From Chrysophaeum taylorii (lineage: Eukaryota; Sar; Pelagophyceae; Pelagomonadales; Pelagomonadaceae), in NCBI GenBank assembly GCA_029834535.1, contig JAQMWT010000526.1, positions 62,001-126,000 on the forward strand: a DNA stretch of 64,000 nt. Reading direction: 5' to 3'. The translations under genes and the position numbers were made by a program. Positions 1-64,000 of the stretch are shown piece by piece. Position 1 is the first letter of the stretch; every line of letters starts with the position of its first letter. The notes beneath the pieces were generated by a model that saw only the letters and a program-made list of their open reading frames with translations, was not told the DNA's origin and ran no database searches.

Positions 1-623
1 TCGACGCACGTCGTAAGGTCGGCGTGGCTCCCATCGTTCAGGCAGTACGCGAGGTGGTTGACCGCGTCTTGTTGCGGCACGATAAAAGTGTTGGTGACAT
101 GCCACGCAGCGTACTGCGAACATTGTTTGAGAATGTCGTAATCACCTACACTTAGCGGGAGCTCGTCGTCGTCGCTACGCGATTGCTCTCCGAGCAACCA
201 AGGCTTAAGCGCGCGCAGCACCGCTTGCGCCTCGGGCGCGAGCTGATCGACGTGGACCATAGACGTGAAGACGTACGGGTCTTCGGGGAGCCCGACGGCG
301 GGTGCCCCGGGGGGAAACCACTCGATGAACGAGCCATCTATCGCCGGCATGTCGCCAGAGCGAGCGGGCACGTAGCCAGCGGCCTCGAGCGCTCCGGCGA
401 AGGTGCGCTCGAGCGTGTGGCGCCCGTCCTCGAACTTTATTCCGCGCAGGGCGAGGTGGTGAATGGCCCCGATGCGTTCGCGACCGAGGCTCGCGTGCAG
501 CGCCGTGCCTTCCGTTGGCTGCGCCGCGCCGACGTACGTCTCCAGAAGATCCTTGGCACGGCTCCGTTCGCCGTAGAGATGTAGTTTTCTCACTCGGAAC
601 ATCGAAACGCACCGATTTTTCAT
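1..623 (-). CDS. Hypothetical protein, cut by the left window edge
   Basis: An uninterrupted minus-strand frame runs from an ATG at 623-621 to the window edge without a stop, giving at least 207 residues, so the C-terminus is missing. The protein begins MKNRCVSMFRVRKLHLYGER. It has ordinary globular composition, with segments such as GSFIEWFPPGAP (about residues 103-114) and DPYVFTSMVHVDQLAPEAQ. Third codon positions are GC-rich, as in the confident genes here, which supports real coding. I do not recognise the family and see no signal peptide or membrane segment. A second in-frame ATG at residue 8 is an alternative start. Confidence is for the reading frame; no function is proposed. Confidence 0.6.
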   Translation of the reverse strand, partial: MKNRCVSMFRVRKLHLYGERSRAKDLLETYVGAAQPTEGTALHASLGRERIGAIHHLALRGIKFEDGRHTLERTFAGALEAAGYVPARSGDMPAIDGSFIEWFPPGAPAVGLPEDPYVFTSMVHVDQLAPEAQAVLRALKPWLLGEQSRSDDDELPLSVGDYDILKQCSQYAAWHVTNTFIVPQQDAVNHLAYCLNDGSHADLTTCV

Positions 624-1424
624 TACACGACAGGATGCGAACCAGGAGCCGTCGACGATCGCGGATGTTCGGCACCGCAAAGCAAGTGCAACAACTAGCC
701 GACCGTTGAGCATTTATGAGGTATCCCACGCTACATTAAGAGAGAGACCCGTTCTCTACATTCGAACGGAGGGCGGATTTTGCAAAATCGACGTGGTGGT
801 GTTAACTTAAACAGTTAAGGGCTGCTTTTTTTGCTGTCCCTTTTGGATAAATCCCACCAAAAATCCACATGGACGGGAGTAGTGCCCGGCTGAAAGGATC
901 GGGATGGGGCGACGACGGCTGTCTTCACGAAAGGCAAAGGGCCTGTAGGAAAAGTCTAGGTGGGCGAGGAGCAAGGTGCCGCAAGCAGGAAAGGAGCGCG
1001 TCGATGAAGCCTGGAAATGAAGATTACAAGGGAGCACCCGAAAAGTCCAGGTTCGTATAGATCAAGTGTTTTTGCTGGCTCCTCGCAAAATCTGTGGCAG
1101 CCGGCTGCTTAAGAGGGAGTCTTAGCAAGGCACGTTTCCATTTCGATATTGCCGGCTCGCGTGCTTTTCGAGACTGTGTTCTGAACTGCAGCAGATTGAA
1201 GGGCCGGCCAGAGAGGGCCAGGGGAAGATGCGTGCGTCGCTGGTTCACTGGTTATCCGTGGCAATCCGCGCAATGACTGGCCCAACATTACCCAGGGAGG
1301 AGACTGGCCCGGCAACCGCGCCCGCTCCTATTCTCTAGTAAGAAGAAGAGCCGCGGATCCTACGTATCATTGCGCCTCGAGCCGCATGAATAATGCCCTC
1401 AGCCCTTTCACAGTACGGACCACA
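624..1424. other. Intergenic stretch without a recognisable gene
   Basis: Only short overlapping open frames of 60-76 codons occur on both strands, none with a recognisable motif or the GC3-rich look of neighbouring genes. I see no repeat shared with the rest of the window. It separates the unknown edge gene from the downstream end of the fucosyltransferase. Confidence 0.5.
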
Positions 1425-2678
1425 TTAGCTGGACCTCATTGTCGTGTAAAACTCGCCGAAGAGACGTGGTCGCCAGTCGGTCTCCTCGAGCGGGGGCACT
1501 CGAGGTAGCAGGGGGTGAATCCGCGCGAGGTCGTTAAGGTAGGTGAGATTGCAGAGGCGGCAGACGGCGTTGACGCGGCGGTGCGAGACCTTGATGCGAC
1601 GCTGCTTGAATGCCGGGATGTTGTCGCTTAGTGCCTTGGGGCTCACGAAGTGAGAACCGTCGCTGAGGAGCTCGCGGATCGGGCGTGTCGCATTTGGGAA
1701 TAGGCCCTCTTTGCCATGTTTGAAGAAGTAACCATGCCAGTCGACGTATTTGTGCCAGAGGGTATCGTTGGCGGCGACGTGACCCAAATAGTCGGCGAGA
1801 TGCTGGGGCGACTCGAAGTCCCAGACGTTGATGAACCACGGTCGGCCCGTGCCGTCGATACTCGGGAGTCTGTCGGCGTTGGGCGCGCCCAAGTAGACTG
1901 GAACGGCACCCGCCCGGAGCGGGTTTGATAGTAGCTTTTCAGTAACGTAGCCGTCGCCGACGTGGTTTTCCATCGACAAATAAAACTTGTAGCGCGAGGC
2001 GTTGGTCACCTGAAGCGCCGTTCGATGGCTCTCGAACGCGTTATGAAACGTGCCCATCTGGTATCGCGGGACCTCGTTCCCGACGGGCGGGCACCGTCCG
2101 TAGTAGTCGAGGTCGATGATGGTCGCCAAGATGTCGACGTAGTCTGTGCGCGGTTGCTGATCGCAATGGCTCGTGACGTAGACTGCAAAGCCGTCTCTCT
2201 CGTCAAACGGGCGCAGCATGGGGTTCGAGGAGACGTCGTTGACCAGCATGACGTCGTCGGATTCGTGCTCTTTTTCACCGAGCCAGTACGCCGGGTTGAC
2301 GATCGACGAATCAAAATGGACGCCCATGCTCAGGTTGAAGAGGACCTGGATGTCGCTCTGTACGTTCTTGCCGTAGACAGCCTCCCTCCAGTAGCTCACC
2401 GCGATCACGTCGTGAGAGAGAGAGCTGCGGTTGAGCATGACGCGGGAGATGTCAACCTTTCGCCCGTTGCGGATTTCGGCGAAGAGGACGTCGAAGTCTT
2501 CCAATACGCCCCGGGCTTGCTCCACTGACTGCGGATCGATCTTGGTGAAGACACAGCTCGACGCACAAAGCCCGGCGCCCAAGACGCCGGCCCTCCGGAA
2601 CTCAAGGTCGTCGCCCCACAGAGCGACGCGCGTCGTCGCGGCGACGACGGGCACCAGCGCTTGCGTGGCCAATCGCAT
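1425..2678 (-). CDS. GT10 family alpha-1,3/1,4-fucosyltransferase-like protein
   Basis: Probable Golgi glycosyltransferase moving fucose from GDP-fucose to a glycan. The C-terminal half carries the GT10 signature: KFYLSMEN, then GDGYVTEKLLSNPLRAGAVP and VYLGAPN, the equivalent of the FxLxFENS...YVTEK...GxVPVxxG block that binds the nucleotide sugar. The ATG at 2678 gives 417 residues, normal for GT10. GT10 enzymes are usually type II membrane proteins. An ATG at 2782 opens a different frame encoding a hydrophobic stretch (IIAFIFSVCIRIHFVLIWL) just upstream, so a short intron or frameshift may hide the true anchor. Several potential N-glycosylation sites are present. The family is confident; the N-terminus and acceptor are not known. 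Confidence 0.85.
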   Translation of the reverse strand: MRLATQALVPVVAATTRVALWGDDLEFRRAGVLGAGLCASSCVFTKIDPQSVEQARGVLEDFDVLFAEIRNGRKVDISRVMLNRSSLSHDVIAVSYWREAVYGKNVQSDIQVLFNLSMGVHFDSSIVNPAYWLGEKEHESDDVMLVNDVSSNPMLRPFDERDGFAVYVTSHCDQQPRTDYVDILATIIDLDYYGRCPPVGNEVPRYQMGTFHNAFESHRTALQVTNASRYKFYLSMENHVGDGYVTEKLLSNPLRAGAVPVYLGAPNADRLPSIDGTGRPWFINVWDFESPQHLADYLGHVAANDTLWHKYVDWHGYFFKHGKEGLFPNATRPIRELLSDGSHFVSPKALSDNIPAFKQRRIKVSHRRVNAVCRLCNLTYLNDLARIHPLLPRVPPLEETDWRPRLFGEFYTTMRSS

Positions 2679-2799
2679 CTCAAACGCAACCAAATGAGCA
2701 CGAAATGTATTCGAATGCACACCGAAAAAATGAAGGCGATAATATTATTATTATTATTCGAAGATAGGGACTTTGCATACATCGAGGATTTTACTAAAA

Positions 2800-2942
2800 A
2801 TGTCGAATCCTAACTACTAATCGACAGATGTTTGTCTGTAAATGTCGACTGCTAAGAGGGGGGGGGTGTGTCTTAACTACTAATCGACAGATGTTTGTCT
2901 GTCTGTCTGTCTGTCTGTTTGTTTGTTTGTTTGTTTGTTTGT
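2800..2942. repeat. Family A retrotransposon tails and TGTC/TTTG microsatellite
   Basis: Two short pieces share the motif CTAACTACTAATCGACAGAT followed by TGTTTGTCTG. The first (about 2809) runs into a stub of the family A 3' UTR in reverse (GTCGACTGCTAAGAGGGG). The second (about 2876) runs into a TGTC then TTTG microsatellite that ends where the family B unit begins. The same motif lies beyond the tail of other family A copies near 31.5, 40.1, 40.3 and 41.6 kb. Confidence 0.75.
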
Positions 2943-3957
2943 CCCTCGATTTAGGGTAAGGATCAGGTAGGCGCGAAAGTAAGGATCAGGTAGGCGCGCG
3001 AGCCACAGACAGTGATCCTCCAAGCCGTCTACGGCGACCTCGCAGACTATTTCCACGACCCGCGGCGGCTCTTTCAGCGCGCCATTCTCACGCCCCGTCG
3101 AAACGATGTTGTCGATGCTGACAACGCGCGTATGACCGCGGCCTTTTTTTCCCGGAGACGAGGCGTCGGAGTTCTTTTCGGCTGACTATGCTGGGTCGGA
3201 AGACGACGCCTCGCTCTTTACAGTCGAGTTTTGAACTCCCTGACAACCAACGGCATGCTGACTTTGATCGCGAGCTTAAAGTCTTCGCAACCTCGACCCG
3301 TCGCACGGCCACTGCAACGGTACCAGATACATGATCGATCGTGTCGTTGTCACCGAGGCTCCTCCAACCTGTATCCCTTAAGGCCCGCCGACGCCAAACG
3401 ATCAACAAGAGCCAGGGCCAGACGCCCCGCGAGGTCGGCGTCCTCTTGCCCACAAGCCCGTCTTCTGTCACGTCCAGCTCTACGTGGCTCTCTGTCGATC
3501 GGCAACCCCGAGGTTATCCTCTTCCGGGTCGACGACTCCACCCTACCCCACGCGTCCTGCGCACTACCGATAAGCCCCCTCCCGGCGTCTACACGCGCAC
3601 TGTAGGTGAGCTTACTGGGCCAGGTGAACTTACTGGGGTTTGAGATTGGGACTAGGTGAACTAAGTGACCAGGTGAACTTACTGGGACCAAGTGAACTTA
3701 CTGGGGTTTTTAGAGTAAAGGGTTTTTAGAGTGAACGCAAAGGCTAGCGGCGCGTGCGGATCAAAGCAGCTTAGATTGGCGGAGGCGAGAGCGACGAGCT
3801 CAAAGGAGTTGGTGTGAGCTAGGTGAACTTCCTGGCCAGGTGAACTTATATGAAACTTACTGGGACCAGGTGAACTTACTGGGGTTAGAGATAGGGACTA
3901 GGTGAACTTACTGGGGTTGGAGATTGGGACTAGGTGAACTTACTGGCCTGCACTTGT
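2943..3957 (+). mobile_element. Family B unit, copy 1 (decayed Helitron/PIF1 helicase C-terminus)
   Basis: The left end is CCCTCGATTTAGGGTAAGG plus repeats of GGATCAGGTAGGCGCG; the right end is CCTGCACTTGT. About 600 bp between them encode, in several frames, pieces typical of the C-terminal PIF1 helicase of Helitrons: an N-terminal RAILTPRRNDVVDADN (3082-3129), EFLNSLTTNG, then INKSQGQTPREVGVLL and QLYVALCRS (about 3400-3500). Frameshifts break the reading, so no protein is expected. The last 350 bp repeat GGTGAACTTACTGG many times. The unit sits inside the TGTC tail of a reverse-strand family A copy, because tail sequence flanks both sides. The Helitron-derived label rests on the helicase remnant; no Rep domain is present. 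Confidence 0.75.
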
Positions 3958-5147
3958 GTGTCTTTAAATGTCGACTGCTAAGAGGGGGGTGTGTGCGTGG
4001 GGAGCATGAAGGATGTGGGTGGGTTTGTGGGGTATGAGGGATGTGCCTGACGGGCGGAGATAAGTACGCGGGACCTAGTCGGGGTCATCGCCGAGGCGTG
4101 GGGCAGGCGAAGAGAGGACGGGCCCCGCCTGTGGGTCGTACGCATGCTGCCGCCGGACGTATGTGCGACGAAGGGTGACGTCCTGCTGGGATCGGGCGGC
4201 CTGGGCGGGGTTCCCCGAGGCGGCGACATGGGTGAGGGCGGTGAGGGCACAGCGAGCCCGGCCTAATGCGTTGGCGATCCCCCACTCACGGTAGATGCGG
4301 CGAGTTTGGGCCGCCTTTGCCTCTGTGAAGTTGGCGCAGCCGCTTGTCACCCAGGTTCGCGCAGCGATGCGCTCTGCGCATGTTTGGGCGAGAGCGTGGC
4401 ACGCCGCGCTGGCCTCACCGAAGGCACCAAAGACGAGGCCGGCGACGGTGCCGTAGCTACGTAGCCGCTGTTCGACAGGGCCCAAGAAGCCAGGCGGTGG
4501 TGCTGTACCCGGCTGGGGGATGATGGCGTCGATGCCGCGGGCGTGAGCGAGGTATTCGGAGTGGACTTGCGCTGCGCGCCGATCGACAGTCGACGGGTGG
4601 GAGGGATGGAGGGCGTGGGCGGTGTACAACGAACCCCAAGCGAGGGTTTTGATGTCGTAGAGTTGCTCCTTGTTGTCGAGCGTGGTGAGGATGTCTGGGA
4701 CGACTTGACGTCGGGCGAGATTGCCTGTCTGTCTTTAAATGTCGACTGCTAAGAGGGGGGTGTGTGTGGGGAGCATGAAGGATGTGGGATGTTTGTCTGT
4801 CTGTCTTTAAATGTCGACTGCGAAGAGGGGGGTGGGTGTGGGGAGCATGAAGGATGTGGGTGGGTTTGTGGGGTATGAGGAATGTGCCTGGCGGGCGGAG
4901 ATAAGATAGTTTGTCTGTCTGTCTGTTTGTTTGTCTTTAAATGTCGACTGCTAAGAGGGGGGTGTGTGTGGGGAGCATGAAGGATGTGGGTGAGTTTGTG
5001 GGGTATGAGGGATGTGCCTGACGGGCGGAGATAAGTACGCGGGACCTAGTCGGGGTCATCGCCGAGGCGTGGGGCAGGCGAAGAGAGGACGGGCCCCGCC
5101 CGTAGGTCGTACGCATGCTGCCGCCGGACGTATGTGCGACGAAGTGT
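3958..5147 (-). mobile_element. Head-to-tail array of four 5'-truncated family A retrotransposon copies
   Basis: On the minus strand four fragments follow one another, each ending in the same 3' terminus (CTTAGCAGTCGACATTTAAA plus GACA repeats): about 3958-4722, 4723-4790, 4791-4907 and 4908-5147. The longest carries an open frame (4075-4629, 184 codons) nearly identical to the C-terminus of the full-length ORF at 16291-20289, including GPVEQRLRSYG and GLVFGAFGEAS. Each truncated 5' end abuts the tail of the next copy. Such 5' truncation is typical of target-primed reverse transcription. The fragments lack the RT domain and are dead. Confidence 0.85.
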
Positions 5148-5729
5148 CACCCGATTCAGGGTAAGGATCAGGTAGGCCCGCGAGCCAGGCATCGATCCTC
5201 CAAGCCGTCTACGGCGACCTCGCAGACTATTCCACGACCCCCGGCGGCTCTTTCAGCGCGCCATTCTCACGCCCCGTCGAAACGATGTTGTCGATGCTGA
5301 CAACGCGCGCATGACCGCGGCCTTTTTTTCCCGGAGACGAGGCGTCGGAGTTCTTTCGGCAGACTAGGTTGGGTCGGAAGACGACGCCTCGCTCAACTTA
5401 CTGGGACCAGGTAAATTTACTGGGGTTTAAGATTGGGACTAGGTGAACTGAGTGACCAGGTGAGCTTACTGGGACGAGGTGAACTTACTGGGGTTTTTAG
5501 AGTAAACTCAAGGGTTGGCGGCGCGTGCGGACCAAAGCAGCTTGGGTTGGCGGGGGTGAGAGCGACGAGCTCAAAGGAGTGGGCGTGAGCACGAGTGGGT
5601 TTACGCCGAACTTACTGGGGTTAGAGATTTGGACTAGGTGAACTTACTGACCAGGTGAACTTACTGAGACAAGGTGAACTTACTGGGGTTGGAGATTGGG
5701 ACTACGTGGACTTACTGGCCTGCACTTGT
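5148..5729 (+). mobile_element. Family B unit, copy 2 (internally deleted)
   Basis: It has the family B left end, slightly diverged (CCGATTCAGGGTAAGG), and the right end CCTGCACTTGT at 5719-5729. The start of the helicase remnant is kept, but the sequence jumps at about 5395 from the GACGACGCCTCGCTC motif straight into the GGTGAACTTACTGG repeats, so the KSQGQT part is missing. The right end points towards the DEVH helicase gene 370 bp downstream. Confidence 0.75.
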
Positions 5730-6098
5730 GCTAATTAAAAGCGGGGTGTGGTGGTGTGCGCAAAAAAGGGGGTTTTTGGTAGTTTCGGAAGGTGGGAGTG
5801 GCTGAAAGCGGCTAGGGTGGCACTAGGGTCTTCTTTCGTGGTTACACGAGGGTTATTCGAAAGTCGACCGCCGGAAAGGGGGGCGCGGTGGTGCGCGCAT
5901 GGGGAGGGGTTTTCGTGCTGGTAGGCGCTGGGAGTGCGACGTGAGCAAGCACGGCGTTCAGCAGCTTGGGAGGGTATGTGGATATGTACGTGGTGCCTGG
6001 GGGGGGGGGTGTGCTGTGCTGTGGTGTGCTGTCCCCCGGGACCTAATAATACGTCGGGGTCATCCCAACACGCGGGTAAGCGTGTTGAGACGCTTGCG
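5730..6098 (+). promoter_or_regulatory. Upstream region of the DEVH helicase gene
   Basis: This 369-bp stretch between the family B right end and the helicase ATG holds no recognisable gene and must contain the promoter and 5' UTR unless the element supplies them. It is G-rich on the plus strand, with a run of nine or ten G near 6000. An open frame is continuous from 5934 into the helicase but has an in-frame ATG only at 5976 before the likely start, and its composition differs from the gene. Confidence 0.35.
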
Positions 6099-9000
6099 AT
6101 GCCGACAAAGAAAAGCGGCGGCAAGAAGGAGGTTGCCGCCGCGCCGCGATGCGAGTGCCCGAGCCGGTGCACATGCGGAATTCGGCCCGAACGACCGTCA
6201 CACGGGCACAAATGGGACGGCGATCAGCAAAAGTGGGTCGGGCGCGGCGCACGGGAGCAACGCGTCGCGGCAAAATTGACCGACACGGGGCCGCGCGAGG
6301 CCGACGGCGTCAAGGTCGAGACGTGGCAGAAGCTGCCTTGGGCGATTCTTTCCGAGTATTGTCAGCGCGAGAAGCGGCCCAAGCCGACGTGGCACCCCAC
6401 TGCCAGGGGCGACGGGATTCGAGCGCGCGTCGTGCTGGCCGACAAGAAGCGCAAGGACAAGGACCTCGCGTTTTGTCCGAACGAGGCCTTCGAGTCGGAA
6501 GCGATCGCCAAGGAAGCAGCGGCGTTGCTGGCGTTGCACCACGTCCAGGGGGACCTGCCGCTCGAGCGCAAACTGCCGGAGCCGTTCAAGACGATGTGGA
6601 CGGACAAGAGGTTGACGGCGACGCGCGCGTTCGCGAGCCGCGCCGAACGCGAGCAACACGCGCGGGCGCAGACGGCAAAGCGGAACGCCGCGACCGCGCG
6701 TCGCGAGGCGTACGAACGCGCCAACCCGGACGCCAAGGTCTACATGGCGCGCCGCGTGCGCGAGGATCTGCGCGCTTTGTTGTCGGTCGAAACGCGGGGC
6801 GACGATTACGACGACGACGAGGCCGACGAGATCGACGATCTTGGCGAGGAAGAGGATCGCCACGCCGCCTCGCACGTCGTAGCGCTCGGTTTTTCGCCCG
6901 TTCGAGCTCTCGCGGCCCTCAGGGCGACTTCGTCGACGGCTCCGCGCGAGAGAGTGGAAGCCATGTTGTCTTGGCTGTGCCTCCACACTCCCGAAGAAGA
7001 GTTGCCCGACGGTTTCGACCCGGACGGCGCGAACCTGGACGTCGTCGTCGTCGCGACCCCCAAAAAGAAGAAGAAGGAGCTTCCAAAAACCGCCGACGAA
7101 GCGAAACGCCTTTGGATGGAGTGCCACCCCGACGCAGCAGCAGCGCGGTGCGTCGACGACCTCGGGCAGTGGCGAGAAGACGCCGCGGAGGAGATCGAGG
7201 CACTGCGGCTGAGCTGCGACGTCGATGAAATCCAACTGCCGGGGTTCGGCACGGCCCTGGGTGTCAACGGGACGACGTTGCTCGTACCTTACGCGTACCC
7301 GGCGGTACCGGCAGCGGCCGTCCGCGCGTCCGAGGCCGCGACCAAGCAGCTCTCGGCGTTGGCGAGGGAGAGGCTCGACGAGCCAGCGCTCTTCGAGCTG
7401 TGCGCCTTCGAAGAGGAGGAGGAGGAGGAGGAGGAGGAGGGGCCGGTCGTCGTCGTGACTCCTCGAACGAGTACAGCAACCGCCACAACGGCAGCACCTC
7501 AACAACCACATACGCAAAGGAGATCGTCGTGGTGGGAGGCGCCGGGCGTCGCGGCGTCGGAGTCGCCGGCGAGCGAGGAACGATCGCGACTGCCCGCGGC
7601 GGCGGCGGCCGACGAGGTCCGACGACTCGTCGGGCGCCATCGCGTCGTGTTGATCGAGGGTGGCACCGGGTGCGGTAAAACGACGCAAATCCCGCAGTTT
7701 CTGTTGGAGGACGGCGCGCCGAAGAAGAAGAAGAAGAAGAAGAAGATAGTGGTCGCGCAACCGCGGCGACTCGCGGCGATTGGCGTCGCCGGTCGCGTCG
7801 CCGACGAGCGCGGCGAACGGTTGGGATCGACGGTCGGCTGCATGGTGCGCGGCGAATCGCACGCGAGCCAGCACACGGCGCTGCTGTTTTGCACGACGGG
7901 CGTCGTGCTGCAAAGGCTCCGGCAAGACCCCGAGTTGAAGGGCGTAACGCACGTTATCGTCGACGAGGTCCACGAGCGGAGCCTCGACGCGGATATCCTG
8001 CTGGCGCTGCTCAAGAATATGGACTCGGAGCGCCGCCGGCACCTCAAGGTGGTGCTCATGTCGGCGACCCTCGACACCTCGAAGTTTCTCTCGTATTTTG
8101 ACGACGACGACGTCGGTCGCTTGGAAATTCCGGGAAGAACGTTCCCGGTGGACGTGAGGTACTTGGACGAGCTGCCTATCGTCGCGGGAAAAAAACCGAT
8201 GCTCGCGCTCGCCAAAGAGGTGGCCCTCCAGGTCGCCGAGAAGGCGGCGTCGGAAGGAGGCGCCGTGCTGGTGTTTGTGGCATCGATCGGCGACGTTTCG
8301 CGACTGGTCGGCGACCTCGGTAAATTCGAGTGGATCGCGGCGAGACCGCTCCACGGGTCGCTCGCGGCGGCGGCGCAACGGCAAGCGTTTTCGCGCGCCC
8401 CAACGGGAAAGGTCAAGGTGGTCGTATCGACGAACGTCGCGGAGACGTCGATCACGATCCCGGACATCACGGTCGTCGTCGACACGTGCCGCGCGAACGT
8501 TGCCGGCTTCGACGCCGCCAAGAACCTGCCGTGCTTGAGCGAGACCTGGATCGCGCGAGACAGCGCCGACCAACGCAAGGGCCGCGCCGGGCGGGTGCGC
8601 CGCGGCGAGTGCTGTCGCCTCGTGACGCGCCAGTTCTTCGAGGATCACCTCGCGCCGCACTCGACGCCAGAGATCGCCCGGGTTTCGCTCGAATCCCTCG
8701 CGATCCAGGCGCTCTCTACGCGGACGTCGCCCGCGGCTTTCTCCCGGCGTTTGATCGACCCGCCCGACCCCCGGGCGGTCGACGCGGCCGTCGACGCGCT
8801 GCGCGTAACGGGGGCCGTCGACGACGAGGAAGATAGGCTGACGGCGCTGGGGACCCACCTCGCCGCGCTCCCGTGCGCGGCGCGATTAGGCAAGTTGGTG
8901 CTGCTCGGCGCGGCGCTGGGCTCCAATACGCGAGACGCGGCTCTGACGATCGCCGCCGGTCTGAGTTGTCGGCCGGTGTGGCGCTCCGGACCCGACGAGA

Positions 9001-9776
9001 GGCAGAAGGTCGACGCGACCAAGAAGCAATTGAGGGCCGAGAGCCAGTGCGGGCGGTCTGACCACGCGCTCGTCGCGCTCGCGTTCGACGCCTTCGCCGG
9101 GTCGCGCAAACTTTGCGAGGCCCGCGGCGTCTCCTTCGACGCGTTGGAGGAAATAAGGAAGGCGCGGCGCCAGCTCGACGACGGCCTCAAAGCTCTCGGC
9201 TTCGTGAACTCCACGACCGCGGCGACGGTGCCGGGCTCGGGGCCGGGACTCTGGCGCGTCGTGCGCGCGCTCGTCGCGGCCGCGCTCTACCCGCGGGTGC
9301 TCAAGATCGAGAAACCAAGGACGAGATACGCCGAGTCGGCGTCGGGTGCCGTCGCCGTCGACGCCAAGGCCAAGGAACTCCGGTTCTTCCGGCGCCAAGA
9401 GCGCGTGTTCCTGCACCCGGCGTCGGCAACCTTTGGCGAACGGGCGTGGCCCTCGCCCTGGGCCGTCTACAACGAATGCACCGACCTCCACGGCAAGATG
9501 ACGGTCCGCGACTGCTCCGAGGCGAGCCCCTACGCCCTCCTTCTTTTCGGCGGCCGCCTCACCCCGATCCCCTCGAGAGGCCTCATCACCGTCGGCGAGA
9601 ATGACTGGCTCCGATTCAGCGCGCACCCGCGCGTCGCCGTCATCGTCGCCGCTCTCAGAATCCAGTTCGACGCCTTGCTGGCGGCGAAAACCGCGACTCC
9701 CATGGCTGTCGACACCTCTGCCAACCCCATCACCCACGCCATCGTTCGATTGCTGCTGCATGACGGCTTTTCCTAG
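6099..9776 (+). CDS. DEAH/DEVH-box RNA helicase, DHX29/DHX57-like
   Basis: SF2 RNA helicase of 1,225 residues. The start at 6099 (MPTKKSGGKK) gives a Lys-rich N-terminus. In order: Cys-rich segment (CECPSRCTCG, about 25), a dsRBD-like block (about 78-150, WQKLPWAILSEYCQ and LPEPFKTMW), a UBA-like block ending in WLCLHTPEEELPDGF (about 256-310, typical of DHX29/DHX57), an acidic run, then the core: GGTGCGKTTQ (about 520), DEVHERS (about 620), MSATLDT (653), NVAETSITIPD (778), QRKGRAGR (824), winged-helix/ratchet domains and a C-terminal OB-fold (about 1090-1180). A run of eight Lys lies between motifs I and Ia. DHX29 unwinds structured 5' UTRs during 40S scanning; that role here is inference. 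Confidence 0.93.
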   Translation: MPTKKSGGKKEVAAAPRCECPSRCTCGIRPERPSHGHKWDGDQQKWVGRGAREQRVAAKLTDTGPREADGVKVETWQKLPWAILSEYCQREKRPKPTWHPTARGDGIRARVVLADKKRKDKDLAFCPNEAFESEAIAKEAAALLALHHVQGDLPLERKLPEPFKTMWTDKRLTATRAFASRAEREQHARAQTAKRNAATARREAYERANPDAKVYMARRVREDLRALLSVETRGDDYDDDEADEIDDLGEEEDRHAASHVVALGFSPVRALAALRATSSTAPRERVEAMLSWLCLHTPEEELPDGFDPDGANLDVVVVATPKKKKKELPKTADEAKRLWMECHPDAAAARCVDDLGQWREDAAEEIEALRLSCDVDEIQLPGFGTALGVNGTTLLVPYAYPAVPAAAVRASEAATKQLSALARERLDEPALFELCAFEEEEEEEEEEGPVVVVTPRTSTATATTAAPQQPHTQRRSSWWEAPGVAASESPASEERSRLPAAAAADEVRRLVGRHRVVLIEGGTGCGKTTQIPQFLLEDGAPKKKKKKKKIVVAQPRRLAAIGVAGRVADERGERLGSTVGCMVRGESHASQHTALLFCTTGVVLQRLRQDPELKGVTHVIVDEVHERSLDADILLALLKNMDSERRRHLKVVLMSATLDTSKFLSYFDDDDVGRLEIPGRTFPVDVRYLDELPIVAGKKPMLALAKEVALQVAEKAASEGGAVLVFVASIGDVSRLVGDLGKFEWIAARPLHGSLAAAAQRQAFSRAPTGKVKVVVSTNVAETSITIPDITVVVDTCRANVAGFDAAKNLPCLSETWIARDSADQRKGRAGRVRRGECCRLVTRQFFEDHLAPHSTPEIARVSLESLAIQALSTRTSPAAFSRRLIDPPDPRAVDAAVDALRVTGAVDDEEDRLTALGTHLAALPCAARLGKLVLLGAALGSNTRDAALTIAAGLSCRPVWRSGPDERQKVDATKKQLRAESQCGRSDHALVALAFDAFAGSRKLCEARGVSFDALEEIRKARRQLDDGLKALGFVNSTTAATVPGSGPGLWRVVRALVAAALYPRVLKIEKPRTRYAESASGAVAVDAKAKELRFFRRQERVFLHPASATFGERAWPSPWAVYNECTDLHGKMTVRDCSEASPYALLLFGGRLTPIPSRGLITVGENDWLRFSAHPRVAVIVAALRIQFDALLAAKTATPMAVDTSANPITHAIVRLLLHDGFS

Positions 9777-9968
9777 TTCTAGTATTTATTATTTGTAGGG
9801 CTCGGTTCCCATCATCCTTTTCATGCGTTTGTAATAATAACCACGTCGAAGCACCCGCACCCCCCCCCCTCCACCGTGGCCCACGTCACTCTCTCGCGAC
9901 CCCCCCGAAAAACCGTCACATTTATTTACTTGTTATTGCTCAGCGCTCGCCGCAGCACTTTGGTCGCC

Positions 9969-10280
9969 ATGGCGGACCAAAAAAAGTCCATGCTGACGGC
10001 CAAGTACGACATGAAGATGCTCAAGCAGATCGTGGAGATCGACGAGCATATGAAACAAGCCCTCTGCAAACTCGAGGGCGTCGAAGACGAGGACGCTCTC
10101 CCGGAAGACATTCAGAATTTGGATCTCCAGGACTTCCTCGAGATGAGTCCCGACGACTCCAAGCAGGCCCTCGTCAAGGTCTTCGCCGACTCTTTGGCAC
10201 GCAGCAGCAAGCCGGACCTCGACATTGTCGCCGCAGATGTGAGCAAACGCATCTCCTGCCTCTGTGTCCAAAAAGACTAA
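9969..10280 (+). CDS. Small helical protein of unknown function
   Basis: A 103-residue protein from ATG 9969 (MADQKKSMLTAKYDMKMLKQ), same strand and 192 bp after the helicase. It is acidic and probably mostly alpha-helical, with heptad-like spacing in the first 40 residues and Leu/Asp-rich segments (LPEDIQNLDLQDFLEMSP). There is no signal peptide, membrane segment or known motif. Upstream is a C-rich stretch and a pyrimidine-rich 5' UTR; downstream, a GAC trinucleotide repeat (about 10290-10320) lies in the 3' UTR. I cannot assign a family. The codon use and defined ends support a real gene. Confidence 0.6.
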   Translation: MADQKKSMLTAKYDMKMLKQIVEIDEHMKQALCKLEGVEDEDALPEDIQNLDLQDFLEMSPDDSKQALVKVFADSLARSSKPDLDIVAADVSKRISCLCVQKD

Positions 10281-11166
10281 GCTTTGCTCCAAACGACGAC
10301 GACGACGACGACGACGACGACTCCACCACGAGCGCCGTGGCTCTTTCCGCGCGCGCCGTAGACACTCACCATCTCTCTGACCACCTGCTCTGGTTTCCGG
10401 CTCCGTTCCCACCACTCCCCTCTAGCTGTCTCCTCCCTTCTATATACAAGCAACGACGATGTGTGTGGATTTTTTTTGAGTCGCTCGTATTGCGGCCATA
10501 TTCGGCCGTGGTCGGCGCCTAGATACCCCCGCCCCCTCCGATTTTTTTTTCTCGTTCGAAGATGCCTTCCCCTATTCGCATCTGCCTCCTCCTCATCTAA
10601 TCCCCTCAGTTTTTTGTTCCCATTCGTAGATGCCGCCCTTCATTCGCATCTCCTACCTCTCGCCGTAATGGCAACTCCTCTGAGTACGTAGACACGGAGC
10701 GTTTATCCATAATACTCGGACCGCCTGCCAGTCCGGCACGCCCGGCCGAAAAAAGCGTGCGTACTTTAAGCCGCGCCGCAGATCGTCGATCCTGGCCGCG
10801 GTTGAGCACGCACAGGTATCAGGGCGTATTTCCATCCTGGAATCGCCTTCTTATTACCCTCGGGTCGGGTTGCCCCGCGTACAGCGCCGGTACACGGCGC
10901 GAGGGGGTGCGCGCGCCGCCCAATCTAGTGCGACTCCAAGTTTTAAAATACTGGAGGAGGGAGGTCGATCCGCCCTTCACCCCCCCAACCTTTGCGCGCG
11001 GAAGTCGCAATTTCTAGGCTCACCGAGTCGCGGCTCGTCTGGTGCTTAATAAAACTAGGACCTTACCATTGTAGCCAACAAATGACCCCACCAAACCTAC
11101 GACATTTCCGTAATGATGACGTCAGAGGACGGCATGTTTTGCTAGCATTGGAAATCATCGGTGGAG
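10281..11166. other. Intergenic region without recognised gene
   Basis: It contains the GAC microsatellite at about 10290-10320, a pyrimidine-rich belt with T runs (10380-10660) in which ATTCGCATCTSCCT-like words recur, and a CG-rich block to 11000. Only short open frames without motifs are present. Confidence 0.4.
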
Positions 11167-12178
11167 ATGACTTACTCTCTCCGATGCGCTGTGCTCCTGG
11201 GCTCTTGCCTGGTTCTCGGCTGGTCCTTTGACGGGTTCGAGCGCGCCGCCGTATTTAATCATTGCAAGCCCTCCTTTGTGCGACATGTTTCTAGGCATCA
11301 ACCTCAGCGCGAAGTTGCGTCCTGCGCAGGCCCTGTCACGACATCACGTTGTAGATTGCGTGTTCTCGATACAATACGGCTTTATGTTTGTTGACAACGT
11401 CAAGGCCGGTAGTTCATCGCTTCGATGGAAGCTGTCATCTGCAGAGCCCACGCGTTATCTATTGTTTCCTGTGTATTTCACCCCTTGAACAACAAGTCGA
11501 GTACCCCATTGTTCGTGCGACGTCTCGATCGCCAGGTCCTCGGCCTTACACGAATCCTGGAGTATGAACGAATCGTCCGAAGGACGAAACAACAAAAGGT
11601 GCGAATTGGGAAATCGGACCACGACGACGTGTGTTTCACGAGATGAGGCGTTCGATCTTTTTGTCTTTTCTGTCGTCCGCGACCCCGTCGCAAAATTCGA
11701 GAGCGGGGTGCGACAAGCTTGGTTTCAGATGCCCAACTTGTTTAAGTGGAAGTCTGCAGATGAAATACTGGATATGGCACTTCATCGTGGGGCCTTCGTT
11801 AACGAACATCTACAACCGAACACGTGGCGACTGACAGGCTCGTCGTTCGAAGGCTCGCCACTCCGATTCGACTTCATCAGCGACATGGACACGCTCCAAA
11901 GCGACTTGCGGGTGATAGCGCGACATTTCTCGAATCTAACACAGGAACAGAAAGTGGCATTTAACAGCCTGCCCCGCAAAAACCGCAAAAGCTACGTCAT
12001 CCACCCCGAAACGAATGCCACGTCGAAACTGTCCCCTCAGGGTATCCGACGCATGTGCAATTCCATTATTTACCGCGACGAATGGCGCTGCTTCAACTAC
12101 GAGCTTCCAGCAGAATGCCGAGGCCGACGTAGTGCGTCTTCACGAGACCTTGCCGGAACACGCACGAGTAGAACCTGA
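11167..12178 (+). CDS. Golgi sulfotransferase-like protein (Sulfotransfer_2 type), probably spliced
   Basis: Transfers sulfate from PAPS to a carbohydrate, inferred from two family motifs: KAGSSSLR (11403-11426; 5'-phosphosulfate loop) and SVVRDPVAKFESGVRQAW (about 11660-11720; 3'-phosphate site). ATG 11167 starts a signal-anchor-like MTYSLRCAVLLGSCLVLG. The frames join only with introns. Removing 11223-11268 (46 nt) fuses the signal to PPLCDMFLGINLSAKL; an in-frame TGA at 11486 disappears if a GT-AG intron ending at 11535 is removed (start 11434 or 11464). These sites are my model. The last exon is open to TGA 12178 and ends at RDEWRCFNYELPAEC. The alternative is a recent pseudogene. The family call is firmer than the exon model. 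Confidence 0.65.
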
Positions 12179-12289
12179 TGAAGTTCATACGAGAAAGAAA
12201 GTTTGCCGTAGCAAACAGCTCCCCACTACACGCGCGATTTCACAGGTTCTTTTTCGCCCTGATTCGAGATCCCCCACTAATAGGCCTTT

Positions 12290-13420
12290 AATACATTTTG
12301 GCTCTTTGAGCCTGAGAGTTGCTTGCTATGCTATGCAAAATCATAATACGCTCAGGGTGGTAGCTTCTCTTCTTCTCTCGCACAAACCGCTTTCTGCGTT
12401 GTGGGTCGCATCTACTTACCTCCTTTTCGCGTTTCTCTTTCTGTGAACGATCATCCATTAGCACACGGAGCAGCCTGAGGGTTGCTAACGATAATAATAG
12501 CAACTATTATTTGTCACGTAGTACGTTGCTCGCGAACGTGTCGTTGTCGCACGCTGTTGTCCTGCTAGCTGTTCTCTTGCTAGACCGCCAACATCTCGGG
12601 CCTGAATGAGTTTTCGCGGGGTCTGCTGTGGGTCCTGGCGCCGAGGTCGATGTCAAAAATGATGAGCTACGTGCAAAGCATGCTGTCTGCGTGGTGGATT
12701 GCAAATCAACTAAATAACTAAATAACTAACTATCTAACTAACTAACTGGCTAAGAAGAGGCCAGCCCGATGCATAAGGCGTAGGCTAATCCCAGCGCCAT
12801 GATCACATATTATTCACCTTCTTTCACCGAGTCTGACGTCTAATTCTTGCTAATCTTTTGTTCTTTTTGTTTTGGCTTCGTTCCTCACTCCTTCTCCTAT
12901 TTACACAACATGCTTTCCGTGTGGTCGTTAGAATTTGGAATTGCTTACTATAGAGTACAGCTAGCAAAGCCAAACCTTGTATATTAGCAAGTGTAAAGTC
13001 AACAAAACTATGGCTGTAATTATGCAAATTTTTATATTGAGCCTGGGAGTTGCCCCGTGTTGTGATGTCAAGTTAAGAGTCTGCCTTGCAACAGAAGCAT
13101 CCTTGCGCTGTGGTCAACGTCAAAACCCTTTACGGAGTAATAAACTATAACTAACTACGCCTGTGGTCTTTTCTTCTTTCTTTCTCCTCCTCTTCGCCCG
13201 TGAGTTGCTAACTGTTGCAAACTAAAATAATATCCATTCTGGCTCTTTGAGCCTGGGAGTTGCAGACCATAATAATAATGACAATAATAAGGCTTGTGAA
13301 TTAAAGTAGTAATCGTAATGATGATAACTACCTTTGAGTCAGGAAGTTGCAAACCACAATAATTATGGCTGTCTGAGCCTGGGAGTGGCTAACAAAACGA
13401 TAATAATGACAAACTCAGCA
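12290..13420. repeat. Cluster of short hairpin-containing repeats (family D)
   Basis: The word TGGCTCTTTGAGCCTGGGAG, often followed by TTGC and ATAATAATGAC, occurs with variation at about 12299, 12471 (partial), 13038, 13240, 13333 (degenerate) and 13371. Its core GGCTC-TTT-GAGCC is a perfect 5-bp hairpin. Another copy lies at 49960. The intervening DNA is AT-rich, contains an AACT microsatellite (about 12706-12750) and no gene I can support. Confidence 0.6.
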
Positions 13421-13885
13421 GCCAATCGAAGCCCCTCTTTTGCCGCAACATGTTTTCTGCGTGGAGGGTCAACCGAGTCGCATATAAGTCATATTTTTGG
13501 TTTTATGGTTGACTCGTAATGGGCTCGTACAGGAGCTTCCGCTCAACCGCTTCGGAGAGTCGACTCAATTCTAACGTCACATGCCACCATCTGCCGTGAG
13601 TGAAAGTGCAATGCTAGCATAGGTCGCCGCTGCCGAGCCTCAAGCACCCGACCCGCATAAAGTCATCAAGAAAAATGCTGCAGGCACCGCAGAAATGTGA
13701 ATTTTGAGTGTGGCATTGACAGTACACGTCGACCCCGGAGCCAACGCAGAAGGCAGCCGCCGAAATGCGCAAGACTACGAAGAGAGTGAAAACGGCCTCT
13801 TTTCAGACATCACCCAAGCAAGACCACGGGATGGCGTCGGCCAGCCTGTCATGCCTGGACCGTGCACTGGTTCCTGAGATCGCAA

Positions 13886-14349
13886 GTGCAAGCATGATCG
13901 AAAGCTTGTCACTGCAGCGACGGCAAACCCACAGACCGAGGAGCACACCGATGACCTTAGTTCTATAAGGAGAGCGTCCCAGTTACGTCGGACACCTGCA
14001 CAACGAGACGCATCTGTCGCGTTGGCCACACCTCGGTCACCAAGTCCAATTTTCACCGAGCCATCACTCGCCACAAAGACCAGGTCCAAGCCCACGTCCG
14101 CGCTGAGACCACGAGATGTGCAAGCATGATCGAAAGCTTGTCACTGCAGCGACGGCAAACCCACAGACCGAGGAGCACACCGATGACCTTAGTTCTATAA
14201 GGAGAGCGTCCCAGTTACGTCGGACACCTGCACAACGAGACGCATCTGTCGCGTTGGCCACACCTCGGTCACCAAGTCCAATTTTCACCGAGCCATCACT
14301 CGCCACAAAGACCAGGTCCAAGCCCACGTCCGCGCTGAGACCACGAGAT
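13886..14349. repeat. Exact tandem duplication, unit 232 bp
   Basis: Positions 13886-14117 and 14118-14349 carry the same sequence with an offset of 232 bp and no difference that I noticed, starting GTGCAAGCATGATCG and ending CCACGAGAT. Because 232 is not a multiple of three, any gene across it changes frame. The near-identity points to a recent event or an assembly artefact. Confidence 0.85.
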
Positions 14350-15211
14350 AACCAATCTGGAAAGCGTTCTTCCACGACCGCTAACCCAAGCAAAGCACCC
14401 GAGTATTCGTCAGCCATACAACAGGCGCGAACGACGATTGCGTATAACACGCGGAGGCTACCTTGCGATTGAGTGCGTCACACAATTGTAGAATCGTCGA
14501 AATACAATTCAACTTCAGCAACCGTGGGACCAGCCATCACTGCCTGGCGATAAATTCATTGTCCAAATACTTGCGGAGGACCAGAACACGTCTCAACCCG
14601 GAGAGCAGTGACGCAGTATCGCGCACCACGCAGGGTGCAGCGCCGGATCATGAGAGTCTGTTTGCTGTTACTGCGGCGGCTGTGGCTGCAAGGCCGACGT
14701 TGGCGGAGTTGCGCGGTTGCGAAGCAACTCAGCCACCAGCACATTCCCTATAGGATCTCTCACTCAGTGCACGCACTACCCCTTCGGTGGTTTATGTCGT
14801 GGAGCGAGAAGACCTGCGGCGCACCGAGGTTCAGCTAGAGGCGGTCCACGAATGGAGGGCAAGCACGCGTCCAACGCTAAGAAACGCGACCGTCCACGAA
14901 AAGGCAAAGGTGGCGGTGACGAGGGCGTCGGCGGCGACAAGGTGGTGGAATGTCACGGCGTTCCCGGTATTCAAGTGAAAAAATATGGGGATGGCGTTGT
15001 TCGGGGGTCAGCGGAAATTGACTTGGACATTTTCCTTGCTGCCTTCGCTGAAAGTGGATTCGGACTGGTCGATGGTTCTCTTCGAGGGTTCTCGGCACTA
15101 TCCAATTGAGGCATGATGAGATGGGTGGGTCAAGTGTGGGGATTAGGGAAGTCAAGTCTGGGATAGAGGGAAGTGCACTTTGGGCATTAGTTCGTTACCC
15201 AGAGCAGTACG

Positions 15212-15413
15212 CTGGTGAGTCTCAGGGTCATGTGCTCAAGGCCACCATCTCACAGCCTCTGCTACCGTGCTGGTTAAAAGCGGTGCTAAGCCTACCCCCG
15301 GTATGAAGGTGAAGTTCTCTATGAGTTTGGTCACCGTGAGGGATTAATGAATGACACATGCCTCACTACACCATAGATGGTGGCCTTGACCACATGACTC
15401 TGAGACTCACCAG
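15212..15413. repeat. 39-bp inverted repeat with 124-bp spacer
   Basis: 15212-15250 (starting CTGGTGAGTCTCAG) is the reverse complement of 15375-15413 with two mismatches. The flanks do not extend the match. The arms could form a long stem-loop or be the ends of a small element; no coding sequence lies between them. Confidence 0.8.
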
Positions 15414-16030
15414 CGGATATGATGAGATCCATGCATTGGGCTGGCCTCTTGTTGGTTACTTATCCAATTGAGGCATGCTGAGATGTTCCGATCGTTGTCG
15501 TATTGTTCCGGGTTATCTATCTTCGGGGTTGACATCGTATCGCCTTATGTGGACGGCAAGTTGAAGTCGCTTCTTTTGCAAAAACGGAGCGGCGGCTTGG
15601 GTACGCTTCGCGGATGCGCTGATTTATCGATGGGTATTGGCTATAGCGGAGTGACACCTCGGTATGCGCGTGAAAAATTCTTGTCGTATTTTCGTTAAAC
15701 GGTGGGCCAAGGAAGTCCCCCCCGACAAAGCAAGGTATGTGCCATCTTCGGGCGTCTCCTCCACGTGTTGCATAGTGTCCCAAACTGACGAGCAATATTG
15801 GACATCGGTGATGATGCTGTGGACATAGACGGAAATCACAGCAATACGGTAATGCGTCTTTTTTGCCACACTTGGACTAAATTATTTTTTTGAATTGCCA
15901 CGTCACCCAGTAACTTTTTTCCGTACAACACTTGTACTATCACTAAATACTTTTATTATTGTTTTGATTGATTTTATAATTTTACTACACGACAAAAATA
16001 CAATTCGACGGAAATTGTTACCGACAGAAG

Positions 16031-19000
16031 GTCCTGCACCATGCCTGCGTTGGTCAGTGGGCGCTAAGCAACCTCGCCGGCGACCAAGGCGACCCTGACG
16101 TGGCGCCCACCAACCGCGCGCGCCTTCCGCCGTGCCCAAACTGCCGCAGTCCTATACGCATGGTCCGCCCTCATCAACGCTGGGTGTCTGTGCACTCTCT
16201 CCCCAGGTCCGCGCTGCCGCACCCCACCGCATTTTCCCACTTGCTGCAGCCCTTGCCGCCACTACCGCCCGATATCGCATTCGAGCGCGTATGCGCGACG
16301 CCGCCCTTGCCGCTCGAGCCGCTGCTGCTGCGGAACGCCATCTCGCCGCTATGCACGCTGCTGCTGCCGCTGCTGCGGCACTCCAACTCGACACGGGACG
16401 GGCCGCTGCCGCTGCTGCCAGCGCCGACGCTTACCTCGCCCATCGCGCTGCCGCCCACGCTGCTCAAGCTGCCCGTGCCGCCCGCCTCTCCCACATTGGC
16501 TCCCGCACGCGATCCACTGGCACCCGCAACACCCCTACCACCCCTCCCGCTGGCAACCGCCGCACCACTGCGTCTGGCAACCGCACTGCGAATGCAACAG
16601 CCAGCCGCCACACCCCTGCCGCGGGCACCCGGACCACCCCCACTACTAGCACCTCCTCCACCCCCGCCGCTACCGCCGGCAACCGCCGCGCCCCTGCCCC
16701 TGCCACCAGCCACCGCAACACCCCTGTCACGGCTGCAGCCCCCACGAGCGCGTCTCCTGGCATTTCTCCCATTGGGCCTCGGTCACATTCGGCGCCACCG
16801 TCTGTTGCCCCCGCCCACCCTACGTCATCCGGGCCAGCCCCCTCCCTCCCGACACGCCGTCCACGTGACCTGAGCGATTTGCGCTCTGCGATCGACGAGG
16901 TCTCCATCAAAGACCTCATTATATCGCCGTGCTCTTGCATTCGCACCATTCCCGCCCAATTCCGCGAGGCATGGGCGAGCGCAATGGCCGAGGTGTGTTC
17001 ATGGTTTGAAGACGCCACTTCCGATAACGCTCGTGACCGTGCCCTCCTTTGGTACATGAGCCTTCACAGCCTACTTCTTCGGCGAGCACCACGAGGCGGC
17101 GCCCGTCGGCCCGACGTGCTCACTGACCGCTTTACAGCCTTCGCCGCAGGGCGTTACGACCTCCTCATTGACGGCTACCTCCACGACGTGACTCGCGTGC
17201 GCTCCCATGTACGCTCACGGGCGGCCCCCGACGATGACGCGGACGCACTTCGTGCATTGCGACTCGCTGAATCTGGCGACCTCTCTCGGGCGTGCCGTAT
17301 TCTCACCAGCCTGGGCATCGCCGACCCATGCCACCCAGACGTCATGCGCCAACTCGTGTCCAAACATCCTGCTCGCAAGGAGGACCTTCACACTTTCCCC
17401 AACCACCCGCAAGGGCTCGCCACACTCTCGGTCGCCCTGCGTGAAACTTACCGCACGCTCCGGCCGAAGGCTGGTGTGGGCCCCGACCAGTGCCGCAATG
17501 AATTCCTCTCCGTTTTCGCCCAGCCCTTCCCGAGCAACGTCAAGGCACGCTCGGCGATGGACAAAATCGACAACCTTGAGACCTTGTTCGTTCGGGGAGC
17601 TCTTCCTGACTGGTATTACTTCATCACCACCACGGTAACCCTCATCCCGTTGGTAACACGACGCGCCGCTGACGCTAACCAAGCACCTGACGTTCGACCT
17701 ATCGGCATTGGCACCGTCCGCCGCCGTGCCACTAGACGGTGCCTTGTGCGTAGCCTCCACTCCGAGCTCTCTGAGGCACTGTGCCCGATCAACGTTGCCG
17801 TCGGGGTCAAGGGCGGCCCCTCGCGCCTCGTCTTTGGCGTCCGCACCCACGCGGAGCAGTACCCCGACCAGGTCATCATCAAGCTGGACAAACGCAACGC
17901 CTTCAACGAGCTCAAGCGCCGGACCGTCGTGGACAAACTCGCAAACCACGCCAACGCTAAGCTGCGTGCCTTTGGCCACTTTATGTTCAAGCAATTGCGG
18001 CCGGCATCCTGGGTGGCCCTCCACGGCCCCACCGGCCTCGATCGTGCCCCCTTCGACTCTCAAGAAGGCGGCCAGCAAGGCGACCCCACCTATCCACCGG
18101 CGTACTGTCTGGCAACGCATGACGCCGCTCAGGCCCTTGACACCCGCTTACGTTCATGTGCCGGCTACGCCCGATTTGGCATGGACGACGGCGTCATCTC
18201 TGGTTCCCCTCGTGAGGTTGTCGACGCCCTCCTGCAGTACGCCCGCGACATCCAAGCTAGCGGCGAGGAGCTCCGCCTCGACAAGTGCGAGGCGTTCTGT
18301 CCGGCACTTGGCATGGGGCTTCTCGACCACCCCGATGTTCACGACCACGTCCAAGTTGCGCCTGACGGCACGCGTACTCTTGCTGGTATCCCCGTTGTCG
18401 CCGACGGCCTCGTAATCTACGGTGTGCCCATCGGCTCCCCCGGCCACGCCGGAGATGCCTATGCCGAAGCTACCTTGCAACGCGAGGTTGACGCTCAGGT
18501 GAGCTACATGAGCCGTATTCGCACCAAGCTCCAGAACGTCTCCCTCCACTGCATGTACTCGTTGGGCCGCTACTGCATCGCCCCGCGCATGGACTACATC
18601 GCGCAACACTGCTACCCCACCAATGCCTTGAGCGCGCTCCGCCGCTTCGACGTTGCCGCCCCCAGCTTCGTCGCCACAGCACTTGGCGCAGATCCGCGTC
18701 AGGTTTTTGACTCCAACGGCATCGTCCTCCAACGCCTCCGTCTTCCTGCTCGAAGTGGGGGTGGCGGCATTCGCTCCTGCGCCGACCTCAGCCCCGCCGC
18801 CTTTGTTGGCACGGCGGCCCAGGCCCTCCCACACCTCGTCGACCTTCGCGATCCTACGGGTGCCTTGGAGGTCCCTGGCTACCTCCCCCGCCTCGCCTCG
18901 GTCCTGGGTGCCACTTCTTTTCGCACAGGTAACGAGTTGCACCGTTGGCACCACCTCCTCGCATCCGGTTGCCGCCTGGGGCGGGCACTCGAGACTGCGT

Positions 19001-20407
19001 GGAACGGACTTCGGGCTGATCTCCGTACCACGCTGGCTTCTCACGGCGGCGCTGGTTCCGGCGACCCCGCCAACGTTCATCTCGTCGACGGTCCTCTCTC
19101 CCACGAATTCGTGTCCATGGGCGTCCTCGTCGACCCCACCATCTCGACACCCGTGCTCATACCCCAACTCCAGCGTGCTCTAACCTCCCAGCGCGAGACA
19201 GCTCGGGCCACTGCACTCCAGCGCCTTGCGGCCACCCTTCCCATCACCGAAGCACTTCGAGTAGCGGCGTCCTCATGGGATCGCTTCTCGACCACGTTCA
19301 TCAGCTCGTGGCCCAGCTCTGGCCTTCAAATCCCCAACCGCTGCTGGGCTGAGATGTGTGCCCAGTACTTTGGCTACCCCTCTCCAGCTTGTTCGGGCCT
19401 CGTGGGCACTCGCATTCTGGGCACTGACGTCGTTCTCGACGCTCACGGCAAGGTGCTTCTCACGCAGGCCAACCTTGTCAACCGCGGAGGAGCGCGGACC
19501 ACCTGGCATGACGGCCAGCTCGACTGCGTCCACGGCAGCGTCAAAGAGGCCGGCATCCCAGCCCTGTCCGAGGTTTTCGGCATCTTTGCTGACGTCGTCG
19601 CCCCTACCATTCGCACGCGCCTCTATGGCCGGTACCGAGGCAATCTCGCCCGACGTCAAGTCGTCCCAGACATCCTCACCACGCTGGACAACAAGGAGCA
19701 ACTCTACGACATCAAAACCCTCGCTTGGGGTTCGTTGTACACCGCCCACGCCCTCCATCCCTCCCACCCGTCGCCTGTCGATCGGCGCGCAGCGCAAGTC
19801 CACTCCGAATACCTCGCTCACGCCCGCGGCATCGACGCCATCATCCCCCAGCCGGGTACAGCACCACCGCCTGGCTTCTTGGGCCCTGTCGAACAGCGGC
19901 TACGTAGCTACGGCACCGCCGCCGGCCTCGTCTTCGGTGCCTTCGGTGAGGCCAGCGCGGCGTGCCACGCTCTCGCCCAAACATGCGCAGAGCGCATCGC
20001 TGCGCGAACCTGGGTGACAAGCGGCTGCGCCAACTTCACAGAGGCAAAGGCGGCCCAAACTCGCCGCATCTACCGTGAGTGGGGGATCGCCAACGCATTA
20101 GGCCGGGCTCGCTGTGCCCTCACCGCCCTCACCCATGTCGCCGCCTCGGGGAACCCCGCCCAGGCCGCCCGATCCCAGCAGGACGTCACCCTTCGTCGCA
20201 CATACGTCCGGCGGCAGCATGCGTACGACCTACGGGCGGGGCCCGTCCTCTCTTCGCCTGCCCCACGCCTCGGCGATGACCCCGACTAGGTCCCGCGTAC
20301 TTATCTCCGCCCGTCAGGCACATCCCTCATACCCCACAAACCCACCCACATCCTTCATGCTCCGCACACACACCCCCCCCTCTTAGCAGTCGACATTTAA
20401 AGACAGA
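16031..20407 (+). mobile_element. Full-length or nearly full-length family A non-LTR retrotransposon
   Basis: It comprises a short 5' region, one long ORF and a 115-bp 3' UTR ending CAGTCGACATTTAAAGACAG. This 3' terminus is repeated in every truncated family A copy, which fixes the 3' boundary. The 5' boundary is uncertain: GACAGAAG at 16023-16030 and at 20402-20409 could be an 8-bp target-site duplication, though part of the right copy could be the element's own GACA tail. No LTRs are present. This is the only copy in the window with an RT domain, so it is a plausible source for the truncated ones. Confidence 0.8.
16291..20289 (+). CDS. Retrotransposon ORF: reverse transcriptase with probable C-terminal PD-DxK endonuclease
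   Basis: The first in-frame ATG is 16291 (1,332 residues); the frame is open from 16099, so a non-AUG start is possible. The N-terminus is Ala/Thr/Pro-rich low complexity (to about residue 190). The RT domain spans about 390-650: GVGPDQCRNEFL, motif A region KLDKRNAFNEL (530), motif B EGGQQGDPTYP (591), motif C ARFGMDDGVISG (627) with MDD in place of YADD. The C-terminus has VVPDILTTLDNKEQLYDIKT (about 1125-1144), which fits a PD...DxK restriction-like nuclease, then GPVEQRLRSYG and GLVFGAFGEAS. No APE endonuclease, RNase H or C-terminal CCHC finger is visible. RT and nuclease would make the nicked-target cDNA; the nuclease call is inference. Confidence 0.88.
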   Translation: MRDAALAARAAAAAERHLAAMHAAAAAAAALQLDTGRAAAAAASADAYLAHRAAAHAAQAARAARLSHIGSRTRSTGTRNTPTTPPAGNRRTTASGNRTANATASRHTPAAGTRTTPTTSTSSTPAATAGNRRAPAPATSHRNTPVTAAAPTSASPGISPIGPRSHSAPPSVAPAHPTSSGPAPSLPTRRPRDLSDLRSAIDEVSIKDLIISPCSCIRTIPAQFREAWASAMAEVCSWFEDATSDNARDRALLWYMSLHSLLLRRAPRGGARRPDVLTDRFTAFAAGRYDLLIDGYLHDVTRVRSHVRSRAAPDDDADALRALRLAESGDLSRACRILTSLGIADPCHPDVMRQLVSKHPARKEDLHTFPNHPQGLATLSVALRETYRTLRPKAGVGPDQCRNEFLSVFAQPFPSNVKARSAMDKIDNLETLFVRGALPDWYYFITTTVTLIPLVTRRAADANQAPDVRPIGIGTVRRRATRRCLVRSLHSELSEALCPINVAVGVKGGPSRLVFGVRTHAEQYPDQVIIKLDKRNAFNELKRRTVVDKLANHANAKLRAFGHFMFKQLRPASWVALHGPTGLDRAPFDSQEGGQQGDPTYPPAYCLATHDAAQALDTRLRSCAGYARFGMDDGVISGSPREVVDALLQYARDIQASGEELRLDKCEAFCPALGMGLLDHPDVHDHVQVAPDGTRTLAGIPVVADGLVIYGVPIGSPGHAGDAYAEATLQREVDAQVSYMSRIRTKLQNVSLHCMYSLGRYCIAPRMDYIAQHCYPTNALSALRRFDVAAPSFVATALGADPRQVFDSNGIVLQRLRLPARSGGGGIRSCADLSPAAFVGTAAQALPHLVDLRDPTGALEVPGYLPRLASVLGATSFRTGNELHRWHHLLASGCRLGRALETAWNGLRADLRTTLASHGGAGSGDPANVHLVDGPLSHEFVSMGVLVDPTISTPVLIPQLQRALTSQRETARATALQRLAATLPITEALRVAASSWDRFSTTFISSWPSSGLQIPNRCWAEMCAQYFGYPSPACSGLVGTRILGTDVVLDAHGKVLLTQANLVNRGGARTTWHDGQLDCVHGSVKEAGIPALSEVFGIFADVVAPTIRTRLYGRYRGNLARRQVVPDILTTLDNKEQLYDIKTLAWGSLYTAHALHPSHPSPVDRRAAQVHSEYLAHARGIDAIIPQPGTAPPPGFLGPVEQRLRSYGTAAGLVFGAFGEASAACHALAQTCAERIAARTWVTSGCANFTEAKAAQTRRIYREWGIANALGRARCALTALTHVAASGNPAQAARSQQDVTLRRTYVRRQHAYDLRAGPVLSSPAPRLGDDPD

Positions 20408-20434
20408 AGTTAACCTAACAGATATACATCGTTA

Positions 20435-20807
20435 ACCCTTACCCTGACCGCTGACCGCCGACCGCATGGTTGCGATGGAGGACGGTGCCTCATGAATCCT
20501 GAGCCTTGCGAGGGCATCCGCCCTCCCGGCGTAGGTTGGCACCTATTCGCCTCTCGGGCGGGCCGGTTGGCAGCCGGAACGTTCGCAGTGGGACGGGGTA
20601 TGGCCGGGGGGCGCAGACGGAAGGTTATCGACGAGTTGGTTGTCAGTCACATCGCGGTCTCCTCGTCGCATGGCGACAAGCTTGATGATCACTCTCCGCC
20701 GACCCACCTTTCGGCGCCCCTCGTCTACAGGCCCGTGATTCCGGACTGGCTCCTGTCGGTCCGGCCTGGCTCCCATGCTCGGGAGAGGTCTGAAGTTAGT
20801 TAGTTAA
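20435..20807 (+). mobile_element. Family C SINE-like unit, copy 1, with GTTA tail
   Basis: About 370 bp, starting ACCCTTACCCTGACCGC and ending GAGGTCTGAAGTTAGTTAG. It recurs in reverse at 27713-28074, and its 3' end alone recurs near 32075-32122. Copies with a common 3' end, a simple tetranucleotide tail and variable 5' extent suggest reverse transcription. An ATG at 20492 opens 103 codons, but the other copy is frameshifted in the middle of that frame, so protein coding is doubtful. GTTAACC borders both ends and might be a target duplication. Confidence 0.65.
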
Positions 20808-20812
20808 CCATT

Positions 20813-21610
20813 GACAGACACAGAGTCACTTTATTCAAGTCCGCGCGATGTCGCGCGGCCAAATACCGAGAAATGAAGCGCCGCGGCAAGCCGTGGAAGT
20901 CGCGGCGTTCCTCATCTTCCACGACGCACGCCGACGGATGGGCCTTACGTGGCGCCCTTCGTGAATCTACGGTCACGCGATGTGATAGGGACGACATTTC
21001 GAGATCGGGCCAGCGACCGCGCGACCACCGTTCGCGCCGCAATCGAGATGGTCTTTGGGAAGCCCATCACCACGCCTGCCGATGGTCGCTTGAAGGTTGA
21101 AAAGTAATCCGTCGCCGACTTTTGGGTTGTCGAGTGTATCCTCACAAACTGCCGCTCTTACCTCTACTGGAAAGGTACGCAGGTTCTTTGACGCCTGAAG
21201 ATGGAGGCTGCATACCTAGGGTCGTATGGACGCGGCATTTCGCAGAGTAGGCTGAAGGCACAACCAGTAAATGGAATGGCGCAAGTGTTTGAAAGGGCGC
21301 AAGTGGTACGGCTGGGAGGCATTATTGACAAGCGCCGTTGGGGGGTCAGCTCGGGAAATCGAAGGCGGCTCCTTAGCTTCTCAAGCAAGTTCTCAGGTCG
21401 TCAGTCGGGTGCGGCGTCGCCGCCGCGCCAGGTCCGCTCGAGTCCTGAGCAGCCAGCCAGCCATGATGCGCGCGGAAAGGCACCGAGATAAAGTAATCGC
21501 GCACTCTCGAGACCTGTGCGTAGCCCGGGCCCAACAAGGAAAACACTACCATTCGCCGCAGCGACACCCGGGCCGCCCCATCATCATCATCCTCATCATC
21601 ATAATCGTCG
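20813..21610. other. Intergenic stretch with no recognised gene
   Basis: Open frames of 60-96 codons overlap on both strands without motifs. The region between 20820 and 21180 has a coding-like look in pieces but stops in all frames. It separates the family C unit from the 3' end of the dihydrouridine synthase gene. Confidence 0.35.
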
Positions 21611-22681
21611 TCAGTTATCATCTTCTCTTTGAACACACAGGTGTCTGTCGAGAACATGGGAGGGGATGGCGGCGCGTAGGGCATCGGCGATGTGGTCCGA
21701 GGGCGGGCGATCCTCGCGGTGGGAAAGGCGTCTTGCCGCGTCAACGAGGCGGATGCGGAACTGCTTGGCGCCGCGGTCGCCCGCAAAAGCGTAATAGAGC
21801 GGTCGGAAGAGCGCCCGGGGATCGTCGAGGGTATCGGCAAAGCGGTCGTCGGCGTAGTCGGCATACCTGTAGACGAGGTCGGCGAGAGTCCCCCCGGGGT
21901 CGGTTTTCTTGCCGAAGAAGGTGGTGTCGGCGGTCGCGAGGAGCTTGCAGGGCCTGGTCCAGGCGGCGCGACCAATCATCGCGCTCGCGAGGTTAGGATC
22001 TCGAAGGTGGAGCGCGCAGTCCTCGAGCGACGCGAGGCCGCCGTTGATCGCAAAGGTGCAGTCCGGCAGGTCCTCGGCAAGGCGGTGTGCGACGTCCGGG
22101 AGGAGGGGCGGCACGGTGCGGTTCTGCTCGGTGGAGATACGGCGGCCGAGGATTGCCATGCGGGCGTGCACGACAAAGTGGCGCGCGCCGCCGCGGCTCA
22201 CCTCTCTTACAAAGCCGAGCGTCGTGTCGTAGTCGGCGCCGCCGAGGTCCGTCCCGAGACGGTGTTTGACAGTGACCGGGACGGGCGATCGTCGGCGCAT
22301 CTCGGAGACGCAGCGCCTGACGAGGGACGGGTCGAGCATGAGGCGAGCGCCAAAGCAGTTCTTGGCGGCGACGGCGTGCGAGGGGCAGCCGCAGTTGAGG
22401 TTGAGCTCGACGCAGGCGTCGCCAAAGTGCGAGACGACGAGCTCCGTCGCCTTGGCGAGAGATTCGGGATCGTTTCCCCCGAGCTGTACGGCCACGGGGA
22501 CTTCCTCGGGCCTGTGCCCAAGGAAGGGCCGCAGCGACTTGGCGTGGATGAGGGTCTGGTCGACGTACATCTCCGAGTACAGCAAGGTCTCGCGCGTCAG
22601 ACCCCGCGCGAAGTAACGCCAGTGTCGATCCGTGACCTCCATCATCGGCGCGACCGACAGGGGGTACGGGTAGGGCTCCAT
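21611..22681 (-). CDS. dusA: tRNA-dihydrouridine synthase, DusA-like
   Basis: FMN-dependent enzyme reducing uridine to dihydrouridine in the tRNA D-loop with NADPH. The 356-residue protein begins MEPYPYPLSVAPMMEVTDRH, the FMN-binding N-terminal strand. It shows VAVQLGGNDP (about 62), the catalytic loop NCGCPS (about 96-101, Cys as the general acid), TVKHRLGTD, and the DusA block VHARMAIL...NRTVPPL (about 170-190), followed by AINGGL and MIGRAAWTRP for the phosphate end of FMN. The length matches bacterial DusA and organellar homologues. No obvious transit peptide is present. It is transcribed divergently from the V-PPase gene, with 56 bp between the two ATGs. Confidence 0.93.
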   Translation of the reverse strand: MEPYPYPLSVAPMMEVTDRHWRYFARGLTRETLLYSEMYVDQTLIHAKSLRPFLGHRPEEVPVAVQLGGNDPESLAKATELVVSHFGDACVELNLNCGCPSHAVAAKNCFGARLMLDPSLVRRCVSEMRRRSPVPVTVKHRLGTDLGGADYDTTLGFVREVSRGGARHFVVHARMAILGRRISTEQNRTVPPLLPDVAHRLAEDLPDCTFAINGGLASLEDCALHLRDPNLASAMIGRAAWTRPCKLLATADTTFFGKKTDPGGTLADLVYRYADYADDRFADTLDDPRALFRPLYYAFAGDRGAKQFRIRLVDAARRLSHREDRPPSDHIADALRAAIPSHVLDRHLCVQREDDN

Positions 22682-22737
22682 CGCCGCCGCGGTTTAGTAA
22701 TACTTAAACTCCTCCGCGTCGTCATCATCATCGCACG
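22682..22737. promoter_or_regulatory. 56-bp divergent intergenic region between dusA-like and V-PPase genes
   Basis: The two start codons face away from each other across 56 bp that includes a short AT-rich patch (TTTAGTAATACTTAAAC). Any core promoter here must be shared or overlap the coding sequences. No classical TATA position can be assigned to either gene. Confidence 0.4.
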
Positions 22738-25254
22738 ATGCGTTCGCGAGGGTCGAACGCTCCGGTGGTGGGTTTGGTCGACGAGGCCGGGTACGGGCAC
22801 GCCGACGACGACGTGAAGCACTACGCGTCGAAGCGGCGGCTGAAGCGGTTGCCACTCGTGCCGGCGTTTCTGGTGGTGGTTGTGGGGGGTGGAATCGCGT
22901 GCGCAATGGCACCCGCGCAGTCGGTGTCGCGGTACGTGTTGTTCGTGGTGTCGTGCTGCGCGTGCGGCAGTCTGTTTTCGGTGTGGCTCTGGCGGTGGAT
23001 CGCATCCAAGGACGGTGGCGATGCGAGCATGCGGGCCATCTCGCAGCCGATCGCGGAAGGCGCGGGCGCGTTTCTTCGCGTCCAGTACGGCGCCATCGCG
23101 AAGATGGCCGTGGTGCTGATGTTGCTGATTGGCGCGAGCTACCAGCTCCGGCCGCCGCCGCCGCCGGGCGGCGAGGGCATCGAGGCCGTCTCGACGCGCG
23201 TCCTCGGGCTGGTCGCGAGCGCGGGCTTTTTCGTCGGCGCGGTATGCTCGGCGACGAGCGGTTACGTGTCGATGCGCGTCGCCTCGTCGACGAACGTCCG
23301 CGTCGCCTCGGCCGCGCGGCGTTCGTATGCCGACGCGCTGATCGTGTGCTTCCGCGGCGGCCTCTTTTCGGCGGTGTTAAATCTCACGCTGTGCGTCGTC
23401 GGCCTCGTCGGACTCTTCGTCGCCGTCGACGCGACCGCGGTCGTCCCGAGCCACGACGTGCCGCTGTTGCTCGTCGGGTACGGGTTCGGCGCCTCGTTCG
23501 TCGCTTTGTTCATGCAGCTCGGCGGGGGTATCTACACGAAAGCTGCCGACGTCGGCGCGGACCTCGTCGGCAAAGTCGAGGCGTCGATTCCCGAGGACGA
23601 TCCTCGAAATCCGGCGGTAGTCGCGGACCTCGTCGGCGACCTCGTCGGCGACTGCGTCGGCAGCTCGGCGGACGTCTTCGAGTCCGTCGGCGCCGAGATT
23701 ATTGGGGCGATGATTTTGGGCGGCCAGGTGGCGCGCGATGCCGAGTTACCCAACCCCCTCCCTCTCGTCTTCTTCCCGCTCGTCGTGCACGCGCTCGACG
23801 TGATCGCGTCGAGCGTCGGCGCCCTCACGATCACCAAGGGCGCCGTGGTGCGCGCCGAAAAGTCGGGCACCACGCAGCCGATGGCTATCTTGTTGCGAGG
23901 CTATTGCGTGACCCTCGTGGTCGCCCTCGCGGGCTTTACGATCGCGTGCCGCGCCATGCTAGGCGGACAACGACGAGACGACGAAACCGACCGGACGGCG
24001 ACGACGTGGCTCCACTTCGAGGCCTGCGGCCTGCTCGGGTTTTTGACCGCCTTCGCCTGCGCGCAGTCCTCGCGATACTACACTGATTACGCGTACCCCC
24101 CCGTCCGCAAGATCGCCGAGGCGGCGACGACGGGCCACGGAACCAACATCATCGTCGGCCTCGCGGTCGGCTTCGAGTCGACGGCCGTCCCGACGATTTC
24201 CGTCGCCTGCTCGGTCATCGCCTCCTACCACCTCGGCCGCACGAGCGGGCTCGCGGGACCGGATTCGCACAGCGCCGGCCTCTTCGGGACGGCCGTCGCC
24301 ACGATGGGCATGCTCGCGACCGCCGTCTACGTCCTCTCGATGAACAACTTTGGCCCCATCGCCGACAACGCCGGCGGCATCGCCGAAATGTCCGGCCAGT
24401 CCGACCGCGTCCGCCAGGCGACCGACGCCCTCGACGCCGCCGGGAACGTCACCAAGGCGATCACCAAGGGCTACTCGATCGGCTCCGCGAGCCTCGCGTG
24501 CTTCCTGCTCTTCGCCGCGTTCATGGACGAGTTCGCGCAGTTCGCCGGCCGGCCGCTCGAGTCGGTCGACGTCTCCACCCCCGAAGTCCTCGTCGGCGGC
24601 CTCCTCGGCGTCTGCATGGTCTACGTCTTCGCGGGGATGGCCATCGCGGCAGTCGGCCGCACGGCCTCGGAGGTGGTCACCGAGGTGCGCCGCCAGTTCC
24701 GCGATACCCCCGGGATACTCGCCGGCGACGAGAGGCCAGACTACGCGCAGTGCGTCGCCATGTGCACGCGCGCGGCCCTCGACGAGATGCGAATCCCCGG
24801 CCTCCTATGCGTCGCCGCACCCGTCGCCGTCGGCCTCGTCTTCCGCGTCGTCGGCGACCTCACCGGGAGGCCCCTCCTCGGCGCCGAGACTCTCGCCGCC
24901 TACCTCGTCTTTGCTACCGTCACCGGCATCCTCACCGCGCTCATGTTCGACAACGTCGGCGGCGCGTGGTACGTACGTCGGGGACCTTTTTATTTTTGCG
25001 ATCCGCTACTCCCGCAGGGACAACGCGAAAAAATACGTCGAGCTCGGCCATTTTGGCGGCAAAAACTCAGAGGCCCACAAGGCCGCCGTAACCGGCGACA
25101 CCGTTCGTGCCTCCTTTCGTCTTCTTTCGATTACGACCTTTGGTAGGTTGGCGACCCCTTGAAGGACACTGCCGGGCCCTCCCTGCACGTCGTCATCAAA
25201 CTCCTCTCGACCACGACGCTTGTCCTGGGCCCGCTCTTTGTCTCGCGGGTTTGA
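22738..25254 (+). CDS. Membrane-bound proton-pumping pyrophosphatase, K+-independent type II
   Basis: Hydrolyses pyrophosphate to pump protons into the vacuole or Golgi lumen. Exons 22738-24968, 25018-25102 and 25147-25254 give 807 residues. Introns are 49 nt (GTACGT...GCAG) and 44 nt (GTTCGT...GTAG). Splicing restores the canonical tail [36 protein letters not shown]. Other motifs: [11 protein letters not shown] (about 272), [27 protein letters not shown] (about 538), and [10 protein letters not shown], where Lys and Thr mark the K+-independent class. About 16 hydrophobic segments are expected. The usual GDNVGD loop reads GDLVGD (Asn to Leu), which is unusual. N-terminal residues 1-40 are polar, before the first membrane segment. 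Confidence 0.95.
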
Positions 25255-25512
25255 GAGAGACGCGAACTTCGTCGTGCTTTTGCTTACCGGGGTGTGCTTG
25301 CTTGCTTGCTTGCGAGGGGACTTTTGCGTCGACCTTGCGCACGCACAGAGCGCCCCCTTCGTCCTCTTTTCGACCCGAATTTTACAACATTACTGCGACG
25401 CGGCGCCTCCGATGACGACGGACGAGCCCCCTCTCCTCCCCGCAGCGTTAACACCACACCTCTTGTGTGCACCTAGGCTGGCGTGTCGCGCCTCCAACCA
25501 CTGAAGCTCTAG

Positions 25513-25666
25513 TACAACAACGACAACAACAACAACAACAACAACAACAAATCTCGTTGATATTTTATTGTATCGCTCGACGACGAAATTCATTCGACAC
25601 ATAAAACTACGATAGGGTAGAGGGGCGAGCGAGCTGGCGAGCTTCTTGTCTCCTCCTTCCACGCTC

Positions 25667-25733
<67 letters not shown>

Positions 25734-25735
25734 CT
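25513..25735. repeat. AAC and ATCA microsatellites in the V-PPase/aminopeptidase intergenic region
   Basis: An AAC-rich run occupies about 25513-25548 and a long perfect CAAT/ATCA tetranucleotide run about 25665-25732. They lie between the 3' ends of two converging genes, likely in or near 3' UTRs. Confidence 0.9.
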
Positions 25736-25786
25736 ATTCTGGGGCGTGTATTCGACGCAGAAGGCTTCAGGCTTCAGGCTTCGTGA

Positions 25787-27433
25787 TCACGACGTGGGCG
25801 CGAAGGGAGGGGCTTGGAGCAAGGCGAGGATGAGGGCAACGCCGTAGCCGGTGGCGCGGTCGTTGTTGAAGGCCGGGCCGGCGAGGTCGACGTGCAACCA
25901 AGCGCCGGCGTAGTCGGCGTGGCGATGCTGGTAGATAAACGTGGCGGCGCTGCGGAGGGACAACACATCATCGTCACCATCACAGGAGTAAAAAGCTACG
26001 AACCAGGAGCACTGGGCGTTGAGGCGGTCCTTGACGGAATTCTTCATGTCGGCAACGGCCGACTTGAATTCGAGCTTGTGCCATTCGGGGATGAAGGGGA
26101 GCGGGCGCGCGAGGTCACCTGCGCGCGCATACACAGGCGTGCGTGTCGTCTCTCGCTTCAGCGTGTCCCGCTTACCGCTCGCGAGGCCGGCGGCAACGGC
26201 TCGAGCTTCGATTTCGTCGTCGTCGCAGCAGAGAGCGGCGATGCGCTTGCCCGTGGAGACCATCTGCGCGCCCGTAAGCGTCGCGGCTTCGAGGACGAGA
26301 GCGACGGGCTCGTCGAAGCGGCCGGGGGTCGAGGCGTAAGCGACCCCGTCGGCGAGCACCAGGCGGCCTTCGGCGTCCGTGTTGTTTATCTCGATCGACT
26401 TGCCGCTGAGAGAGACGAGAATGTCGTCGTTGCGCACCGCTTTGGGTCCGATCGCGTTCTCGGCAACGCACAAGAGGCAGTGAAGAGCCGTGTAGGGCGC
26501 GTAGGAGCCGGTGGTGACGGCGGCCTCGAATGCGCTGAGGACGGCGGCCGCGCCGCCGAGGTCGGCCTTCATGCCGCACATGCCCTCCTTCGACTTGAGA
26601 GCGAGGCCGCCCGTGTCGTAGACGATGCCTTTCCCGACGAGGGCCGCCGCCTGCCCCCCCGGCGCGCGTCGGTGCGACAGGACGACCAGCGCGGGTGGCA
26701 GCTCCGCCGCCTTGCCGACGCCCCAGATGCAGCCGAGTCCGTTTTCGGCGAGCGCGCGCTCTCCCTGGATGACCGAGATAGCGACGCCGAGCCGCGCCGC
26801 CACGGCCTGCGCCTCGGCGACGAGTTGAGCCGTGGTCATATCGGCGGGGGGGGTATCCACGATGCGTGCGCACTGCCGCACGCCGTGGACGACGGCGGCG
26901 CACGCGCGGAGATCAGCTTTCGCGGGTCTTATTTCGTCGACGGCGACGACGAAGAAGCAGACGCGGAGGCTCTTCTTGGTGGTTGCAGTGGTGCTTCCAG
27001 CAGCAGCCGCCGCCGCCGCCAAGCTCTTGCGAGTAAAAAGCGGGAGGGCGCGGGCGACGGCGCAGGCGCAGGCGCCGACGTGGGCGTCGTCGTCGACGAG
27101 AATGGCAACGATGCCGGCGGCGTCGTGCGCTTCGGCGACGACTTTGGTCACGGCGTGCGGGCGCGCCGGGGAATTGTGCCGCGAGCACGCCTCCGGCAGC
27201 GCTCCAAGCGATAGGCCGCGGAGGCGCGTCGTCTCGACGGGGACAACGATGCCCTTGGCGACGGCGCCCTCGTCCCCGGCGTTCAACGCGCCGCACACGG
27301 CGCCGTAGACGCGCTCCTCGCCGAAGAGCGGGTGCGCGCCCGCGAGGTTGCTTTTGCGTCCGACCACCAACAGCGCGGCCTCGTCGTCGCGGACCTGGGC
27401 GACCTCGAGCGCCTCGAACGAGATGTCGACCAT
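25787..27433 (-). CDS. M17 leucyl aminopeptidase, NPEPL1-like
   Basis: Two-metal cytosolic aminopeptidase. The C-terminal domain has GKGIVYDTGGLALKSKEGM and GMKADLGGAAAVL (about 265-300) and the M17 signature NTDAEGRLVLADG (about 350), which together supply the metal-binding Lys, Asp and Glu. The wording resembles NPEPL1 more than LAP3. The frame is open over 548 codons, but 26119-26175 has perfect intron borders on the minus strand (GTAAGC...CGCGCAG, 57 nt) and interrupts a conserved region; removal joins AAGLASG to DLARPLPFIPEWHKLEFKS, the normal M17 continuity. The spliced product is 529 residues. It converges with the V-PPase gene. Confidence 0.92.
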   Translation of the reverse strand: MVDISFEALEVAQVRDDEAALLVVGRKSNLAGAHPLFGEERVYGAVCGALNAGDEGAVAKGIVVPVETTRLRGLSLGALPEACSRHNSPARPHAVTKVVAEAHDAAGIVAILVDDDAHVGACACAVARALPLFTRKSLAAAAAAAGSTTATTKKSLRVCFFVVAVDEIRPAKADLRACAAVVHGVRQCARIVDTPPADMTTAQLVAEAQAVAARLGVAISVIQGERALAENGLGCIWGVGKAAELPPALVVLSHRRAPGGQAAALVGKGIVYDTGGLALKSKEGMCGMKADLGGAAAVLSAFEAAVTTGSYAPYTALHCLLCVAENAIGPKAVRNDDILVSLSGKSIEINNTDAEGRLVLADGVAYASTPGRFDEPVALVLEAATLTGAQMVSTGKRIAALCCDDDEIEARAVAAGLASGKRDTLKRETTRTPVYARAGDLARPLPFIPEWHKLEFKSAVADMKNSVKDRLNAQCSWFVAFYSCDGDDDVLSLRSAATFIYQHRHADYAGAWLHVDLAGPAFNNDRATGYGVALILALLQAPPFAPTS

Positions 27434-27712
27434 AACTCTGATTTTTCACACACAAGCACAGCGACGGTCGGAGAGGAATTCTGAGTTTCACGGGCCGTTC
27501 GTTCGCAACGGCTTGCTTATCCGAGAATTCTGCAGGGCGCTCTATACTCTTATTTCAGAGCAGCCCTCGGCACCCTCATCCTCTTCCGTGGTCCTCTCCT
27601 ACCCTCCCACCGTCGCTCGACCTCAACCCTTCGTGTCTATCTTGCATCCGCGCCGACGTTCTTCGCCGTTGTTGTTGACTCGCCGTCCTCCCCCTTTTGG
27701 TCACTCACTAAG
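27434..27712. other. Upstream region of the aminopeptidase gene
   Basis: A 279-bp gap before the family C unit. It is pyrimidine-rich on the plus strand with no gene or repeat that I can identify, and presumably carries the aminopeptidase promoter. Confidence 0.3.
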
Positions 27713-28074
27713 TAACTAACTAACTTCAGACCTCTCCCGAGCATGGGAGCCAGGCCGGACCGACAGGTGCCAGTCCGGAATCACGGGCCTGTAGACGAGG
27801 AGCGCCGAAAGGTCGGTCGGCGGAGAGTGACCATCAAGCTTGTCGCCATGCGACGAGGAGACCGCGATGTGACTGACAACCAACTCGTCGATAACCTTCC
27901 GTCTTCGCCCCCGGCCATACCCCGTCCCACTGCGAACGTTCCGGCTGCCAACCGGCCCGCCCGGGAGGCGAATAGGTGCCAACCTACGCCGGGAGGGCGG
28001 ATGCCCTCGCAAGGCTCAGGATTCATGAGGCACCGTCCTCCATCGCAACCGCAGTCGGCGATCAGGGTAAGGGT
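27713..28074 (-). mobile_element. Family C SINE-like unit, copy 2
   Basis: Reverse-strand copy of the unit at 20435-20807, highly similar over its whole length, with the tail reading AAGTTAGTTAGTTACTTAG on the minus strand. A small length difference (GGRRRK versus GGEDGR in the open frame) shifts the reading frame relative to copy 1. It lies about 95 bp upstream of the OTU gene start. Confidence 0.7.
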
Positions 28075-28167
28075 AGCTTGGTCACTCACATTCCTAAAAA
28101 ACTATAATCAGAATACTCCGTGCGAATCCTGGTACCCGCGGTAACTTTTAGAAGAAGCAGCAACAAG

Positions 28168-29130
28168 ATGAACGTCGCTCCGCTGCCGACAGGCTGGGAA
28201 GTGTTCTACACGGTCGAGGGGCGCGCGTACTACGTCGACCACAACACGCGCACCACGCACTGGGAGCCGCCCGCCCCGGTCGAGCCGGTGTTCGACGAGG
28301 CGCGGCTCGCCGAGCTGCAGCGACTGTACCCGAGTTGGGAAGAGGGCGCCTTGCGATCGGTGATGCGGACCTACGGCCACAACGCGGGGCAGCAGCTCGC
28401 GGCTTGGACACGGCCACGGCCAGCAATGCGCGTCGAGGCGGTGCGCGTCGTCGAGGCCCCCAGAACGCTCGCGCGGCCCCACTACGACGAGGTGATGGCG
28501 TCGCGCCTCGGCGCGCGCATCGCGCCGCACTCGATCAAAATGGTGATGAAGGCCGTCAGCATCTTCAAGCGACGGGCCAACGTTCTCAAGCAATCGTCCA
28601 GCTCGAGCAGCGCCGCGAGCGCTGCGCCGAAACCGATTTCGAAAGAAGGCGAAGTTCCTTCGCAGACTCGAGAGCACAAGATCGACGCGGGCCGGACGCT
28701 CTTGCAGCAACGCCTCGCCTTTCTGGGCCTCGTGGCTTTGGAGATGTGCGACGACGGCAACTGCCAGTTCCGCGCCTTTGCGCAGGAACTCTTCAACTCC
28801 CAGGCCCACCACGCCCTCGTCCGCGAGCGCGTCGCTAAACGACTCTCCGACGACGCCGCCAAGTACCGAAACTTCGTCGACGACTTCGACCACTACCTCC
28901 GCACCATCAAACAAGACAGGACCTGGGGGGACGAGCTCTCGCTCCAGGCCTGCTGCGACGAGTTCGACGTCGACATCCACATCATCACCACCGAGACAAA
29001 CCATTACCACCTCCACTACCAGCCCGCCGACGACCTCCAGAGAACAACAGTTCGCGACGACCCCCGCCGCAAGCTCTTCCTCTGCTACGTTGCACCTATC
29101 CATTACAACGTCGTTGTTCCCGCACAGTAA
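28168..29130 (+). CDS. WW-CUE-OTU domain deubiquitinase
   Basis: 320-residue putative cysteine protease cleaving ubiquitin or a related modifier. Order: WW domain (about 5-36, [19 protein letters not shown] with the second Trp in THWEPP), a CUE/UBA-like helix bundle (about 44-82, [20 protein letters not shown]), a basic and Ser-rich linker, then an OTU domain (about 180-318). OTU catalytic residues are visible: Asp and Cys in [10 protein letters not shown] (Cys about 197) and the C-terminal His in [10 protein letters not shown] and CUE would bind a Pro-rich partner and ubiquitin; this is inference. ATG 28168 was chosen because the WW domain follows directly. The neighbouring enkurin gene converges on it. 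Confidence 0.9.
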
Positions 29131-29315
29131 TTTTTTAAAAACAACGTTGACCGGCAGCAACAAAAAAAAAAAAACACGACCGTCGCGGGGCCTCTTTTTT
29201 TTTTTTAATTTATATTAACTATGGTCGCGCTCTCTCTGCTTTTAAGAAGAAGAAGAAGAAGAAGAACCAAGTGCCCCCGTAACAAACTAACGCGCGGCGA
29301 TATTAATCAATATTA
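29131..29315. other. Convergent 3' region of OTU and enkurin genes
   Basis: Contains A and T runs and an AGA trinucleotide repeat (about 29246-29272). It probably holds both polyadenylation regions. No gene. Confidence 0.4.
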
Positions 29316-30152
29316 TCACGCCTTGACGTAGACGACGGGCTTGGAGAAGACGGCGAGGCTCTTGTCGAGCTCGGCGAGGCGGGCCTCGAGGTCCTCCTTG
29401 CGTTTGGTCATGCGGAGGGTGGTGACGGCGAGCGGAAACTTGTCGAGCTCCGCCTGGAGGCTCTTGTGCTGGGTCTCGAGCGTCTCGAGCATCGAGCGGC
29501 GCTCGGCGTCGTCCATTCTCACCATACCCGGCGGGGCGTCGGGATCGGGCAGGCTCGCGCGGCGCTCTTCGGCCTCGCGCCGCAGCTCGGCCTTTCGCTG
29601 GGCGAGATACGCGGGCACGGTGCCGAAATCGTCGTGCTTCGCGCGCTCCGCTCGCTCGGGCGGCGTGGCCGGCGCGGCCTCGACGACGCTGGCGGCGGCC
29701 TCGCGGTTGCGCCGCACGAAATCGACCGCCTCGCGCGGTTTGAGCCGGGCCTTTTCCCGCGGCAGGCCTTCCTTGCGCGGCGTCGCGACCTCGGGTCGCG
29801 GCTCGTCCCTCTCCGGGCCTCGGCCTAACTGCTTTTTCGCCGCGGCGACGCGCGAGGCGTGGACGTCGACGGGCTTTGGGGCCTCGTCGCGTGCACCGCG
29901 CCGTAGGTACTCGCGCTTTTCGGTGGCTGCCGGCGGGGAACTCAGCACGCGCGAAGGCACGTTCTCGAACTGCTTCAACTTGGGCAACGCCTTCTTCTTT
30001 TCCGGCACCGGCCCCTCCTTCTTCCGCTGCTGCTGCTGCTCGCGGATCGCAAGGATATTTTCGCGCGCGTGGTCCCGGACGGGCCTTTTCCGCTCCCCGA
30101 ACAACAACGTCCCCACTTGCGACGAGTTTGGGTGGCGGCGGTGCAAAGCCAT
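29316..30152 (-). CDS. ENKUR: Enkurin (axonemal microtubule inner protein)
   Basis: Enkurin lies in the lumen of cilia/flagella doublet microtubules. The 278-residue product from ATG 30152 has the family blocks: GTLLFGERKRPVRDHARENI near the start, KQFENVPSRVL (about 75), and the C-terminal enkurin domain with FGTVPAYLAQRKAEL (about 180), PPGMVRMDDAERRSML, and the end LPL-type FPLAVTTLRMTKRKEDLEAR with FSKPVVYVKA at the terminus. A Lys/Glu-rich coiled coil is expected. The C-terminal match is clear; the N-terminus seems short, so an exon upstream may be missing. A family B unit ends only about 30 bp upstream of the ATG. Confidence 0.88.
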   Translation of the reverse strand: MALHRRHPNSSQVGTLLFGERKRPVRDHARENILAIREQQQQRKKEGPVPEKKKALPKLKQFENVPSRVLSSPPAATEKREYLRRGARDEAPKPVDVHASRVAAAKKQLGRGPERDEPRPEVATPRKEGLPREKARLKPREAVDFVRRNREAAASVVEAAPATPPERAERAKHDDFGTVPAYLAQRKAELRREAEERRASLPDPDAPPGMVRMDDAERRSMLETLETQHKSLQAELDKFPLAVTTLRMTKRKEDLEARLAELDKSLAVFSKPVVYVKA

Positions 30153-30182
30153 CGTTTTAAACCACTTTTCTTTTGCAGGTAA

Positions 30183-31111
30183 CAAGTGCAGGCCAGTAAG
30201 TTCACCTAGTCCCAATCTCTAACCCCAGCAAGTTCACCTGTTCCCGTTAAGTTCGTTTACCTAGTCCCAATCTCTTACCCTTCGTGCTCACATCCTCCTT
30301 TGAACTCGTCGCTGTCGCCCCCGCCAATCTAAGCTGCTTTGATCCGCACACGCCGCTAAGCTTTGAGTTTACTCTAAAAGCCCCAGTAAGTTCACACTTA
30401 GTTCACCTAGTCCCAATCTCCACCCCAGTAAGTTCACCTGGTTCCAGTAAGTTCACCTGGTCCCAGTAAGTTAACCTATAGTGCGCGTGTAGACGCCGGG
30501 AGGGGGCTTATCGGTATTGCGCAGCACGTGTGGGGTAGGGTGGAGTCGTCGACCCAGAAGAGGATATCCTCGGGGTTGCCGATCGACAGAGAGCCACGTA
30601 GAGCTGGACGTGGCAGAAGACGGGCTTCGCCAAGAGGACGCCGACCTCGCGGGGCGTCTGGCCCTGGCTCTTGGTGATCGTTTGGCGTCGGCGGGCCTTA
30701 AGGGATACAGGTTGGAGGAGCCTCGGTGACAACGACACGATCGATCATGTATCTGGTACCGTTGCAGTGGCCGTGCGACGGGTCGAGGTTGCGAAGACTT
30801 TAAGCTCGCGATCAAAGTCAGCATGCCGTTGGTTGTCGGGGAGTTCAAAACTCGACTCTTGAGAGCGAGGCGTCGTCTTCCGACCCAACCTAGTCGACCG
30901 AAAAGAACTCCGACGCCTCGTCTCCGCGAAAAAAAGGCTGCGGTCATGCGCGCGTTGTCAGCATCGACAACATCGTTTCGACGGGGCGTGAGAATGGCGC
31001 GCTGAAAGAGCCGCCGCGGGTCGTGGAAATAGTCTGCGAGGTCGCCGTAGACGGCTTGGAGGATCACAGTCTGGCTCTCGCGCCTACCTGATCCTTACCC
31101 TAAATCGAGGG
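30183..31111 (-). mobile_element. Family B unit, copy 3
   Basis: On the minus strand the left end (CCCTCGATTTAGGGTAAGG) is at 31111 and the right end (CCTGCACTTGT) at 30183. The helicase remnant (30500-31070) reads in broken frames, including QTPREVGVLL and HVQLYVALCRS, followed by the GGTGAACTTACTGG block at 30185-30480. The right end points at the enkurin start codon, about 30 bp away. The left end abuts GACAGAC and a family A fragment. Confidence 0.75.
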
Positions 31112-31341
31112 ACAGACCTCGGCAATGACCCCGCGTACTTATCTCCGCCCGTCAGGCACATCCCTCATACCCCACAAACCCACCCACATCCTTCATGCTC
31201 CCCACACACACCCCCCTCTTAGCAGTCGACATTTAAAGACAGACAAACAGACAGACAGCCACACACACCCCCCTCTTAGCAGTCGACATTTAAAGACAGA
31301 CAAACAGACAGACAGCCACACACACCCCCCTCTTAGCAGTC

Positions 31342-31385
<44 letters not shown>

Positions 31386-31439
31386 GCCACACACACCCCC
31401 CTCTTAGCAGCCCCCCCCCTCTTAGCAGTCGACATTTAA

Positions 31440-31484
<45 letters not shown>

Positions 31485-31510
31485 CAGACAAACATCTGTC
31501 GATTAGTAGT
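31112..31510 (+). mobile_element. Tandem array of family A 3' ends with GACA tails
   Basis: The first fragment starts at about 31118 within the ORF end and 3' UTR. Its tail is followed by four or more ever shorter repeats of CTCTTAGCAGTCGACATTTA with GACA runs (31255-31440), unit about 57 bp in the first two. The last tail is followed by AACATCTGTCGATTAGTAG, the sequence also seen beyond tails at 2.8, 40.1, 40.3 and 41.6 kb. Confidence 0.85.
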
Positions 31511-32074
31511 AAGGATAACGGTCTTTATTGTTGATCCCCCTAGACTAGGGGGGTAGCGGCAGTGCGAACGTCGTCGACTCCGAAGCCGTCTTTCTTCGAA
31601 GTAAAGACGCGGCGGAGCTCTCTCGGACCTCGCCGGACGGTGCCCTCGAAAATTTGATGTCAACGCGACTTGTCGGCACACTACGCGGTGGATGCGATAA
31701 GCCCCTATGCAATTGATATCTTGCTTGCTTGCTTGCTCGGGGAGCATATTGGAGCGTCTTCATGGGTCGTCTGCGTCGTCTGTAGCTCGTCTGTGTCATG
31801 GTTGTCCGTGTCTTCCATCGTCTCGCAAAAGCACGACCCGCAAACTCCAGAACCGGCCTTGTGCTGAAGCCTAGGTAGCAGTGTGCCTCTTCACATCAGC
31901 CTCTCAAACTCTCCTCATTCTCGACACCCCGGCGAGCAGAGAGCATGCTGGTGCGGCTAGGATAATTCGCTCGTGTGAGCCTGGGACTTTCGAGCAACCG
32001 ACTCTATCAAGGCTGCAGACATATATGGATGGAGGCCGGCTGCCCGCGACATGCGCCTTGTATTGGTCTGGTTT
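31511..32074. other. Unassigned DNA with a GC hairpin
   Basis: 31536-31552 forms a perfect hairpin with a 7-bp stem (CCCCCTA / TAGGGGG) and a 3-nt loop. The rest holds only short frames without motifs. Confidence 0.35.
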
Positions 32075-32125
32075 AGCCTGGCTCCCATGCCCGGGAGAGG
32101 TCCGAAGTTAGTTAGTTAGTTATCA
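32075..32125 (+). mobile_element. Family C 3' end fragment
   Basis: About 50 bp matching the last part of the family C unit (GCCTGGCTCCCATGC to GAAGTTAGTTAGTTAG). It is a strongly 5'-truncated copy with the GTTA tail, the third in the window, and it fixes the 3' terminus of the family. Confidence 0.65.
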
Positions 32126-32389
32126 TACAGTGTTGCGTCGAAAAGCAGAGGCCATCTCGAAAGCTTCGGAGCTCCACTTGGCTGGTTCAAGACCGATGCT
32201 TTGAATAAGAGGGCAAAGTCGATGCAATATTTTAGTCGGTCGAAGTCGAGAAGTCGACGTCAGGGCCACCAATAGAACGGCGTGCAGAAGGTCGATCAGC
32301 TTGAATCAACCACGTACGACGACAAAACTTAGTGTCGAACATTATAAAATGGACGAAGCCTGTCGTAAATCGACACGGGAATTGACGCG

Positions 32390-33060
32390 ATATGAGCAGT
32401 TTCCAGCGGTCTAACTTCTCTGTGAGTCGAGGGAATATTCAGCTTACGCGTTACTCGATCTCGGTGAAATGGCTTGCCAACGAGGGAAGTGAGCCGGGCA
32501 TACGCTCGTCCACGCGCAGTAAGAGATTGTCTCGGTGGCCCACCAGGATGTCTTCCACGCGGAAGCGCGCGAAGCCGGCGTGCGCACGTAGGCGCTCATC
32601 GAGCGCCCAGCCGCTGACGTGGGACTTCAGGCACTAAGCAGGTGGATACGCCGCATTGCCCTTTCCGAGTCGAAGGGAGCGCGCGAGCTGCCCGCCGGGC
32701 CATGAACCGCGACCAGCAACACCGACTCGAGCTGCCGGTGCATGAGGTGGCCAAAGGCCTGGAGCTCGGGGTTGTCGTGGTAAGCGAGCGCGTTTACGAC
32801 GGCGCGACGCTTGAGCGCGTTGAACGCGTTGCGCGTTTCGAGTGTGATGAGGAGGTGATCGAGACACTGCTCGGTGTGCGCGCAACGCGAAGCTGAAATG
32901 GGAGGGTCTGTCCGGAACGCCCACTGCGGCGTTGGTCGGGTACAGCGCCACCGCGAAGCGAGAGTAGAGCTGGCGTAAGGCACCTCGAAGTGGCACAGTG
33001 TACTGTGCCCGCGCGCACGTCGGGTTCGTGGCCGTGGTTGGCTGTAGCGGAAACAACGCG
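32390..33060 (-). pseudogene. Decayed relative of the family A reverse transcriptase
   Basis: On the minus strand broken frames read TRNAFNALKRRAVVNALAYH and DNPELQAFGHLMHRQLESV, then HGPAGSSRAPFDSE, colinear with KRNAFNELKRRTVVDKLANH and following text in the family A ORF. Further along (about 32620-32520) LDERLRAHAGFARF is followed by VEDILVG where the active element has MDDGVIS, so motif C is lost. Frameshifts and divergence mark an old, dead copy from a related lineage. Confidence 0.75.
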
Positions 33061-33280
33061 TCGGGAGGGAACTTGCCTCCAACCTCGAGGAGTTGTTTTC
33101 CAGCTACAAAAAAAATCGACTTTTTGGTCATCGAGGTGGCTTACTCGAGGAGGATCGGGCGGCAATAATGATAGCCGACACCTTACGCCGAAAAAACTTT
33201 TTCTTCGCGCTACTATATATGGCCGCAGGCGCGCTTCCGTTCCCACTTCCAATGACACCGTCCGCTAATGTCACTCATAC

Positions 33281-33500
33281 TTGCACTCGCAGTCTGCGCT
33301 TCCGCGTTTCAACTCCCGATTGCACCCCCACTTGCACGCCCCTTCTGCGCTTGCACCCCGGCATGCTGCGCGCTTCCAAACCGGTTTGAGCGCTTGCTCT
33401 TCCGCTCGCACTCCCGCTTGTGTGCTTCCACTCCCGCTTGCGCGCCCCCACTCGTGCTTGCGCGCCCCCACTCGTGCTTGCGCTTCTGAGTTTTCACTCG
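33281..33500. repeat. Degenerate tandem repeat of CTCGTGCTTGCGCGCCCCCA-like words
   Basis: Words of about 20-21 bp built from CTCGYGCTTGCGC and CCCCCAC recur with variation from about 33281 to 33490, densest at 33440-33485. Frames through it read Ser/His/Cys/Pro-rich repeats in any phase, so it looks like a minisatellite rather than a gene. Confidence 0.55.
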
Positions 33501-33654
33501 CTCTTCCACCTACCAACCGCTTCTGCTCCAACTTCCGCTTGCCGCCTCCGTTCCACCTCCAATCACGGGAGGGAAAAAGAAAGTCTTTGAGAGTGGCAAT
33601 TCCATCGTGTTGCAAATTAGCACGCACGGGCCGGAGAGCTGCAAGGCAGACAGA

Positions 33655-33712
33655 CGACACACACCCCCCTCTCAGCAGCCGACCTTTATAAAGACAGACA
33701 GACAGACGACAA
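33655..33712 (+). mobile_element. Diverged family A 3' end relic
   Basis: Reads ACACACCCCCCTCTCAGCAG then a changed GCCGACCTTTATAAAGACAG and four GACA units, an older copy of the family A terminus. Confidence 0.6.
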
Positions 33713-34725
33713 CACAAAAAAGGCTAGGGGGCTAGCGGCTTAACGGTATGAGAAGAAAGGGGGGCAGTCCTGAGAAACGAAAGGCGATGGAGAAGTGAGG
33801 CCCCGGAGGAGACCGGTTAAAGAGAACAAGGAGATGGCGACATGCGCAGAACGAAGCGAAGGCGGAGCGGGCGAGTGTCGATAGCTTAGTCGACTCCGGT
33901 CCCGCCTAGAGTGGTGGCGGTTGGGAGCAGAAAGCTCCCCAGCAGCCTGGTCGCCGTGCTGGCATTGAGGGTCGTACGAGAGTCCGTCCAAGAAAAGCTT
34001 CGTGCTGACCGCCAGCAGCAGCAGCGACCGCGCGTCCGTCGCCGTCGTAAAGGTGCCTTAAGAAGATAAGAAGCCGGGCCCACTAACGATGCGCAACACT
34101 CGAGAGTTCCCGTACGGGGGGGGGGACTGCGTAAGCGTGCCTCGAGCGTCGGCGCACTTTCCTCAAGTCCCGCGACGAGACCGATGATGCGCTCTGCGGT
34201 GGAGCAGGCCGTGGACATAGTCACTGGTCTCCCCGACGCAGCGTTTGTAGTGTTCGACAACAAGGCGGCCCAACACCGTCCCGAAAGTCGCAGATGCGCA
34301 CAATTGAGTTATAGCACGCCTTCGGTATTACGAGCTCCGTGGTCGGATCACGAAAAAAAACCTCGGCGGCCCGCATGATCAGAGCCAGAGATCCCTCCGT
34401 GCTTGCTGGAGTCCCACCTCTTAAGAGAATCCGAAGAGAGAGGCGGTCAATGCTCACGAAACGCCTATACTCTCTCTCTCGCAACACATGAAGTTGAGGA
34501 AAAATTGCCTTAGTTTTACGGTTTTGACACTGTCCCGACCTGGTGTGGGAAAGTAAAAGAATAGAATCACCAACAGCAGTGCTATAGGGATCTCTTGGCT
34601 GTTCACGTGTTTGTTAAAAAGGGACCAGCACGAGCGAGACAAGCTGTGGACGATCCAGCGAGCGAGCAATAAGAGGTAGGTCGCTCGTGGTATGCCCCAC
34701 TCACGAGCGCGTGGGCCCTAGCATC
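33713..34725. other. Unassigned region upstream of the zinc-finger gene
   Basis: Overlapping minus-strand frames (33886-34263 and 34221-34487) look partly coding, for example RAAEVFFRDPTTELVIPKAC, but are in different frames and lack motifs. They could be exons of an unknown gene or a relic. Confidence 0.3.
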
Positions 34726-36478
34726 ATGGAGACGACGCGACCGTCCCGAGGCGTGAACCAAAAGGCTATGTACTTCGGCCCCCGGAGCTGTCCGATTTGC
34801 GGAAAGAGCTACCCGAGCGACCAGTTGATGGAGCATGCCGACCGTTGCGCGATGCGCAAGTTCGCCGAGTGGCCAGACCGCCACAATACGTCGTCGAGGT
34901 TGGGGTTGCCTCGGGCCGTGCCCAGAAAAAGCATGTGGTCTTCGAAGAGCACGAATCCCGACACCCCGCTTGTCGTCACCTTCCGCCACCAACCGGTATG
35001 TTGGCTTTTGTCTCTACTCGATCATCCCGCCGCAGGAGGACGTGTCAGTCGACGTCTCGGAGGTTTCTGCGCGCACCGCGACGACGTCGTCGTCGTCGTC
35101 GGGGCCACCATCGCTAGAGATGGCGAGGACGCGCAAGCGCAGGAAAAAGGGCAACGATTTCATGCACGAGCTCCTTCGCGCCTCGCATAAGATCGAAAAA
35201 GAAGAGCCAAAGGTGGACCAAACAACGCTCCAGGGGAGCTGGAAACGCATTTGCAGCCGGGCGATCGCCGATGCCGACAGGCCGTCGGACCTCGAGGAAA
35301 TCATAAAAGCCGCTGACGATCGAATCAAGGGGCTGCCGGAGAGCTCGTTGGTGTGGACCAAAGCCAACGGCGAGCTCGACGCCAGGCGAAATGCCGAGTG
35401 GCAGGACCTGTGCGCCGACAACGAGGTGAGGCTCGTGGCTTTCGGGGCTGTCCAGTCGAAGAGAGAGGCGGCAGTCGTGCGGTGCCGGGCCTCTAACGTC
35501 CTCGACGTCCTGGCGACGGCCGCCGTCGCGGTTGACCGCACTGAGCTCATCTCCACGTTAGCGACGGCCTCGTACGAGGCGGCAGTCGCCGCTCGCGTCC
35601 AGCCCGCCAAGACGCTCAAGGTTCGCCGCCGCGAGAGTAAGAGGGGTCACGAGTCGAGCGCCGTCGCGGCCCGCGAGTACATCGCGCGAATGCAGAATGT
35701 CCACAAGCTCAGCGAGGACACAATCCGAGCCTTTGCCCGTCACCTCCGCGCCTTCCAGGCTGCCGAGATCTCCAAAGAGCGCGTCACCGAAGAGGTCGCC
35801 GCCCTCCTCGAGGGCTGCCCCGACCTGGTCAAAGACTTCCACAAATTCCTGCCGACCGACGCACCATCTCCGACGCCCGACGACCTCCTGGCTTCTTCGC
35901 CGTCCCCGTCGCAGTCGGCCGCTCGCCCGACATCCCTCCTCCAATCGTCCGTCTCCTCCGCCTCCTCGTCGACGCAAACGACCCTCGGCGGGGGCCTCGG
36001 CCACTTGAAGCAGCAGCAGCAACAGCAGTCGCGTTCCCTACAGGCCATCCCGACGCGCGTCCACCTCGCCCACGCGATCTCCAACGCCCGCGTCGCGCTC
36101 GCGAAGGACAACGCCGCGACCCAGGTCTTCGGCTGGACGATCCCCGGCAAGGCCATGGCCGTGTCTGCGACCACCGCCAAGGCCATCCACTCCCTCGCCT
36201 TGGGTCACGGGACCATGTCCTCCTTCTCCTCGGGCTTTAGCTGCCGCACCTTCTCGGTCCCATCGCCCGCGGAAGCCGCCGTCGCATCCCCGTGCCTTCC
36301 CGCCACCAAAGACGACCGCCCAGACCCAGCTCCTGACCATCACGGACTCATCGCGGCCAAGACGCCGCCACCGCCGGCGGAAGCGGCGACGGCGGCGGCG
36401 GCAGCGACGACGACCCCCATGGTGGTCGCTGCGGCGACGGCGGGGGCGGCCCCGCACACGGTGATCCTGGCCTCTTAA
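34726..36478 (+). CDS. C2HC zinc-finger protein with harmonin-N/PAH-like helical domain
   Basis: Exons 34726-34995 and 35036-36478 (40-nt intron GTATGT...CCGCAG) give 570 residues. The finger is CPICGKSYPSDQLMEHADRC (about 23-42), a UBZ/Rad18-like C2HC type that binds ubiquitin or nucleic acid in other proteins. After a basic linker (RTRKRRKKGNDF) come helical regions and a block YIARMQNVHKLSEDTIRAFA to GCPDLVKDFHKFLP (about 304-363), which resembles the harmonin-N-like domain of RTEL1 and PAH domains of SIN3. The rest is Ser/Ala/Pro-rich with a short poly-Gln. A DNA-repair or chromatin role is inference from the domain pair. The alternative first exon frame lacks the finger. Confidence 0.75.
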
Positions 36479-36652
36479 AACAACAATTGCGCCGAGAGAG
36501 AAACGTCCGCGCAGGTCGCGACGACGACCCCCGGCGCTCTAAATCCATCGCGGAGGAGGAGGAGGAGGAGAAGTGTCTCTAGTTTACAAGTGCAATCCTC
36601 CTTGTGTCGGCTCGTCTCTGCACGCGTCTCCTCTCGCGCCGCGCGGAAGCGT

Positions 36653-36931
36653 TTAGTGGTGCATTTTCCAATCGACGATTTTGGCGAGCACCTCGTCGGG
36701 GAGTTCGTGGGGGGCGATGAGGGCCTTGAGCTCCCCGAGCTTGGACTCCTCGGAGGACTTCATCTTCTTGAGGAGTTTCTCCAGGAGGGCACGGTCCTCC
36801 TTTGCAAAGTACATGTTCTCTTCCGCGTGCTCCTTGTCCTTGAACACATCGCGGGCGACAGACGAGGTCCGAAGGCCCCGGACGGCGGAGCGGCGCGCGG
36901 CGGTGACGACGAGGTGGCGGCACGACGACAT
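36653..36931 (-). CDS. Mitochondrial F1-ATPase inhibitor, IF1-like
   Basis: 92-residue protein. The N-terminus (MSSCRHLVVTAARRSAVRGL) is Arg-rich and lacks acidic residues, like a mitochondrial presequence, possibly cleaved near RTSSVARD. The mature part starts FKDKEHAEENMYFAKEDRAL, matching the inhibitory helix of IF1 (usually DxxxxxExxYFxxxxxxxL), followed by a coiled-coil-forming Lys/Glu helix. IF1 blocks ATP hydrolysis by F1 at low matrix pH. The C-terminal LPDEVLAKIVDWKMHH is not typical. It converges with the zinc-finger gene, 174 bp apart. Confidence 0.75.
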   Translation of the reverse strand: MSSCRHLVVTAARRSAVRGLRTSSVARDVFKDKEHAEENMYFAKEDRALLEKLLKKMKSSEESKLGELKALIAPHELPDEVLAKIVDWKMHH

Positions 36932-37122
36932 TTTGGGGGAAGAGAAGAAGCAGATGCCGGAGTCTTGAAGAAAATGTCGATTGAGGCTCTCACGCTTACT
37001 TACTTACCCTTGTCGTTGTGGACGGGTTGACGAACGAACGAAACGAACGAAACGAACGAAACGAAACGAACGAGCGAACGAACGAGCGAACTCACTCACT
37101 CACTCACCCTCTCTCGATCGAG

Positions 37123-37470
37123 ATGGCCAGCGTCGCCCCGTGCTGCGAGGTGAAGATCACGCACAAGATGACCTTTGAAGAGGCACGAGCCTCGGGATCC
37201 GTCGATGCCTTCGCGGCGGGGTCTCAATTGAGCCGAAGCGAAGCCGTCGAGCGCCTGCTGCACCTCTTCAACGAGACCTGGCTCTGCGATCCAGGGCGAC
37301 GCCTCCAAGGGTACCCGGCGCGCATATCCCGGCTCGAACTCCGTCGGCTCCTCGGCCCGCGCCTCGTCAACCCACCAAAACCTACGAGGCTCAGACACAG
37401 GCTGCAGCAGCTACTGCTTTGGGGGGTTTGTGCGAAGAAAAGATCCCGAATCGCCCCAATGCCCCTCTAG
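37123..37470 (+). CDS. Small hypothetical protein
   Basis: 115 codons from ATG 37123 (MASVAPCCEVKITHKMTFEE). The first 95 residues look coding and mostly helical (SRSEAVERLLHLFNETWLCD); the last 20 are basic and less convincing, so the true 3' end may involve an intron. The 5' UTR is a GAACGAAC-type microsatellite followed by CACT repeats (about 37030-37110). No family recognised. Confidence 0.45.
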   Translation: MASVAPCCEVKITHKMTFEEARASGSVDAFAAGSQLSRSEAVERLLHLFNETWLCDPGRRLQGYPARISRLELRRLLGPRLVNPPKPTRLRHRLQQLLLWGVCAKKRSRIAPMPL

Positions 37471-37539
37471 TCACTCAGTCCCTCAGTAAGGCACTTATCG
37501 CCGTCGCATCACATGATCGTCGCGACGACAAATCCACTC

Positions 37540-38745
37540 CTAGCAGAGGACGCGCGGACCGCCGGTAGTATTCTGCAAGCTCAGATTTTGCGAGTGGTCG
37601 TCGGAAGGCACCTCGGTCGGAGGAAATGGTCGTGGTCGTGGTCGTGGTCGGCGCGAGGTCATAACTTGAGCGAGTCGAACGACGAGAAGGGCGAGCACGA
37701 CAACGAGACCAGTCGACGCAGCGGCGAGTGCTCGCAATACGAGACGGCGGCCGGGTCCCGCGGCGTCGAGCATGGCGAGGGCGGTGACGACGGCGGTGAG
37801 GGCGATCAAAGCGGCGCGGAGGTCGTCGACGAAGGGATGCGAGCACGGCCGCATCGCGAGCACGAGGGCGACGAGGGCGAGTTGCGCGGCCAACAAAACA
37901 AATCGAAAGACGCGAGCGCTGTCGAGGAGAACCATCGCGACCGACACCAACTCCTTGCCCGCGCGCTCGAGGACGAGGAATTTTGGGACAAAGGCAACGT
38001 CGTCGGCGCCGAGGCATTTGTCTGATCTGTAGATGCTGACGTAGACGGCCGTCGACGCGTACGCGAGGAGTAACAGTCGAGCCGCGCGGCGCTCCCAGTA
38101 AAAATCGTCGCCCGTCTGGAGAAGCCAGGTCACGACGCTGATTTGGAGGGTCCCACTCAGAAACTCGTAGAGGAGCGGCGCGACGGATGCCGAGGGCGAC
38201 ACGTCGAACTCGATGAAGGCGCCGGTCGCGAGTTGGTAGCACAACACCGTCCCGGCACCCAAGGCAAAATTGTGTCTCGACGAGCCGACCACCCCGGACA
38301 GGATTGCGCCGAGGCGCGGCGGATTGGCGAGCGCGAGGAAGACGACGACCTCCGCGGCCGCGGAAGAAGCGGTCGCGAGCGCGCTGACCGGCGAGCAGCG
38401 GTCGCGGCGTTCGACGGTCGACAATTCGGAGCGCAGGGCACAGTAGCGAAAGACGCACGCGTGGTAGACGGCGACTAGAGAAACAGCGACGATCGCCGGC
38501 AACAGCGGCACGACGACGAGCGCTATCGCGCCGGACACTGCGGCGATCTGAAGGTAGATGGGCCGCAAGCTGCGTCGCCACTCGGCGGGTTCGACGGGAT
38601 GCCGCGTGACGAGTGATTGAAGCACCACTCCGTACACGAACGGCACGAAGGCAACCGACATACCGAGGGCGCGGGCCAGCCGCACCACGATGTGGTGTCT
38701 TCGGCATTCTAAGTGTGACATTTTGTTGTCATCACCGTCGCACAT
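37540..38745 (-). CDS. Polytopic membrane protein of unknown function
   Basis: 401 residues from ATG 38745 (MCDGDDNKMSHLECRRHH); an ATG at 38721 is an alternative. About nine or ten hydrophobic helices are visible, for example VAFVPFVYGVVLQSLV, AAVSGAIALVVVPLLPAIVA, VLLAAQLALVALVLAM and LAAASTGLVVVLALLVVRL. The C-terminal tail is basic and Pro-rich (RPRPRPRPFPP), probably cytosolic. There are no transporter signatures I know. The first codons lie only about 10 bp from the right end of a family B unit on the same strand, and the reading frame stays open into the element, so the element probably supplies the upstream region or 5' UTR. Confidence 0.7.
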   Translation of the reverse strand: MCDGDDNKMSHLECRRHHIVVRLARALGMSVAFVPFVYGVVLQSLVTRHPVEPAEWRRSLRPIYLQIAAVSGAIALVVVPLLPAIVAVSLVAVYHACVFRYCALRSELSTVERRDRCSPVSALATASSAAAEVVVFLALANPPRLGAILSGVVGSSRHNFALGAGTVLCYQLATGAFIEFDVSPSASVAPLLYEFLSGTLQISVVTWLLQTGDDFYWERRAARLLLLAYASTAVYVSIYRSDKCLGADDVAFVPKFLVLERAGKELVSVAMVLLDSARVFRFVLLAAQLALVALVLAMRPCSHPFVDDLRAALIALTAVVTALAMLDAAGPGRRLVLRALAAASTGLVVVLALLVVRLAQVMTSRRPRPRPRPFPPTEVPSDDHSQNLSLQNTTGGPRVLC

Positions 38746-38754
38746 AAATATAAC

Positions 38755-39727
38755 ACAAGTGCAGGCCAGTAAGTTCACACAGTCCCAATCTCTAACCCCA
38801 GTAAGTTCACCTAATCCCACTAAGTTCACCTGGTCAGTAAGTTCACCTAGTCCAATTCTCTAACCCCAGTAAGTTCGACGTTAACCCACTCGTGCTCACA
38901 CCACTCCTTCGAGCTCGTCGCTCTCGCCTCCGCCAATCTAAGCTGCTTTGATCCGCACGCGCCGCCAACCCTTGAGTTTACTCTAAAAACCCCTGTAAGC
39001 TCACCTGGTCCCAGTAAGTTCACCTGGTCACTATAATCACGTAGTCCCAGTCTCTAACCCCAGTAAGTTCACCTTGTCCCAGTAAGTTCACCTACAGTGC
39101 GCGTGTAGACGCCGGGAGGGAGCTTATCGGTATTGCGCAGCACGTGTGGGGTAGGGTGGAGTCGTCGACCCAGAAGAGCAAATCCTCGGGGTTGCCGATC
39201 GACAGAGAGCCACGTAGAGCTGGACGTGACAGAAGACGGGCTTGGGCAAGAGGACGCCGACCTCGCGGGGCGTCTGGCCCTGGCTCTTGTTGATCGTTTG
39301 GCGTAGGCGGGCCTTAAGGGATACAGGTTGGAGGAGCCTCGGTGACAACGACACGATCGATCATGTATCGGGTACCGTTGCAGTGGCCGTGCGACGGGTC
39401 GAGGTTGCGAAGACATTAAGCTCGCGATCAAAGTCAGCATGCCGTTGGTTGTCAGGGAGTCGAAAACTCGACTGTAAAGAGCGAGGCGTCGTCTTCTGAC
39501 CTAACCTAGTCGGCTAAAAAGAACTCCGACGCCTCGTCTTCGGGAAAAAAAGGCCGCGGTCATGCGCGCGTTGTCAGCATCGACAACATCGTTTCGACGG
39601 GGCGTGAGAATGGCGCGCTGAAAGAGCCGCCGTGGCTCGTGGAAATAGTCTGCGAGGTCGCCGTAGACGGCTTGGAGGATCACTGTCTGCCTCTCGCGCC
39701 TACCTGATCCTTACCCTAAATCGAGGG
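38755..39727 (-). mobile_element. Family B unit, copy 4
   Basis: Minus-strand unit with its left end at 39727 and right end CCTGCACTTGT at 38755. The helicase remnant covers about 39090-39690 and still shows INKSQGQTPREVGVLLPK and QLYVALCRS in one frame, with ALILTPRRNDVVDADN-type sequence in another. The GGTGAACTTACTGG block is 38760-39080. It lies immediately upstream of the membrane-protein start codon. Confidence 0.75.
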
Positions 39728-39735
39728 ACGGACAC

Positions 39736-40135
39736 TACGGTGAGTGGGGGATCGCCAACGCATTAGGTCGGGCGCGCTTTGCCCTCACCGCCCTCACCCA
39801 TGTCGCCGCCTCGGGGAACCCCACCCGGGCCGCCCGATCCCAGCAGGACGTTACCCTTCGTCGCACATACGTCCGGCGGCAGCATGTGTACGACCTACGG
39901 GCGGGGCCCGTCCTCTCTTCGCCTGCCCCACGCCTCGGCGATGACCCCGACTAGGTCCCGCGTACTTATCTCCGCCCGTCAGGCACATCCCTCATACCCC
40001 ACAAACTCACCCACATCCTTCATGCTCCCCGCACACGCCCCCCTCTTAGCAGTCGACATTTAAAGACAAACAAACAAACAAACACACAGACAAACATCTG
40101 CCGATTAGCAGTAAGGATCTGTCGATTAGTAGTTA
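39736..40135 (+). mobile_element. Family A 5'-truncated copy with tail
   Basis: It starts within the ORF at the YREWGIANALGRAR region, keeps the C-terminus to the stop at 39952-39954, and the full 3' UTR with an AAAC-rich variant tail. Beyond the tail is AACATCTGCCGATTAGCAG and then ATCTGTCGATTAGTAGTTAG, two versions of the distal flank. Confidence 0.85.
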
Positions 40136-40309
40136 GGACTGCTAAGAGGGGGGGGGTTGTGTTTGTGGGTGGGGGGTGTAAGAGGGAGGGGGGTGCTTGT
40201 GGGTAATAGGACTAGCCCTCTCGAAGAGAATGTGTTGACGAAAGAGCTCTTCGGGTGATTTAAATAATGCGTTCGCGAAACCGTCGTCGCCAGCTCAGTT
40301 TTCTTGTAT

Positions 40310-40571
40310 GTCCTAACTACTAATCGACAGATGTTTGTCTGTCTGTCTGTCTGTCTGTCTTTAAATGTCGACTGCTAAGAGGGGGGGGTGTGTGTGGGGA
40401 GCATGAAGAATGTGGGTGGGTTTGTGGGGTATGAGGGATGTGCCTGACGGGCGGAGATAAGTACGCGGGACCTAGTCGGGGTCATCGCCGAGGCGTGGGG
40501 CAGGCGAAGAGAGGACGGGCCCCGCCCGTAGGTCGTACGCATGCTGCCGCCGGACGTATGTGCGATATGTT
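40310..40571 (-). mobile_element. Family A 5'-truncated copy, tail-to-tail with the previous one
   Basis: Minus-strand fragment with distal flank (40313), TGTC tail, 3' UTR and the last codons of the ORF, truncated at about 40566 where family B copy 5 begins. The 175 bp between it and the plus copy holds another short stub of the 3' UTR (40137-40170) and unassigned DNA. Confidence 0.8.
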
Positions 40572-41541
40572 CCTCGATTTAGGGTAAGGATCAGGTAGGC
40601 GCGAGAGTAGGATCAGGTAGGCGCGAGAGAGAGACCAGACAGTGCTCCTCCAAGCCGTCTACGGCGACCTCGCAGACTATTTCCACGACCCGCGGCGGCT
40701 CTTTTAGCCAGCGCGCCATTCTCACGCCCCGTCGAAACGATGTTGTCGATGCTGACAACGCGCGCATGACCGCGGCCTTTTTTTCCCGGAGACGAGGCGT
40801 CGGAGTTCTTTTCGGCTGACTAGGCTGGGTCGGAAGACGACGCCTCGCTCTTTACAGTAGAGTTTTCAACTCCCTGACAACCAACGGCACGCCGACTTTG
40901 ATCGCGAGCTTAAAGTCTTCGCAACCTCGACCCGTCGCACGGCCACTGCAACGGTACCAGATACATGATCGATCGTGTCGTTGTCACCGAGGCTCCTCCA
41001 ACCTGTATCGCTTAAGGCCCGCCTACGCCAAACGATCACCAAGAGCCAGGGCCAGACGCCCCGCGAGGTCGGCGTCCTCTTTCCCAAGCCCGTCTTCTGC
41101 CACGTCCAGCTCTACGTGGCTCTCTGTCGATCGGCATCCCCGAGGATATACTCATCTGGGTCGACGACTCCACCCTACCCCACACGTGCTGCGCAATACC
41201 GATAAGCCCCCTCCCGGCGTCTACACGCGCACGGTAGGTGAACTTACTGGGACCAGGTGAACTTACTGGGGTTTGAGATTGGGACTAGGTGAACTTAGTG
41301 ACCAGGTGAACTTACTGGGTTTTTAGAGTGAACGCAAAGGCTAGCGGCGTGTACGGATCAAAGCAGCTTAGATTGGCGGAGGTGAGAGCGACGAGCTCGA
41401 AGGAGAGTGGGGTGAGTGGGTGTGAGCAAGAGTGGCATACACCAAACTTACTGGGGTTAGAGATTGGGACTAGGTGAACTTACTGGGACCAGGTGAACTT
41501 ACTGGGGTTAGAGATAGGTGAACTTACTGGCCTGCACTTGT
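40572..41541 (+). mobile_element. Family B unit, copy 5
   Basis: Left end CCTCGATTTAGGGTAAGG with two GGATCAGGTAGGCGCG repeats, helicase remnant (about 40640-41230, with ITKSQGQTPREVGVLF), GGTGAACTTACTGG block and right end CCTGCACTTGT. The 5' junction cuts into the family A fragment without TGTC repeats, unlike copies 1, 3, 4 and 6. Confidence 0.75.
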
Positions 41542-41641
41542 TGAATACTAAACGGATCGCAAAAACGGGAAGTTCAATATGCCTCTGCCGTGCCTCGGTA
41601 ACAGTGTTCTTCCGCATTTTCTTTTTGCTTGCTAGAAAGAG
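41542..41641. other. Short unique spacer between mobile elements
   Basis: About 100 bp of DNA with no repeat or gene recognised, between the family B right end and the distal flank of the next family A array. Confidence 0.3.
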
Positions 41642-42569
41642 AAATCCTAACTACTAATCGACAGATGTTTGTCTTTAAATGTCGACTGCTAAGAGGGGGG
41701 GGTGTGTGTGGGGAGCATGAAGGATGTGGGTGGGTTTGTGGGGTAGGAGGGATGTGCCTGACGGGCGGAGATAAGTACGCGGGACCTAGTCGGGGTCATC
41801 GCCGAGGCGTGGGGCAGGCGAAGAGAGGACGGGCCCCGCCCGTAGGTCGTACGCATGCTGCCGCCGGACGTATGTGCGACGAAGGGTGACGTCCTGCTGG
41901 GATCGGGCGGCCTGGGCGGGGTTCCCCGAGGCGGCGACATGGGTGAGGGCGGTGAGGGCACAGCGAGCCCGGCCTAATGCGTTGGCGATCCCCCACTCAC
42001 GGTAGATGCGGCGAGTTTGGGCCGCCTTTGCCTCTGTGAAGTTGGCGCAGCCGCTTGTCACCCAGGTTCGCGCAGCGATGCGCTCTGCGCATGTTTGGGC
42101 GAGAGCGTGGCACGCCGCGCTGGCCTCACCGAAGGCACCAAAGACGAGGCCGGCGACGGTGCCGTAGCTACGTAGCCGCTGTTCGACAGGGCCCAAGAAG
42201 CCAGGCGGTGGTGCTGTACCCGGCTGGGGGATGATGGCGTCGATGCCGCGGGCGTGAGCGAGGTATTCGGAGTGGACTTGCGCTGCGCGCCGATCGACAG
42301 GCGACGGGTGGGAGGGATGGAGGGCGTGGGCGGTGTACAACGAACCCCAAGCGTCTGTCTGTTTGTCTGTCTTTAAATGTCGACTGCTAAGAGGGGGGGG
42401 GTGTGTGTGGGGAGCATGAAGGATGTGGGTGGGTTTGTGGGGTATGAGGGATGTGCCTGACGGGCGGAGATAAGTACGCGGGACCTAGTCGGGGTCATCG
42501 CCGAGGCGTGGGGCAGGCGAAGAGAGGACGGGCCTCGCCCGTAGGTCGTACGCATGCTGCCGCCGGAGC
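41642..42569 (-). mobile_element. Two head-to-tail family A 3' copies
   Basis: First copy 41642-42352 carries distal flank, short tail, 3' UTR and a 184-codon open frame (41786-42340) almost identical to the full-length ORF C-terminus. The second copy, 42353-42569, begins in TGTC tail, keeps the 3' UTR and the last 30 codons, then stops next to TTTGTCTGT and family B copy 6. Confidence 0.85.
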
Positions 42570-42580
42570 TGTTTGTCTGT

Positions 42581-43594
42581 CCCTCGATTTAGGGTAAGGA
42601 TCATGTAGGCGCGAGAGTAAGGATCAGGTAGGCGCGAGAGCCAGACAGTGATCCTCCAAGCCGTCTACGGCGACCTCGCAGACTATTTCCACGACCCGCG
42701 GCGGCTCTTTCAGCGCGCCATTCTCACGCCCCGTCGAAACGATGTTGTCGATGCTGACAACGCGCGCATGACCGCGGCCTTTTTTTCCCGGAGACGAGGC
42801 GTCGGAGTTCTTTTCGGCTGACTAGGTTGGGTCGGAAGACGACGCCTCGCTCTTTACCTCGGCCTTTTTTTCCCGGAGACGAGGCGTCGGAGTTCTTTTC
42901 GGCTGATTAGGTTTTGTCGGAAGACGACGCCTCGCAACCTCGACCCGTCGCACGGCCACTGCAACGGTACCAGATACATGATCGATCGTGTCGTTGTCAC
43001 CGAGGCTCCTCCAACCTGTATCCCTTAAGGCCCGCCGACGCCAAACGATCACCAAGAGCCAGGGCCAGACGCCCCGCGAGGTCGGCGTCCTCTTGGCGAA
43101 GCCCGTCTTCTGCCACGTCCAGCTCTACGTGGCTCTCTGTCGATCGGCAACCCCGAGGATATCCTCTTCTGAGTCGACGACTCCACCCTACCCCACACGT
43201 GCTGCGCAATACCGATAAGCCCCCTCCCGGCGTCTACACGCGCACTATAGGTTAACTTACTGGGACCAGGCGAACTTACTGGGGTTTGAGATTGGGACTA
43301 GGTGAACTTAGTGGCCAGGTGAACTTACTGGGACCAAGTGAACTTACTGGGGTTTTTAGAGTGAACGCAAAGGCTAGCGGCGTGTACGGATAAAAGCGGC
43401 TTAGATTGGCGGAGGTGAGAGCGACGAGCTCGAAGGGGAGTGGGGTGAGTGGGTGTGAGCACGAGTGGGCTTACAGTGTAAGTTACACCGAACTTACTGG
43501 GGTTAGAGATTGGGACTAGGTGAACTTACTGGGACCACGTGAACTTACTAGGGTTAGAGATTGGGACTAGGTGAACTTACTGGCCTGCACTTGT
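42581..43594 (+). mobile_element. Family B unit, copy 6
   Basis: Full-length unit from CCCTCGATTTAGGGTAAGG to CCTGCACTTGT. It differs from copy 1 by an internal duplication/deletion near 42860-42930: the block with the word GACGAGGCGTCGGAGTTC occurs twice and part of the middle is missing. KSQGQTPREVGVLLAK and QLYVALCRS are still readable. Confidence 0.75.
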
Positions 43595-44087
43595 TACCTA
43601 TAGGACGCAAGAGTGCTTCGGACGTCTTCCGTTTTTTTCGCAATAAACAGCGTCATGGCTCACGCCTTCGCGCGGCGAGCGACGGCGGACCGCCACGCGG
43701 CTCGGGATGATGAGACAAACCGTCCAGCGGTCAGCGAGGCGGGAGACCACCCGCCGCCCATCGCCGACTTCCGAACCCGAAGAAGACGGGGAACGGGGAG
43801 TGGATGAAATACGGGACCAGCCCGGATGATCGTGAAGGGCGAGCAGTTCGACATGGAGTTGCCGATCGTCGTGAAGAGGAGTCGAAAGGACCATCTCGGC
43901 CGCAGAAGAAGCACCTGATTTCGGAGGTGCAGCAGCGTGATCCGGTGCTCCCAGCGTCCCGCGATGCCATCGACCGCGCAGGCGAACCTCGACCTCGGAT
44001 CGCTTCTGACTTGAACGCTGCATTTTGTAGTTTCTTGTAGTTTCAACCAAAGGCCGTGCTGCGCCGGCCACTAATAATTGAGGCGCA

Positions 44088-44764
44088 TGAAATCCTTCTC
44101 CGAGGAAGTGAACAGTATGCTTTTGGGTTGGCACGAACTGATATTGGGCACAGGTGGTAATGTCGTGCAAACGGGCGACCGGGGCGTCGTTTGGGAAGAT
44201 CTGCGATCTGGTTTGGAGCAGAGCGAGGAAGATGTTGGCAGCCGCGCCGCTGGTGCGAGTGCTGCCGCATCCCAGCGCTGGCGCCAAGGAGTTGGGTGGT
44301 CGAGGCGTGCGAAGAAGCAGTGGACATCGTGGACAAGATGCTTAGCAAGCGCAATGCGGATGACGAGACGGGCGACTCGGGGCACGTACACACCTTTTCA
44401 AAATGCGAAGTTGGCTATGGTGCAGCAGGCAGCGGAGACAGCGGCAGAAATGTTGGAGGGTGCCGAGTGGGCCGAGGGTACGCAGACGGCTTCTGCGGCG
44501 GGGGAAACATGAGCCGAGACGAGGTCGACGACCAGAAAGAAGCCTTTTCTCGAAGAAGCCCGCATAGCCCTCCGAAGCATCATTGCTTCCGCCGCGGCCC
44601 GCATTCACGCCCGCGCCCCAACCGCGGACCACCACACCGACCGCAGTAACAACGAGGATGTAGTCACCAAGTGCACCGACCGCGACGCCGACATTCCCGA
44701 TACCACGCCCGATGCCGCTGGCTTGGTTATCTGCCACGAAAACGGTTTTGTGCAGCTCGAATAG
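44088..44764 (+). pseudogene. Possible broken or multi-exon gene of unknown function
   Basis: From ATG 44088 (MKSFSEEVNSMLLGWHELIL) one frame runs to TGA at 44510. Beyond it the same frame stays open to TAG 44762-44764 with strongly coding-like text (KKPFLEEARIALRSIIASAA, then DAAGLVICHENGFVQLE). In the middle (44300-44390) a second frame reads more like protein (VVEACEEAVDIVDKMLSKRN). This fits either several micro-introns or decay. No family recognised. Confidence 0.3.
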
Positions 44765-45013
44765 CAGGCTCGCGCTGGTTTTCGACACCTAGCCCCCGAA
44801 CACACCGCGTCCAAAAACGACAAACGCGCGTCCCCACGCGACGAATTGTCGTCGCCACCAAACCAAGCAATGCAGGTCGAAAGACGTCGCTCAACCAGGG
44901 TCTTCTAGACCAAGGTGGTAAGGGGCGCGGGGGCTGCACCGTCTGCTAAAGGGATACTACTGGTTTTCGAAGCGAAGCGAAGCGAAGCAAAGCAAAGTAG
45001 GCCACCACTATAG
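44765..45013. other. Spacer with GAAGC microsatellite
   Basis: Includes an AAGCG/AAGCA pentanucleotide run at about 44962-44998 just after the LARP6-like stop codon. No gene seen. Confidence 0.4.
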
Positions 45014-46027
45014 TTAGGATTCAGAAGAGGACGCAGTTGGGGAGACAAGGCCGGGCACGAAGTCCTGGGCAGCGGCGTTGAGTTTGGAGAGCGAGGGTCG
45101 GGGGCGGGTGAAGCCGATGGTTCCTTTCTCAGGGCCTTTGGCGAGGCGCTCGCGCACGTGGTTCTGCACCGAGGTGCGGAGACGGGTCGGGCGTTCGCCG
45201 GGCGGTTCCGCGGGGGCCGGGGAGTCGTCGTTGGGCGGGGCAGGCGCGGGCACGGGGTCGTCGCAGCGGCGGACGTCGCGCGCCTGCTTCTTGCTCTCGC
45301 CGTCCTTGATGACGAGTTCGGGAGTGTACTCGACGAGGTCGCCGACCTTAAGTTTGGCGTCCCTGAGCTCGGAGGCGAGGAAAAAGGCGTTGTCGTCCTT
45401 GGTCTTGGCGCGCGCGGGTTTAATGAAGCCGTACTTGTTGACTTTGAGGTAGGCAAGCTTGCCTTTTTCGCGGATGGGCGGGAGGCCTGCGATCTTGCGC
45501 GCCACCGCCGGCGTCTGTCCCGACTTGAGCGTGACGCGTAAGCCCGAACGCCAGTTTGCGGCATCGTTGAGGCGCTCGACCGCCTTGATCGCCGCGGCCT
45601 CGTCGACGTAAGTAACCGTGTCTTCCGTCGCGCTCTCGATCTTTCCAACGGCCCCGAATACCTCGACCAAGTCCCCCTTGTTATTCTTCACCTCGACCGT
45701 CCGCCGTTCGACCTCGCTCGGCTGCTGCGCGACGAGCTCCCGGACTTGCTTGGAAAAGTCGCGCCGCAGGCGCCACTCGCCGTCTGACTGCTGAAACGCC
45801 TCGACTTCCGTGTTCTCGACCGCCTTGAGCACCAAGGTCTCGTCGGTCGTCAGCTTGCGCAATCGCTTCATCACCGTTTTGAGCGACACCGAAAGGCCGA
45901 TTTGCAGCTCGCACAACAAAAACAGGTCTTTGGTCAGGTTTTCTTCGCTTAGGAAGTGGAGGATCTGCCGTCGCGCCATCACGATGACCTCCTCCTCCCT
46001 CCGCTTTTTGCCCTTCTCGGGCTTCAT
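45014..46027 (-). CDS. La-related protein, LARP6-like, with cold-shock-like domain and SUZ-C
   Basis: 337-residue RNA-binding protein. La motif about 14-90 (ARRQILHFLSEENLTKDLFL, then GLSVSLKTVMKRL), RRM-like fold about 105-165 with a short RNP region (VFGAVGKIESATEDTVTYVD), then a beta-rich block about 178-245 (KGKLAYLKVNKYGFIKPARA, KVGDLVEYTPEL) resembling a cold-shock domain, a disordered Pro/Asp linker, and a C-terminal PEKGTIGFTRPR, the SUZ-C motif that marks LARP6. LARP6 proteins bind structured mRNA regions and regulate translation; the target here is unknown. The cold-shock-like insert is unusual. It is divergent from the integrase-repeat gene with 129 bp between ATGs. Confidence 0.82.
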   Translation of the reverse strand: MKPEKGKKRREEEVIVMARRQILHFLSEENLTKDLFLLCELQIGLSVSLKTVMKRLRKLTTDETLVLKAVENTEVEAFQQSDGEWRLRRDFSKQVRELVAQQPSEVERRTVEVKNNKGDLVEVFGAVGKIESATEDTVTYVDEAAAIKAVERLNDAANWRSGLRVTLKSGQTPAVARKIAGLPPIREKGKLAYLKVNKYGFIKPARAKTKDDNAFFLASELRDAKLKVGDLVEYTPELVIKDGESKKQARDVRRCDDPVPAPAPPNDDSPAPAEPPGERPTRLRTSVQNHVRERLAKGPEKGTIGFTRPRPSLSKLNAAAQDFVPGLVSPTASSSES

Positions 46028-46156
46028 CTCATCCCATTGTCCTGCGTCCGGAACGGCGGCGCGACAAACGCCGCCTCAGCCGACGAGCCCATCTATGTGT
46101 TGGCGACTTTGGTTTGACCTAGGGTTACTTACTTATGTTTACTTTTGTCCGAGGGG

Positions 46157-47110
46157 ATGCGAGGATTTAACATCTTTTTCTGGCTCCCCGTTGGTGCAAG
46201 GTCCTTCGATTTTGTGCACGTGGTGGTCGCCGGGGCGACGACAGAGCTCGGGGGCGAGGTGATCCGGCGGCTCTTGGGATGTGCCGTGCCGCAGTTGCCA
46301 CCGCCCCGAACAACGACGAACCGGCTGCGCGTGGGGCGCGTGACAGCGCTGTCGGAAACCCTCGCCGAGACGAGCCGCATCGCGGTGGCCTTCCCGAGCA
46401 TCCAAGTCCGGCGGCACCTGGAGCGCGACGACATGCCCACTCGCCTCTTCGTCGCGAGCCCCGTCGTCGCTTTGGACGCGCGGTGCGATCACGTCGTCCG
46501 CGTCGGCAGCTTCGTGGACGACGGTAACGTTACCGTCCTGCGATCGACCTCCGCATCATATGTCGGCGACGTCGCCGCCGTCGCGTGTGTCGTGCTTCTC
46601 GCGCGTGACACCGAGCCCTACCGGCGTGTGGTGGATCTGGATGCGGAGATTTACGACATCACCGGTAATCTTCCCGCCTCGCCCGCCGACGTCCGATCGC
46701 GGCGCCCGCAGTGGCGCCGGCGGTATCGCAAGCTCCTTCCGTTTCAGGAAGTCCGCAAGGCGGCTCGTTCGTTGGGGTTTACCACCAAGGACGACTGGGA
46801 TGACTGGGTCAATGACGGGAAGGCGGCCCCGCGCCTCGGCCCGTACGTCCCCAACAAGCCCGACGAGTTCTATGCCGACGATTGGCGCGGATGGGCGGAC
46901 TTTTTGGGGGCGCCGCGCCCCTTCGCTGAGGCGAGAGACCACGCCCGCCGGCTCAACTTGACCTCGCGCCGCGCGTGGGTTGCCTTCGCGGCGGACCACA
47001 AGGACCGCATCGCCGACCTCCGGCTTCCCGCTCAGCCCCACAAAGTCTACGCTGACGACTGGCGCGGCTACGGCGATTTCTTGGGGTCGTCGTCGGCGGA
47101 TGATGATTGA
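46157..47110 (+). CDS. Protein with phage-integrase repeat units
   Basis: 317 residues from ATG 46157. The C-terminal half holds two copies of the algal integrase-repeat unit: LLPFQEVRKAARSLGFTTKD...DEFYADDWRGWADFLG and FAEARDHARRLNLTSRRAW...HKVYADDWRGYGDFLG, each about 55 residues ending in the W-x-G-x-x-D-F-L-G signature. These repeats are common in marine algal genomes, of unknown function; the name comes from their presence in some integrase proteins. The N-terminal 180 residues (SIQVRRHLERDDMPTRLFVA) are not recognised and contain no tyrosine-recombinase motif, so it is not itself an integrase. It ends 58 bp before the HNH-UvrD gene on the same strand. Confidence 0.72.
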   Translation: MRGFNIFFWLPVGARSFDFVHVVVAGATTELGGEVIRRLLGCAVPQLPPPRTTTNRLRVGRVTALSETLAETSRIAVAFPSIQVRRHLERDDMPTRLFVASPVVALDARCDHVVRVGSFVDDGNVTVLRSTSASYVGDVAAVACVVLLARDTEPYRRVVDLDAEIYDITGNLPASPADVRSRRPQWRRRYRKLLPFQEVRKAARSLGFTTKDDWDDWVNDGKAAPRLGPYVPNKPDEFYADDWRGWADFLGAPRPFAEARDHARRLNLTSRRAWVAFAADHKDRIADLRLPAQPHKVYADDWRGYGDFLGSSSADDD

Positions 47111-47168
47111 AGAGATGTTCAGCTCGAGACGTCGTAATATATATATAGTCAACGGAATTCGGAAATAA

Positions 47169-49676
47169 ATGCGTCGTCTCGTGTGGAGCATGATGAGCTC
47201 CTACGCGAGCGGGCTGTTGTTGAGCGCAATACCGCGGCGGGTGGCCTGGCGGCGAAGCGTGACGATGTGCCGCCACCGCCGCACGTTGACCGCCGCCGCC
47301 GCGGGGTGGGAGGACGACTCCGACGAGGCGAGGGAACGGGCGTTAGCGGCCGCCGTCGGTGGGGCGACCGGGCGGCGGCGGCGGAAATCCTTGCCGTTGA
47401 AGATTCGACGGCTGGTCGCGTACCGGCAAAAGTACGCGTGCGCCTCGTGCGGCGTGCTGTTGCCGCCCAACCACCAGGTCGACCACGTCGTTCCGGCGGC
47501 TTTGAACGGGAGCGACGCGCTGCCTAACCTTCAGGCGCTTTGCCTCGAGTGCCACAAGCAGAAGACGCGCGAGCAGCGGCACGAGATTTTGCGCACCACC
47601 CAAGAGCCTCGTCGGCGCGACGACAAGGCGCGCGTCGTCGCCGTCGAGAAGGAGGTGGCGGTCGAGCTGAACGAGGCGCAGCGGAAGGCGGTGGAGTTGC
47701 CGGGTCCGATTCGCGTGGTCGCCGGACCCGGTACGGGAAAGACGCGTGTCCTGACGTCGCGCATCGAAGAGCTGCTGCGACGCGGCGAACGGTCGATCCT
47801 CGCGCTAACGTTCACCAACAAGGCCGCGAACGAGATGCGCGAACGGCTCGCGCGCGTCGAAAATTCGGAGTCGGTGTCGGTCGGGACGTTTCACCGCGTG
47901 TGCCTCTCGATCCTGCGGCACGCTCCCGAAGAGAGAGCCCCTGGGTTCGCGTGCTACGACCAGACGGCGATGATCAAGCTCACCCGGTACTGCATCGAGA
48001 GTCTTCTTGGCCTCGACGCGAAGGAGTGGGTGCCGTCGCGGGTTCAGGCGCTTATCTCCGAGGCGAGAAACGCGCGAGAACGGCTCGACGGCACGCTCGG
48101 GCGAATCATGGAGGCGTACGAGGAGGAGCTGAAACGGCGAAACGTGGTCGATTTCGACGACATGCTGCTCCTCGGCTTGAAATCGCTCGAGCGGACGCGA
48201 CGCCGGCGGTGGCGACACGTGCTCGTCGACGAATTTCAGGACTCGAACAGTCTCCAATACGAGTTCTTGAAGCTGCTTTCTGACACGCCCTTCGCCGTCG
48301 GCGACTCGGACCAGGCGATCTACGGATGGCGCGGCGCGGACTACGATAATCTCCGGAAATTCGACGCCGACTTTCCAGGTCGCGCTCTCGTGACGCTCGA
48401 CCAAAACTACCGCAGCTCCCAGCAAATCCTCGACGCCGCCGCGAGCCTGATCGCCGCAGCCGGCCAGCCGCGCGACGACATTAAGCTCCAGGCCAACATC
48501 CCCCCGGGACCCATCCCGACGCTCGTCCGCCTGCGAGACCAGGACGCCGAGGCGCGCTTCGTCGCCGACCTCGCCTCGCGGCTCGACGAGGAGACCGCGT
48601 CGATCGCGGTCGTCTACAGGACCAACGCCCAGAGCCGCGCCTTCGAGACCCAACTCCTGCGCCACGGCGTGCCCTACCACCTCGCAAGCCAACGCGCTTT
48701 CTTCGAGCGCCGCGAAGTCCGCGACGTCCTCGCCTACCTTACCCTCGTCGTCTCGGACGACGACGATTCGAGCCTCGACCGCGTACTCAACGTCCCCCCC
48801 CGTGCCGTCGGCGAAAAGTCCCGAGCTCTCCTCCTCGATGCAGCAGCCAAAAACAACGGATCCCTCGCGGCCACCATCCGCGATCCGCCACCGGGACTTT
48901 TTCCGCGCGCCCTCAAGGGCCTCGAAGACCTCGTCGGCATAATCGACGACCTCAGGAGGACCCTCGCCGCGACCGAAACCACCACCAAAGACCTCTCCTC
49001 GTACCTCGCGCGACTCCTCGAGATCACGAGGTACGACGAATACGTCCAAGCCGAGGTCGACAACGGCGTCGACCGCTGGCGCAATCTCCGCGAACTCGCA
49101 AACCTCGCCGCCAAGTACGACGTCTCGCAGATCCTCGAATTCCTCGACGACTGCGCCCTCGTCCAGGACCAGGACGCGCTCGAAACGACGGAAATTTCCA
49201 AAACTACTACGAAAGTCCATCTCCTCACCATCCACGCGGCCAAGGGACTCGAATACGACGTCGTCTTCGTCGCCGGCTGCGAAGACGGCCTCCTCCCGCA
49301 CTTCTACGCCTTAGAAGAAGGCGACCTCCGAGAGGAGCGCCGCCTCCTCTACGTCGCCATGACCCGAGCCAAGCGACGCCTCTACCTCCTCTGCGCTACG
49401 ACTCGCCTCACCTGGGGCATCACGCGCGACATGAAACCCTCCACCTTCCTCGGCGACATCCCGTCGCGCCAGCTCGACCTCGTCGACCTCGTCGCGACGA
49501 CCACCCGAGAAAACTCCGCCAAACGCCATAAAGGCGGCAAAACTTCCTCCTCCTCCTCCTACTACGCCAGCCTCAAGCCGGGGGACTCACGACGACGACA
49601 GGGACGACGACAGGGAGGCGGCAAGGTCCAAAGGGCAAAGCCATCAGATCTAACCGACGACGATTTCGACGACTAG
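47169..49676 (+). CDS. HNH nuclease-UvrD/PcrA superfamily 1 helicase fusion
   Basis: 835 residues. An Arg-rich, acidic-poor N-terminus (MRRLVWSMMSSYASGLLLSA) suggests an organelle presequence. An HNH domain follows (about 88-140): CASCG, then NHQVDHVVPAALNGSD and LQALCLECHKQKT, with both zinc Cys pairs and the catalytic DHVV His. The helicase has GPGTGKTRV (186), ALTFTNKAANEMRERL, FHRVCLSIL, DEFQDSNSLQYEFL (352), QAIYGWRGADYDNL (381), LDQNYRSS, TIHAAKGLEYDVVF (688) and VAMTRAKRRLYLL (728), all SF1A motifs, giving 3'-5' DNA unwinding. The closest relatives are bacterial PcrA/UvrD, so an endosymbiont or organellar origin is likely. The C-terminus is Ser/Arg-rich. Confidence 0.93.
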   Translation: MRRLVWSMMSSYASGLLLSAIPRRVAWRRSVTMCRHRRTLTAAAAGWEDDSDEARERALAAAVGGATGRRRRKSLPLKIRRLVAYRQKYACASCGVLLPPNHQVDHVVPAALNGSDALPNLQALCLECHKQKTREQRHEILRTTQEPRRRDDKARVVAVEKEVAVELNEAQRKAVELPGPIRVVAGPGTGKTRVLTSRIEELLRRGERSILALTFTNKAANEMRERLARVENSESVSVGTFHRVCLSILRHAPEERAPGFACYDQTAMIKLTRYCIESLLGLDAKEWVPSRVQALISEARNARERLDGTLGRIMEAYEEELKRRNVVDFDDMLLLGLKSLERTRRRRWRHVLVDEFQDSNSLQYEFLKLLSDTPFAVGDSDQAIYGWRGADYDNLRKFDADFPGRALVTLDQNYRSSQQILDAAASLIAAAGQPRDDIKLQANIPPGPIPTLVRLRDQDAEARFVADLASRLDEETASIAVVYRTNAQSRAFETQLLRHGVPYHLASQRAFFERREVRDVLAYLTLVVSDDDDSSLDRVLNVPPRAVGEKSRALLLDAAAKNNGSLAATIRDPPPGLFPRALKGLEDLVGIIDDLRRTLAATETTTKDLSSYLARLLEITRYDEYVQAEVDNGVDRWRNLRELANLAAKYDVSQILEFLDDCALVQDQDALETTEISKTTTKVHLLTIHAAKGLEYDVVFVAGCEDGLLPHFYALEEGDLREERRLLYVAMTRAKRRLYLLCATTRLTWGITRDMKPSTFLGDIPSRQLDLVDLVATTTRENSAKRHKGGKTSSSSSYYASLKPGDSRRRQGRRQGGGKVQRAKPSDLTDDDFDD

Positions 49677-49702
49677 CAGCCCCTTAGTCTATGTATGCCG
49701 TA

Positions 49703-49739
<37 letters not shown>

Positions 49740-50126
49740 GCGGCGCGCGCCGTGATAAATAATAATCATGTGGTGTTGTCATAAAAGCGACTTTGTGATT
49801 TTTGTTCTCCCTGACCGACCACGCCGACTCGTCTCGCCGCACTGTCGTCGTCGCTTTCCTATTATGCGCGATAGATTTTTCAATACGTGACCCACGCTTC
49901 GTTTTTTTCCACCCCCTGCTTGCTTCTACCGCCCCATCTGCCCTTCCCTCTGCTGCAATCTGGCTCTTTTTAGCCTGGGAGTTCCGCACTATGATTTATT
50001 ACGCTACGCTGGGACTTCATAAAATTTGCTTGCCCCCTTGATCGAATTCGGGACTACCTAACCAGGCAAACACGGCGCTTCGCGGCGATTCGAGTCGTAA
50101 GGTTCGTCACGGCGAGTCTTACCACC
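49677..50126. repeat. CT dinucleotide run and a family D hairpin repeat
   Basis: 49706-49738 is a CT repeat in the 3' region of the helicase gene. At 49960-49984 is TGGCTCTTTTTAGCCTGGGA, another copy of the hairpin word clustered at 12.3-13.4 kb, again followed by ATGATTTATTA. No gene in this stretch. Confidence 0.6.
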
Positions 50127-50690
50127 TTATTTCGGAGCAGCAGGAACAACAAAAGGGGGGAACTCGTCGTGCGGGTCTTCGTCGGGATCCTCCCCGACCC
50201 ATTCGCTGTAGGCGAGAAAGTCGTCGTAGACGCCGTCGGCGCAGATAATTTCCTCGCGTTCCTCGTCGAGGAGGACGTCGCGGGTGGGGGGTCGCCCCCC
50301 CACGACACAAAGCGTGAGATCTGGCTCGAAATCTTTCGGAAAATCTGCGTCTGGAACTTCGCGCGGATACACCTCGCGGTCGTCGTAGACTATCGCCTCC
50401 TCCTCGTCGTCGGAGAGGTCGATCGGGGCGTCGCACGCCCGGGACCAAAAGGTTGGCTCAGGGAGCTCGAGCGGCGGGTCCTTCGCCTCGTAGCCCTTGC
50501 CGACGATTCGCAAACACAGAAAAGCGGCGCGCCATTCGCCGATGGGATCCGTCGGCGGCTCCCAGGGCCGCACGGCCCGCTCCTCGACGGGAATCTCGCC
50601 GTACCGTTGCCTCTCCGCGTGCTCGAGGTGCCAGTCGAGCGACGCTTCGCACGACGCTTCGTACGCAGCGATGACAGCGCCCACGTCCAT
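50127..50690 (-). CDS. Acidic hypothetical protein
   Basis: 187 residues from ATG 50690 (MDVGAVIAAYEASCEASLDW); an in-frame ATG at 50756 would add 22 residues through a poly-Gly run encoded by a C-run, which looks like 5' UTR. Very acidic, rich in Asp, Glu, Pro and Trp (EPPTDPIGEWRAAFLCLRIV, DLSDDEEEAIVYDDREVYPR). No signal, membrane segment or known domain. GC3-rich codon use supports coding. Confidence 0.6.
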   Translation of the reverse strand: MDVGAVIAAYEASCEASLDWHLEHAERQRYGEIPVEERAVRPWEPPTDPIGEWRAAFLCLRIVGKGYEAKDPPLELPEPTFWSRACDAPIDLSDDEEEAIVYDDREVYPREVPDADFPKDFEPDLTLCVVGGRPPTRDVLLDEEREEIICADGVYDDFLAYSEWVGEDPDEDPHDEFPPFVVPAAPK

Positions 50691-52144
50691 CGTGACACTA
50701 ACCCTTTGACTCTTTGTCCCCCCCCCCCCACGAACGGCTGCTTTTATCATATACATACCCTTTCAGTTTACTCCGTGTTACCGGTGAGCCCTTTCTTTTC
50801 TGCCTGTTCCGACGACTCTAGCTCCTGCTCGTCCCCGCGGGTGCTGATGAGCTTCGGGCGTCAGCCACTTGTCCTACCTCCCTCACCTCGCTATGTTCTC
50901 GCCTCTCTCAACGCTCTACCCTTCTTCGCCAGTCCAACCTTTAGCCATTCTGATCAACCGCTCTGAGCTGCCCCCTTTCCACGCCCTCTCTACCCTTAAC
51001 CTTTGTGGTCCTTCGACGTCGAACACGAGGCTGCGGGCAGAAGCGCCCGAGGCCATCTGAGACCTTTCAGTACACTATGTTACGTGCATCACGACGTGAG
51101 AATTTACCGTCGACAGCGACGAGTTGAAACTTGTCATTGACCAGGATTTTTCATGGGTAATGGTCACGTCACGGGTTGTTTCGAATACTTCTTGTATCTT
51201 GATGCCCGCCGACGGGCCGCGGCGGTGCGCGCCTGTGTTACCAACGCAATGGATGTTGCGAACGGCCGCCGGGCCTGGTGAGTTGCTCGTGCCAGCAGAT
51301 GTATACTTCATTTTGTGGCACGTGGCGAGGCTCGACTGCTCTTCGGGGCAATTGCGCCGCGCCGTGACAATAGACGCGGAGCCTCGGCCTGCCCCGGTGC
51401 CCCGCGGCCCTCGCCGGGACTCTGCTCGGTCCATCGCCTGAACCAGAAAAGTAGGTTCCTACCCCATCTTCCATATACTCTAAGTTAGGGCCGGGGCAGT
51501 GCTGCGGGGCACTGCTGGTCAACCCCGGCGCTTTTCGTCCGTGAACTTCCGCGTGATGATGGCAGACATGCGAGGTTTTAGGATTGCCACATGCTCCAGA
51601 GGATTCTGAAATGCAGTGGGAAGAGAACTGAAGAACTACCCCGCCTCCGCGTGTGAATCTGGTAGGTCGGAATTCAGGGAGCTGGTTAGTTCCCCTAGCC
51701 TAGGCACACGACAGACGATACGTAGAACTGCACCTGGCTTTAACATGTAAAACTACGAGCCTACGGGGCGCGCTAATCTATGAAGATGATCGTAAGCACG
51801 ATCATCCATAGGACGACTGCTAAGACGTGCACTCGAGGGGTTTTTAAAGGTCGACTGCAAAGAGACGGGGGGTGCTTCTGGCTTGAAGGTCATTCCAGAA
51901 GTTATTGACAAGGGAAGAAGAAGGGTTGTAGGGGAGAGATGTCTTCTCAACAGACAGCGATGGGGTGGACGTGCGCAAGAAAGTCGCATGCGCAAGAATA
52001 AGAAAGATCGTCGCATGTCGCATGAGCAAGAAAGAGGGCTGCATGCGCAAGAATAGCACGTCGCAGCTTGTCTGAGTGGAAACTACCATGAACAGCGCCT
52101 TGCCCTCGGCAGGACAAGGGCGGGTGCAGCATGGTTCTGAAGAG
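50691..52144. other. Unassigned region with a family A relic
   Basis: Short frames on both strands near 51075-51520 lack motifs. 51838-51880 reads TTTTTAAAGGTCGACTGC then AAGAGACGGGGGGTG, an old reverse-strand family A terminus. At 51960-52070 a CGCATGCGCAAGAAT-like word occurs four times with variation. 51492-51525 repeats GGGGCACTGCT-like words in tandem. Confidence 0.4.
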
Positions 52145-54046
52145 CTATATGCCACGGCGGCGTTTCACCTCGCGCTGTGGCTTGCGAATTGGCTCGCACT
52201 TGGGTTGCCAGCAGTTGTTTTGCTCGTCGCCTTCATCAACTCCCTGAGCGCGTGCAGCGCACTGTAGGTGAATAAACCGCTGGCAGCGTGAGCACGTGTG
52301 CTGCAATGGCAGTCCCACGAAGCACCCAGCAACTGCGCATTTTTGGCCTGGTTCTAAGCGCGACTGGGTGGTTTCCTGCACATGAGCGAATGGACGAGCC
52401 TGAAAGTCCCGAGCAATCGCCACGGCAGTCGCACCTCGAATGCCTTTCAAGATCGGCTCACAGACACCCGCGGCGGGTTGCTGTGACGCGCGGGGTTGCT
52501 GCAAATTCGGCGCTGCTTCCTCATCAGACATCTATTCGTCTCGGAAGCTTCGCTTGCGTTCCTTCAAAATGGCGGCTTGTGCTTTCGCAGCCTTCTCCTC
52601 GGCCACGAGCTCCTCGTCCTCGACAGGTGGCCACAGTTGGTCTCCTGCAGCGGATGGGGCAGCCAGCCACGGTTCGACTCCAGCAGTGGCCGGGGTGTCA
52701 GAAGTTGGGCCATCTCGAGGAGCGTCACGATCGCCTTCTTCGTCGTCAGTGAACACGTCGACGTTGTCATATTCGTCGCCGTCGTGCTCGTCAGCCAAAG
52801 GCCAGAAAAAGAGATTGTAGTGCTCTTTTTGCAGGATGCCAGCTTGACAATCCCGCCCACCAGCTTGACAATCCCGCCCAAGCAACCCGCCTTGGTGTGG
52901 GTGAAATCACCGAAGCTCAAGTTCGAGCAATCCGGAAGGAGCTCGTATGCGAATTGGAAGCATGCCGAGTAGCCGATGACGAATCGTATGTCCTCGCCAA
53001 GATCGTCATACATTTGGAGATGAACAGTCGTAGGATCAAACTTGGTCTTCTCCTTGATCAGCTTCCTTTTCATCAGGCGCTCCTGTTCCCGCCCGAGTTT
53101 GAGCTTCTCGGCATCGAGATGCATGGACTTCGCCTTCGCTGCGTTGACGCAGATAAATTTGAGATGGATGCCAGCAGCAGCACATGCTTGCTCGATATGA
53201 GGTATCGCCTTAACATCATCCTCTGGCTTCCCGTATATCACAGCCCGCGTCTGTTTCAGCAGCCGGTGCGCGAATTCGATGTCTACTTTCCGAGGAACAA
53301 ACTCTTGTAAAATGGAAACCAATCCGCTCGGCGTTGCTTTGCGTTCTTGCTTCTTCTTCTTCTTTTCGAGGTCGTGAAGCAAAGCGGATAGAATAACTGG
53401 AAGCAGCTGCTGCGCGGTGTAGGCGCGCTGCTTTCGATGGTCGTTCGAAGGCCCGCCATTCCGCGGCTGGCGTGACGAGACAGTCATCGACCGTTGATTT
53501 GAGCAATTGATATCATGATCCTGGGCATACTGGAGAACCCAAGTCTCGCAGTCCGTGCGCGTCATGATAACGAAAAAACTATCGCACCCACCACAGCGCA
53601 AGCCTACTTCCGTTCTTCGTCGGCTTCATATTAATGCCCGAGGCGAGCCTTTGAACCGGTGGGCCATTCGCGAGCAGGACCTTGCTGTCCCTCGCAGCTA
53701 ATTCAGTCGCTTGAAGTTCTGCGTGGGCCCGACTCGGGTACACTTTGCCGACTTCGAGCTTCTCGCCGTGCGGGATTTGCGCCAGTTTTCGCGGCATCGG
53801 CTGGTTCAAGCCCTCGTAGCTCTCGGCTTTGATGGCCTCGGTCCTGGCCTTTCGACGCACCGCCTTGCGCTCCGTCGCCGAGACTCCTTCAGCGCCCCCG
53901 CCCCGCAGCGCATCCTCGGGCCCTCCATCCTCCTCGTCGTCGTCGGAAGCTGGGCTTTCAATTTGAGTGGCGAAAACTTCTGCGTATTCTCTGAATGTGT
54001 CCGAGATGTTCATTAGGCTATCGACGCTCTCCCAAGACGCCGACAT
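52145..54046 (-). pseudogene. Disrupted DNA transposase-like gene (possibly Mutator-like)
   Basis: The minus strand holds pieces in two frames. From ATG 54046: acidic N-terminus, then LEVGKVYPSRAHAELQATEL, resembling the N-terminal domain of MULE transposases, ending at TAG 53579. One frame over (52564-53601), RLRCGGCDSFFVI and a W/H/C-containing segment fit the MULE zinc finger, followed by a long helical region and LSFGDFTHTKAGCLGG, which could hold the first catalytic Asp. A 20-bp duplication (GGGCGGGATTGTCAAGCTGG, near 52850-52880) follows, then a frame (52145-52885) interrupted only by a TAG directly followed by ATG, ending with a C4-type finger (CAVAGC...CSRCQRFIHLQC). Most of the catalytic core is missing. 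The family name is tentative. Confidence 0.45.
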
Positions 54047-54279
54047 CCTCACGAGAGTCTACCGACCGTCCAAGATCCGGCGGGACCGGCACCTGCAGAA
54101 AGCGCGCGTCTCTCACTCAACCCCGTCTGCAAGACCGCTACCGCTAGCAACGGTGCCTTATACGAAACTGCCGGCGTAAGTCTGATTTGAACTACGTTCC
54201 ATCAACTCTGTTCCTTCTTTCTCACATCACTTGTACCGTTTTTCTAATATGGGTCATATCAGTCGTTACTATACACCAG

Positions 54280-54460
54280 TTCGGGACACATCACTGGTAC
54301 CTGTGAGCCCGCGAGACGGGGAACGAGTGATGTGTCCCTAGGGTATGGGTGATGTGAGATAAGCATAAATGGGGTACCAGTGATTTGCATAGGGTGTGAG
54401 TGATGTGACCTCACTTTTTTGGGTAACAGTGATGTGACCTCAAGAACCAGTGATGCGACA
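54280..54460. repeat. Iterated GTGATGTG words
   Basis: Variants of CCAGTGATGTGACCTCA occur about seven times (near 54329, 54349, 54379, 54402, 54428, 54450), and CACATCACTGGTACC is present in the opposite sense at 54286, so the ends can pair. Located just upstream of the transposase-like gene, it may be its terminal region with transposase-binding sites. Confidence 0.55.
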
Positions 54461-56280
54461 TTTACCCAATTTTCTTAGAGGACAAGTTTCGCTTTGATCC
54501 TTTTGAGTCAGTCAGTGTGTTCCACGGCCTTATCATCAAAATATGGCCGGGGTTTCCTCGACCCGCGTCCGCGTTTTGGATAGAACCAACGCGCCAATCA
54601 TCACCTTGGCGCTTGCGCATCGTCGCACAAACTTCGTCGTCCTCCGCAATTGGCACGCTCACTTGGGTATAACTTATTTGCGCGTATCAGTTGACAGTTA
54701 TCTCTGCGATCTCCTGCAGCCACCGCGTCAAGTTTGTGCGCGACAAAAACGCGCTTTGCTTGCCACAGGCGTTGACAACAAAGTCGAGATGCATGCGCAT
54801 CACGGGGGCAAGGTGAAGCACTTTGATGGATCGTGCGACTTTTCTTCCTTCGAAGATCCTCCGAAGGACACGTTCGAAAAACATCAGGCTACAAGTCCGA
54901 GTAGGTGAGGTCTGAACTACTGAGCATTCGGTGCTGATTCGAGCAACGAAGAAGCCAGCGTGTCAACTCTCGGACAAACAGCTTGGGAGCGGGAGATGCG
55001 GTTCGAAACTCGTAGACCAGCGACGTCGTCTCCGAGTGCCATCGCGAAAGAGTCGCGCGGGCGCGCGGCGACGACGATGCGGTTGCGAATGCGGCGAAGC
55101 ACGAGCAGCGCATGGCCGTGACTCGAAACATGATTGCGTCTTGCGGGCGAAATGCGACGATGCTGCGATTGCGAAGACGACAAATTAAAGGCAAGCGAGC
55201 TTCAGGAACACCCCTCTGGTGAGGGTGGTGATCTAGACCGAGAGCGCGTACAATGCTGTGTGTGTTTGAACAAAGTGTTCAAGAAGAACGAATTGAATTA
55301 CCAAAACGGAATGGTCGTCGACGACCGAGCAGCTCGCTGGGAGCGACAGCTCGGAGGTGCTCTATGCCTCGGCAAGGGCTTGCCGGGGTGCGCCAGGGAG
55401 AGACGCGGTTTGAGGGCCGCGGCTCCTAGTGTTCGATGCCGGACAACCCCTCTTCGACTGGGACGGCGAGCCGGGCACTCCGCACAGCATCTGCGGCATC
55501 GGGCGCCGCATGGGAGAAGCAAGGCCTAGAGCAACGAGGGGAACTTCCTCGTCGGGGAGGCTCGCCTCGCCTCGCCCCGCCTCGCCTCGCCCCGCCTCGC
55601 CTCGCCCCGCCTCCGTGGCGACTAATCGCAGCTCCGGCCTTCGACGCCTGCTTCTACTCAAGACGAGCCGTCGGGAAAACTCACCGCCCCTGCATAAGTC
55701 GAGACGCGGGTCCGAATTAGCTATGCCCTCCATCGAGATCATAAAAACGACCGTCGTCCCTCTATCCTATTTGAGAGCGACCTCGCAACCGACTCCGCCC
55801 GAGAGCTCATTCTGTCGTCGACCGCTGAAAAAAGATCCAGGAGCGGCGCGCAAGGCGGGCGCCGCTCAAGCAACCGAAGCGTTGTACTTGGAGAACGTTG
55901 TCGTTGACGGGTTCGACGTAGAGGAGGTGCGTGCTGGCGCCGGGGTTCTCTGAGATGGTGACCTCGCCCGCGTTCCCATTCGCGAGGCCGGGCTTCTTCG
56001 AGACGAGGAAGAAAACTCGAGGATGGCCGGGTTATGGACCGAGCCAACATGGCGCAATGAGACCTCAAACTGGAAAGTGACGCGGGCTCGTTGGAGCGCA
56101 CAGTCGTCGCGCAAAGTCGCCGGCGACGTCGAGAGTCAGCTGAAGCTTGAACTTGGTGGGATTGTACGTACTTCGTCGAGCCCATGCGCTCTTGACTTTC
56201 GTCGTTTGGCAGTGTCCTAAGAATCGCCCGCCGGACGCGGGGCTCGAGCTTCTCGCTCGGTGCAGATGGGGAATTTGCAC
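54461..56280. other. Region of fragmented coding-like sequence
   Basis: Broken pieces include minus-strand 54462-54884 (MRMHLDFVVNACGKQSAF and, past a stop, AEDDEVCATMRKRQGDDW), plus-strand 55152-55529 with a Cys-pair segment (CCDCEDDKLK...QCCVCLNKVFKKNEL) and minus-strand 55790-56160, where TKFKLQLTLDVAGDFARRL, EVSLRHVGSVHNPAILEF and GEVTISENPGASTHLLYVEP lie in different frames. 55556-55615 is a 15-bp tandem repeat (CTCGCCTCGCCCCGC). I cannot assemble a gene with confidence. Confidence 0.3.
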
Positions 56281-56794
56281 AGTTGCCCACAGGTATCTAT
56301 CTGTTCTTTCTGGCTGATTTCATCCTCCTCTCGAAGCCGCGCTTCGCCGACGACTTGCGCCGGCCCATCTCAACCCCCGACCCTCACGGAGAGACACATC
56401 GGCGAGATGACCGACCCGGAGCAGGCAGTGCTGCCGGCATCGTCGTCTCCCGACCGACGCTTGTTAGGATTCTCTCGATGTCGTCGATATTGTCTTCGCC
56501 GAAATCTTCGCAGTCGCGCTGCAATAATAATTCTGTGAAGCAGCAGGCGCTGAGCCGCGCAGTGGAGGTCTCGAGTGTCTCGCGCGAACACGATAAGTCC
56601 AGAGTCACATGCATGTTGAACGTTTCGTGGGACTTCAATGTACAGGAGAATGAATGTTTTTAAGCGATATAGTCGATTGATTGAAACTGGTAATAATAAT
56701 AAAGGAGGAGGAGATACTTTCTTCGTGGATAACGCCGCAGCCGCTTCTTGGTACTTTACAATTATTGTCACGCGCGTGTGGTGGTGGTAAAGAA
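56281..56794. other. Divergent upstream region of the histidine kinase gene
   Basis: A minus-strand frame around 56384-56614 (MHVTLDLSCSRETLETSTAR and CEDFGEDNIDDIERILTSVG) may be an exon of an unknown gene. AT-rich DNA at 56640-56710, with TAATAATAATAAA, probably contains the kinase promoter. Confidence 0.3.
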
Positions 56795-58927
56795 ATGGCA
56801 ATGTGTTGCTTCAAGCCAGAGCCCGGCGACTCGAGCGCGTCGTGCCAGCAGATCCCGATGTTCAGGGGTATGCTCCAGCACCTCTCGCGAGTGCGGTACT
56901 CGTTGTTCGTGTACGACGACGACGTGGTCAAGGCGCTTTTGACGAGCGTATTCGAGAAGGCCGCCTTTCTGAGCGGAACGACGACAACGTCGGTGGTATT
57001 TACGTACGATCCACCGGGTCAGAAGATGCAGTACTTTCTCGCGTGGTACGGCACGCTGGTGCTGGACGAGGAGAATTGCGACAAGTGCGACGCCGTGTGT
57101 CCGTTGAATCCGACGCCGGGCGACGCTTTGGTGATCCGGGATCTGACGACGGACGAGCGAACGCGGGGGTCCAAGCTGGTGACGGGGCCCCCGAGGCTGA
57201 CGAGTTATGCGGGCGTGCGGATCGCGGATGACCTGTCCATCATCGTGTTGTACAGTTGTCGCGCGGCGTCCCTCGCGAGTCTCGGGCGGGCGAGAGACGC
57301 GCTCACGATCGTCGCGAACGTCATTCCGTCTCTGCTCTCGGCCAAGGAGAACGACGACGACCAGAAAATGCGCATGGTGGTCGACAGGACGGGGGTCGTC
57401 GTGCGCACGACGAAAGCGTGCGAGCGGTACTTGGAGAGGACGGACATCGTGGGGCGCGCGCCCGACGGCCTCGCCGTCGATCCGTCGTCTCTGCGGAGTC
57501 TGCTCGTCGCGCCCAACGCCGGATCGTGCGCTGTCGTCGAGTGGCAGAGCGGGAAGAAGGCCGAGGTGACCGTGGAGCTGTGTCGGCGCGTGCGAGTCCT
57601 GAACGTGGTGGACGTGACGGACGCGCGGGAGCTCGTGAAAAAGCGAAAAGAGCTCGAGGTCCAGCGGAAGGTCTTGTCGCAGTTCGCGCACGAACTCCGC
57701 AACAAGTTCACGGCGAGCGCGGCCGTGCTGGACCACGTCTACGAGCGACTCGACGGCATCGAGCTCGGGAATCTCAAGACCGAGGTTTCGGCGGCCAAGC
57801 TGATGCTCGACGAGGCGAACCAGTTGATCCACACGCGGCTCTCGCTCTACAAAATGTTCAAGCAGACCTACGACGCGACCGCGAATTTGCAGGTCGTCGA
57901 TTTGAAAGAGTGGCTCGGCAGTCTCGCCGCCAAAGCGCGGCTCCAGGTCGCCGACGGCGTCGAGCTTCGCGTCGCGTGCGACGCTACGACGGCCGTCGAG
58001 CTCGACTTCTACGTCGCGAACCACGTCTTCCAAAATCTCCTCAACAACTCGTCCAAGTACACGAAACGCGGCTACATCGAGATCGCCGTGCGATCCGTGT
58101 CGGCCACCGACATCACGCTCTCGCTCTACGACACGGGCCACGGCATTCCCGAGGCCGCGCGCGAGTACCTCTTCGAGAGCGACGTCATCTCTGCCGACGC
58201 GCGCGGCACCGGCCTCGGCCTCAGCAGCTGCGGCCTTTTTTTGCGCGCGATCAACGGCGAGATCTGGCTCGAGAGCTCGACGGTCACGACGCTCTCCCAG
58301 TCGGGACGCACCGACATTCGCTTCCGGATGCCGTGTCGTCCCGTCAACAACCCCAACAAGCGAAAAGAACCCTCTGATCCCAACCTCCCGCTTCCTCTGG
58401 TTGCCGAGGTCCACGTCATCGAGGACAGCGACCTCATCCGGAAAATGATCGTCCGCAAATTTGCGACGGCCTTCAAGGACGCGACCGTCCCGCCAAAGTT
58501 CAAGGAGTACAATACCGTCGAGGAGGCCCTCGAGGCCATGCGCGAGCACCCCCCCGGCCCCGACTCCCTCGTCTCCGTCGACGAAAATCTCCAGAGCAAG
58601 GGCGGCTTCTTGTCGGGCGGCGCCATGATCAGCTTTCTCACGCAACGCAACTACCGGGGTCTCATCGTCTCGGCGAGCGGCGACGACGGCGCTAGCAAGA
58701 AGCACATCGACCTCGGCGCCCACTGCAGCCTCGGCAAACCCTTCCCTAAATCGCTCCGCCCGACGCTCGAAGATGGCTTCAAACGACGACTCGCCGCCTC
58801 CGCTGATGACGCCTTCGAGCCGGGTCCCCCCTCCGTCGTTTGCGTCCTCCGCGAACCCCAACAACACCACGTCACGCGACAGCCCACCACCACCACCACC
58901 ACCACCACCTCCTGGAGGCGTGGCTGA
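56795..58927 (+). CDS. Hybrid sensor histidine kinase
   Basis: 710 residues from ATG 56795. Order: GAF-like N-terminus (about 15-185), PAS-like segment (VVDRTGVVVRTTKACERYLE, about 190-265), HisKA with H-box LSQFAHELRNKFTAS (His about 299), HATPase with N-box FQNLLNNSSKYTK (414), DTGHGIP (445) and GTGLGLSS (470), then a receiver (about 537-655): acidic pair VIEDSD, phospho-Asp in SLVSVDENLQ (about 592), Thr/Ser in IVSASGDD and Lys in LGKPFPKS. All phosphorelay residues are present. No membrane segment is visible, so it is probably soluble; the GAF may bind a small ligand or chromophore, which I cannot tell. The C-terminus ends in a Thr run encoded by a CAC repeat. Confidence 0.92.
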   Translation: MAMCCFKPEPGDSSASCQQIPMFRGMLQHLSRVRYSLFVYDDDVVKALLTSVFEKAAFLSGTTTTSVVFTYDPPGQKMQYFLAWYGTLVLDEENCDKCDAVCPLNPTPGDALVIRDLTTDERTRGSKLVTGPPRLTSYAGVRIADDLSIIVLYSCRAASLASLGRARDALTIVANVIPSLLSAKENDDDQKMRMVVDRTGVVVRTTKACERYLERTDIVGRAPDGLAVDPSSLRSLLVAPNAGSCAVVEWQSGKKAEVTVELCRRVRVLNVVDVTDARELVKKRKELEVQRKVLSQFAHELRNKFTASAAVLDHVYERLDGIELGNLKTEVSAAKLMLDEANQLIHTRLSLYKMFKQTYDATANLQVVDLKEWLGSLAAKARLQVADGVELRVACDATTAVELDFYVANHVFQNLLNNSSKYTKRGYIEIAVRSVSATDITLSLYDTGHGIPEAAREYLFESDVISADARGTGLGLSSCGLFLRAINGEIWLESSTVTTLSQSGRTDIRFRMPCRPVNNPNKRKEPSDPNLPLPLVAEVHVIEDSDLIRKMIVRKFATAFKDATVPPKFKEYNTVEEALEAMREHPPGPDSLVSVDENLQSKGGFLSGGAMISFLTQRNYRGLIVSASGDDGASKKHIDLGAHCSLGKPFPKSLRPTLEDGFKRRLAASADDAFEPGPPSVVCVLREPQQHHVTRQPTTTTTTTTSWRRG

Positions 58928-59139
58928 GAGTGACGCGATGTTGTTGCCGCGCCGCCCCGAGCTTTTTTTTGTTGTTCTCCTTCCGTATAATCCTGATTCT
59001 TATCATCGAGTTGAGAGGCGCAGATCACACATCAAAACTACACCACGGCTTTTTTTATTATCCGTTGCTGTTATTTGAGAGGCGGCAGGCAGCTGACGTC
59101 AAAGATTCGTTCCTTCCTTAGCTCTTGGCACCAGCTCAG

Positions 59140-61334
59140 ATGTCGACGACGGTCTCGCACCTCAAGTCGCTGAACGGGACTCCGGTCCGGGAGGCGTTGA
59201 CGCCCGTGGTGGTGGAAGTTGGAGAAGAAAACGTGCGGGTGTCGACCGTTGACGGCGTGCTCGTCGTGGGCGAGGCGAGCGTCCGGGAAGAGGGGGCCAG
59301 GCTGTCGTTCGCCGACGACGATACCGCCGAGGGGCTCGCGCGCGGCCGGCTGACGCCGCAGCGCGCCCTCGCGAGCGGCGCCATGCGCGTGCACGGCGAC
59401 CCGATGGCCCTGCGCGCCGTTGGACCCTTGCTGGCGAGCGCGGTCGCGTCGTTCCGGATCGTCGCCGAGCGCGCGCGCGGCAAAGAAAGGTACTACGCCG
59501 TCCAATGTCCGCCGCACCCGCCAAAGGAACGGCGATTCGAAGAGTTCGTGGCGCTTCGGCGCAGATTGCGAATCGGGCCATCGCTTTCGGGTTTCGCGGT
59601 GTGCGGCGACCGGCGCGCTCTCGTCGACCTCTGGCTCAAAGAGCTCTCGGGCCGGCCCGCCGCCCGCGCCGCGCTCCGGGAGTTCGCCGGCGTCCCAAAA
59701 GAAGACGATGATGATCCTCGGCGCGAAGAACTTATAAAAGAGCTGCGCCGGCGCGTCAAGGAGCCCGAGGAGCTCGCGTGTCGCGTCGCCGCCGCCGCGA
59801 CGTACGCTACGTCTCGATTCGTAGCGGTCGCGATCGCCATCGTTGGCTTCGCGGGCGGAGGTTATCTTTGCGGTTTCGTGCTGCCGAGGCCCGTCGGCGT
59901 GCCGCTCTGGGTGGCCGCGCTCGTTTTCTTTTTCTCGGAGCGGCTTCTGGCCCACCTCACGCGCCTCTGCTGCGCTGTCGTCTGCGCGGCCGCTTGGCGC
60001 TGCGCCAAGTTGACCGAGCCGTCGGCAGAAAAGAAGGACGACGAGAAGAAATTAGTTGCCCTCGCCGACGGGGCGCGGCCCCTCGCCGAGAGGCTCGCCC
60101 TGAGGCTCGCGGGAGAGGTCGTCGCCCGCGTCGCCGTTGCAGAGAAAGGCTTGCTCGTCAAGCTCGCGCAGTTCGTCGCGAGCATGTCGGGACTCTTGAG
60201 CCCGGAACTCACGGAGCCCCTCGTCGGTCTCACCGACGCCATGCCGCAGATGTCCCGACGGGACCTCAAGAAGCGCCTCGATTTCGCTCTTTTCCAGAAG
60301 CTCGAGGCGCCGGTCGCGGCGGCGTCGATCGCCCAGGTTCATCGCGTCTGCCGCGACGACGGCGTTTGGACGGCCGTCAAGGTCCAGAAGCCCGGCCTCC
60401 GGCGCCGCTTCTCCGTCGAGCTCCGATCGGCGCGCGCGATCGCGGCCCTCGCCGTGCGCCTCGAGCCCACGGCGCCCGACATCCGCGCGACCCTCGACGA
60501 CGCCTACGACCTCCACATCAAGGAGCTCGATTTCGCTGCCGAGGCGGTCGCGCTTCGCGCCGCGAGGCGAGTCGTTACTGCTCGCGCCCTCGACTGCGTC
60601 GTGCCCGAGCCCCTCGAGGAGTACGACGGCGTCCTCGTGATGCGTTGGTGCGACGGCTCCAAGATCGCCGACGTCTCCCTGTCTGCCGTAACCCTCGCCG
60701 ACGGTACGCGCCTCGCGATTCCGCAAGTCGCCGGCCTCGCGTCCAAGCTCGTCGACTCCTTCGCTGCCCTCTTTCTCGTCGGGGGCCTCGTCAACCTCGA
60801 CCCGCACGCCGGCAACGTCCTCGTCCAAATGACCGCCGCCGGACCGAGGCCCGTGCTTCTAGATTGGGGTATGCACGAGATCCTGCGCCGCGACGTTCGC
60901 TTGGGTTTTGCGAAGATTCTCGTCGCGACCGCCGACGGCGACGCCCGGGCCATCGGAGAAGCCTTAAGCTCCCTCGGCGTCAAATCCACCTTCTCTTCCG
61001 ACGACAGCCTCTTGCATCTTCGCTTCCTGCTGCGTGCCTCGAATCACGATGCGCGCCTCGACCGCGCAGAGATCGAGGCCTTCGCGCGCGCCTACGAGAA
61101 CCAGGTCGAAATCGCAAAAACCGAGGCCAAGACGAGCAACCAGCGCATCGTTGATGGCGCTGAGGTGAGTCTTTTGTCCTACGCCTCACAACCCGCCGCC
61201 GCCAGGTCTTTAATTCGCTCGTGAGGCAGCTCGACCTTCTCCACGGTTACGTCGCCGCCCTCCCGTGCCGCGTCGACTTTCTCTCCGCCTACGCTAAGTG
61301 GGGTCGCATCGCCCTCGAAGAAGCATCATGCTAA
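59140..61334 (+). CDS. SCP2-PX-ABC1/ADCK atypical kinase
   Basis: Exons 59140-61164 and 61206-61334 (41-nt intron GTGAGT...GCCAG) give 717 residues. Without splicing the frame ends in a short unrelated tail; spliced, it continues EVFNSLVRQLDLLHGYVAA to a natural end. N-terminal SCP2 lipid-binding-like domain (about 15-105, GRLTPQRALASGAMRVHGD), a PX-like block (about 108-190, RRFEEFVALRRRL), two hydrophobic helices (about 228-275), then the ABC1 kinase: KLAQFVASM (KxGQ-like, here KLAQ), AAASIAQVHR (about 392), AVKVQKPG, HIKELDF, NLDPHAGNVLV (553) and LLDWGM (572). ABC1 proteins support ubiquinone/plastoquinone or prenyl-lipid metabolism in mitochondria or plastids. The three-domain order suggests lipid handling at a membrane. 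Confidence 0.9.
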
Positions 61335-61444
61335 CAACACTCCCACCACCACCACCACCACCGAAGTGTCATAAAAATAATTAAATTCGCCGATCTATCG
61401 TTATTTCTTTCATCCTACGCCTCTTCTCTTTGGCAGCGCGCGTC
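61335..61444. other. Short convergent intergenic region
   Basis: 110 bp with a CCA trinucleotide run (about 61342-61362) and an AT-rich patch (AAAATAATTAAATTC) that could serve polyadenylation of both converging genes. Confidence 0.4.
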
Positions 61445-63034
61445 CTACTTTTTCTTCTTTTTGCCTCGACGCTCGCGGCCCTTGGTAGCGTTCGGGTTTT
61501 TTCGGCCGTAGCCTACCGTGAGCTTTGGGGCTGCGTGGAGGTCCAAGTCCACGAGCGCGTCGGCGACGTCGGGACCGAAGACCGACGTCTTTGCGACCGC
61601 CTTGTGGTGAGCCTTGTGGCGGTCGTGCTTCTGGCGCCAAATGCCGGAGAAAAGCTGGTCCTCGCGGAGCAGAAGGTCCCCTTGGAAGCGATCAACCGAG
61701 CTCTTGGGCGCCCGGTAGGCCTTGGGCTTGGGGAGCGCGAACTTGGTGCCCTGGCATCTTCGCGTCGACACCCGCGGCGGACGAACGGTTCCGTCCGCGG
61801 CGACGCCAACCTTGCGAAGGGCGTCGCTCCCGCAACGGCCGCAAAACAGTCGTTCGAGATCCTTCGTCTCGAGCGCGAAACACGCTGCGCACCGCACGAC
61901 AAATCGCCGCGTGCGCTCGATGCGGCGCCCGTCGACCGACACGAGCCGCAGCCCCATCTGGACGAGGACGTTTTGCATCGCGAAGTCGGACGTCGCGCAC
62001 GCTGCCGCGCACACCGACTCCTCGAGCTCCGGTCGACAGGAGTCTTCGACCCCGGGGCCGACCCACCCGACGCCGTCGTCTTCGCGGGAGTCCCCCGTGC
62101 TCACCCCCGACACGTTCGCACCGCTCAATATTCGTGACGGGATGGCGTTCTCCGCGGTCGCTCTTCGCGGTTCGTCATCGTCGCAGGTGTCGTCGCACGG
62201 CGCCAACGTGTCATCGTCGACACCGGGCTCCCCATCAGGTTCCTCCTCGCTCGCCTCTGCTTGCTCCTCATCATCATCATCATCTTCTTCCTCCTCCTCC
62301 TCCGATGCAGGCTCTTCTTCTCCCTCCGCCAACGCTGGCTCGTCGACTCGGATGGGCCTCGAGGCGGTACGTCTGTTATCAGCGTGCAACGCGCGAAGGT
62401 GTGCCGTGGTCCCCGATTCCTTGGCCTCGAGATCGTAGGTGAGCGCTATGATGCCGACATCCTGGTTCGAGAGCGAACGCGCGTCGCCAGTCTCGCGCGC
62501 GAAGGCGCGAACGCGCGCGATAGCTTCGGGCGACGGCTCGCGAGCAGCTACGGCGAAAGGCAGCGCCGCAAGACGCCGCCGCGACTCCTCGTCGCGAATC
62601 TCCGCGATCACAGCCGGCGTCGTGTAGACTGGAACGCTCGAGAGCCAGGTCAGACCGCCACGAATGAGCACGTTGGCGTCGACGACGACGGCCGCGCACC
62701 TCCGCGCGACGCGAACGACGCCCTCGCCCGAGACGGCGATCACCTTGGACCCGGAGGCGGCTTGGCGCAGCGTCGATACCTCCACGCCCCTCAGCCGTGG
62801 AAAGTCCAGCAACTTTGCGAAGGGTACAACCCCGTCGATCACGAGACTCTGGAGGTAGCTGTCACGAGGATAGTTCGCATCGCTAAAGTAGTACTCGACC
62901 TGCCGCCGAACCGCCGAAACCTGCGAGTCCTCCTCCTCCTCTCCGCCAGGGACCTCTTCCGCCCTAACGATCGGCGCCGGAGCGGGGGCGGGCGCAGGCG
63001 CTGGCACCTTCGCCGCAATGGAAGCCCAGCTCAT
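61445..63034 (-). CDS. NOB1: NOB1 ribosome-assembly endonuclease with N-terminal La motif
   Basis: 529 residues from ATG 63034 (MSWASIAAKVPAP). NOB1 cuts pre-18S rRNA at site D inside cytoplasmic pre-40S particles. PIN domain about 112-225: AAVVVDANVLIRGG (catalytic Asp about 119), VYTTPAVIAEIRDEESRRRL, TGDARSLSNQDVGIIALTYD. Then an acidic low-complexity linker, the zinc ribbon CAACFALETKDLERLFCGRC, and the conserved C-terminal LLLREDQLFSGIWRQK, ending in a Lys run. Unusually, residues about 38-108 form a La-type RNA-binding winged helix: VSAVRRQVEYYFSDANYPRD, VPFAKLLDFPRL, and a winged C-terminal part. All normal NOB1 elements are kept, so the La domain is an addition. Converges with the ABC1 gene. 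Confidence 0.92.
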   Translation of the reverse strand: MSWASIAAKVPAPAPAPAPAPIVRAEEVPGGEEEEDSQVSAVRRQVEYYFSDANYPRDSYLQSLVIDGVVPFAKLLDFPRLRGVEVSTLRQAASGSKVIAVSGEGVVRVARRCAAVVVDANVLIRGGLTWLSSVPVYTTPAVIAEIRDEESRRRLAALPFAVAAREPSPEAIARVRAFARETGDARSLSNQDVGIIALTYDLEAKESGTTAHLRALHADNRRTASRPIRVDEPALAEGEEEPASEEEEEEDDDDDEEQAEASEEEPDGEPGVDDDTLAPCDDTCDDDEPRRATAENAIPSRILSGANVSGVSTGDSREDDGVGWVGPGVEDSCRPELEESVCAAACATSDFAMQNVLVQMGLRLVSVDGRRIERTRRFVVRCAACFALETKDLERLFCGRCGSDALRKVGVAADGTVRPPRVSTRRCQGTKFALPKPKAYRAPKSSVDRFQGDLLLREDQLFSGIWRQKHDRHKAHHKAVAKTSVFGPDVADALVDLDLHAAPKLTVGYGRKNPNATKGRERRGKKKKK

Positions 63035-64000
63035 CGCGAAAAGATCATCCACTGTTTTCAGTGGGTGGGGGGGGGCGGCGATAAACTTACTCACTCGGCT
63101 GGTGACGCCCGCCCCAATCCCAAATCAATCGAAACCAACAGCCGGAGAACCACTCTAGTGCTACAGCAATAATAGTTCGCGCATTCTTGGTACATGCTCG
63201 TGGCAGCGCATTCTCGAAAAGCGATGGCCATCGTCGTTCGCGGGCAGATAGAAAAAAGATGTGTTTGGGATAAACGACGTAAGCCAATGTTTTGAGCCTC
63301 GCCGGCGAAGCGAGCTTCTCGCAAAAGTATAAGCACGGTCCGTTGGCGTCATCGCAATGCCATTCCCATCAACCTTGAGCTTAAAATAAAAGTGAAGTGT
63401 ACCTCTAATCGAAATCAACGAAGTCTCGGAACGGGCCGTACGACGACATCCTCGATCGAAGGATAACCCGAGACGAGCGCAGCCTTGGGACCCCTTCAAG
63501 GGGCCCAAAGCCAGCGCGCGCCGGCTTCGAGTACCTCGAGAAAGGCGTGGTTTTCAGTTGGCAATATGCTTCTCGGAGCACCACTCGCCAAATACTCTCA
63601 CGTCGGCTGCACGCCCTCCGAGTGCACCTTGCCTGGCGCACCCGATTGGTCGTCAATGTCGTCGTCTTCCAAGAAGCCGTCGATCCGCAACTAGGCGCGA
63701 GCCATTTTCATCCTAAGACGAACCAACCGTACGAGATTGCCTATCCATCTCGACTGCCGACCAACAAGCGGCGTTGAACGAACGAACAAAGAAAAAAAGA
63801 AAGGCGAAAAAGATAGAGTACACCTACCAAGAAACCGGAGGAGGAAAGTATCCTGTCGTCGTTCGTAGTAGTACTTTTGCAGAGTCCCTTCGAACACACT
63901 GCGCTGGCTCTTGCACAGCCCGACGGTGTGTTAGTAGTTATACTCACGCGTAGCGTACTTTCGCTCGCGGCCGCGCAGAGACGCAAATGGGTCGGTCGAG
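63035..64000. other. Right-edge region without recognised gene
   Basis: Contains the presumed promoter of NOB1 (63035-63160, with a G run at 63066-63075). Minus-strand frames at 63405-63656 and 63691-63986 lack motifs. I see no repeat shared with the rest of the window. Confidence 0.35.

What the first reader, a model, noticed from the sequence alone, without database searches (positions are those of the whole stretch)
61445..63034. La motif fused to the N-terminus of NOB1
Seen: a complete NOB1 (PIN, zinc ribbon, C-terminal REDQL block) preceded in the same open frame by a LAM-type segment with VSAVRRQVEYYFSDANY. Known: NOB1 in yeast, animals and plants is PIN plus zinc ribbon only. La motifs bind RNA 3' ends, so the fusion could help hold the 3' end of pre-18S rRNA. 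The functional idea is inference.
Basis: partly seen in the sequence, partly recalled or inferred. Interest (0 to 1): 0.75.

Follow-up and report, generated by a model that had tools for sequence, protein, structure and literature searches.

The report
RNA-end grip fused to ribosome nuclease
In this alga the enzyme that makes the last cut in the small ribosomal RNA carries an extra RNA-end-gripping domain at its front, suggesting that it may hold the loose RNA end it is about to cut off.

The parts
61445..63034 (-). whole fusion gene: 529-aa La motif-NOB1 protein, one open frame, stop included
   Evidence: one match in the assembly, one PF08772 match over cut-off
62924..63034 (-). N-terminal tail, residues 1-37 (SWASIAAK, then a Pro/Ala run and an acidic stretch); holds the only ATG upstream of the PIN domain in this frame
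   Evidence: a degenerate DNA pattern for SWASIAAK gave 1 exact match in the assembly, this one
62693..62923 (-). La motif, residues 38-114; 3'-end pocket Q45, Y48, Y49, D58, Y60, F78
62423..62692 (-). PIN nuclease domain, residues 115-204; acidic positions D119, E145, D184, D192 shared with human and yeast NOB1
   Evidence: Pfam PIN_6 residues 116-202; alignment A1
61937..62422 (-). acidic low-complexity linker, then the start of the C-terminal half with DFAMQNVLVQMGL, residues 205-366
61718..61921 (-). NOB1 zinc ribbon, residues 372-439, cysteines 382, 385, 398, 401
   Evidence: Pfam Zn_ribbon_NOB1; invariant columns in A1
61448..61717 (-). C-terminal tail, residues 440-529, with REDQL and a lysine-rich end

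Best explanation
This is the alga's single detected NOB1, the endonuclease that makes the last (site D) cut of 18S rRNA, with a La motif added in front of the PIN domain. Shown: the two are encoded in one frame with almost no spacer, both keep their key residues, and no separate NOB1 was found. Inferred: the La motif acts as a stand-alone 3'-OH grip, as in LARP1. It holds the free 3' end of the short ITS1 stub left on pre-18S rRNA (plain, or tailed with A or U), keeps NOB1 on the late pre-40S particle, shields that end from exonucleases, and sets PIN on site D once the stub is short enough. I give the fusion about 0.93, NOB1 function about 0.9, and the specific target, the pre-18S 3' end, about 0.45. 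The stated confidence is for the architecture together with that target.
Against: No transcript, protein or binding evidence. One genome only: viral contigs and genome contigs gave no relative, but these are viral and prokaryotic collections. F to Y in the pocket. La motifs can serve other RNAs, so the domain does not fix the target. In wild-type Arabidopsis little tailing of the pre-18S ends was found; it rose in the hot3 mutant (PMC10104536 passages). [quoted passage not shown] Model confidence is under 50 at residues 112-139, so the La-PIN geometry is unknown. The alga's own 18S/ITS1 could not be read: the Rfam search of the assembly did not complete.
Confidence: 0.45

Rival explanations
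1. The fusion is real, but the La motif binds another RNA (pol III transcripts such as pre-tRNA or pre-5S, or mRNA poly(A) tails). It would link NOB1 to other RNAs or to translation rather than to the 3' end of its own substrate.
For: La motifs of La and LARP1 bind U-tails or A-tails (PMC11259064 passages); the pocket is kept.
Against: NOB1's known place is the pre-40S particle beside site D (PMC8112863 passages), so the nearest free 3' end there should be that of pre-18S (inference); the genome already has a La with RRMs (L003).
Confidence: 0.25
2. The fusion is real but the La motif has little or no RNA role: a neutral or structural add-on, or a surface for proteins.
For: F to Y in the pocket; the La score, 45.3 bits, is modest; known from one genome only.
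Against: Pocket and fold are kept, which drift would be expected to erase (inference).
Confidence: 0.2
3. Artefact: the La part and NOB1 are two genes, or are joined by an assembly or gene-model error.
For: No RNA data; the assembly may carry overlaps or duplicated ends elsewhere (C289/C572).
Against: Same frame, no ATG for PIN alone, coding-type GC3 straight through the junction, no free-standing NOB1 found and no second copy of this La part.
Confidence: 0.06

Closest known systems
NOB1 / Nob1 (PIN + zinc ribbon endonuclease of 18S rRNA 3'-end maturation; human 6g18_y, yeast 8c01_o)
   Same: PIN with four shared acidic positions, DFAMQNV-type block, zinc ribbon; the C-terminal tail aligns less well
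   Different: Human and yeast chains match only from residue 116 and 114 of this protein; the La motif ahead of PIN has no counterpart in them
LARP1 La motif (7sot, 7soo)
   Different: Joined to a nuclease; not shown to bind RNA
Genuine La protein (LARP3)
   Same: La motif with the 3'-end pocket
   Different: No RRM after the La motif here; La has RRMs (as in L003)
La motif-DEDD-type exonuclease gene in the same genome (L008, C533)
   Same: Also a La motif fused to an RNase-type domain
   Different: 3'-5' exonuclease domain, nearest to EXD2 in the PDB; its La pocket reads Y, F, W, D, F, F

Membership tests
NOB1 | NOB1-type PIN domain with the conserved acidic residues | tested here: met
   PIN_6 88.8 bits; D119, E145, D184, D192 invariant with human and yeast; their catalytic role is recalled
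NOB1 | NOB1 zinc ribbon with two CxxC pairs | tested here: met
   PF08772 48.7 bits; C382, C385, C398, C401
NOB1 | Single copy in the genome, as expected of an essential factor | tested here: met
   1 match for P0001 among 20 scored candidates; 2 PF08772 matches, 1 over cut-off, the other 16.4 bits under it
NOB1 | Site D cleavage of pre-18S rRNA | not testable with these tools
   needs biochemistry or genetics
La motif (PF05383) | Score above the curated cut-off | tested here: met
   45.3 against 37.1 bits
La motif (PF05383) | La winged-helix fold | tested here: met
La motif (PF05383) | RNA 3'-end pocket (Q, Y, Y, D, aromatic, F) | tested here: met
   5 of 6 identical to human La and LARP1, F to Y at the aromatic position
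La/LARP with La module | RRM directly after the La motif | tested here: not met
   no RRM; PIN follows directly. LARP1 also lacks an adjoining RRM (PMC11259064, abstract, passages)
La motif (PF05383) | Binding of RNA 3'-OH ends | not testable with these tools
   needs a binding assay

The most novel reading that the evidence does not exclude
NOB1 in this algal lineage senses the free 3' end of its own substrate: the La motif measures or captures the (perhaps tailed) ITS1 stub and licenses the final cut, a control step built into the nuclease. The lineage may have put La motifs on more than one RNA 3'-end nuclease, as the La-exonuclease gene suggests.
Probability: 0.3. Interest if true: 0.75.

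Novelty: new variant of a known kind. Interest (0 to 1): 0.55.

Why it matters
NOB1 makes the final cut that turns a pre-40S particle into a usable 40S subunit. What the 3' end of the ITS1 stub does at that moment, and why it is tailed, is open: PMC6315592 (passages) says that the exact function of oligouridylation remains to be established. A NOB1 with a built-in 3'-end reader would make that question directly testable in one protein.

Tried and rejected
Two-gene reading: rejected as unlikely, because no in-frame ATG lies between codons 1 and 353 and no spacer separates La from PIN.

Origin of the La part: a tree of 11 La motifs had no well-supported branch (0 of 8 starred). The best pairwise scores were to Dictyostelium La (101), human LARP1 (100) and the genome's own La (96), too close to choose between.

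Papers: in the held open-access library no paper holds both 'NOB1' and 'La motif' (with 'fusion'), 'La motif' and 'PIN domain', or 'HTH La-type' and 'NOB1'. These are word searches and do not show that the fusion is unpublished. A survey of La and LARP proteins in eukaryotes that I recall (doi 10.1080/15476286.2020.1739930) is not held. Other listings seen.

Full report
Where it lies. The window is bases 62001-126000 of contig C526 of a 70.8 Mb, 697-contig assembly. The assembly has 84 matches to the light-harvesting family PF00504, so I take it for an alga; its name was not determined. The 18S search that would have helped to place it did not complete in ten tries.

The observation. The minus-strand frame from ATG 63034 to the stop at 61445-61447 codes 529 residues. 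Pfam places La at 42-85 (45.3 bits, cut-off 37.1), PIN_6 at 116-202 (88.8) and Zn_ribbon_NOB1 at 372-439 (48.7). Human and yeast NOB1 match from residues 116 and 114 onward, at E 7.4e-42 and 2.5e-25 for the whole sequence. The first 113 residues are thus extra to these two NOB1 proteins, and residues 36-115 alone find La and LARP1 La motifs (7.3e-7 and 2.3e-6).

One gene or two. There are three in-frame ATG codons, 1, 353 and 360; none could start the PIN domain alone. The La motif (last strand at residues 106-109 in the model) and the PIN match (from 114-116) leave no room for an intergenic stretch. GC at third positions stays high through the junction (0.80, 0.85, 0.77) and is about 0.5 upstream of the ATG. 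No second NOB1 was found: P0001 has one match, and PF08772 has one match over its cut-off and one weak match, 16.4 bits, under it. This is strong but indirect; no transcripts were at hand.

Working parts. Against human and yeast NOB1, positions D119, E145, D184 and D192 and cysteines 382, 385, 398 and 401 are invariant. In the La part, the six residues that hold the last RNA bases in human La and LARP1 (Q, Y, Y, D, F, F) read Q45, Y48, Y49, D58, Y60, F78. The genome's own La (L003) and L002 have the same six letters; the other four La motifs compared differ at one or more. The roles of most of these residues in LARP1 are from passages of PMC11259064; the choice of the six and the La numbering are recalled, and the letters agree with the PDB stretches.

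Likely working. LARP1's La motif binds RNA alone, and a 3'-phosphate on A6 costs about 200-fold in affinity (PMC11259064 passages). In human cells the pre-18S (18S-E) 3' end is oligoadenylated, trimmed and, in the cytoplasm, oligouridylated before NOB1 cuts (PMC6315592 passages). In Arabidopsis such ends carry non-templated A, but little in wild type and more in the hot3 mutant (PMC10104536 passages). NOB1 waits beside the cut site, held off by DIM2 (PMC8112863 passages). A stand-alone La motif attached directly to PIN would be near that end. I therefore favour capture of the ITS1 3' end. Each step after the architecture is inference.

La motifs in the genome. PF05383 gives 8 rows, 7 over the cut-off. 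Two, on C289 and C572 (the latter close to a contig end), agree by eye over about 160 residues and may be copies of one gene. That leaves 7 genes: La-like L003 (La, RRM_1, RRM_3), L005 (La, RRM_3), L007 (La, RRM_1), L002 (La only, in a 952-aa frame), L008 (La plus DNA_pol_A_exo1), L009 (La under its cut-off: 33.7 bits, 29.8) and this NOB1. L008 matches EXD2 by sequence (1.9e-5). So two of the seven carry a nuclease domain in the frame that holds the La motif; further exons outside those frames were not looked for.

What is not known. Spread in other eukaryotes, expression, RNA target, and the origin of the La part (unresolved tree). The word searches found no held paper that joins the two names; a survey that I recall is not held.

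Noticed in passing
L008 1369-2550 (G000 C533, match 338544-338699, +): A La motif (39.9 bits) fused to a DNA_pol_A_exo1 3'-5' exonuclease domain (42.9 bits), closest by sequence to EXD2 in the PDB: a second La-nuclease fusion in the same genome.
   Followed up: partly
window 45014-46027, minus strand (L009): 337-aa protein with a La motif under its cut-off (29.8 bits) and a weak Rho_RNA_bind match under its cut-off.
   Followed up: partly
window 47169-49676, plus strand: 835-aa frame joining an HNH endonuclease domain (38.2 bits) to a UvrD-type helicase (204.4 and 210.9 bits).
   Followed up: no
window 59122-61224, plus strand: 700-aa frame with an ABC1 atypical kinase domain (120.7 bits), convergent with the NOB1 gene.
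   Followed up: no
L005 and L006 (G000 C289 and C572): La-like genes that agree by eye over about 160 residues and then part, one close to a contig end: an assembly overlap, an allele or a partial duplicate.
   Followed up: no
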